This document shows positions 1-33,835 of a DNA stretch of 33,835 bases, piece by piece. A program made the translations under genes and the position numbers. Each line of letters begins with the position of its first letter. The stretch's first letter is position 1. The notes beneath the pieces were generated by a model. The model ran no database searches and was not told where the DNA came from. It saw nothing but the letters and a program-made list of their open reading frames with translations. Origin of the DNA: Alphaproteobacteria bacterium (GTDB lineage Bacteria > Pseudomonadota > Alphaproteobacteria > JAAEOK01); assembly GCA_024244705.1 (NCBI GenBank), contig JAAEOK010000023.1, forward strand, positions 1 through 33,835, in the 5' to 3' direction.

Positions 1-140
1 CCTGATCGAACGATGCTTCAACAAGCTCAAGCACTTCCGCCACATCGCGACCCGATACGAAAGAAGAGCCCTCTACTTCATCAGCTTCATCCAACTCGCT
101 TGCGCTATGCTATGGATGCGATGAATGTCGATTCAACCTA
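1..140 (+). mobile_element. IS5-type insertion sequence, right end (partial)
   Basis: The window opens inside an insertion sequence. The transposase tail is followed by about 15 bases, after which the sequence becomes the interior of a permease gene on the other strand, so the right end lies near 138-142. The left end and target duplication are outside the window, so the exact boundary is not proven. Confidence 0.75.
2..124 (+). CDS. IS5-family transposase, C-terminal fragment
   Basis: Forty in-frame codons, open at the left edge, end at TGA. The segment LIERCFNKLKHFRHIATRYE is the conserved C-terminal block of IS5-family DDE transposases and contains the catalytic Glu of the DDE triad. The rest (RRALYFISFIQLACAMLWMR) is the usual family end, so the 3' end is intact and only the 5' part is missing because the window starts here. 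The element interrupts the permease gene on the minus strand immediately downstream. Confidence 0.85.
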   Translation: MIERCFNKLKHFRHIATRYERRALYFISFIQLACAMLWMR

Positions 141-351
141 GGCCGCCCGCGACTGGAATCTGGGCGCCGATCTCAGCATAGCAGAAGGCAAGAATGAGGA
201 CGGCCACGGCACCGATCATCCACGACAAGATTCCGGCCGGTCCGGCCATCTGGCTTAAAAACAGGGGGACGAATAGCCAGCCCGAGCCGAGCATACCGCT
301 GAGGGCGATAAAAGTGAGGCCGAGGGGGCCGATCGATCGTTTGAGTTTCAC
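133..351 (-). pseudogene. APC-family amino-acid permease, N-terminal fragment cut by IS5
   Basis: The gene starts with GTG at 351, eight bases after GGAG. The first ~70 residues are typical of the amino acid-polyamine-organocation superfamily: MKLKRSIGPLGLTFIALSGM, the glycine-rich unwound TM1 segment (SGMLGSGW), then TM2 ending in AEIGAQIPVAGG. The frame continues only two residues into IS DNA before TGA at 133. More than 80% of a normal ~450-500 aa permease is missing. It lies on the same strand as, and downstream of, the regulator remnant at 406-525, so it was probably part of an ACC-utilisation locus. Its substrate is unknown. The remaining product has two membrane spans and should not transport. 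Confidence 0.75.
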
Positions 352-405
352 GATGTATTCTCCGGTCCCGTGGTGCCCGTGCCAATCGGAGCTGCGGCAG
401 GCTAA

Positions 406-525
406 CTAGGCGGGCTCGAGGCGGTTACCCCACAGATCGACATGGATGCAGTCGATTTCCGAAGCGTCGCCGCCCCACGGCTCGCGCAACAGGCGGCGGT
501 CGATCCGGTCTAACTGTTCGATCAT
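406..525 (-). pseudogene. Lrp/AsnC-type regulator remnant (probable acdR), fused to an unrelated tail
   Basis: A 39-codon frame begins at ATG 525 with [13 protein letters not shown], the classic start of Lrp/AsnC regulators (LDxIDxxIL). It should lead into a helix-turn-helix but changes to REPWGGDASEIDCIHV and stops at TAG 406. The helix-turn-helix and RAM domains are absent, so an internal deletion is the simplest explanation. Position and divergent orientation next to acdS match acdR, the Lrp-type activator known to lie upstream of acdS in many proteobacteria. Identification as AcdR is inferred from context. The origin of the C-terminal 25 residues is not recognised. The sequence is too short to encode a working regulator. 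Confidence 0.55.
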
Positions 526-535
526 CGAAGATTCA

Positions 536-564
536 TCGAATTATTTCTCGAATTATCGAATTAT
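536..564. promoter_or_regulatory. Triple TCGAATTAT repeat in the acdR/acdS control region
   Basis: Three copies of TCGAATTAT lie at 536-544, 548-556 and 556-564 in a strongly AT-rich island within GC-rich surroundings. They sit between the regulator remnant (start 525) and acdS (start 703). Short AT-rich repeats of this kind fit Lrp-family binding, which is helical-phase dependent and degenerate. The role as an Lrp box is inferred from position and composition. Confidence 0.45.
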
Positions 565-702
565 ATTCACTTTAGATGGCATTTTTTCAATGAATGTATT
601 GCTCCGGGATGGATAATCGAGAGCACATTTCAGCGCCGCTTTGTTAAGGTTCGGCGCGGCCAATCGTCGCCACCCCGCCCCGTTTTCAGGAGGATTGCCG
701 TT

Positions 703-1716
703 ATGGCCCTGAACCTCGACGAACGTTTTCCGCGCCGCCGGCTCGCCTTCTTCCCCTCGCCGCTGCACAAGCTCGAACGCCTGTCGCAGACGATCGGGGT
801 CGAGGTCTGGGCCAAGCGCGACGACATCTCGTCGGGCCTCGCCTTTGGCGGCAACAAGGTGCGCAAGCTGGAGTGGCTGGCCGCCGATGCCATCGCCCAG
901 GGCTGCGACACGCTGGTCTCGATCGGTGGCGTGCAGTCGAACCACACCCGCCAGGTCGCCGCCGTGGCCGCCGCCTGCGGCCTCAAATGCCGGCTCGTCC
1001 AGGAGCACTGGGCGGATTGGGAGGATCCGGTCTACGACAAGGTTGGCAACATCCTGCTGTCGCGGCTGTTGGGCGCCAAGACGGTGCTCGAGGGCGAGGG
1101 CTTCTCGACCGCGATCAAGGAAACCTGGGAGCGCGCCCTCGACGAGGTGCGGCGCGAAGGCGGAACGCCCTACGCCATCCCCGCCGGCGCCTCGGACCAC
1201 CCGCTGGGCGGGCTCGGCTATGCCAATTTCGCCGACGAGGTCGCGGCCCAGGAAGCGGAACTCGGCATCTTCTTCGATACCGTGATCACGGCCACCGCGA
1301 CCGGCTCGACCCAGGCCGGCATGGTCGTCGGCTTCAAGGCCCAGGACCGGCCGCGGCGGGTGATCGGCATCGATACCGCGGCCGACGAAGACATGGTGCG
1401 GACGGCGGTGATGAAGATCGCGCGCCAGACCGCCGAACTGGTCGGCCTCGGCCGCGACATCGGCAACGACGACGTCATCGTCGAGCCGCGTTTCGCCGCC
1501 CCCGCCTACGGCGTACCGAGCGAAGGGACGATCGACGCCATCCGCACGGCCGCCGAGTTGGAGGCGATGATTACCGACCCGGTCTATGAAGGAAAATCGG
1601 TGCATGGGCTGATCGAGCTCGCCGGCGAAGGCGCCTTCGGCGCGGACAGCAAGGTGCTCTATGTCCACCTCGGCGGGGCGCCGGCGCTCGACGCCTACCA
1701 CCGCGCCTTCGAATAG
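703..1716 (+). CDS. acdS: 1-aminocyclopropane-1-carboxylate (ACC) deaminase
   Basis: A 337-aa PLP enzyme of the tryptophan-synthase-beta fold type that cleaves ACC, the ethylene precursor, to 2-oxobutyrate and ammonia in the cytoplasm. The PLP lysine is K52 in AFGGNK, with S79/N80 in [10 protein letters not shown]269, Y295, E296 (DPVYEGKS) and L323 (HLGG) match the residues that define true ACC deaminases; the related D-cysteine desulfhydrases have Thr at the Glu position. Each position is one higher than in the Pseudomonas enzyme. Length is normal. ATG 703 is preceded by AGGAGG at 688-693. The divergent regulator is reduced to a remnant, so normal AcdR control is probably lost or comes from elsewhere. 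The gene suggests life near plants or on ACC as a nitrogen source. Confidence 0.93.
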
Positions 1717-1731
1717 GCGCGCGGCGGGCTC

Positions 1732-1893
1732 CTACAAACGGACACCGGTGCCGAACTCGACCCACGGACCCCATTTGGGCGGCTCGGTCTCACCCTCGCC
1801 CGCCTTTTCGGGCGCCGCCGCGCAAGCGGCGAGCCAGCCGGCGACGAGGACGACGAGAAGGATACCGATCACTTTGCGGGGGTTCGGCCTCAT
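1732..1893 (-). CDS. small lipoprotein (53 aa)
   Basis: The frame from ATG 1893 gives a 53-residue protein: positive N-terminus (MRPNPRK), hydrophobic stretch VIGILLVVLVAGWLA, then a lipobox (LAAC) with the lipidation Cys near residue 23. The mature part is only about 30 residues, acidic then Pro/Trp-rich (EPPKWGPWVEFGTGVRL). The longer frame upstream (to 2043) looks non-coding, so the internal ATG is chosen; the ribosome site is weak. It faces acdS convergently and is divergent from the gene at 2025. No family is recognised. Small entericidin-like or LptM-like lipoproteins are comparable in size, but no homology is claimed. Confidence 0.55.
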   Translation of the reverse strand: MRPNPRKVIGILLVVLVAGWLAACAAAPEKAGEGETEPPKWGPWVEFGTGVRL

Positions 1894-2024
1894 CGCCGCA
1901 GCTTGGCCGGGTTTGCTCGGCACCTCAAGTCCGTTGGCGATCAAAACCTGTTGAAGGTGTAAGCAATAGGTTTCGTTAACCAACACCGGCGTAGGGTTGC
2001 TCCATTCACTGGGAGGGTCCCGAC

Positions 2025-2231
2025 ATGGCCAAGCAATTCGCACTCCTCGCCGGGCTCGTCGCCATCGCCGGCATCTATTTCCATGAGGAAGTCGCGAGCT
2101 TCGCGGGCGGCCTCGTCGGTATCGAGAGCGCCGAATACGGCTACGGCGCGGGCGGCACGACGGGCGCCGCGGGTGGTCTCGGGCAATCCCTCGACGGTTC
2201 CTTCACCTCGGTCGGCGGCGCGTTGCGGTAA
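2025..2231 (+). CDS. small glycine-rich protein with N-terminal hydrophobic segment (68 aa)
   Basis: ATG 2025 follows a strong GGGAGGG about ten bases upstream. Residues 4-19 (QFALLAGLVAIAGIYF) form one membrane-inserting or signal-like helix. The rest is rich in Gly, Ser, Ala and Thr and ends GGLGQSLDGSFTSVGGALR. No family is recognised. The last 36 codons are repeated about 1 kb downstream (3165-3272) at roughly 85% nucleotide identity, mostly with synonymous or conservative differences, which supports that the frame is translated. A small envelope protein is likely; its function is unknown. Confidence 0.65.
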   Translation: MAKQFALLAGLVAIAGIYFHEEVASFAGGLVGIESAEYGYGAGGTTGAAGGLGQSLDGSFTSVGGALR

Positions 2232-2365
2232 GGGCGACTTGCACCGGCCCACCGGACGCAGGAGTGGTGACGCGGGACGATGTAGCCATCGTTGCATTCC
2301 GACCGGGGCGCCCATCGACCGTTGTGCTCCCGACGTAAAGTTCCCCCGAAACATGCGCAATCCGA

Positions 2366-3066
2366 TCACGACCTGTCGACGACCGGTTTGGTCTTGCGCG
2401 GCCTTTTCCGGAACCGGTACGTGCGCAGGGTTTCGTCCAGGAGATCCTTGGCGTATTCCGGCCGGAGCCAAAACAGCAGTCTCACGCCGATCGCCGGGGC
2501 GAGAATCATCATAAAGACGGTTGCCCACCCCCCAACGGCGAGAACTGATCATGAAGCTTGTCCTCCGGCGATGGCAAGCACGCACCAAAGAAATAGGCAC
2601 AAATCGCGAATGCGGGAAATCCAATGAGAAAGAGGTGAATCGATATGAACGCCGTCAGCTTTCCATGCTGCATGAACTGTGGGGCCCGATAGACCGCCAA
2701 GGCGACCAAGCGCGCGTATGGCTCGAGGCCGAACGCGATCGTGACCAAGGCCAGGGCCGAAAAGATCCACGCCGACGACTGGACCAGGGGCGTGACTTCG
2801 GCGATGCGGATTCGATCCCTCTCCACAAGTAGTTCCTGAATTTGGCCGATGGCCGGCACTTGGGCCTTGAACCAGTCGGTCACCGAGCGCGTCTCATCGA
2901 TCCAGCCGTCGAGGATTGAGGGGAGGTATTCGAACAGCAGTTGCATTGCCAAGAAATAGGCGCCTGAGACGCAAAAAAAATAAACCAGGAGCTTGATCGG
3001 CAAATGGCTGAAAAAGCTCCGCCGGTTGTCATCGGCGTAGGCATCGAGACCGTCATTTTCGGACAT
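2366..3066 (-). CDS. hypothetical membrane protein with apparent frameshift
   Basis: From ATG 3066 (MSENDGLDAYADD) the frame runs to TGA 2509, giving 185 aa with three membrane spans: LLVYFFCVSGAYFLAMQLLF, SAWIFSALALVTIAFGL and FISIHLFLIGFPAFAICAYF. At a run of six C on the plus strand (2528-2533) a shift equivalent to one extra base opens a second frame. That frame reads GGWATVFMMILAPAIGVRLLFWL, a convincing fourth span, and a basic tail (RFRKRPRKTKPVVDRS) ending at TGA 2366. The restored protein would be 233 aa with four spans. Either the assembly lost one base in the homopolymer or the gene is naturally shifted. No family is recognised. It lies between the two copies of the glycine-rich gene, on the opposite strand. 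Confidence 0.6.
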
Positions 3067-3164
3067 GCACGCACGACCCCAGCGAGTGGCGCCCTTTGTT
3101 GACGCCGGACGATTTTTGCCACCACACCACCATACTACCACAACAAAGTAGCATTCTCGGCCTT

Positions 3165-3272
3165 AAGGGCGCGGAATACGGGTATGGCGGGGGCGGCACG
3201 ACGGAGGCCGTGGGCGGTCTCGGCCAATCCCTCGACGGCTCCTTCACCTCGGTCGGCGGCGCATTGCGGTAG
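3165..3272 (+). pseudogene. truncated second copy of the 68-aa glycine-rich gene
   Basis: These 36 codons (KGAEYGYGGGGTTEAVGGLG and onward to FTSVGGALR, stop TAG) align without gaps to codons 34-68 plus stop of the gene at 2025. There is no start codon, ribosome site or hydrophobic N-terminus; similarity fades at about 3160. At roughly 85% identity the duplication is not recent. It probably has no product. Confidence 0.75.
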
Positions 3273-3360
3273 GGGTTCATCGGCCGCCGGTTTGTTCCGG
3301 CGGCGTTGCTGTGATATGCAAACACCATTGCCTTGTCACAGCCAATGGTAGACGCCGCAG

Positions 3361-3936
3361 ATGAACATATCACGCACCGTTGCCGCTTTGGCCGTCGCCG
3401 CCGGCCTTGGCCTGGGTTGGGTCCCCGGCGCCAGCGCCGAAATCGTGGTCACCTACGTCCTCGACGGCCGTCCCTATTTCACCTTGGCCGCGCCCGACAA
3501 CTGGGTCGTCGACACCGGCTTTGAAACGGAGGCCGAGGAAGGTGTCCCGGAACCGCCGATGCCGCGCATCGTCTCGTTGTTTCCGGAGGCCGACCGGGTG
3601 CTGTGGTTCGGCGCCTGGCAGGCGCGCCGGGTCAAGAGCTTCGACGAAGCGATTGCGCGCTTCGCCGACCTCGGCGCCTTCGTCATGGACGAGACCAATG
3701 TCGACGAAACCCGCGACACGACGATCAACGGCATGACGGCGCGCATCGTGCGCGGCACCGGCCGGCGCGAGGAGCAGGACGTGGCCTTCGGCATCGTGCT
3801 GTTCGAGATCGCACCCGAGACCATCGGCGCCGCGCTTTATCTCGGCGAGCCAGCGGCGTGGGAGGTCTACGGCGAGGCCATCACCGGCATCGTCCGCTCG
3901 CTGCGTCCGGTGGCCCAGGGAGGGGCGGCGCAATGA
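3361..3936 (+). CDS. periplasmic hypothetical protein with signal peptide
   Basis: 191 aa from ATG 3361. Residues 1-26 are a clear Sec signal peptide (basic start MNISR, hydrophobic AALAVAAGLGLGWV, cleavage after GASA). The mature protein has mixed strands and helices with no cofactor motif and contains DETRDTTINGMTARIVRGTG followed by a strand-rich end, as seen in small periplasmic domains of the kind that carry a histidine-poor, lipid- or stress-related fold. No family can be named. The stop overlaps the next gene's start by ATGA, so the two are translationally coupled. No strong ribosome site precedes the ATG, but no better start keeps the signal peptide. Confidence 0.75.
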   Translation: MNISRTVAALAVAAGLGLGWVPGASAEIVVTYVLDGRPYFTLAAPDNWVVDTGFETEAEEGVPEPPMPRIVSLFPEADRVLWFGAWQARRVKSFDEAIARFADLGAFVMDETNVDETRDTTINGMTARIVRGTGRREEQDVAFGIVLFEIAPETIGAALYLGEPAAWEVYGEAITGIVRSLRPVAQGGAAQ

Positions 3937-4253
3937 CGATCACGCGCGCGCTCTGCCGTATCGCCCTGCTTGCCGTCGCCACCGCGGTGCTGACCGCATG
4001 TACGACCGCCGGCACGACGTCCTACAACCCCTACTATCACGACTATTGGATGCGGACCGGGGTCTATAACCACTATTACCGCTATCCCTATTATCGGCCC
4101 TACCCGCGACCGCCGGGTCGGCCGAACCCGCCGCCCTCGTACAACCCGCGGCCGGTGCAGCCGATCGCCGGTCGGCCGCCCAACCGCCCGCCGGGGTCGC
4201 GGCCGCCGGGAGGCAGACCGCCCCAAGTCACGCCGCGGCCGGCGACGAATTGA
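3933..4253 (+). CDS. Tyr/Pro-rich lipoprotein (106 aa)
   Basis: ATG 3933 overlaps the previous stop (ATGA), with GGGAGGGG at 3918-3925 as ribosome site. The N-terminus MTITRALCRIALLAVATAVL ends in a lipobox LTAC (Cys at residue 23). The mature chain is low complexity: a Tyr/His-rich block (YNPYYHDYWMRTGVYNHYY, then RYPYYRPYP) followed by a Pro/Arg/Gly-rich tail to the C-terminus. This composition suggests an extended, cell-wall- or surface-binding tail on a lipid anchor. It is probably co-expressed with the periplasmic protein upstream. No enzymatic domain is present and the function is unknown. The following 214 bp (4254-4467) contain no supported gene. Confidence 0.72.
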   Translation: MTITRALCRIALLAVATAVLTACTTAGTTSYNPYYHDYWMRTGVYNHYYRYPYYRPYPRPPGRPNPPPSYNPRPVQPIAGRPPNRPPGSRPPGGRPPQVTPRPATN

Positions 4254-4467
4254 CCCTACGGCCCCGCGCGCGAGTCCTTCCACGGTAGCGCGGTTGCCCA
4301 GCTCGGCCACTGGCAGCAGCGGCGGCGCCAGCGCCGGGCCGATGCCGCGGCGGCGGTGGCAATGGAAGGCGCCGTCGGCTTCAAAGGGATCTAGGATTTC
4401 CCCGGTTGGTTCGGCCCGGTCCCCGGTGCATCGGCGATGAGCAGCACGCCACCGAACCGGCCGCGAC

Positions 4468-5790
4468 TTAGTCCTTGCCGAGGATGGCGTCGGTGTCGCC
4501 GGCGGTCTCGCGCCCCGGCAACACCGCGTTCAAGGCCACGCCGATGAGTGCCGCCAGCGCCATGCTCGAAATTTCGGCATTTTCGCCGAACTTCAGGGCG
4601 CCGCCGCCGATGCCGATAACCAGGATCACCGAGGTGATGAGCAGGTTGCGCTTTTCGCCCAGATCGACCTTGCCCTCGATCAGGGTACGCATGCCGGAAG
4701 CGGCAATGATGCCGAACAGCGCGATAGCGGTGCCGCCCATGACGGCGACCGGGATCGAGCCGATGAAGGCGGCGACGGTGCCGACGAAGCCGAGCGCGAC
4801 GGCGAACACCGCGGCCAGGCCGACGACCCAGACGCTGAACACCCGGGTGATCGCCAGCACCCCGATATTCTCGCCGTAGGTGGTGTTTGGCGGGCCGCCG
4901 AGCAGCGCCGCCAGCATGGTCGCCAACCCGTCGCCGGCGAGCGAGCGGGCGAGCCCGGGTTTGACCAGGAAATTACGCCCGACCACCCGGCTGAGGACGA
5001 CCTGATCGCCGATATGCTCGGCGATGGTGACAATCGCGACCGGAACCAGGATCGGTAGCACCTGCCACGGGATGCCGCCGGTGGCCGCGGTTAGGCCGGT
5101 GAAGAAAAACACGAAGTCGGGAGCGCGAATCAGAGGCGCCGCCATCACCGGGGCGAAGTCGACCAAGCCGACGATGAGGGCCAGGACATAGCCGCAAACG
5201 ATCCCCGTCAATATCGGAATGACGGTGAAGAAACCGCGGAGCACCAACGAGAAGATGAGCACGGCCCCGAGCGTGAACAGGGCGACGAGGAAATGGCCGA
5301 GGCGGTATTCGCCACCGACCGCGGTGTCGGTCGCCATGCCGATGGCGACGCTGGCCAATCCAAGCCCGATGACCATGATCACCGGACCGACGACCACCGG
5401 CGGCAGCAGGCGCATCAGCCAGCCGACGCCGAACAAGCGAATCAGAACGGCGACGCACAGATAGACCAGGCCGGCGCAGAAGGCGCCGAACAGCACACCC
5501 GGCATGCCGGCGACGAGAGCGCCGACGATGATCGGTCCGATGAAGGCGAAGGAAGAGCCGAGATAGGCCGGGATGCGGCCGCCGGTCACCGCGATGTAGA
5601 GCAATGTACCGAGGCCGCTGGTCACCAGTGCCACCGCCGGGCTCAAGCCGGTCAGCAAGGGGACCAGGACGGTCGCGCCGAACATGGCGAACAGGTGCTG
5701 CAACCCGAGCAGGCCCCACAGCAGCGGCGGCGGGCGTTGGCCGGTGTCGAGAACGCGGTCGGCCCTTGGATCGGCGGGTTCGCTCGTCAT
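4468..5790 (-). CDS. uraA: uracil:proton symporter (NCS2 family, UraA/PyrP-like)
   Basis: A 440-aa inner-membrane permease for uracil (NCS2/NAT family, 14 spans). Family signatures are present: QHLFAMFGATVLVP in TM1, the SSFAFIGP hairpin in TM3, VTIAEHIGDQV with E258 (E. coli Glu241) in TM8, and GGPPNTTYGENIGVLAITR with E307 (Glu290) in TM10, both uracil-binding glutamates. The position of E. coli His245 is Asp262 here, a substitution that may alter proton coupling. Length is normal. It appears to be monocistronic; no PyrR attenuator or pyrimidine-gene neighbour is visible. Xanthine or uric-acid transport is less likely because the TTTYGEN-type signature resembles UraA rather than XanQ. Confidence 0.9.
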   Translation of the reverse strand: MTSEPADPRADRVLDTGQRPPPLLWGLLGLQHLFAMFGATVLVPLLTGLSPAVALVTSGLGTLLYIAVTGGRIPAYLGSSFAFIGPIIVGALVAGMPGVLFGAFCAGLVYLCVAVLIRLFGVGWLMRLLPPVVVGPVIMVIGLGLASVAIGMATDTAVGGEYRLGHFLVALFTLGAVLIFSLVLRGFFTVIPILTGIVCGYVLALIVGLVDFAPVMAAPLIRAPDFVFFFTGLTAATGGIPWQVLPILVPVAIVTIAEHIGDQVVLSRVVGRNFLVKPGLARSLAGDGLATMLAALLGGPPNTTYGENIGVLAITRVFSVWVVGLAAVFAVALGFVGTVAAFIGSIPVAVMGGTAIALFGIIAASGMRTLIEGKVDLGEKRNLLITSVILVIGIGGGALKFGENAEISSMALAALIGVALNAVLPGRETAGDTDAILGKD

Positions 5791-5893
5791 CGTCGCCTCA
5801 TGGCCCTTTATTGTCCGAGCGTTCTACCCTTTCTCCCGCATGACTGAAATATATTAGCGAAGATGGATCGCCCTCGGGCCGATGCCCGCTCGT

Positions 5894-6304
5894 TCATGAA
5901 TTGAGCCATGCCGCCAACTCGGCTTCGGAATCGAACACCGCGGTTTCGAAATCCTCGCCGTCATGACGCACCGGGCCGCCGACCGGCGGGCCGCCGCCCT
6001 CGCGGTTGCGCAGATAGGCGAATTTGGTGATGCCGGCCCGATTGTACCGTGGCACCGCGACCCGCGAGCGCCACGGGCCCATTGCCTCGGCGCTGGGCAC
6101 ACCGGGAGCCGGAGCGAAGTCGCGCACGTCGACGACCATCTTGGTGACCCGCAACTCGAAGCCATAGCCGGCGAAGTTGCTGAGACCTTCCTTGAAGTCG
6201 TTGTCGGTCAAGGTCCGGGCCTCCGGCTTCCACCGGAAGACGAGCGCATCGGCATCCTCGTCCAGGACGAAGTCATAGAATTGGCTTTCATATACGGTCT
6301 TCAT
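5894..6304 (-). CDS. STAS/SEC14 (SpoIIAA-like) domain protein
   Basis: 136 aa from ATG 6304, preceded by AGGAG six bases upstream. The arrangement MKTVYESQFYDFVLDEDADA - FRWKPEARTLTDNDFKEGL - KMVVDVRDF - WRSRVAVPRYNRAG - FAYLRN resembles the SpoIIAA-like STAS/SEC14 family: an edge strand, a D-x-R-D-F strand after a helix, then a conserved W-x2-x-V-x-PRYN segment. These are small cytoplasmic or membrane-associated proteins of unknown biochemical role. A longer open frame upstream lacks a ribosome site and overlaps the GST gene in another frame, so it is rejected. The gene lies 42 bp downstream of the GST gene and is probably cotranscribed with it. Confidence 0.7.
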   Translation of the reverse strand: MKTVYESQFYDFVLDEDADALVFRWKPEARTLTDNDFKEGLSNFAGYGFELRVTKMVVDVRDFAPAPGVPSAEAMGPWRSRVAVPRYNRAGITKFAYLRNREGGGPPVGGPVRHDGEDFETAVFDSEAELAAWLNS

Positions 6305-6345
6305 CGCAATCTCCTGTCGTCCGACCCTAAATCCGGTGTCGCGCC

Positions 6346-6972
6346 CTAGGCACTCTTGGCCAGGTTCTTTGGAAACGGATCGCGCCACGCGGGGAGCGCC
6401 TCCAGCGCCTCGTGCCAGCGCCGAATCTCGGGAAAGCCGGCGAGCGGCAATCCGGCACGGTCGGCGGAGGGAAGCGTCGACGCGACGGCGAAGTCGGCCA
6501 CGCTGAGCGCATCGCCGACGAGATAATCGCGGCCCTCGAGATGGCCGTTCAGGACGCCGGCAAAGTGAATGAAAAACTCGGTTGCCTCGGCGACGGCGGA
6601 CGGGTCGGGCTCGCCGAGACCGAAGGTCGGCTTGATCACGTTCTGAAACACGAATGTGCTGGCGTGACGCGAAAAATGCGCCGTGTCCCAATTGAACCAG
6701 CGGATGATATCGATCTGCCGTTCGTCGCCGGGCCACAAATCGGAGCCGGCCTTGGCGGCGAGGTAGCACATGATTGCGTTCGACTCCCAGAGCCGGAAAT
6801 CACCATCGACCAGGGTGGGGACCTTGCCGTTCGGATTGATGGCGAGGTAGCCGGGCTGCTTGTGGGCGCCGCTCTGCAGGTCGACACGCACGTATTCGAC
6901 CGGGGAGCCAAGGTGCTTGGCGACGGCACATGCTTTTCGCGGGTTCGAGGTCTCGCAGTAATACAACTTCAT
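6346..6972 (-). CDS. glutathione S-transferase family protein
   Basis: A 208-aa cytosolic enzyme. The N-terminal thioredoxin-fold domain (residues 1-80) starts MKLYYCETSNPRKACAVAKH and contains the cis-Pro loop NPNGKVPTL and the gamma-glutamyl-binding WESNAI (E-S pair). The helical C-terminal domain contains the N-capping motif GDALSVADFAVAS. The ATG at 6972 has a strong AGGAGG. Ser or Cys near the N-terminus (YCETSNPRK) would be the catalytic residue, as in beta/theta-like classes; the substrate is unknown. The gene is divergent from a TetR-family regulator with a palindrome between them, so induction by an electrophile or xenobiotic is likely. Confidence 0.88.
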   Translation of the reverse strand: MKLYYCETSNPRKACAVAKHLGSPVEYVRVDLQSGAHKQPGYLAINPNGKVPTLVDGDFRLWESNAIMCYLAAKAGSDLWPGDERQIDIIRWFNWDTAHFSRHASTFVFQNVIKPTFGLGEPDPSAVAEATEFFIHFAGVLNGHLEGRDYLVGDALSVADFAVASTLPSADRAGLPLAGFPEIRRWHEALEALPAWRDPFPKNLAKSA

Positions 6973-7015
6973 GATGTCCTCCTGTTGTTGGAGGGAGCTT
7001 GCTCATGCACAAAAT

Positions 7016-7029
7016 ATGTTCAAGAACAT
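7016..7029. promoter_or_regulatory. palindromic operator between gst and tetR
   Basis: ATGTTCAAGAACAT is a perfect inverted repeat (6-bp arms, 2-bp centre), with two further matching pairs outside one mismatch on each side. It lies 43 bp from each divergent start codon, where it could block both promoters. TetR-family dimers bind such sites, so this is probably the operator of the TetR-like protein at 7072. Confidence 0.6.
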
Positions 7030-7071
7030 TTTCTGAAATCGGTTATGATCGACCCGAAAGGATGGCAAAAC

Positions 7072-7686
7072 ATGCCCTATCGTCCTGAACACAAAGAAGA
7101 AACGCGAGCACGAATCGTCGAATGCGCGCGCCGCCTGTTCAATCGCCGCGGCTTCGCCGAGGTGACGATCGACGAGATCATGGCCAGCGCCGGCCTCACG
7201 CGGGGTGGCTTCTACAACCATTTCAAGACCAAGGACGCGCTCTATGGCGAGGCGGTGGCGAGCTATGCCGGGCGCAACCCGGCCGAGCGCTGGGACGGTG
7301 TCGAGCTCGATTTCAAGGCCCCGGGCAGGTCAGTCGCCCGTCAGATGGTCGAGGCCTATTTGTCGCAGCAGCATTTGGACGACGTCGAACATCATTGCCC
7401 GATGATCGCCCTGCCGTCGGATGTCGCCCGCGGCGGCCCGATCGTCCGCGCCGCCTATCAACAACTTCTCGAGGTCATGGTCGGGGTCTTCGAATCCGGG
7501 CTCGACCCGGACGATGCTCGGCGGCACGAAAAGGCCCTGTCGATGGCGGTGCTGTGCGTCGGCGGCATGGTCGTCGCGCGCACCGTCGACGACCCCCGAT
7601 TGCGCGACGGCCTGCGCGACGCAGCGCGACGCCTGGCGTTGTCGGTCGGACGGTACGGCGACCAGACGAGCCCCGGCCGCGATTGA
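7072..7686 (+). CDS. TetR/AcrR family transcriptional regulator
   Basis: 204 aa from ATG 7072, with AAAGGA at 7057-7062. The N-terminal helix-turn-helix (TRARIVECARRLFNRRGF, then TIDEIMASAGLTRGGFYNHF) is a typical TetR DNA-binding domain; the C-terminal ~145 residues form the ligand/dimer domain (MVEAYLSQQHLDDVEHHCPM resembles the TetR C-terminal region of xenobiotic-responsive members). An alternative start (7045) lacks a ribosome site. The gene is divergent from the GST gene and 69 bp upstream of the DUF899 gene. It likely represses GST and perhaps itself and DUF899 through the palindrome at 7016. Confidence 0.9.
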   Translation: MPYRPEHKEETRARIVECARRLFNRRGFAEVTIDEIMASAGLTRGGFYNHFKTKDALYGEAVASYAGRNPAERWDGVELDFKAPGRSVARQMVEAYLSQQHLDDVEHHCPMIALPSDVARGGPIVRAAYQQLLEVMVGVFESGLDPDDARRHEKALSMAVLCVGGMVVARTVDDPRLRDGLRDAARRLALSVGRYGDQTSPGRD

Positions 7687-7755
7687 TCGGCGGCCTACGG
7701 ACGGCGGCACCCCTTCACCCATGATTCAGCAAATCGCTTCACAGGAGAAACCATC

Positions 7756-8463
7756 ATGCCGGCACCCAAGATCGTATCCCAACAAGACTGGATCGCGGCC
7801 CGCAAGGAACACCTCGCCAAGGAGAAGGAGTTCACGCGTCTCCGCGATCGTCTCAGCGCGGAACGGCGCGACCTGCCATGGGTCAGGATCGAAAAGCAGT
7901 ACCTGTTCGACGGCCCCGACGGCAAACAGGGATTGTCCGATCTGTTCGGCGGCCACAGCCAACTGATCGTCCAGCATTTCATGTTCGGTCCCGACTGGGA
8001 GGAGGGCTGCCCGGCCTGCTCGTTCTGGGCCGACGGTTTCAACGGGTTCGTCGCCCACTTCGCCCACCGCGACGTCACCATGGTCGCGGTCTCCAACGCG
8101 GCGCTCGAAAGGCTCGACGCCTATAAGCAACGGATGGGTTGGACCTTCGCGTGGCTGTCGTCGCTGGGCAGCGATTTCAATCGTGATTTCAATGTCACGT
8201 TCACGCCGGAGGAGATCGAGTCGGAGAACGCCTTCTACAACTACGAGACCGGCGGCTTCCCGAGCACCGAGGCGCCGGGCGTCAGCGTATTTTTCAAAGA
8301 CGACCAGGGTGACATCTTCCACACCTATTCGTGCTACGCCCGCGGCTTGGACATGCTCAACGCGGCCTACCATTATCTCGACCTGGCGCCGAAGGGCCGC
8401 GACGAGGGTGATTTGTCCTTTCCCATGGCCTGGGTGCGCCGCCACGATCAATACGAGGACTGA
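7756..8463 (+). CDS. DUF899 family thioredoxin-like protein
   Basis: 235 aa; ATG 7756 follows AGGAG at 7743-7747. Family hallmarks are WIAARKEHLAKEKEFTRLRD at the N-terminus, LPWVRIEKQYLFDGPDGKQG, the CPAC motif (EEGCPACSFWADGF), and a C-terminal SVFFKDDQGDIFHTYSCYARG block ending DEGDLSFPMAWVRRHDQY. DUF899 proteins have a peroxiredoxin/thioredoxin-like fold and occur with stress and xenobiotic genes; a redox role is inferred. The GST-TetR neighbourhood supports a detoxification group. Length is normal. A small GC-rich hairpin lies just after the stop. Confidence 0.85.
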   Translation: MPAPKIVSQQDWIAARKEHLAKEKEFTRLRDRLSAERRDLPWVRIEKQYLFDGPDGKQGLSDLFGGHSQLIVQHFMFGPDWEEGCPACSFWADGFNGFVAHFAHRDVTMVAVSNAALERLDAYKQRMGWTFAWLSSLGSDFNRDFNVTFTPEEIESENAFYNYETGGFPSTEAPGVSVFFKDDQGDIFHTYSCYARGLDMLNAAYHYLDLAPKGRDEGDLSFPMAWVRRHDQYED

Positions 8464-8567
8464 CGCCCGCCGCGGGCGGTGCGCGACACCTTGATCGTTG
8501 TGTTTGTCGCGGGCCGGCGGATTTGCTAGGAAACCGGCGCGGGCGCATCCGCGCGCCGGTCTCGGCA

Positions 8568-9509
8568 ATGGGGGACGGAAAGATTAATCACGATAAGCTT
8601 TGCAGTGTCGCCGACGCCATTTCCCAATTCGTCGGCGACGGCGCCAGCATCGTCCTCGGCGCGGCGCTGGAAAACGCCATCCCCTTCGCCGCCACCCACG
8701 AATTGATCCGCCAGGGCCGGCGCGATCTCAACCTGATCGCACCGATCTCGGACATTTCCACCGACATGCTGATCGGCGCCGGCTGCGTCGCCGAAGTCAC
8801 CGGGGCGTGGGTCGGCAACGTATCCGGCGGTATGGGCCACAACTACCGCCGCGCCGCCGAGGGCGGCCAGCCCCACCCGATCAAGATCCACGACTACTCG
8901 AATTTCACCATCGGCATGGCGTTCTTCGCCGGCGCCTACGGACTACCCTACATCCCGGTCAAATCGATCCTCGGTTCCGACATCATCAAGTCGAATCCGC
9001 GCATTCGGCTGGCGGAAAACCCGTTCACGGAAGAACCGGACCCGGTCGCCCTGATCCCGGCGCTGAAGCCCGATATCGCCTTCCTCGTCGTGCAGCGCGC
9101 CGACCGTTTTGGCAATTCCCACATCTGGGGTTCGACCGGCCTGACCCAGGAAGCGTCGATCGCGGCCGAAAAGATCATCGTGCTTGCCGACGAGATCGTC
9201 GAACCGGAGGTCATCGCCTCGGATCCCAGCCGGGTGCTCATACCCGGCTTCGGCGTCAACGCCGTGTGCCATGTTCCGGCCGCCTGCCATCCGGCGCCGC
9301 TGATCGGGCGCTGGAAACGGGACAACGCCTTCTTTCACGACTATCACAAGGAAACCCGCGATCCCGAGAGCTTCGATCGCTGGTGCGACGAATGGGTGCG
9401 CGACCTGCCCGACCACGAAGCCTACCGCACCAAGCTGGGCGGTCAGCTCGAGGAACTGCGCATTCTCGGTGACGCGCCCTCGGCGCCCGCCAACTATGCG
9501 ACGGAGTGA
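8568..9509 (+). CDS. CoA-transferase family, subunit A (glutaconate-CoA-transferase/IpdA-like)
   Basis: 313 aa from ATG 8568. Family I CoA-transferase alpha-type features are FVGDGASIVLGAALENAIPF at the N-terminus, LIAPISDISTDMLIGAG, and the middle block DIIKSNPRIRLAENPFT. The mature enzyme needs the downstream beta-type subunit. Such pairs move CoA between acyl groups or, in the IpdAB branch, hydrolytically open a ring in steroid breakdown; the substrate cannot be assigned here. ATG 8568 is preferred over TTG 8523 because it fits the family N-terminus, although its ribosome site is weak. The stop overlaps the next gene's likely start. Confidence 0.85.
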   Translation: MGDGKINHDKLCSVADAISQFVGDGASIVLGAALENAIPFAATHELIRQGRRDLNLIAPISDISTDMLIGAGCVAEVTGAWVGNVSGGMGHNYRRAAEGGQPHPIKIHDYSNFTIGMAFFAGAYGLPYIPVKSILGSDIIKSNPRIRLAENPFTEEPDPVALIPALKPDIAFLVVQRADRFGNSHIWGSTGLTQEASIAAEKIIVLADEIVEPEVIASDPSRVLIPGFGVNAVCHVPAACHPAPLIGRWKRDNAFFHDYHKETRDPESFDRWCDEWVRDLPDHEAYRTKLGGQLEELRILGDAPSAPANYATE

Positions 9510-10278
9510 CACGGCGTTGTCGGACTATTCGACCCAGGAACTGATGATCATCGCCGCGGCGCGCGAGATCAAGGACGAGGAGCGCATTTTCGTCGGCATG
9601 CGGCTGCCGATCACTGCCTATGGCGTCGCCCGCTTGACCCATGCGCCGAACGCGGTCGGCCTGTTCGAGAGCGGGGTCGCCCGCTACGACCCCGCCGACG
9701 GCATGCTCTACACCATGTGCGACGGCCCCAACCAGCTCGGCGCGGCGTGGACCACCGGACTGATCCAAATCATGGGGCTGCTCAGCGGCGGCCGTATCCA
9801 CGCCGGCTTCATCGGCGGCGCCGAGATCGACCGCTTCGGCAACATCAACACCTCCTATATCGGCGACATCGACGCACCCAAGGTAAAGCTGCCGGGCTCC
9901 GGCGGCGCCCCCGACATCGCCGCCATGGCCGAACGGCTGATCGTCGTCATCAACCACCAGAAGCACCGCCTGGTCGAGCGTGTCGGCTACATTACGTCGC
10001 CGGGCTTCCTCGACGGCGGCGACGCGCGGGCCCGGGCCGGGCTACCCGGCGGCGGGCCGGCAGTGGTGATCACCGACCGCGCCGTCCTGCGCCCTCACGG
10101 AGCGAAGAACGAGCTTCACCTGGCCTCGGTTCATCCCGGCCATACGGCCGAGGAAGTGCGCGAGAACACCGGCTGGGCGCTCAAATCGGTGCCCGAGTTG
10201 TGCGAAACCATGCCGCCGACCAAGGTCGAACTCGACGCGCTCCATCACATCGACAAGGAAGGTTTCTGGCGGAGTTAA
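9496..10278 (+). CDS. CoA-transferase family, subunit B (glutaconate-CoA-transferase/IpdB-like)
   Basis: 260 aa if started at ATG 9496, overlapping subunit A by 14 bp; a TTG at 9517 with GGAG upstream is an alternative. It contains VGLFESGVARYDPADG, CDGPNQLGAAW and GGAEIDRFGNINTSYIGD, the hallmark RFGN-type strand of this family, and ends with GHTAEEVRENTGWAL. E58 in the FESG segment may be the Glu that forms the CoA thioester in glutaconate CoA-transferase, but this assignment is tentative. It is the obligate partner of the upstream subunit. The TAA overlaps the convergent acyltransferase stop in the tetranucleotide TTAA. Confidence 0.83.
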   Translation: MRRSDTALSDYSTQELMIIAAAREIKDEERIFVGMRLPITAYGVARLTHAPNAVGLFESGVARYDPADGMLYTMCDGPNQLGAAWTTGLIQIMGLLSGGRIHAGFIGGAEIDRFGNINTSYIGDIDAPKVKLPGSGGAPDIAAMAERLIVVINHQKHRLVERVGYITSPGFLDGGDARARAGLPGGGPAVVITDRAVLRPHGAKNELHLASVHPGHTAEEVRENTGWALKSVPELCETMPPTKVELDALHHIDKEGFWRS

Positions 10279-11270
10279 GGCTCCGTTGCGGTGCGGTCCG
10301 AGTGCCGTTCGCCGACGTAAGGCCAACCGAGCCATTGGTCCGGCCTCGCCAATACGGCCGTTTCCAACCACGCCACGAATGCGCCTAGCAGGTCTTCGGG
10401 AGATGGGCCCGGTTCGGAACCGGCAGGAGGGTTTAACGGCGATCCGATGACGACGTGATCTCGACCGCGTTCCGGGTCGAGGTAGTTGCAGACCGGCAGC
10501 ACCGGCACACCGGTCGAAGCGGCGAGTTTCGCCGCTCCCGGCACGATCGAAAGCGCGCCATCGAGAAACGGAACCGAAACGGTATTCCGACCGCCCCACG
10601 GGCTCGCGATCAAGACGACGATGCGCGCGGCATCGAGCGCCGCCTTGATCGCGCGAATGCCGGCCGCCGGCTTGTCGTCGAGAACGATGTAGTCGCAGTA
10701 TCTTTCGACCGCCCGTCGGTGGATCGGATTGAGGACTCGCACGCCGAAGGCCGATGATGAAAACCCGTGTGTTTCGACGCGAACTACGCACGGCCGGCAC
10801 CCCGCCGCCGAAATGCCTGACGCAATGACGATTTCGTGCTGCGCGAAATAGCCATCCCACAAGATGACACCGCGATCCCGATCGATCGCCGATTGCAAAT
10901 TGTCGAGGCCCTCGAATCCGACAGCGGGGCGATCGGCGCCGGGCCGGTTCGCGCGCAGGACCAACATCGCATCGCGGAGGAGCAAACGCCGCTGCGTCGC
11001 CACGATCAATGCGCGGCGCGCCGGCTCGATCCGGTCGCCGGCGACCGCCGCCATGCGCTCCTTCAAGAATTGGCGATCGCTTCGATAGAACTGCGCCAAC
11101 AGGCGAACGAGGCGCCCCGCGAGGGCGTCGAACTGTCTGGGCGGCACCAGCCAGGCGAGCGGCCAGAGCACCAACAACAAGGCCGTGAGTTTGAGGTCGT
11201 AGACGATCACCGCGGCGAATCCTTTGGCCATCGCGGCGCGCGCTTCCGCCATGGAGCGGCCGGTCCTCAT
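10275..11270 (-). CDS. lysophospholipid/LpxL-like acyltransferase
   Basis: 331 aa. ATG 11270 overlaps the upstream glycosyltransferase stop as ATGA, which fixes the start and implies translational coupling. An N-terminal membrane segment (LTALLLVLWPLAWLV) precedes a lipid A-type acyltransferase domain: DRGVILWDGYFAQHE, VVRVETHG, VSVPFLDGALSIVPGAAKLA, TGVPVLPV and the terminal RPDQWLGW. In LpxL/HtrB the catalytic motif is H-x4-E; the aligned position here is Y141, with E146 kept and a His at 145. Either the catalysis is unusual or the alignment is locally shifted. Likely role: acylation of a membrane-bound glycolipid made with the linked glycosyltransferase. Confidence 0.75.
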   Translation of the reverse strand: MRTGRSMAEARAAMAKGFAAVIVYDLKLTALLLVLWPLAWLVPPRQFDALAGRLVRLLAQFYRSDRQFLKERMAAVAGDRIEPARRALIVATQRRLLLRDAMLVLRANRPGADRPAVGFEGLDNLQSAIDRDRGVILWDGYFAQHEIVIASGISAAGCRPCVVRVETHGFSSSAFGVRVLNPIHRRAVERYCDYIVLDDKPAAGIRAIKAALDAARIVVLIASPWGGRNTVSVPFLDGALSIVPGAAKLAASTGVPVLPVCNYLDPERGRDHVVIGSPLNPPAGSEPGPSPEDLLGAFVAWLETAVLARPDQWLGWPYVGERHSDRTATEP

Positions 11271-12310
11271 CCGGGCTCGCTGTCCAAGTATCCGACATAG
11301 CACCAAGCCGCCCGCGGCATAAATTTCGTCGCTGCCATCACGAAACCCAACAGCGCGGCCGGCTCCAGCGGCCACGCCCGAAGGCCGGCGCCGAAATATT
11401 GTCGTGCCGCCGCGAACCTGCGGACACGGAGATATTCGTGCGCCTTTATGAAATAGGCATGGGCAGCGCTGCGGCGGCGTAGCAAGCGGCGGCGCAATGG
11501 GTGAAATCGCGAAGTGATTTCGGGCATTCCATGGATGGCATCGATGACCTGCCGGAATTGCTCGATGTTCGGTCTTTCGACAGGTTCGCTGGTCCACGAT
11601 CGCGCCGGGCTGTCGGCGCGAAGCCGGTATTGGGTGACCGCGCCAGCGCCGATATAGGCAAACGGAACCTCGGCGGCCAGGCGGCACCACATATACCAAT
11701 CGCTGGAGCTGCCGAGGCCGACCGGATAACCGCCGACGTCGCGCAGGGCGCTCAACCGAATCGCCGCCTGCGACGCGGCGGCGAAGGGACAACCGGCGAC
11801 GACGCGGCTGAAGACCCGACCGTCGAAGGGCCGGCGCAGGCCGAGGCGCGGCGGCGTGCCGAGACTGCGGCCGTCCTCGGCAATAAACACCCGGTCGCCA
11901 TAGGCGACGCCGATCGCCGGGTCGCGCTCGAAGGCAGCGGCGAATCGCTCGAGCGCCGAGGGCAACAAGCGGTCGTCGGCATCGAGGTATACGAGATAGG
12001 TGCCCTGGGCGGCCTCGGTCCCGGTCCGCCGTGCCGCGTCGAGGCCGCCATGGGGCACCGACATGACCCGCAGGCGGCGGTCATCGAACGCTTCGAGGCT
12101 GGCGTCGAGGCCGTCGGTGGAGCCATCGTCGACGACGACGATTTCCCAATCGCCATGGGTTTGCGCAACGACGCTGCCGATCGCATCCGCAACGAGATGG
12201 GCCAAATTGTAAATCGGCATGACGATCGAGAATTGAGGCAACGGGCGCGGTTCCACCCTTTTGACGCCTGACCGGAAAAGGGTAGCATTCGGGCGGCATG
12301 AAGCGTTCAT
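11267..12310 (-). CDS. family 2 glycosyltransferase
   Basis: 347 aa, GT-A fold. The N-terminal domain has FSIVMPIYNLAHLVADAI, the nucleotide-binding VVVDDGSTD and the metal-binding YLDADDRLLP (D-x-D type), then GSSSDWYMWCRLA (ED/SDW acceptor region). The C-terminal ~90 residues are basic and helical (RRRLLRRRSAAHAYFIKA). It transfers a sugar from an NDP-sugar, probably at the cytoplasmic membrane, to a lipid or glycan acceptor. Overlap with the acyltransferase and divergence from a sugar-aminotransferase-type gene suggest one surface-glycolipid pathway. Sugar and acceptor are unknown. Confidence 0.88.
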   Translation of the reverse strand: MNASCRPNATLFRSGVKRVEPRPLPQFSIVMPIYNLAHLVADAIGSVVAQTHGDWEIVVVDDGSTDGLDASLEAFDDRRLRVMSVPHGGLDAARRTGTEAAQGTYLVYLDADDRLLPSALERFAAAFERDPAIGVAYGDRVFIAEDGRSLGTPPRLGLRRPFDGRVFSRVVAGCPFAAASQAAIRLSALRDVGGYPVGLGSSSDWYMWCRLAAEVPFAYIGAGAVTQYRLRADSPARSWTSEPVERPNIEQFRQVIDAIHGMPEITSRFHPLRRRLLRRRSAAHAYFIKAHEYLRVRRFAAARQYFGAGLRAWPLEPAALLGFVMAATKFMPRAAWCYVGYLDSEPG

Positions 12311-12404
12311 GTTATTTCGGTTGCCTTGGACCCGGCAATTCGGTGACAGTCGCGCGCTGAACGGGCCGACCGGCCCGAAAGACGGTTACAGATATTGCAG
12401 GTCC

Positions 12405-13601
12405 ATGCCTCCTGACAGCCCGATCGGGGCGCCGTGCCTCGTACCCTTCGCCCAGCCCGATTTGACCGCGGCCGAGATTGCCGCCGTCGAACGGGTCATG
12501 CGGTCGGGCTGGCTGATCGAAGGGGCGGTAACGCAGACGCTCGAGAAGACCGTTGGCGAAGCCGTCGGCAATCCGCGTATCGTCGCCACCAACAGCGCGA
12601 CCAGCGCATTCTTGAGCCTATTCATGGCGCTCGGAATCGGCCGTGGGGATGAGGTCATATTTCCGACTTGGACCTTCACCTCACCGCCACTGATGGCACA
12701 TTTGGTCGGCGCAACGCCTGTCTTTGTCGATATCGCGGAGAGCGATCTCAACATCGATGCGGCCGCCGTCGCCGCCGCGATCACGCCGCGCACCAGGGCC
12801 ATCGTGCCGACACATTTCGCCGGCAAGCCGGCCGATCTCGCCGCGCTTGCAAATGTCGCGCATGGAGCCGGCGTTGCGCTCATCGAAGACGCCGCCCACG
12901 CCTATGGCGCCTGCTATGGCGGCCGACCGCTCGGGACTTGCGAACATTCGCAAACCACAGTGTTCAGCACCTATGCCACGAAATGCGTGACCACCGCCGA
13001 AGGCGGTTTGACCGCGGTCGCCAGCGACGGTCTACGGAACCAAATGCGGCGGGCGGGACGGTGCGGCATCGATCGCGGCACCTTTGCGCGCGAGGGAGAC
13101 GACGACCCTTTTCCCGATTACGACGTCGTGACCGCCGGCATCAAGGCCAGTCTGCCCGATGTGCTCGCCGCCATCGGCCTGGCCCAGATCGAGCGCGCCG
13201 ACGCCATGCGGCAGCGACGCACGGCGATCGCGGCCCGTTACCAAGAGCGGCTGCGCGGATTGGAGGAAGCCGGGCGGCTGCGCCTTCCGGCCGGGACCGC
13301 GGACGCCGGATCGGTTCCGAGCTGGCACCTTTACGTCGTGCGACTCGAATCGGATCGGCCCGATGCCGCGGCCGCCATTGTCCGGCGCATGCGGCGATCC
13401 GGCGTGCAGTGCTCGGTGCACTTCAAGCCCTTGCATCGCCATCCATTTTGGCGCGACGGCAATGCCGTGGTCATGCCGGTGCCGACCGCCGACCGTCTCT
13501 GCGGCCGGACGGTCAGCCTGCCGGTCTGGTCGGCCATGTCGGATGCGCAAATCGATATCGTCGTCGAAGCGGTAACCACGGCCAGTGCCGATTTGTCGTA
13601 A
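12405..13601 (+). CDS. DegT/DnrJ/EryC1/StrS family PLP aminotransferase
   Basis: 398 aa from ATG 12405 (MPPDSPIGAPCLVPFAQPDL). Fold-type I PLP enzyme of the sugar-aminotransferase group: the PLP-phosphate loop TNSATSAFLSLFMALGIG, DEVIFPTWTFTSPPLMAHLVG, the PLP-contacting ALIEDAAHAYGACYGG and the Schiff-base lysine K193 in STYATKCVTTAEGG. The C-terminus has VQCSVHFKPLHRHPFW, the usual substrate-closing segment. Such enzymes aminate 4- or 3-keto nucleotide sugars with Glu as donor. It is divergent from the GT2 gene across ~95 bp and is probably part of the same glycan pathway. The ribosome site is weak, so the start is uncertain by a few codons. Confidence 0.88.
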   Translation: MPPDSPIGAPCLVPFAQPDLTAAEIAAVERVMRSGWLIEGAVTQTLEKTVGEAVGNPRIVATNSATSAFLSLFMALGIGRGDEVIFPTWTFTSPPLMAHLVGATPVFVDIAESDLNIDAAAVAAAITPRTRAIVPTHFAGKPADLAALANVAHGAGVALIEDAAHAYGACYGGRPLGTCEHSQTTVFSTYATKCVTTAEGGLTAVASDGLRNQMRRAGRCGIDRGTFAREGDDDPFPDYDVVTAGIKASLPDVLAAIGLAQIERADAMRQRRTAIAARYQERLRGLEEAGRLRLPAGTADAGSVPSWHLYVVRLESDRPDAAAAIVRRMRRSGVQCSVHFKPLHRHPFWRDGNAVVMPVPTADRLCGRTVSLPVWSAMSDAQIDIVVEAVTTASADLS

Positions 13602-13755
13602 GCGCGGCGCCCCTCGTGCCTGACCGCCACGGCTGGTTCGCCGTAATCCGAAAAATGTCACAGCGGCGCCGGCTTGCCATCGCGCATTGGTCTGGCAGGA
13701 TCGTATCGGCTAACCTTGGCTTCGAACCAAATCTAATGGAGGAGGACGCGACCTC

Positions 13756-14709
13756 ATGGAACACCTATCGAGAGCAATCATCGCCGCGATATCCGCCCTG
13801 GCCCTGAGCGCCGGCGCCGCCTTGGCGCAGGACTGCCAACCCTCGAAATGGGGCGCCGACGACGAGATCGGTGCCGCCAACTATGTCACGCCGGAACGTG
13901 TTCTGGCGGCGACCAAGCTGGTCAAGAAAGGCGAGAGCCATCCCCTCGGCATCGTCATCGGCCCCGACACGCCGGCATTTCCGCCGCGTAGCCTGGCGCT
14001 GCAGGTGGTCCAGCCCGGTCAGCATGGCGGCCAACGTCTCGGCTGGGGTTACGACGCGACCTATAACGACGACATCGCCCAATTGTGGTTCGGCATCGGT
14101 CCGCAAATCGACGGCCTCGGCCACCTCGCCGAGGACGGCATGTATTACAACTGCCACGACGAGAAGGACTTCGCCGCCGTCACCGGCCTGACCGCGCTGA
14201 GCGTCGACAAGATCCCGCCGATGGTGGCGCGCGGCGTCCTGATCGACATGGCCAAGCATTTCGGCAAGGACCATCTCGGCGCCGGCGAGGATTTCGGTGC
14301 CGACGACATCAAGGCGGCGGCCGAGGCCCAGGGCGTCGAGATTCGCGAAGGCGACGTCGTGCTGTTGCACACCGGGTGGACCGACGCCATGCTGGAATCG
14401 GACCCCACGGCGTGGGTCAGCGGCGAGCCCGGCATCAATGTGGGCGCCGCCGAATACCTGGCATCGCTGAACGTGATGGCGGTCGGGGCCGACACCTGGG
14501 GGGTCGAGGTGTTCCCGCTGCCCGAAGGCCAGAGCAAGGTCTTCTACGGTCACGTCGTCCTGCTGCGGGACAACGGCATCTACATCCTCGAGACCATGAA
14601 CACCGGCCGTCTGGCCGCGGAAGGAGTGAAGGAGTTCATGTTCGTTCTCGGCCAGGCCCGCATCAAGGGTACCGTGCAGATGATCATCAACCCGGTCGCC
14701 CTGTGGTAG
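13756..14709 (+). CDS. exported cyclase-family protein (PF04199 type, kynurenine-formamidase-like)
   Basis: 317 aa. ATG 13756 follows GGAGGAGG. Residues 1-25 form a Sec signal peptide (RAIIAAISALALSAGAALA, cleavage before QDC). The mature protein starts CQPSKWGADDEIGAANYVTP, typical of the cyclase family (metal-dependent hydrolases related to kynurenine formamidase). The metal motif HxGTHxDxPxH appears as GPQIDGLGHLAEDG: Asp and the last His are kept and the first His is Gln, as in a subset of bacterial members. A later VLLHTGW block is also present. It acts in the periplasm; the substrate is unknown, perhaps a cyclic amide or ester. A strong hairpin follows. Confidence 0.82.
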   Translation: MEHLSRAIIAAISALALSAGAALAQDCQPSKWGADDEIGAANYVTPERVLAATKLVKKGESHPLGIVIGPDTPAFPPRSLALQVVQPGQHGGQRLGWGYDATYNDDIAQLWFGIGPQIDGLGHLAEDGMYYNCHDEKDFAAVTGLTALSVDKIPPMVARGVLIDMAKHFGKDHLGAGEDFGADDIKAAAEAQGVEIREGDVVLLHTGWTDAMLESDPTAWVSGEPGINVGAAEYLASLNVMAVGADTWGVEVFPLPEGQSKVFYGHVVLLRDNGIYILETMNTGRLAAEGVKEFMFVLGQARIKGTVQMIINPVALW

Positions 14710-14720
14710 CAGCGATCGCT

Positions 14721-14750
14721 GCCGGGGCGGGTTCGAGGACCCGCCCCGGC
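14721..14750. terminator. strong hairpin after the cyclase-family gene
   Basis: GCCGGGGCGGGT (14721-14732) and ACCCGCCCCGGC (14739-14750) form a perfect 12-bp stem with a TCGAGG loop, 12 bases after the stop at 14709. The downstream bases are CCCTTTGC, so the U-tract is short. It lies between convergent genes (13756+ and 14782-) and could serve both. Confidence 0.7.
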
Positions 14751-14781
14751 CCCTTTGCACAGGCCGGCAACGACCCGGCAA

Positions 14782-15522
14782 TCACCTCCGGCGCACAATG
14801 ACCCTGAGGGCCGTGCCGGCGAAGCGCACATCGCCGGGAAAGCGTAATCGGAGACCGGCGTCGATATCGTTCGGAAGCCTGTCGCGCGTGAAATCGCCCC
14901 CGGTGGTGCCCTCCAGCCAGTCGAAGAACGACGCCAGATCGGCGAATGCGAAGGCGAGATAGGGCCATTCGATGGCGCCGACCGCCAGATCGTGGCGCTC
15001 GAACATGGCCCGCCATTCCGCTTCGCCGGGATACGAAACCTTTTTCAGGTGGGTCCGGCCCGGCGAGCCGATCGCCCGAACCACTTCTTCGAGGAAAGGC
15101 ACCGGCACGCCCACCGATTCGGCGGCGCAGCGGCCGCCGCGCCGGAGGCAGCGCCGCCATTCGGCGATCATGGCGACCTTGTCGGGCACCCAGTGAAAGG
15201 CATAGTTCGAAAAAATGAGGTCAATGGTCCCATCGCCGATCTCGCTGAGATCCTCGGCCCAAGCCTCGACAAACGTGATATTGGCAAGATCCGGCGACTT
15301 GTTCGATCGCGCCTCGGCCAATCTCCCGCGATCAGGGTCGACCGCGATAACGCGCCCGCCGGGGCCAACCCGGCGCGCCAGTTCATAGGACAACTGCCCG
15401 GTCCCGCAACCAAGATCGAGCACGGTTTCGCCACTCACCGGAGCGGCGATACCGAGCAGCGCAACACCCCTTTGGAACTGCCAATCGCTGACCTCGTCGT
15501 ATTTCTTGGCGAAATTGGTCAT
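14782..15522 (-). CDS. class I SAM-dependent methyltransferase
   Basis: 246 aa from ATG 15522 (MTNFAKKYDEVSDWQFQRG). Rossmann-fold methyltransferase: motif I VLDLGCGTGQLS, the acidic strand end VIAVDPDRGRL, motif II/IV DGTIDLIFSNYAFHWVPD and motif post-II WRRCLRRGGRCAAES. It resembles trans-aconitate/ubiquinone-type methyltransferases (NYAFHW), which act on small molecules in the cytoplasm. A TTG at 15561 could extend it by 13 residues but has no ribosome site. It is divergent from the kelch operon. The substrate is unknown and no neighbour suggests one. Confidence 0.85.
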   Translation of the reverse strand: MTNFAKKYDEVSDWQFQRGVALLGIAAPVSGETVLDLGCGTGQLSYELARRVGPGGRVIAVDPDRGRLAEARSNKSPDLANITFVEAWAEDLSEIGDGTIDLIFSNYAFHWVPDKVAMIAEWRRCLRRGGRCAAESVGVPVPFLEEVVRAIGSPGRTHLKKVSYPGEAEWRAMFERHDLAVGAIEWPYLAFAFADLASFFDWLEGTTGGDFTRDRLPNDIDAGLRLRFPGDVRFAGTALRVIVRRR

Positions 15523-15790
15523 GCCGGTAATCTCGGCCCGGGCGATGGCGCCAAGCGCCAAAATCCGGCCGCCGCCAGCGCTCTTATTGCGACCACGACA
15601 ATGGTGCGAGTGGGTGTTGCGCGTATTGCTGGAATCCTCCCGCCCGATGCCGAAGCTTGCTTATCTCCGTCAAAGAGGCACCGCCCGCGGCGAAGCCGCC
15701 GCGCAGTCTAGATGATGGCGGCGGAATTTGTCACGCAGCGGCCTTGTGCTGCGGGACCGGTTTCATAAGCGCGCAACTTTCGGTGAACGC

Positions 15791-15819
15791 TTGCTCCGGC
15801 CGGTCGGAAGGCGTATCGT
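15791..15819 (+). promoter_or_regulatory. candidate sigma70-like promoter of the kelch operon
   Basis: TTGCTC and TATCGT lie 17 bp apart, about 40 bp upstream of the kelch gene start (15861). The match to consensus is moderate. The ~340-bp divergent region (15523-15860) shows no gene or strong repeat otherwise. Confidence 0.3.
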
Positions 15820-15860
15820 TAATAGGTCTACGGGTGCCGGCTTGCGCAAAGGTTTTTGCC

Positions 15861-17882
15861 ATGGCTGGAACGTGGACGACCCTCAACAATTTGCCTGCAG
15901 TCCCTGTAGAAACGACCTTTCTGCTCACCGACGGGACCGTGCTGGCGCAGGGCGTGAGCACGAATCAATGGTACAAGCTGACGCCGGATGCCAACGGCAA
16001 CTATGTCAACGGCACCTGGTCGACGATGGCGAGCAGTACCAACGCGCCGCTCTATTATGCGTCGGGGATTCTGCGTGACGGCCGGCTGATCGTCGCCGGC
16101 GGCGAGTACAACTCCGGCGCCCTGGTCTGGCTCAACGCGGCCGAGATGTACAACCCCGTTGCCGATAGCTGGACCAACCTGCCGACCCCGGCGGGCTGGG
16201 CACGGATCGGCGATGCGCCGGGATGCGTCTTGCCCGATGGCCGCTTCTTCCTCGGCGAGGTCGGCACCCGACGTACCGCGATCTACAATCCCACCACCAA
16301 CGCGTGGACCGCGAGCGCCAACAAGATCTCGACCGTCGGCGAGGAAAGCTGGTCGCTGTTGCCCGACGGCAGTATCCATGCCGTCGATTGCTCGAACCCG
16401 CCCAACGCGGAGAAGTACATCATCGCCGCCAATCAATGGGTCAATGCCGGCGCCACGCCCCAGGTCCTGGTCGACAGCATTTCGGAGATCGGCGCCTCCG
16501 TGCTGCTCCCCGATGGCCGGCTCTATGTCATCGGCGCGACCGGCTTCACCGCGCTCTATACCTTTCCACCGATCGCCAACCAGGTCGGCACATGGGCGTC
16601 GGGACCCAATATCCCGCAGGTCAATCCGGGTCAGGCTTTGGGCGCGGTCGACGCGCCGGCGGCGCTGTTGCCGAACGGCAAGGTGCTGTTCACGGCGGGT
16701 CCGATCACGACGCCCGCGACTTTCCAGGCGCCCACCTTCTTCTTCGAGTTCGACCCGGTGACCGACACCACGGCGGCGGTTCCCCTGCCGGTGAACTCGG
16801 CTTCCACCCCTTTTTGGGGACGCATGCTGATGCTCCCGACCGGCCAGGTGCTCTATACCGACGGCGCTGCCCAGGCCGACGGCAGCATCGAGGTCGAGGT
16901 CTATACGCCGGACGGAACCTACGACCCGCGCTGGCGACCGTCGATCACCACCTGTCCCGGTAATCTCGAACCGGGCAACACCTATACGCTCGCCGGCCGG
17001 CAGATCAATGGCCTGTCGCAGTGTATTTACTACGGCAACGACGCTACCCAGGCCACCAACTACCCCATCGTGCGCCTCGAATCGAAGTCGAGCGCACGCA
17101 TCGTTTATTGCCGCAGTTTCGATTTCTCGACGATGGGGCTGCAGACCGGAACGGTGATCCATACCTGCAGTTTCACGGTGCCCGATGGAACCCCGACCGG
17201 CGCCTACCGGCTGGTCGTCGTCGCCAACGGAATCCCGTCGGAGCCCTGTGACACGACGGTGTCGCTCAAGAGGTTCAAGGAACTCAAGATCGAGATCAAG
17301 GAGAAGACCGAGATCAAGGAGAAGGCCGAGGTCAAGGAAAAGGCCGAGGTCAAGGAAAAGACGGAGAAAGTGGAAGTCCTCGACAAAGACCCGAAAACCG
17401 AAAAGAACGAGAAGCTGGAAAAGGGCGAGATCAAGGAGTCGAAATTCGAGATCGGCGAGAAAAACACCGGCAAGGAAAGGTTCGAGGTCGACATCGAAAG
17501 GAAGCTTCGGGACGAAATCGACCAAACCCAACTGACCCAGGAGAACTGGCTGCAAACGGTGAGAACGTTCGCCGCCCAGTTGGATGCCGCGCACGAGGAG
17601 CTCGACCGCGCCTTCATCCGCCCCGAAGAACGTCCGGAAGTCAGACCGAAGAAGGTCGTCGTCGAGAAGATATACCCCAAGAAGATCAGCGCCGCGCAGG
17701 CTCGAAAGGGCGCGGAGAAACGGGCCTTCAACGACGGACGCAAGGAATTGGCGGTATCGAAGAGCGCCGCCGCGTTCCGCGACGTGGTGCACACGCTTTC
17801 GCATCCGGACAAGGGCAAAGGCAAAGGAGCGACGAAGGGTCGAAAGGTCAAGCGCGCCAGGAAGCCGAGCAAGGGTAAGTGA
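15861..17882 (+). CDS. kelch/galactose-oxidase-like beta-propeller protein with Lys/Glu-repeat tail
   Basis: 673 aa from ATG 15861 (AAAGG eight bases upstream). Residues 1-340 are kelch-type blades with recurring LLPDGR, LRDGRLIVAGG, LLPNGKVLFTAG and MYNPVADSW-like turns. Residues ~370-467 form a DUF1929-like Ig domain (YTPDGTYDPRWRPSI ... PTGAYRLVVVANGIPS). Residues 470-549 are a highly charged Lys/Glu tail with four perfect hexapeptide repeats at 479-502. The last ~110 residues are basic, ending RKVKRARKPSKGK. No signal peptide is seen, and the galactose-oxidase copper ligands (Cys-Tyr cofactor) cannot be assigned, so oxidase activity is unproven. It heads a three-gene set with two ATP-grasp-related genes that may act on its tail (inference). 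Confidence 0.85.
   Translation: MAGTWTTLNNLPAVPVETTFLLTDGTVLAQGVSTNQWYKLTPDANGNYVNGTWSTMASSTNAPLYYASGILRDGRLIVAGGEYNSGALVWLNAAEMYNPVADSWTNLPTPAGWARIGDAPGCVLPDGRFFLGEVGTRRTAIYNPTTNAWTASANKISTVGEESWSLLPDGSIHAVDCSNPPNAEKYIIAANQWVNAGATPQVLVDSISEIGASVLLPDGRLYVIGATGFTALYTFPPIANQVGTWASGPNIPQVNPGQALGAVDAPAALLPNGKVLFTAGPITTPATFQAPTFFFEFDPVTDTTAAVPLPVNSASTPFWGRMLMLPTGQVLYTDGAAQADGSIEVEVYTPDGTYDPRWRPSITTCPGNLEPGNTYTLAGRQINGLSQCIYYGNDATQATNYPIVRLESKSSARIVYCRSFDFSTMGLQTGTVIHTCSFTVPDGTPTGAYRLVVVANGIPSEPCDTTVSLKRFKELKIEIKEKTEIKEKAEVKEKAEVKEKTEKVEVLDKDPKTEKNEKLEKGEIKESKFEIGEKNTGKERFEVDIERKLRDEIDQTQLTQENWLQTVRTFAAQLDAAHEELDRAFIRPEERPEVRPKKVVVEKIYPKKISAAQARKGAEKRAFNDGRKELAVSKSAAAFRDVVHTLSHPDKGKGKGATKGRKVKRARKPSKGK
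17295..17366 (+). repeat. four tandem 18-bp repeats encoding a KEK hexapeptide
   Basis: The 72 bp encode IKEKTE, IKEKAE, VKEKAE and VKEKTE in register. Copies differ only in a few bases (for example ATC/GTC and ACC/GCC), so the array is recent or kept uniform. It lies in the tail of the kelch protein. Confidence 0.9.
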
Positions 17883-17913
17883 TGCGGCGGGTGGGCATGG
17901 CGCCGCCGCCTGA

Positions 17914-18591
17914 ATGATCGTTGTCGTCGGGAGTCGCCACGACACGGTGGCGACGGGGTTGGTCGCGTCGTGGCCGGATGCCCGCCTTTGTGCCGCGGAA
18001 GATCTCGTCCGGCCGGGTTGGCGGTGGCATGTCGGCCGCGCCGAGGTGCCGCTATGGGTGGTTGACGGGCGAATAGTACCGGATGACCACGTTTCGGGCG
18101 TTTTTGTCCGTCGCTCGACCGTTTATCCGGAAGAGTTGGTGACCACCCATACCGACGACCGAAAATTTCTCGCCACCGAGTGTCGGGCATTCCTGGCCCT
18201 GATTTTATCGGCGACCGGCGCGCGGGTCGTCAATCCGGTGTTCGACGGCGCCTTCGGCGGCGAGGCCTTGCGGCCCGAACGCTGGACCGCGGAGGCGCTG
18301 AGGCTGGGCTTCGAACCCTACCCCTACCGCATCACCAGCGCACCGCGACGGCGGCGGCCACCGCAGGCAACGCACTATGTTGAAGTCGTCGGGGACGACG
18401 TCTTCGGGCGCGGTCCCAAGAAAGTCATCGAGGCGGCGCGCGCGGTTGCCGGGGCGGTCGGACTGGCGTGGGCGGCGGTCGCCTTCGACCGCCGGCGCCG
18501 CATCCTCGGGGTAACTTGTGACAGCCCGCCGGGCGCAAGCGCCGCGACGGCGCTCGGCCGCCTTCTCATGAACAGGACTGGAACCGAATGA
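17914..18591 (+). CDS. probable ATP-grasp-related pseudoenzyme (225 aa)
   Basis: The first ATG (17914) directly follows an in-frame stop, fixing the start; the stop overlaps the next gene as ATGA. By eye it aligns with the next gene's protein: MIVVVGSRHD with MILVWGSLDD, GVFVRRS with GFYLRPG, ARVVNPVFDG with GVLNRPAAG, AEALRLGFEPYPYRIT with RLIAEAGFDVPPTLLT, THYVEVVGD with VRVHVVGD, and GLAWAAVAFD...GVTCDSPPG with GLRLAGVDLR...CFEVNPSPG. The ~55 residues holding the ATP-binding Lys are missing, and the metal-binding E and N are replaced by T201 and D203. It is probably a non-catalytic partner or regulatory subunit of the ATP-grasp enzyme. Confidence 0.65.
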   Translation: MIVVVGSRHDTVATGLVASWPDARLCAAEDLVRPGWRWHVGRAEVPLWVVDGRIVPDDHVSGVFVRRSTVYPEELVTTHTDDRKFLATECRAFLALILSATGARVVNPVFDGAFGGEALRPERWTAEALRLGFEPYPYRITSAPRRRRPPQATHYVEVVGDDVFGRGPKKVIEAARAVAGAVGLAWAAVAFDRRRRILGVTCDSPPGASAATALGRLLMNRTGTE

Positions 18592-19463
18592 TCCTGGTCT
18601 GGGGATCGCTCGACGATGCTCCGGTCGCGCGCGTCGTCACTGCGCTCAAGGCACAGGCCGCGACCCTGGTCCATTTCGACGATTCCGCACTGGGCGAAAT
18701 CGCGTTCGACTTCGTTTTCGGTCCCGTTATCGCCGGCTGGCTCGAAGTGAAGGGCCGCAGAATCGAAATTTCGGAGATCCAAGGTTTTTATCTCCGGCCC
18801 GGCGAGCCCGATGCGGGCGCCCCTGCTCGGACGGCTCAGGCTTTGATTACGCTCGCCTCGGGGCTGCCGCAGGGCGTCCTCAACCGGCCGGCCGCGGGCC
18901 TCTCCAACCACGCCAAACCCTACCAGCTAAGATTGATCGCCGAGGCCGGCTTCGACGTTCCGCCAACGCTGCTGACGACCGATTCCGAGGCGGCGCGGTC
19001 GTTCCTCCGCGAACACGGCCGTATCGTCTATAAATCGCTGAGCGGCATTCGAAGCATCGTCGCGACACTGGAAGAAGGCGACGAGGCGCGGCTCGACCGC
19101 GTCCGGTCCGGCCCGGTCCAGCTGCAAGCCTGGGTCGACGGTATCGACGTGCGTGTCCACGTCGTCGGCGACCGGTGGTTTGCCTGCGCGGTGCGCTCGT
19201 CGGCCAGCGACTATCGTTACGCTGCAGAGGGGGAAGCGGCGGAGCTCTCGGCCCTCGAGCTACCGGTGGCGATCGGGCGGCGCATCGTCGACTTGGCGCA
19301 CGGCATGGGATTGCGGCTGGCCGGCGTGGATCTGCGGCTGACACCCGAAGGCTCGTGGGTCTGCTTCGAGGTCAACCCGTCGCCCGGCTTTACCTGGTAT
19401 GAGGGCGCCACCGGTCACCCCATCGCCGCCGCGATCGCGGCTGAGCTCATCGGCCGGCCCTAG
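18588..19463 (+). CDS. ATP-grasp ligase (RimK/MvdD-like)
   Basis: 291 aa; overlaps the preceding gene by four bases. A short pre-ATP-grasp N-terminal domain (1-105) is followed by NHAKPYQLRLIAEAGFDVPP (108-126), the typical entry to an ATP-grasp domain. IVYKSLSG carries the ATP-binding K149, LQAWVDGIDVRVHVVGDRW (179-197) follows, then AGVDLRL with D248 and CFEVNPSPGF with E261 and N263 as metal ligands, the family signature. ATP-grasp enzymes form amide, ester or peptide bonds via acyl phosphates. Homologues such as RimK, MvdC and MvdD act on peptides or proteins; with the KEK-repeat kelch protein as operon head, protein side-chain or tail modification is the leading hypothesis. The substrate is not shown. 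Confidence 0.8.
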   Translation: MILVWGSLDDAPVARVVTALKAQAATLVHFDDSALGEIAFDFVFGPVIAGWLEVKGRRIEISEIQGFYLRPGEPDAGAPARTAQALITLASGLPQGVLNRPAAGLSNHAKPYQLRLIAEAGFDVPPTLLTTDSEAARSFLREHGRIVYKSLSGIRSIVATLEEGDEARLDRVRSGPVQLQAWVDGIDVRVHVVGDRWFACAVRSSASDYRYAAEGEAAELSALELPVAIGRRIVDLAHGMGLRLAGVDLRLTPEGSWVCFEVNPSPGFTWYEGATGHPIAAAIAAELIGRP

Positions 19464-19577
19464 CCTCGCATCAAAGGTCGGGGTGGCGGTATCGCGTCAT
19501 GGCCGGTTACGGGTGCTACAGTTACATTTCGAGGCCCGAATCCCCGGTTCGAGGTCCGCAACCATCGGTTCGCCATG

Positions 19578-19606
19578 TTGCGGAGGGGCGCGAAGCTCCC
19601 TACACT
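19578..19606 (+). promoter_or_regulatory. candidate promoter upstream of the 126-aa exported protein
   Basis: TTGCGG and TACACT are separated by exactly 17 bp and lie ~50 bp before the start at 19653. The 189 bp between the ATP-grasp stop and this gene hold no other gene. Confidence 0.4.
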
Positions 19607-19652
19607 CGACTGCGTGATAGGTGGCAATCGGGATTGGAAGGAGAATGCAATC

Positions 19653-20033
19653 ATGAAGCGAGTGGTCTGGATATTTTGCTTCATCTTCGCCGTTGTGAGC
19701 GTGACCGGTGCCGCGGCCAACGACCGCTCGGCGATCACGATCGAGGGCGCCTACCTCGTGATCCAGGATGATGGCTACCAGCGGATCCTATCGCTCGACC
19801 GCGGCGGCAACATAACCCAAGTGAGCGATCAGCAGCCTCTGATCGGGTTTACCAGCGGCAAGGGAGCGTGGGAGCAGACCGGCCCCGACACCGTCACGGC
19901 GCGGGTCGTCGACTTCGCCTACGAGCTCGATGATGGAGAGCCCGTCGGATCGGCCGTCATTGTCTATGAGCTGAAATTTGGCGAACCGGTGTCCGGGAAG
20001 TTTGAGACCCGTATATCCCGGATAGAGCCATGA
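19653..20033 (+). CDS. exported hypothetical protein (126 aa)
   Basis: ATG 19653 follows GGAAGGAG by nine bases. Residues 1-22 form a signal peptide (MKRVVWIFCFIFAVVSVTGA, cleavage after AAA). The mature ~100 residues appear beta-rich (AITIEGAYLVIQDDGYQRIL, LDRGGNITQVSDQQPLIGF, WEQTGPDTVTARVVDFAYEL, SAVIVYELKFG), with alternating polar/hydrophobic pattern as in small lipocalin- or calycin-like barrels. No family can be named and no catalytic residues stand out. It ends two bases before the promoter of the following ligase operon, so it is probably a separate transcript from it. Confidence 0.75.
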   Translation: MKRVVWIFCFIFAVVSVTGAAANDRSAITIEGAYLVIQDDGYQRILSLDRGGNITQVSDQQPLIGFTSGKGAWEQTGPDTVTARVVDFAYELDDGEPVGSAVIVYELKFGEPVSGKFETRISRIEP

Positions 20034-20034
20034 T

Positions 20035-20063
20035 TTGACGATTTCGGGGCGTGATTCTATCAT
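20035..20063 (+). promoter_or_regulatory. sigma70-like promoter of the acyl-ligase operon
   Basis: TTGACG and TATCAT are spaced exactly 17 bp, a close consensus match in a GC-rich genome. Transcription would begin near 20070 and leave a ~200-nt leader before the GTG at 20275. The leader contains a small CACCC-GAT-GGGTG hairpin and no ORF with a ribosome site. Confidence 0.6.
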
Positions 20064-20274
20064 AAGTATCAGAATGTTATAGACTGATTTCGGGTATTGG
20101 CATGACTCACCCGATGGGTGACCCGAAAGCTGGCATTCTGAGGCTGGATCTTGGCCGTTGGCTGAGGCGTGAGCGCCACTGTCGTTCATGGTTGGCGGAT
20201 GGCGCGGAAACGGCTTCCGTCTGGCCTGAATTGGGGGGCCATCTGGGAAACGTCGGCTCAATGGAGTCGTTTTG

Positions 20275-23004
20275 GTGACACAAGTCTCCCCCGAGCCTCC
20301 GGAGCATTCGACGGCGGCGGCCGATGCGCGAACTGTCCGCGCAGGTACCCCGTGGACGATCCAAACGCTCATTGACGGCTTTGGCGCGCGCGGCGGCCTT
20401 CCTGCAATCATATCGGTCCAAAACGGGACGGCGAGGATGGCGACGTTCGCCGATGTCGCCGACGAAACGCGTCGCCTCGTGTCCGGTCTCATCGACCTCG
20501 GCATAGGTCCCGGCGTGCGAGTCGCAATGATCGGGCCGAACTCGCTCGATTGGGTGATCGTCCGACTTGCGCTCGGAGCCGGTGGCGCGGTCTTGGTGGC
20601 GATCGACGATCTTGCGACGGACCAGGAGATCGGCGCGATCCTCCAACGAAGTCACTGCCGATTTGTCTTTTGCAGCGGGGCCCACGCGGCGTCCCTGCGG
20701 GAACGCTATGCTGACAGCGACCTCGAGATCTGGCGGCTCGACGCGGCAACCGAAGCGTCCCAACCGGCGCGATCCTGGCGTACACTCCTCGCTCGCGAAG
20801 CGGAGCCGCTGCCGCGGTTTGATGCCGACGCGCCAATGATGCTGGTTTATACGTCCGGCACGACCGGCAAGCCCAAGGGCTTCACTCTGTCTTCGAACAA
20901 CGTCTGGGCCAATGTCGGCGCGCTTGTCGTCGAGCAACTCATCGAGCCGGGTGATCGCGTCCTCTTACCGCTGCCGCTTCACCACGCCTATCCGCAGGTG
21001 ATCGGACTGTTCACGACCCTCGCCTGCGGCGCGGCTGTCGTCTTTCCGGAATCGCCGACCGGCCCGCATATCGTGAATGCCCTGAAAACGGCTGGCGTCT
21101 CCGGCATTATCGGCGTCCCGCGTCTTTACACCGCGTTGGTGACGGCCGTGGCCGCTCGAATCTCTGCAAAGGGGGCGGTCGTCGCGAGCGTCTTCAGAGT
21201 GCTGCTCTCGGGCTCGATTCTGGCCTACCGTCGTCTCGGCCTGCGGATCGGCAAATGGCTCTTTCAGCCGATTCGCAAGGGCATCGGGCCGCGCTTGAGG
21301 CTCCTTGTGAGCGGCGGGGCGCACCTCGAGCCGGCCGTGCTATGGCAGCTGATTGCGCTGGGATTCGACGTGCGTAGCGGCTACGGCCTTGCGGAAACCG
21401 CTTCGATTTTTACGGGCAATCTACCGGGGCGTGAGCGCATGGAAAGCGAGGGCCGCGCGCTCGGGCAAGGCCGTATCCGCATCGCCGAATCGAACGACCT
21501 CGGCATCGGCGAGATTCAGCTCAAAGGTCCCAGTGTCTTCGACGGTTATGCCGACGCGGCCGAGGCCAACAGTGCAGTTTTTACCGAAGATGGCTGGTTT
21601 CGGAGCGGCGACCTCGGATACCTTGACGAAGACAGCTATCTTTATGTCACCGGTCGCGCCAAGGAGGTGATCGTCCTCGGCGGCGGCAAGAACGTCTATC
21701 CGGAGGAACTGGAAAAGGCCTACAGTGACAGCCCATACATCGAAGCAATCGCCCTGCTCGAGAGAAACGGAGCCTTGGCCGCTCTCGTCGAGGCCAATGT
21801 GGCGACCATTCGTGCAGACGGCTTTTCGCGTGTCGAGGACGTTCTCCGGGTGACGTTGAAAGATATCGGCCAGCGCCTGCCCTCCTACCAGCGGCTCTCC
21901 GGCTTCGCGATCGCCGATTCACCCCTGCCGCGGACCCGCCTCGGCAAATTCCGGCGCCACCTGCTGCCGGAACTTTACGAGCAAGCCCTCGCGGAGGTCC
22001 GAGCATCGGTTCGGTCCGAACCCTCCCAAGCGGACGAAGCGCTCTTGAAAGTCCCAGCGGCTCGCGCCGTCTGGGGCCTCCTCGCCCGTCGCTATCCCGC
22101 GGACAGGCTCACGCCCGATGCCGATCTGGAGCTCGACCTTGGAATCGATTCGCTCGAATGGATGGCATTGGCGCTCGACGCGGAAAGCCGGCTGGGCCTG
22201 AGACTCGACGAGGCGGTCAGATCCGAGGTCTCGACCGTACGCGATCTGCTTCATCTCGCATCGCGGAGACGGGCTGAGGGCGAGCGTCCAACGGAAGGAG
22301 CACCTTCTCCGGTGGAAGCCGATGCGGCGACACGCTGGCTCCAGCCGACCGGCACCGTGACACGCGTCGTGACCCGCCTCCTCCACGGCTTGAACCGGAT
22401 CCTTGTGCGCGTCCTGTTTCGTCTCGAGACCAGCGGCCTCGAACACCTTCCCGATGACGGTCCATTGGTGATCGCCCCCAATCACGCGAGCGACCTCGAC
22501 CCCTCGGTCCTCGCCGCCGCGTTGCCATGGAGGATCACGCGTCGCCTCTACTGGAGCGGCGATGCGGGACGGCTCTTCGGGGTCCGCTGGCTGCGTCCCT
22601 TCCTCCGCGCAGCACATGTCTTCCCGGTCGATGGACGGCTGCCGGCTGCCAGCCTTTCGCTTGCCGCCGAAGTTCTCAAACGGGGGAAAATCCTGGCCTG
22701 GTTTCCCGAGGAGTGGCGTTCGCCGACGGGCGAACTGCAGACATTCCAGCCCGGGGTCGGCTGGCTGCTCCGAGAAACCCGCGCGCCCGTCGTTCCGGTC
22801 CTGATCGAGGGGTCCTTTGAGGCCCTGCCCCGTCAACGCCGGCTCCCGCGCCTCACGCGCATCAGGATACGCTTCGGGGCGCCCCTCGGCATCGCCGAGC
22901 TCTCCAAGTCGGCGGGAGAGGCAGCCGAACCGATCGATCTCGCGGCCGCCCTGCGAAACTCGGTCGCGGCCCTATACCGGCGCAAGACCGACCAGGGAGC
23001 TTAG
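20275..23004 (+). CDS. adenylation (AMP-binding) - carrier - PlsC acyltransferase fusion
   Basis: 909 aa; GTG 20275 follows GGAG by eight bases. Residues ~25-560 are an ANL adenylate-forming domain (P-loop 192-202 YTSGTTGKPKG; SGYGLAETASIF; WFRSGDLGYLD; core GRAKEVIVLGGGKNVYPEEL). Residues ~595-670 are an acyl/peptidyl carrier with phosphopantetheine Ser626 in LGIDSLEWM. Residues ~700-905 are a PlsC-type acyltransferase (H737-x4-D742 in NHASDLD; FPEE at 810-813). The enzyme can plausibly activate an acyl group, load its own carrier and transfer it to a lipid or glycerol-phosphate-type acceptor. No membrane segment is evident. The next gene is 8 bp away. Confidence 0.88.
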   Translation: MTQVSPEPPEHSTAAADARTVRAGTPWTIQTLIDGFGARGGLPAIISVQNGTARMATFADVADETRRLVSGLIDLGIGPGVRVAMIGPNSLDWVIVRLALGAGGAVLVAIDDLATDQEIGAILQRSHCRFVFCSGAHAASLRERYADSDLEIWRLDAATEASQPARSWRTLLAREAEPLPRFDADAPMMLVYTSGTTGKPKGFTLSSNNVWANVGALVVEQLIEPGDRVLLPLPLHHAYPQVIGLFTTLACGAAVVFPESPTGPHIVNALKTAGVSGIIGVPRLYTALVTAVAARISAKGAVVASVFRVLLSGSILAYRRLGLRIGKWLFQPIRKGIGPRLRLLVSGGAHLEPAVLWQLIALGFDVRSGYGLAETASIFTGNLPGRERMESEGRALGQGRIRIAESNDLGIGEIQLKGPSVFDGYADAAEANSAVFTEDGWFRSGDLGYLDEDSYLYVTGRAKEVIVLGGGKNVYPEELEKAYSDSPYIEAIALLERNGALAALVEANVATIRADGFSRVEDVLRVTLKDIGQRLPSYQRLSGFAIADSPLPRTRLGKFRRHLLPELYEQALAEVRASVRSEPSQADEALLKVPAARAVWGLLARRYPADRLTPDADLELDLGIDSLEWMALALDAESRLGLRLDEAVRSEVSTVRDLLHLASRRRAEGERPTEGAPSPVEADAATRWLQPTGTVTRVVTRLLHGLNRILVRVLFRLETSGLEHLPDDGPLVIAPNHASDLDPSVLAAALPWRITRRLYWSGDAGRLFGVRWLRPFLRAAHVFPVDGRLPAASLSLAAEVLKRGKILAWFPEEWRSPTGELQTFQPGVGWLLRETRAPVVPVLIEGSFEALPRQRRLPRLTRIRIRFGAPLGIAELSKSAGEAAEPIDLAAALRNSVAALYRRKTDQGA

Positions 23005-23011
23005 ATCAGCG

Positions 23012-24436
23012 GTGGCGTTACTGGCACAGCTCAAACGCTACGGGGACGCGCTAAATGCGGTGCGCTTTAGTCGGATGCTGATTTCGCGGGAGCGTTGGTC
23101 GCGCGAAGAGCTGACGCGTCATCAACACCGAGAACTCGACAAACTGGTTCGTTATGCTATGGCCCACTCGCCGTTCTACCGCGACCTATATAGGGACCTC
23201 GCCGGTGATGAGGTGCCGCCGCTTGATGCCTTGCCCATCATCAACAAGCCGATGGTGATGGACAACTTCGACCGCCTTGTAACCGACGAAAGGATTCGGC
23301 TTGATGACCTTCGCGCGCACCTGGAAAGCGCCGAGGGCGATGCCCTGTATCTCGACGAGTACCGCGCCCTGAGCACATCCGGAACGACGGGATTGACGGG
23401 CATATTCAGCTACAGCCGCCGTGAGTGGAGCATCGTGCTCGCGGACACGCTCCGCTGGCAGCATATGATCAGCGTCTCGCCGCGGTTTCCCAAGCGCGTG
23501 CGCATCGCCACGATCGGCGCCCACAATCCGGCCCATGTCAGCTACAGACTGTCCGCCAGCGGCAACTTCGGGCTGTACAAGATGCTCTGTTTGGACGCCA
23601 CGACCGCCATCGCCACGCTTGTCGATGATTTGAACGATTTCCAGCCGGAAGTGCTGCTGCCCTACCCGTCGGTCGCGGCACTGCTCGCACAGGAGCAGTT
23701 GCTCGGCCGCCTGCGAATCCAGCCACGAGTCGTCTCGACACACAGCGAAGTCCTGACGGCCGATATGGCTGCGGTGATACAACAGTCATGGGGGGAGCCG
23801 CCCTTTGACCACTATGGCTTGAGCGAGCACCCCAATTGCGGATGCGCCTGCGGGCTGCGTCGAGGAGTCCATCTCTTCGAGGACCTGTTCATCGCCGAGG
23901 TCGTCGATGAGCACAACCGGCCTGTCCCCGCTGGCACGTCGGGACACAAGCTCTTGCTGACCAATCTCTACAATTACACCCAACCGCTGATTCGCTATGA
24001 AGTGTCGGACATGATCACGATCGATGCGAAACCGTGTCCCTGCGGGCGACCGTTTCGGAATGTCTCGAAGATCGGCGGCCGCAACGACGACATTATCTAT
24101 CTGGCCGGCCTTGGCACAGATCGGATCGCCGTTCATCCCCTTCATTTCTATGATGCCATGGAGACCTTGACCGATATTCGGCAGTACCAAGTCATTGAAA
24201 AGCAAGGCGCCGTCGGCGTGCGAATCGTGCCGCGCGAGGGAGCCGATCAGGAGCGGCTTAGGCGAACGACGATCGATCGACTGAGCAATAGCCTGAAGTC
24301 TGCCGGCGTGGCAAAGCCGATGGTGCACGTGGATATCGTTGACACCATCGAGCGGCCGATTGAACGGATGGGAAAGGTAAAGCTCGTCCTCTCCTCATCG
24401 AGGCCACCCGACCGGCAAGACTCATCCATTGAATGA
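23012..24436 (+). CDS. PaaK/CapK-like adenylate-forming ligase
   Basis: 474 aa. GTG 23012 is used because the upstream reading overlaps the fusion gene; AGGGAG lies ~12 bases before it. Phenylacetate-CoA-ligase/CapK-type features are LVRYAMAHSPFYRDLYRDL, the P-loop LSTSGTTGLTGIF (121-133), HYGLSEHPNCGCACG (metal-binding Cys pair region), LLLTNLYNYTQPLIRYEVSD and a C-terminal KIGGRNDDIIYLAGLG. It would activate a carboxylic acid (aryl, acyl or amino acid) as adenylate. Being in the same operon as a carrier-acyltransferase fusion, it may supply or condense a second building block. The substrate is unknown. Confidence 0.83.
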   Translation: MALLAQLKRYGDALNAVRFSRMLISRERWSREELTRHQHRELDKLVRYAMAHSPFYRDLYRDLAGDEVPPLDALPIINKPMVMDNFDRLVTDERIRLDDLRAHLESAEGDALYLDEYRALSTSGTTGLTGIFSYSRREWSIVLADTLRWQHMISVSPRFPKRVRIATIGAHNPAHVSYRLSASGNFGLYKMLCLDATTAIATLVDDLNDFQPEVLLPYPSVAALLAQEQLLGRLRIQPRVVSTHSEVLTADMAAVIQQSWGEPPFDHYGLSEHPNCGCACGLRRGVHLFEDLFIAEVVDEHNRPVPAGTSGHKLLLTNLYNYTQPLIRYEVSDMITIDAKPCPCGRPFRNVSKIGGRNDDIIYLAGLGTDRIAVHPLHFYDAMETLTDIRQYQVIEKQGAVGVRIVPREGADQERLRRTTIDRLSNSLKSAGVAKPMVHVDIVDTIERPIERMGKVKLVLSSSRPPDRQDSSIE

Positions 24437-24571
24437 CGGCGTAGGGACAGCCCGAAAGGCAGCTCTCTGTTGGTTGAGATCCCATATGGCGCCGAAAGGT
24501 CCGCGTGCGGAAACAACAACGAACCAGGACCGGACTGCCCGAATATGGCTGAGCGCCCAATTTTTGGCCCA

Positions 24572-24735
24572 ACCTGAAACATAGGTGACACTTTCGGGTT
24601 TTGCGCCGGGGGTGTTGATGCCGTGGAAAAGCGAGTTCGGCAATGCAAGAACGTCTACGATTTGTTGCCCGTTTGTTAGATGGCGAGGGCATGAGCGATG
24701 TGTGCCGGTCTTTCCGTATATCCCGGTCAGAAGGT
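24572..24735 (+). pseudogene. IS481-type insertion-sequence remnant with broken transposase start
   Basis: The segment begins with CCTGAAACATAGGTGACACT, a typical outer end of IS481-like elements, then MPWK at ATG 24618. One extra A in a run of four (24627-24630) shifts the frame; the true transposase N-terminus continues in the other frame as MQERLRFVARLLDGEGMSDV, CRSFRISRS, and breaks off at about 24735. The DDE core and right end are absent. The preceding 24437-24571 bases contain no recognisable gene. Confidence 0.65.
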
Positions 24736-24853
24736 GGCGGGCTCCTACGCCGGCCAACAATTTGCCGTCGGCCAGAACGCACTCGATACGACCGAAGCGC
24801 CGACCCGGATCTTCGACATCGACTTCGCCGGCCGGCGCATCACCGCCGAGTGA
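24728..24853 (+). pseudogene. C-terminal remnant of an unidentified protein
   Basis: Forty-one in-frame codons (QKVAGSYAGQQFAVGQNALD ... IFDIDFAGRRITAE) end at TGA 24851. The N-terminal part is replaced by the IS481 remnant. The composition looks protein-like but no family is recognised and no start or ribosome site is present. It is reported as a scar only. Confidence 0.35.
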
Positions 24854-24868
24854 GAGATCGGCTTTGGG

Positions 24869-24888
24869 ACCGGCCCGTCGGGGCCGGT
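24869..24888. terminator. small GC hairpin after the remnant
   Basis: ACCGGCCC and GGGCCGGT form an 8-bp perfect stem with a GTCG loop, 15 bases after the stop at 24853. No T-run follows, so termination is uncertain. It probably belonged to the gene whose 5' part is lost. Confidence 0.4.
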
Positions 24889-25034
24889 ACGCCGCTATGT
24901 GGCGGTGCGACAATAAACTATAGGAGTCGGTAGGGTCGCCCTCCGCCGAGACGCCGCTGGCTCCTTTCCGGCGAATAGGGCATAAGAGCGCCATTCGAAA
25001 CGGCCGTGCCGAATGGCCTTCAGGGGGCGGGAAC

Positions 25035-26516
25035 GTGGCGATCATAGGGAGCGAATCGAGGCGGTCGATTGGATTCGACCGTGCGGCGCTAGTCGCCGTC
25101 CTGGTCGTCGTTTTCGCGGTCACGCTGGCCAACTCCAAGCCGGGCCGAGACAGTCTTTTCGATACCCAGTTCGTCGACATCGCCTTCAACATGGTCACTC
25201 TGGGGGTCTTCGCGCTCGAGCGGGATGAAGCCGGCGACGCCGTGCCGACCGCCGTCCGCGAGCCGGTCCAGCCCGCCTTCCTCGCGATCGCATTGGCGGT
25301 CTTCCTCGATCCGGACGCCGCCGGGGCCCGCTGCCTGTTCGAACACCCGTCGTCCTGTCCCGAACTGCTCGGGCCGCTCAAGATCGTCCAGGCGCTCACC
25401 ATGGTGGCGCTGGCGTTGCTGATCTATGGGGCGACAGTCCGCCTCTGCGGACGCGGGTGGTGGGCGGTCATCGCCGTCGTGCTGTTCCTCTTTCAGGGCG
25501 ACGCGATCCGGGATGCCGCGATCACTTTCATGTCGGAGCCGACGGCGGCGCTGCTGCTGATCGTTCACGCCTCTTTGTTGGCGCTGGTTGCGCAGGACCC
25601 GCGCCGCCGGTTGGCCGCCGCGCTGGCCGGCGTGGCGCTGGGTCTGCTGGTACTGACCAAGGCGATCTTCATCTTCTACATTGTCGGCGGGCTCGGGCTG
25701 CTGATAGTGCTAGCGCCGTTTACCCGGGCTCGACGGCTCGCGGCCTTCCGCCCGGCGGCAATCGTCTTGCTGATCGCCTTCGCCATCATGTCGGCTTGGA
25801 TCGTGCGCAACATCGTCGTCGCCGATACGCCGCTGCTCACCCAGCGCGGCAACGGCGTCCTCGTTCGGCGCGTCGAGCATGCGACCATGGGCTGGAACGA
25901 GAGCGCCTCGAGCTTCGTCTACTACGCGCCCTATGTCGGCCGCGCGGCAGCCGAGGCGTGGCTCGCGCCCGAGCACTACGTCAGGTTGGATGGAGAATAT
26001 CCCGGAGGCTACCACGCGCGCATGCGGGACGGAGGCGGGCTCGTCAATGCGCGGACGGCGGCCAATCTCGCGGAAACCGGCGGCCGCTTTGCGACCCTCA
26101 TTCGGATCGTTACGCCGCTCCAAGTGATGATCGAAAACATGCCCAAGCACCTCGTACTGACCATATCGTTCCTGTGGCGCGGCATGGGTATGACGGTCTT
26201 CGACCGGTGGACCGGGATCGCCGTGATCGATGGAATCATCGGCGTCGGCGCGCGGATCTTCACAATCCTCCTGGTGCCGGCAGTGATCTGGGCGGCCATT
26301 CGAGCGCGGCGGCGGCGGCAGTGGCCGGTGCTCGTATTCCTGCTGCCGGGGCTCTATTCGATCCTTATCCACGCCTTCATCACGCACAACCTGCCGCGCT
26401 TCAACGCTCCGGTGATCCCCTGCGCTATCGTCGCGCTGGTCTGGCTGCTACACAGCCTGACGGCGGCCCGGCGCGAAACCGCGGCCGGTCAGCCGCGACG
26501 GCCTAAGCGCCAATGA
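25035..26516 (+). CDS. polytopic membrane glycosyltransferase-like protein (ArnT/GT39-like)
   Basis: 493 aa; GTG 25035 follows AGGGGGCGGG. About ten to eleven hydrophobic spans are visible (for example ALVAVLVVVFAVTLA, VIAVVLFLFQ, ALAGVALGLLVLTKAIFIFY, AAIVLLIAFAIMSAWIV, VLVFLLPGLYSILIHAFI). Early loops contain DTQFVDIAFNMV and RDAAITFMSEPT, resembling the periplasmic first loops of PMT/ArnT-type polyprenol-phosphate-sugar transferases. The family is assigned from topology; the acceptor is unknown. No linked sugar-synthesis genes are adjacent. Its 3' end overlaps the convergent hydrolase by 14 bp. Confidence 0.65.
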   Translation: MAIIGSESRRSIGFDRAALVAVLVVVFAVTLANSKPGRDSLFDTQFVDIAFNMVTLGVFALERDEAGDAVPTAVREPVQPAFLAIALAVFLDPDAAGARCLFEHPSSCPELLGPLKIVQALTMVALALLIYGATVRLCGRGWWAVIAVVLFLFQGDAIRDAAITFMSEPTAALLLIVHASLLALVAQDPRRRLAAALAGVALGLLVLTKAIFIFYIVGGLGLLIVLAPFTRARRLAAFRPAAIVLLIAFAIMSAWIVRNIVVADTPLLTQRGNGVLVRRVEHATMGWNESASSFVYYAPYVGRAAAEAWLAPEHYVRLDGEYPGGYHARMRDGGGLVNARTAANLAETGGRFATLIRIVTPLQVMIENMPKHLVLTISFLWRGMGMTVFDRWTGIAVIDGIIGVGARIFTILLVPAVIWAAIRARRRRQWPVLVFLLPGLYSILIHAFITHNLPRFNAPVIPCAIVALVWLLHSLTAARRETAAGQPRRPKRQ

Positions 26517-27273
26517 AGCGAACGAGATGCGAGGTCACATCGCCCGGCGCTTCGAGCAGGATCGCATGCTTGAGATTTGACAGGATGACCAGCTCGGCGT
26601 CAGGCAATCGGTCGGCGATGAATCTATTGAGGCGTGGGTTGCAGCCGCCGTCCAGTTCCCCGGTCAAGACGAGCGATCGCGCCTCGATCTCATGAAGCCA
26701 GGGCGCCATCTCCGTTCCCGCGTAAATCCTAAATACGTTCATGAAGACCGCGGCATCGGTCGCCAGGACCTGCTTCAGCCGGCGCGCCACGATGTCGGCC
26801 TTGCGGTCGATGAAATCGTCCGTGAACCATCGGTCGACGAGCGTATCGAGGGTCGGCGCAATGCCGTCCTCCTCCATCGCGCGCACCACGGCCCGGACCC
26901 GGGCGCTATCCTCTTCGCTACGCCCGGCCGCGGTCGAAAGCAGGGCGAGCGAGAGAACGCGTCGCGGATATCGTCGTGCGTAGGCCGGGCCGATCATGCC
27001 GCCGAGCGAATGGCCGGCAATATGGGCGCGTTCGATCCCGGCGCGTTCGCGCACTCTTTCGAGGTCGTCGACCAACTCGTCGAGGCCGAATTCGCCCACC
27101 GGCAAGGGCGACGTGCCGTGGCCGCGGAGATCGTAGGTCACCACGGTGAAGTGCTCGCTGAGGGCGGGGACCATAAACCGCCACGCGTCCCGGGCGGCGC
27201 CGATGCCGTGGATCAACAGCAACGGCGGACCGCTGCCCTCGATTGTGAACTCACAGTCGATCGTGGTGCCCAT
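26503..27273 (-). CDS. alpha/beta-fold hydrolase
   Basis: 256 aa. Typical motifs: oxyanion segment LLLIHGIGAARDAW, nucleophile elbow AGHSLGG (Ser), acid GELDGGCNP and catalytic His in LKHAILLEAP. It resembles esterases/lactonases and 3-oxoadipate-enol-lactonase-like enzymes (TYDLRGHGTSPLP). The lid region (residues ~120-190) is helical. It lies 50 bp downstream of the LLM oxidoreductase on the same strand, so they probably form a degradation operon. ATG 27273 is the best start; the ribosome site is weak. The substrate is unknown. Confidence 0.85.
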   Translation of the reverse strand: MGTTIDCEFTIEGSGPPLLLIHGIGAARDAWRFMVPALSEHFTVVTYDLRGHGTSPLPVGEFGLDELVDDLERVRERAGIERAHIAGHSLGGMIGPAYARRYPRRVLSLALLSTAAGRSEEDSARVRAVVRAMEEDGIAPTLDTLVDRWFTDDFIDRKADIVARRLKQVLATDAAVFMNVFRIYAGTEMAPWLHEIEARSLVLTGELDGGCNPRLNRFIADRLPDAELVILSNLKHAILLEAPGDVTSHLVRFIGA

Positions 27274-27323
27274 CGCCGTCGGGTCCGCTCACTCCGGGCA
27301 TTGGTCGGCGATGGCGAGCACCG

Positions 27324-28379
27324 TCATTCGGCGGCCGCGAATATCGGTGCCGTCCTCGCGCGGTCGACGAAATGGGGCATGACCTGCTCGGCGAAGCATT
27401 GAATGCAGTCCTGCGTTTCGGCCTGGCTGGCGCCGAAATTGACGTTCAGGATGACGCGATCGATTCCCGCCTCGGCGTAGCGGCCGAGTTTGTCGACCAT
27501 TTCCGTCGGCGTACAAATCAACAGGCTTGCGGCGAGTTCCTCGACGGTCTGCTTGCGCGGCAACGGCGCGATCATGCCGTGCTTCACGATCCCAGGTCCG
27601 GTGAAGACGTTGTCGAAGCGGCTGTAATAGTCGTAGGCGGCTTGAATCTTGGCTTTCCGTTCGCTCTCGTCGTTGACGACGAAGGCCACGCGCGACAGCG
27701 ACAACGTCAGGTCGCGGCCGGCGCCGTCCAACTCCGCCTTGCCGCGGCGGAAGGCGTCGACCTGGTCAAGCATGTGCTGGTTATCGCCGGCCAACGGCGT
27801 CGTTTGGATATGGAAGCCGCGCTTGGCACAGTGGTAGATGCCCGCCGGCGCCATCACCGCCATCATGATCGGCGGTCCGCCGGGACGCACCGGCCGCGGC
27901 ATGATTGTCAACGGATCGAATTTGTAGAAATCGCCGTCCCAGGACACCTCTTCCTCGTGCAGCAGCGCGGTCAGGACGTCGAGCGATTCGTCGAACTTCG
28001 CCCGGGTGGTGTCGAGCGGGACCCCGAGCCGGCCCATCTCGAATCCGAAGGCGCCGCGGCCGACTCCCAGCATCAAGCGGCCATCGGTGAAGATATCCGC
28101 CGCGATCACCTCGCCGGCGAGGATTCGCATGTCGTGTAGCGGCAAGACCACGACCGAGGTCATGATCTTTATGCGTTTGGTCGCACCGGCGATCTTGACG
28201 GCGAACTGGAGTGGCGCCGGCATCAGCAGGATATTGATGAGATGGTGCTCAGTAAGCGACACGGCGTCGTAGCCGAGCCGGTCGGCCAGCACCGCCTGAT
28301 CCAGCATGTCCCGATAGAGCCGATCGCCGCCATAGGACTTGTCGGGGTAATAGGCCGAGAGCTGAATACTGAAATCCAT
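27324..28379 (-). CDS. LLM-class flavin-dependent oxidoreductase
   Basis: 351 aa from ATG 28379 (MDFSIQLSAYYPDKSYGGDR); GGAGG five bases before it favours this start over the ATG four codons upstream. Luciferase-like TIM-barrel: VSLTEHHLINILLMPAP, MTSVVVLPLHDMRILAGEV, DGRLMLGVGRGAFGFEM and a C-terminal flavin-binding CTPTEMVDKLGRYAEAGIDR. It uses FMN or F420 to oxidise small molecules, for example amines, alkanes or sulfonates. It is divergent from a LysR regulator and upstream of the hydrolase, forming a catabolic operon. A sulfonate or nitrogenous xenobiotic is possible but not shown. Confidence 0.88.
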   Translation of the reverse strand: MDFSIQLSAYYPDKSYGGDRLYRDMLDQAVLADRLGYDAVSLTEHHLINILLMPAPLQFAVKIAGATKRIKIMTSVVVLPLHDMRILAGEVIAADIFTDGRLMLGVGRGAFGFEMGRLGVPLDTTRAKFDESLDVLTALLHEEEVSWDGDFYKFDPLTIMPRPVRPGGPPIMMAVMAPAGIYHCAKRGFHIQTTPLAGDNQHMLDQVDAFRRGKAELDGAGRDLTLSLSRVAFVVNDESERKAKIQAAYDYYSRFDNVFTGPGIVKHGMIAPLPRKQTVEELAASLLICTPTEMVDKLGRYAEAGIDRVILNVNFGASQAETQDCIQCFAEQVMPHFVDRARTAPIFAAAE

Positions 28380-28424
28380 GGAGGCCTCCATCTGATCGGC
28401 CGCGGTGAGAGACGTCGAGTGTGG

Positions 28425-28502
28425 GGCAAATTTTTATATCTGGAAAACGAATTTAATTGGCTTAATAATTCCATTTTATCGAATTAATGTGAAAGCCAAG
28501 CA
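28425..28502. promoter_or_regulatory. AT-rich control region between LLM gene and lysR
   Basis: This stretch is strongly AT-rich. CGAATTTAATT (28449) and CGAATTAATG (28480) are similar half-sites, and TTAA-TTGGC-TTAA at 28453-28465 is symmetric. LysR regulators bind such sites next to their own promoter; the binding role is inferred. Confidence 0.4.
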
Positions 28503-29333
28503 ATGAATATCACGGCGCTCAAGACTTTCCTCGCCGTCGTCCAGACGGGAAACCTCAACAAGGCGGCCGTCCATTTGAACGTCTCGCAATCCACGGTGAC
28601 GGCGCGGCTCGACTCGCTCGATGCGGTGCTTGGCCAGAGATTGTTGGTGCGCTCCCGGCGCGGCGCCGAGTTGACCAAGGCCGGCTTCGCCTTTCAACGG
28701 CATGCCGAGTTGGTCGTCCAATCGTGGGACCAGGCGCGCAAGGCCGTCGGCCTGCCCAAGGGGTTCTCGGGCCTGTTCAGTTTCGTCTGCCCGGGCGAGC
28801 TCTGGGACGGCGCCGGTTCAGCGTGGCTCGATCGGGTCCGGGACCGCCACCCCGACCTCGCGCTCGAGGCGTGGCCCGGCGACATGAACGAAGTCGGCCG
28901 CTGGCTTTCGAGCGGCCTCGTCGACGCGGCACTGATTGCCGAATCGCTTACCGGGCCGGGGCTGGCCTCGCACCGGGTCACCCCTGACCGACTGGTGCAG
29001 GTTTCGACCGTATGCCGAACCGTTCAGTCCTGGGACCCCGACTATATCTATGTCGATTTGGGCGCCGAGTTCCGCCGCCAGCATTCACGTGCCTGGCCGA
29101 TCGATGAGACCGCCCACATGACGTTCGGTTCGAGCCGGTGGGCGCTCGATCATCTCTTGGAACATGGCGGGTCGGCCTATTTGCCGTGGCGGCTGAGTGC
29201 GACCCACGTGCGGCAGGGCCGACTCCATCCCGTCGAAGGGGCGCCGGAGTTTACCCGCGCCCTCTTTCTCGCCTGGCGCGAAGCGAGCCTCACCACCCAT
29301 CCTTGGCTGAGGGATGCGATCGAGTGGATATGA
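28503..29333 (+). CDS. LysR family transcriptional regulator
   Basis: 276 aa from ATG 28503. The N-terminal winged helix-turn-helix is clear (MNITALKTFLAVVQTGNLNK, AAVHLNVSQSTVTARLDSLD, LGQRLLVRSRRGAELTKAG). The effector domain (~90-276) starts FSGLFSFVCPGELWDG and is slightly shorter than usual; no metal- or substrate-specific motif is seen. It is divergent from the LLM oxidoreductase, 123 bp apart, so it most likely activates that operon in response to its substrate. Confidence 0.9.
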   Translation: MNITALKTFLAVVQTGNLNKAAVHLNVSQSTVTARLDSLDAVLGQRLLVRSRRGAELTKAGFAFQRHAELVVQSWDQARKAVGLPKGFSGLFSFVCPGELWDGAGSAWLDRVRDRHPDLALEAWPGDMNEVGRWLSSGLVDAALIAESLTGPGLASHRVTPDRLVQVSTVCRTVQSWDPDYIYVDLGAEFRRQHSRAWPIDETAHMTFGSSRWALDHLLEHGGSAYLPWRLSATHVRQGRLHPVEGAPEFTRALFLAWREASLTTHPWLRDAIEWI

Positions 29334-29413
29334 CCGGGCCGCGCGACCGGTCCCGCTCCGCCGATGCAAACCCGCGCCGAATCCCGGTGGCGCGAAGACG
29401 GCTCGCGCGACGG

Positions 29414-29731
29414 CTATTTCCGCTCCCATCCTTCCCGGGTACCTGCCAGGATGGCGGGGCCGGCCTCGGCTGTCGGCACGATCTCCATGATGTCGTTGTG
29501 GAAGAGCGGCCAGAACTTGGCACACAACCTGATCACCTCGGCCTTGGAGTCGGCCTCGAGCAGAACGTAGCCCTCGGTGTTGCTGATCCAGCCGGTGAAT
29601 TTGACCGCACTGGGTCCCTCCACCAGTTCGTCGGCAGCGCCGACCATGTCGGTCCAGGCGGCGATCTCGCGGTCGCGATCGGTCGGCCAGGCGGCGGCGT
29701 TGCAGGTGAAATGGTTGATGTACATCGGCAT
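29414..29731 (-). CDS. DUF3303-like small protein (105 aa)
   Basis: ATG 29731 is preceded by GGGAGG eight bases away. The 105-aa chain (MPMYINHFTCNAAAWPTDRD, GAADELVEGPSAVKFTGWIS, GYVLLEADSKAEVIRLCAKFWPLFHNDIMEIVPT) has an alpha/beta ferredoxin-like pattern and resembles DUF3303-type monomeric proteins (GYVLLEA followed by W-F/N-D-I-x-E-I). The function is unknown. It faces LysR convergently and the SRPBCC gene across 246 bp (29732-29977) in which no other gene is seen. Confidence 0.7.
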   Translation of the reverse strand: MPMYINHFTCNAAAWPTDRDREIAAWTDMVGAADELVEGPSAVKFTGWISNTEGYVLLEADSKAEVIRLCAKFWPLFHNDIMEIVPTAEAGPAILAGTREGWERK

Positions 29732-29977
29732 GGCGTTTCCTCCCAGTGATTGGCTCGCCGCCTGAAAGCAACCAAGAATAGCGCCCGAGGCGGGACACCT
29801 GGTGACGATAGCCGCCGGTGCGGGTGGTGGGAAGGCCGAAACCAGGCCCTTCGGCTGGGCCCAGACGAGGGGCCGCCACCCGATTCACCGCAACAGTGTT
29901 TCGGCCGTCGCGCGCGACCCGTGGCCGTCACGGGCGTCGTTTGCTAGGCTTTAGGTCTAGGACAAGGGAGGCAATGA

Positions 29978-30406
29978 ATGGCCGATGGTTTCACGGTGAC
30001 AGAAACGATCGCCGCGCCGCCGGCGGAGGTCTGGGATTTCCTCACCAATTTCCGCCATGCCCAGGACTGGATGACCGGCATCGACGACATGACCCAGACC
30101 ACGCCGGGTCCGCTCGAAGTCGGCACCCACCTCGAATTCAGGGCCCGCGGCAAGATGCGGCAGTCGCGGGTGACCGCGCTGGACCGCGGCGAGCGGATCG
30201 CGCTGACCTCGACCCAGGGCGGGGTGACCGCGACCTATACCTATTCCCTGGTGCCGGTCGGCGCGGGCACCGAAACCACGCTCCACGCCGTATGCGAGGC
30301 GACCGGGTTGTGGAAGCTCCTCCATCCGGTGATCGTTATCGCGATGAAGAAAAGCGACTCGTCGCATCTCGCCAAACTGAAGGCGGCGATGGCGCGGCAC
30401 GGCTAG
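29978..30406 (+). CDS. SRPBCC (START/Bet v 1-like) family protein
   Basis: 142 aa; ATG 29978 has GGGAGG at 29966-29971. Typical helix-grip pattern: MADGFTVTETIAAPPAEVWDFLTNFRHAQDWM at the start, LEVGTHLEFRARGKMRQSRV and TATYTYSLVPVGAGTETTL in the middle, and a C-terminal helix (KKSDSSHLAKLKAAMARHG). Such proteins bind hydrophobic ligands or act as polyketide-cyclase-like or dehydratase-like factors. The last ~25 codons are duplicated at 31749-31838. It is convergent with the Rieske gene; the gap is only 9 bp. Confidence 0.85.
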   Translation: MADGFTVTETIAAPPAEVWDFLTNFRHAQDWMTGIDDMTQTTPGPLEVGTHLEFRARGKMRQSRVTALDRGERIALTSTQGGVTATYTYSLVPVGAGTETTLHAVCEATGLWKLLHPVIVIAMKKSDSSHLAKLKAAMARHG

Positions 30407-30415
30407 CGGCGGTGT

Positions 30416-31594
30416 TTACCTGTTCCCGCCACACACTCTGTCGAGATAGCGGATGAACTGCCAAATGTTACGCTCGATCGGGTGGAGCGCGCCATCGGGC
30501 AGCATCGGCGAAGCGGTGCCTCGATGCAGGCCCTCGACGACAGGCCTGTCCTCGCCATTAGCCATATCCATATAGGCCCTGAATTCATCCAGCCAGGACT
30601 CATACTCGGTGTCGGGCACGTCGGCGAGGATCTCCGGCGGGACTGCGACGCCCCACGTGGCGCGCATTGGATCGGTGCCGACCGGCTGCACGGAGATGTA
30701 CCATAAATAATCCGGCATCAACGTCACCAGGTGGGCCGGGAAGACGCAGAAATCGACCATCATTCGCCGCCACTCGCCGTTCAGTCGCTTGTTGGCGGGA
30801 TGCGCCGCACCGGGACGCTCATCGGACGGCTGCGCTGCCCGGTGATAGCCGTAATGGTCGCTGTCTTCGCCGCAGACATAGACATCCAATTTCTTGTGGT
30901 GACGGGCGAAGGTCTTCCGGTGGACGATGGGGACGTGATAGCTCTCGCTGAAGTTCTCGATCAGGTTCTTCCAGTTGGCGTTCCAGGTCATGGATTCGCG
31001 CATCACGGTTCGGTAGCAGGCCATGTCGTAGCGCCCGACTACATTGTCGCGCAAAGGCGCCAGCGACTTGGCCACGGTCTTGGTCTGATGATCGGCCAAG
31101 GTGACGTAGAGGAAGCCTTCCCAGACTTCGATCTGCAACCGGCGGAGGCCGTGTTTGGAAGGATCGAAGCCGTCCTTCATCTCCATATACGGGGCTCGAA
31201 TCAGGTCCCCGGCACAATCGTAGGTCCAGGCGTGATAGGGACATGTAAACCGTTTGCGTGATCCCGTTTCGTCCGAGAGAAGGCGAGTGAATCGGTGGGC
31301 GCAAGCATTCACGAAGGCTTTGATGGAACCATCCGCCTGACGAACGACAATGATAGGCACACCCGCGATATTATGGGTCAGGTAATCGCCATGTGCCGCG
31401 ATTTCATCCGCGCGCCCAACGCAAATCCATTCTCGCGCAAACATGGCTTCCCGCTCGAGTTCCAAGAACGCGCGAGAATGATGAATCTCGGGCGGAATGG
31501 GACGGGCATCCTCGAAAGGTCGGTCGGCCGATTCCTTCAGCCGTTCAAGAACAACCTTCAGAGGGAGTTCCGAGTGGGGGCAAGAGATGACCAT
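30416..31594 (-). CDS. Rieske [2Fe-2S] aromatic-ring-hydroxylating-type oxygenase, alpha subunit
   Basis: 392 aa. The N-terminal Rieske domain has C98-x-H100 and C118-x2-H121 (ACAHRF, CPYHAW). The C-terminal catalytic domain has the mononuclear iron site NLIENFSESYHVPIVH (H220, H225) with a third carboxylate expected near GEDRPVVEGLHRG. It is a cytoplasmic oxygenase; the substrate is unknown. No reductase or ferredoxin partner is in the window, so electron transfer must come from elsewhere. The ATG at 31594 has a weak ribosome site. The 3' end nearly abuts the SRPBCC gene, and a truncated SRPBCC copy lies upstream. Confidence 0.9.
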   Translation of the reverse strand: MVISCPHSELPLKVVLERLKESADRPFEDARPIPPEIHHSRAFLELEREAMFAREWICVGRADEIAAHGDYLTHNIAGVPIIVVRQADGSIKAFVNACAHRFTRLLSDETGSRKRFTCPYHAWTYDCAGDLIRAPYMEMKDGFDPSKHGLRRLQIEVWEGFLYVTLADHQTKTVAKSLAPLRDNVVGRYDMACYRTVMRESMTWNANWKNLIENFSESYHVPIVHRKTFARHHKKLDVYVCGEDSDHYGYHRAAQPSDERPGAAHPANKRLNGEWRRMMVDFCVFPAHLVTLMPDYLWYISVQPVGTDPMRATWGVAVPPEILADVPDTEYESWLDEFRAYMDMANGEDRPVVEGLHRGTASPMLPDGALHPIERNIWQFIRYLDRVCGGNR

Positions 31595-31748
31595 TTCTGC
31601 GCATCCGTGATCCGAAGGTGGGCGTTGCTATAGCCGCAAATCATGATGACCGGTGGCCTAATCGCGGCCATCGTACTCAGGTATCGCCGATTAATGGAAT
31701 AGGTTTGCCCCACCGCTACCGCCTTCTTACCCGTCGAGACGACATTCC

Positions 31749-31838
31749 TGGTGATCGTTGGCGGTGCGATGAAGAAAAGCGACTCTTCGCATCTCGCCAA
31801 CCTGAAGGCGGCGATAGCGCGGCACGATTGGCAGCGGC
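31749..31838 (+). pseudogene. truncated copy of the SRPBCC gene 3' end
   Basis: The bases correspond to 30328-30415, covering VIVIAMKKSDSSHLAKLKAA and just past the stop. The copy reads VIVGGAMKKSDSSHLANLKA. Small indels near the start and stop and scattered substitutions give roughly 90% identity by eye. The stop is lost (CGGCTAG became CGATTGGC), and no start or N-terminus exists. The bases between the Rieske start and this copy (31595-31748) hold no other recognisable gene. Confidence 0.8.
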
Positions 31839-31867
31839 GGCTCCTGTACCAAAACCACCGATCCTGC

Positions 31868-33577
31868 TCATTCCGGCAATCCGGCGCGGGTCAAGGCTTC
31901 GATCAGCCTCTCGCAATGCGCGACGTTTTTGAGCCCTTGCGATTTGGCGAATCGCCGGGCGCTGAATTCCGGATCCAGTTCGAGCACTTTCATGCGCATT
32001 GCCGCGGCTTCATCGGTGAGGTCGAGCTCGGCCGCGAGGGCCGCGGCGAGGACGGGCCCGGGATAGAAATCAGGAACGTTAGCGACGGTTTCCCGGATGA
32101 TGCGGAGCGCTTCGGCTAGGTTGCCGAGCATATAATTGCACTGACATTGGGCCATGATGAACCAGCCCGGGGGGCTGGCCATGTCGCCCGCGGCCTTGGT
32201 GAGTTGCGCCAAGGCATCGGCGGGTCTATCGGCGCTCATCAGAGCCAGAGCGAACGTCCCTCGGCAGGCCGCATCGTTGGGTTCCATGTCGAGCGCGGTT
32301 TGGGCGGCGGCGATTGCTGCATTGTAGTTTCCGTGGGCGATTTCGACCCCCCGCTTGACCGAATACGGTCTGATGTCGTTTGGCGCCTCGACGACGGATC
32401 GCTCGAATATGGCCTGCGCCTTGGCTAGGTAATCCCGCGCCGCTGCGTCATCCGAGATCATCGCCAAAAAGGAATAGCAGTATCCGGCGCCCATGAGTGG
32501 AGCCAGATAGTCGGGGTCGATGGCCACCGCCTGTTCCCAAAAGGCGACGGTCTGGACCATGCTATCGGGCGAGAATTTCTGGAATTCGCGAAAGCCCTTG
32601 GCCATGAGCTGCCAGGCCTCGAAATTCTCGGTTCCCCATTGCCAGTGATTGGTATAGGAGCCGGAACCCAGCTCGGTGTGGACGCCGATGACGATATTGC
32701 GGGTCGCGTCGTCCTGGACGTCGAAAAGGTCGCTTGCGTCGCGGTCGAAACGATCGGCCCAGCGCTGTACGCCGGTGTGGCGATCGACCAATTGCGCGGA
32801 GACTCTGATACGTCTGCCGGCCTTGCGCACCTTACCGGCCAAGACGTAGTGACCCGCCTCGCGGCCGCCCGGTGCGGTCGTGCCATGGTCATTGCCGCGC
32901 GCGTCGGAAACGACGGTCAATTGCGCGATGTTGCCGAGCGCGGCAGCGATGTCCTCGGATACGCCGTCGCAGAAGTAGCCCAACTCGGCGTCATCGGACA
33001 GATTCTCGAAGCGCGCTACGGTGATTGTGTTGTCCTGTTTCAACTCGGCCGGGATCAATCGGCGGCCCGGTGCTGCAGCGCCGCGAGCCGGCCAACGAAA
33101 TACGTGGATCGGTCGCTCGATGTTTTTCACACGATGCTCGCCGGCATCGGCGAAGACGGCGTCGATCCGATTGCCGAGACTTTCGTGAACGATGGAGGAA
33201 ATGCAGATGCCGCCGGTCTCGGCCAGGGCTTCCATGCGGGCCGCGACGTTGACCCCGTCGCCGTAGATGTCGTCGCCGTCGATGATGACATCGCCGAGAT
33301 TGATGCCGATACGGAGTGTTATCGGACCGTCGTCGGCGGCGAGCGATCGCTGGATGGCAAGCGCGGCCTCGACCGCATCGACAATGGAGGCGAACTCGAC
33401 CAGCGCCCCGTCGCCCATCAATTTGACGATGCGCCCGCCGCGTTTCGCGATTTCGGGATCGAAAAGATTCTGCCGGTGTTCGCGCAGCGCGGCAAGAGTG
33501 CCGGTCTCGTCTACGGCCATGAGTTTGGAATAGCCGACAACATCGGAAGCCAGAATTGCCGAAAGTCTACGCGCCAT
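31868..33577 (-). CDS. class III adenylate/guanylate cyclase with TolB-like and TPR regions
   Basis: 569 aa from ATG 33577 (GGAAGGGGCAGGC upstream). The N-terminal catalytic domain (CHD, ~1-165) has LSAILASDVVGYSKLM with metal Asp12, IVKLMGDGALVEF with K52 and D56, and IYGDGVNVAARMEA with N110 and transition-state R114: a complete cyclase active site. Next is a TolB-N-like domain (FENLSDDAELGYFCDGVSED, VLAGKVRKAGRRIRVSAQLV), then several TPR-like repeats to the C-terminus. It is probably a soluble signalling protein producing cAMP or cGMP. Typical family length is ~550-650 aa. It is transcribed away from the IS630-type end. Confidence 0.9.
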   Translation of the reverse strand: MARRLSAILASDVVGYSKLMAVDETGTLAALREHRQNLFDPEIAKRGGRIVKLMGDGALVEFASIVDAVEAALAIQRSLAADDGPITLRIGINLGDVIIDGDDIYGDGVNVAARMEALAETGGICISSIVHESLGNRIDAVFADAGEHRVKNIERPIHVFRWPARGAAAPGRRLIPAELKQDNTITVARFENLSDDAELGYFCDGVSEDIAAALGNIAQLTVVSDARGNDHGTTAPGGREAGHYVLAGKVRKAGRRIRVSAQLVDRHTGVQRWADRFDRDASDLFDVQDDATRNIVIGVHTELGSGSYTNHWQWGTENFEAWQLMAKGFREFQKFSPDSMVQTVAFWEQAVAIDPDYLAPLMGAGYCYSFLAMISDDAAARDYLAKAQAIFERSVVEAPNDIRPYSVKRGVEIAHGNYNAAIAAAQTALDMEPNDAACRGTFALALMSADRPADALAQLTKAAGDMASPPGWFIMAQCQCNYMLGNLAEALRIIRETVANVPDFYPGPVLAAALAAELDLTDEAAAMRMKVLELDPEFSARRFAKSQGLKNVAHCERLIEALTRAGLPE

Positions 33578-33715
33578 GCCTGCCCCTTCCCGCAGCGGAC
33601 ACAAGCTAGCATTCGGGCATCGCGGATTCTATGCAGATGGCCGTTGGCCACGCCACCGTCAGCGGCGGGAAAGCGATAGTTCGCAGAGCTTGCGAGTAAT
33701 ACCAAATCCCGTTGA

Positions 33716-33835
33716 TCATGACCTATGTGCCCATTGCCTGTGTCCGATCGACATGATTTTCCAGGGCTGATCGATGAGCTTGTTCCAGGCGTCACAGCAG
33801 TGGTCGACGATGTCGTCGTATGAGTTGAAGACGCG
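33716..33835 (-). CDS. IS630-family transposase, C-terminal fragment
   Basis: Thirty-nine codons open at the window edge end with TGA at 33716. RVFNSYDDIVDHCCDAWNKL and DQPWKIMSIGHRQWAH are the conserved end of IS630-family transposases. The downstream ~60 bp toward 33655 probably contain the element's terminal repeat and TA target, but the exact edge is not visible. The rest of the element is outside the window. Confidence 0.85.
   Translation of the reverse strand, partial: RVFNSYDDIVDHCCDAWNKLIDQPWKIMSIGHRQWAHRS

Follow-up and report, generated by a model that had tools for sequence, protein, structure and literature searches.

A kelch protein tail as the candidate substrate of a graspetide-type ATP-grasp pair

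The locus described here places a kelch protein with a charged, repetitive tail directly ahead of two ATP-grasp proteins, P0002 and P0003, and raises the question of what this pair acts on. It lies within a 33,835-nt stretch of DNA (the window). The tight gene order reported in the original prediction was reproduced with exact coordinates and spacing; the kelch ORF is separated from the P0002 ORF by 31 bp, and the P0002 and P0003 ORFs overlap through ATGA (Table 1).

Table 1. Genes of the locus and parts of the kelch protein, in window coordinates
Feature	Position	Strand	Extent and remarks
Kelch ORF	15861-17882	+	673 aa from ATG
Pseudo-ATP-grasp ORF (P0002)	17914-18591	+	225 aa
Intact ATP-grasp ORF (P0003)	18588-19463	+	291 aa
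Cargo domain: kelch-type propeller and C-terminal, putatively beta-sandwich-like part	15861-17276	+	Residues 1-472
Lys/Glu-rich array	17277-17522	+	Residues 473-554; predicted modification site
Stretch linking array and motif, predicted as coil	17523-17612	+	Tails compared by eye
FIRPEERP (F-[IV]-x4-R-P motif)	17613-17636	+	Residues 585-592; predicted recognition element of the ATP-grasp pair
Basic C-terminal end	17637-17879	+	Residues 593-673; varies among loci

The tail and its carriers

Pfam models Kelch_1 and Kelch_6 matched the kelch protein above cut-off, its N-terminal hydropathy revealed no hydrophobic signal peptide, and its cargo part has tail-less homologs of 37-51% identity. The 82-aa array holds 21 K, 22 E, 5 D and 5 S/T. 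The four perfect [IV]KEK[TA]E repeats predicted for the tail (IKEKTE-IKEKAE-VKEKAE-VKEKTE) were confirmed by translation and by TRF, which returned an 18-bp array at 17286-17367 (4.6 copies, score 108) as the top-scoring tandem repeat of the window. These hexads, although real, are just one form of a looser K-[E/D]-x array that is present in most carriers of such tails. A coil segment like that of the kelch tail appears to occur in other carriers as well (e.g., RLxxLE...). The second conserved element of the tail, FIRPEERP, had not been part of the original prediction.

For comparison, 32 readable loci containing the pair were retrieved through the ATP-grasp protein, so that the set was not selected for tails. 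A tail protein adjoins the pair in all 32, and the pair with its tail carriers was found in at least five phyla. The three genes stand in the same order in Dyella (Gammaproteobacteria) and in Chthonomonas (Armatimonadota), so the co-occurrence in other genomes that had been proposed as a check was found both for the kelch trio and, in every readable locus, for tails like it. The carriers belong to unrelated groups (kelch, M6, S8 and C13 peptidases, DUF6519 and unassigned folds), with an M6 carrier of Streptomyces among them, and two small ones consist of little beyond motif, array and coil; since carriers of one group are in many cases related, the 32 loci amount to far fewer independent events. 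Among them we met no short dedicated precursor with an N-terminal leader, carriers ranging from about 170 to more than 900 aa with the motif mostly C-terminal. In a tree, the kelch-linked ATP-grasps did not form one clade (three changes for three rows), which contradicts a single origin of the kelch cassette and implies that the joining or swapping of cargo probably happened repeatedly.

The motif F-[IV]-x4-R-P is exact in the adjacent protein of 31 of the 32 loci, the last having P instead of F, and occurs in 6 of 618 background ORFs (1 of 618 when limited to the last 110 aa). The neighboring protein thereby carries a conserved, putative recognition sequence of the kind that marks a graspetide precursor, and F[IV]x4RP may act as the recognition element. 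Relative to the published "Phh[x1-2]h" leader, the M6 and N-terminal forms have P-F-[IV]... with a different spacing to the next hydrophobic residue, and the window reads A-F-I-R-P. Only in loci L122, a small carrier from Armatimonadota, and L125 is the motif N-terminal, ahead of an extended K-[ED]-x or E-K-x array, a placement that looks like that of a leader.

The arrays themselves offer the repeated Glu/Asp donors and Lys/Ser/Thr acceptors of a linked graspetide precursor. Their composition is 29% K, 31% E+D and 3% S+T, against 2%, 10% and 11% in the background; K followed by E/D is enriched at +1 (z=26) and +4 (z=8), and E/D followed by K is depleted at +4 (z=-6.4). The E-to-K +3/+4 pattern expected of single alpha-helices is missing from these statistics, and the array was rejected as such a helix. 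Layouts vary by group, with K-E-x in M6 tails, E-K-rich three- or six-residue forms in kelch and L125, and a partly four-residue form in S8, so that no single linkage pattern is conserved. Array length runs from 10 to 218 residues. Several DUF6519 carriers have merely 10 (KGKDKDKDKE), and L027 and L124 possess the motif with no K/E array; the array may therefore not be the sole or true site of modification.

This variability raises an alternative that we consider unlikely, namely that the array is a spacer and the pair forms ester or amide links among residues near F[IV]x4RP or at the C-terminal end, such as AKR-x-F-D-T or K-D-x-K-D-T-E of the M6 and S8 carriers. The motif is indeed more constant than the array, which two loci lack altogether, and M6 and S8 carriers share similar Lys/Asp/Thr-containing ends; such ends, however, are not common to the DUF6519, L027 or kelch carriers. 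Moreover, the N-terminal motif of L122 and L125 has the array behind it, as a leader is followed by its core, and arrays balanced in Lys against Glu/Asp and depleted in Ser/Thr are better suited to a reading in which the array itself is cross-linked.

Homologs located away from the pair provided the controls. Array or motif was found in none of 10 kelch homologs, neither of two M6 homologs (62-63% identity) and neither of two DUF6519 proteins not adjoining the pair (from the window's genome and Dyella), so that both elements were absent from all 14 homologs with no pair nearby; a close P0003 relative was likewise absent from all nine genomes of the pair-less kelch homologs. Hits from plasmid searches were confined to ordinary graspetide synthetases and distant kelch proteins. 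The genome of the window has the Pvc16 family, on another contig; so do many kelch and DUF6519 genomes, kelch genomes without the pair among them; the pair-bearing genomes of Roseovarius, Psychrobacter, Cellulomonas, Microlunatus and Armatimonadota lack it, which rejects an obligatory tie to contractile injection systems.

The same controls bear on the explanation put forward for branches 7 and 8 of the graspetide enzymes, in which neighboring peptidases supply peptides (Makarova 2022; PMC8939145). Applied here, the ATP-grasp would modify a product encoded elsewhere and the tail would merely dock the neighbor. We regard this as improbable, because proteins that are not peptidases (kelch, DUF6519) bear the same tail, two small carriers bear it with little else, and the peptidase homologs without the pair have no tail.

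The two ATP-grasp proteins

P0003 matched NCBIfam TIGR04187 with 151.4 bits (E 3e-44), below the 350-bit cut-off, and by this measure is a relative of that subfamily rather than a member. It has the pre-ATP-grasp N-terminal and ATP-grasp domains of a graspetide synthetase together with the ATP- and Mg-binding residues, and the checked catalytic residues are kept in 15 of 15 members of its family, which forms its own clade (support 96/97). Its AF2 model (pLDDT 89.1) matched PruB, MdnC and PsnB with Z scores of 26.6, 25.9 and 25.6. P0003 is thus predicted to be a catalytically intact, graspetide-synthetase-like ATP-grasp ligase, in agreement with the activity originally assigned to it.

P0002 was described at the outset as apparently dead, and this holds. 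It is without P0003's Lys110, Lys149, D-x-R, Asp248, Glu261 and Asn263, and aligns to the P0003 family with a large central gap (hhalign E 5e-14). Its AF2 model (pLDDT 81.5) nevertheless keeps the macrocyclase fold, with Z 16.2 to MdnC-MdnA over 216 aa. P0002 is a graspetide-synthetase fold from which the central ATP-binding part has been deleted and all checked catalytic residues have been lost.

A RimK-like ligation, with P0003 attaching amino acids such as glutamates to side chains of the tail or to its C-terminus, would agree with a Pfam RimK match above cut-off and with a good fit to RimK structures (Z 23.4). The RimK-type match is, however, not the better one: P0003 scored 52 bits against the RimK family (TIGR00768), and its E value was about 1e-11 to RimK versus 7e-45 to PsnB (7drm). 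The carriers, in addition, share no common C-terminal residue. We rate this alternative as slightly less probable still than the supply of peptides by peptidases, and polyglutamylation by a RimK-like enzyme was rejected on the weaker matches.

A proposed substrate-plus-synthetase cassette

K/E-rich linkers are frequent in bacteria, but a chance neighborhood of the enzymes with an ordinary charged helix or low-complexity linker is very improbable and, as a whole, is refuted by the linkage of tail and pair in 32 of 32 loci, the fixed-spacing motif, the absence of array and motif from the 14 control homologs and the lack of the E/D-to-K enrichment at +3/+4 that salt-bridged single helices should show.

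Judged by sequence comparison, the cassette is conserved, and array and motif are common to unrelated cargos and absent without the pair. This provides strong genetic evidence for the tail as the putative substrate of the pair. The original prediction of an ATP-grasp substrate is partly supported: co-occurrence, shared tails and their absence in pair-less relatives favor it, whereas its polyglutamylation variant has a lower likelihood than cross-linking, given that the nearest relatives of P0003 are graspetide synthetases and not RimK.

We favor, with moderate confidence, a reading in which the P0003/P0002 pair cross-links a motif-guided Lys/Glu tail of a cargo protein. The three genes would form a substrate-plus-synthetase cassette in which P0003, with its dead paralog serving for docking or allostery, recognizes F-[IV]-x4-R-P on the kelch protein and phosphorylates Glu/Asp side chains in the adjoining array. 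The activated side chains would then be joined to Lys amines, giving intramolecular and possibly also intermolecular isopeptide cross-links, so that the array, otherwise flexible and charged, would become a stapled rod. Both the modification of the tail as such and a binding of the motif by P0002 we infer from sequence; the bond would probably be a Lys-Glu/Asp lactam. The module would amount to a naturally occurring fusion of graspetide core and recognition sequence with a folded cargo protein, set on cargos as varied as kelch, M6, S8 and C13 peptidases and DUF6519. More tentatively, the pair and its portable F[IV]x4RP tag may make up a mobile system that builds isopeptide ladders in K-[E/D]-x arrays of unrelated proteins.

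These results suggest that stapling in bacteria reaches the tails of whole proteins as it does small peptides. If so, stapling may cover propellers, peptidases and contractile-injection proteins and serve generally to make whole proteins rigid, protect them or assemble them. It would also carry graspetide chemistry beyond small peptides, onto the tails of large folded proteins, assign a natural role to a pseudo-ATP-grasp, provide a portable tag for protein cross-linking, and make the peptidases of these loci cargo rather than processing enzymes.

Comparison with known systems

According to the original prediction, this combination of genes is not known as a described system. The enzyme half is in fact known: branch 8 of Makarova 2022 comprises an active graspetide-type ATP-grasp and a truncated, inactive one, for which no precursor was found and adjacent peptidases were thought to supply peptides (PMC8939145). 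Our pair, an active ATP-grasp beside a truncated dead one, with peptidases of unrelated families alongside and no separate precursor peptide, fits branch 8 as matched by the published description rather than by placement in a tree. Unlike in that account, a remnant of the C-terminal part is also retained in P0002, the carriers include kelch and DUF6519 proteins, and the neighboring protein bears the likely substrate tail. The substrate is not described there, and the tail of a neighboring protein would close this gap; graspetide biosynthesis on whole proteins, as read here, would be new and would answer the published open question. No literature on ATP-grasp proteins with kelch, DUF6519 or contractile injection was found by a search with most subscription papers outside its coverage.

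In fold, catalytic residues and best sequence matches, P0003 resembles the TIGR04187/SAV_5884-type and PsnB-type synthetases (PsnB, PruB, MdnB/C). Those synthetases, however, work on short precursor peptides whose leader is N-terminal, whereas the P0003 family is a separate clade with a dead partner. RimK is likewise an ATP-grasp ligase with a protein tail as its target, but it adds glutamates to the C-terminus and has no dead partner. Lys isopeptides are known in a large repeat graspetide, as is a synthetase that depends on a partner protein (PMC13097080). Corallotide and rosaritide resemble what is proposed for our locus in that a large precursor bears Lys isopeptide rings repeatedly and a synthetase needs a partner protein, but their partners are a 2OG oxygenase and a PpiC-like protein, and the precursor is a dedicated peptide rather than a cargo protein (PMC13097080). 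Finally, ThfB tolerates a leader relocated to the C-terminal side of the core and yields cyclized and cross-linked proteins; in engineered ThfA, a recognition sequence after the core still directs cross-linking (PMC13003496). The C-terminal leader of ThfA was engineered, whereas the arrangement described here occurs in nature, as part of a whole folded protein.

The cassette and its ATP-grasp pair

The original prediction described a kelch protein followed closely by an apparently dead and an intact ATP-grasp protein, and the coordinates and spacing of this trio were confirmed exactly. The strongest tandem repeat in the window was an 18-bp array that translates to IKEKTE, IKEKAE, VKEKAE and VKEKTE. 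In Pfam, the kelch and RimK-type ATP-grasp domains of the cassette both scored above cut-off.

Features of the cassette in the window
Feature	Position	Strand	Length	Remark
Kelch protein	15861-17882		673 residues	First gene of cassette
18-bp tandem array	17286-17367			
P0002, pseudo-ATP-grasp partner	17914-18591	+	225 residues	31 bp after kelch gene
P0003, active ATP-grasp ligase	18588-19463	+	291 residues	ATGA overlap with P0002 gene

The top family match of P0003 was the graspetide maturase TIGR04187 (E 3e-44, under that family's curated cut-off), and solved graspetide synthetases (PsnB, E 7e-45) matched it ahead of RimK. For its structural model (pLDDT 89), the closest superpositions were with PruB, MdnC and PsnB (Z 26.6 to 25.6; RimK, Z 23.4), and nine checked residues were all retained in 15 of 15 active relatives. 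The window's ATP-grasp grouped with its relatives in a single clade, apart from ordinary graspetide synthetases (support 96/97). P0002 matched no family at the usual thresholds. Profile alignment of its family with that of P0003 (E 5e-14) left a large central gap at P0003's ATP-binding part, while the P0002 model (pLDDT 81.5) superposed on precursor-bound MdnC (Z 16.2, 216 residues). Lys110, Lys149 and the D-x-R of P0003 were kept in none of 14 partners; longer partners that look less degraded occurred in Elioraea (317 aa) and an Armatimonadota genome (297 aa). The fold, the constant company of the two proteins and the published precedent of partner-dependent graspetide synthetases (PMC13097080) suggest that P0002 is a docking or allosteric partner of P0003.

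When P0003 was scanned against 84,980 species genomes, 28 relatives were recovered, selected through the ATP-grasp rather than through tails; three further loci, one each from Alphaproteobacteria, Armatimonadota and Cyanobacteria, came from whole-genome searches. The family is rare, with a close member in 2 of 385 alphaproteobacterial genomes, one being the window's own. The proposed co-occurrence was borne out by the same kelch-partner-ligase order in Dyella silvae and a Chthonomonas MAG.

A tail module on unrelated carriers

In all readable loci, the protein adjoining the pair (the carrier) bore a shared module consisting of an array rich in Lys, Glu and Asp, in many cases a short coil, and a motif of fixed spacing, F-[IV]-x4-R-P. 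The exact motif was present in 31 of 32 carriers (L039 has P in place of F) and in 6 of 618 background ORFs, once within the last 110 residues. Arrays contained 29% Lys (2% in background ORFs), 31% Glu+Asp and 3% Ser+Thr; they were absent from two carriers (L027 and L124) and very short in several DUF6519 carriers. Compared with shuffled arrays, Glu/Asp was enriched after Lys at +1 (z 26) and +4 (z 8), and Glu/Asp-to-Lys at +4 was depleted. Such spacing corresponds to a K-[ED]-x pattern rather than to the usual salt-bridged single helix. The longest array (218 residues, 499-716 of the S8 carrier of Psychrobacter L048) contains near-perfect repeats around KEKERLKERIKDI. Conservation beyond the motif was seen in M6 carriers of Streptomycetaceae, which end in AKR-x-[FY]-D (L028, L029, L030, L033, L038, L051), and in S8 carriers of the Roseobacter group and Psychrobacter, which have a K-D-rich end segment terminating in E-x-F or E-G-F (L041, L042, L046-L049, L053, L054); these ends might serve as cleavage signals or as additional sites of modification.

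No common family unites the carriers, which comprise M6, S8 and C13-type peptidases, DUF6519, kelch and family-less proteins. Ten kelch control loci from the Dyella family, with kelch parts 37-51% identical to the window protein, had no adjoining pair, array or motif, and no close P0003 relative was found in their nine genomes. Of five closely related M6 peptidases in Streptomycetaceae, tail and pair were both present in three and both absent in two; the latter (62-63% identical) retained the coil without array or motif, and their genomes held only a distant graspetide synthetase. The motif occurred in all six DUF6519 proteins adjoining a pair, and DUF6519 proteins of injection-system loci away from it, in the window's own genome and Dyella, lacked array and motif. 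Since relatives without an adjoining pair lack both elements in all three families, the tail tracks the pair rather than the cargo family (cargo being the carrier's non-tail part). Kelch-linked ATP-grasps do not group as one clade, so the module was probably joined to cargo more than once.

The order is reversed at two loci, L122 (Armatimonadota) and L125 (Elioraea), where a small carrier encoded downstream of the pair starts with the motif (MANEPFIDPQSRPDL..., ...KQPFVGAADRPEV...) and then runs into a long array (KDHKDTKDQKDHKEPKD..., EKPEKSEKIEKNEKHEK...). This layout is that of leader and core, and it is the chief ground for taking the motif to be the recognition element and the array to be the core. 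A second small protein adjoins the L122 carrier (2404-2784, minus strand); its segments DMSVRDLLTLLG and DLKVSDLLQLIA resemble carrier segment DLSVRQLSDVLG, and it is possibly a second substrate or partner.

Contractile injection and the cargos

By a crude hydropathy test, no convincing Sec signal peptide was found among carriers, some of whose starts are uncertain; kelch homologues without the pair had one in six of nine cases. Many genomes that encode a kelch or DUF6519 carrier also have contractile injection genes, and in Variovorax and Methylocystis the injection-system operon is closed by a DUF6519 carrier plus pair. The Pvc16 marker was missing from most genomes in which the pair accompanies an M6 or S8 carrier; the injection-system link therefore belongs to some cargos, not to the pair. 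The window's genome has a contractile injection locus on contig C73 (about 137-166 kb; L165-L166, L173) with sheath, tube, Pvc16-type, AAA ATPase and baseplate-like genes; it ends with a DUF6519-like protein that lacks the tail motif, and after it comes a 144-aa protein whose end is rich in lysine. Of the kelch homologues lacking the pair, the closest (L126 in genome G951, 4620-6380, about 50% identity) has a different basic tail and lies inside an injection-system-like locus (1834-3105 and 6929-8893 around it); injection cargo is therefore a possible role for this kelch family.

Proposed modification and published systems

The best-supported reading is that P0003, aided by P0002, would bind the motif and then cross-link Lys to Glu/Asp in the array. 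The predicted bond would be a lactam rather than an ester, because the arrays are poor in Ser/Thr. In an engineered case, a synthetase tolerates a leader on the C-terminal side of the core and is able to cyclise proteins or link them together (PMC13003496). A 2026 survey reported graspetide groups with diverse neighbouring proteases, taken as maturation or resistance proteins (PMC13097080). Judged by its published description, branch 8 of the graspetide ATP-grasps, in which an active ATP-grasp is accompanied by an inactive, truncated counterpart and by peptidases from unrelated families (Makarova et al., 2022; PMC8939145), appears to include the window. The precursor for that branch was not predictable, and its peptidases were suggested to free peptides from elsewhere (PMC8939145). 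Whereas the peptidases were there viewed as peptide suppliers, here the neighbouring protein itself is the proposed substrate, which offers a testable answer for branch 8 that differs from the published suggestion.
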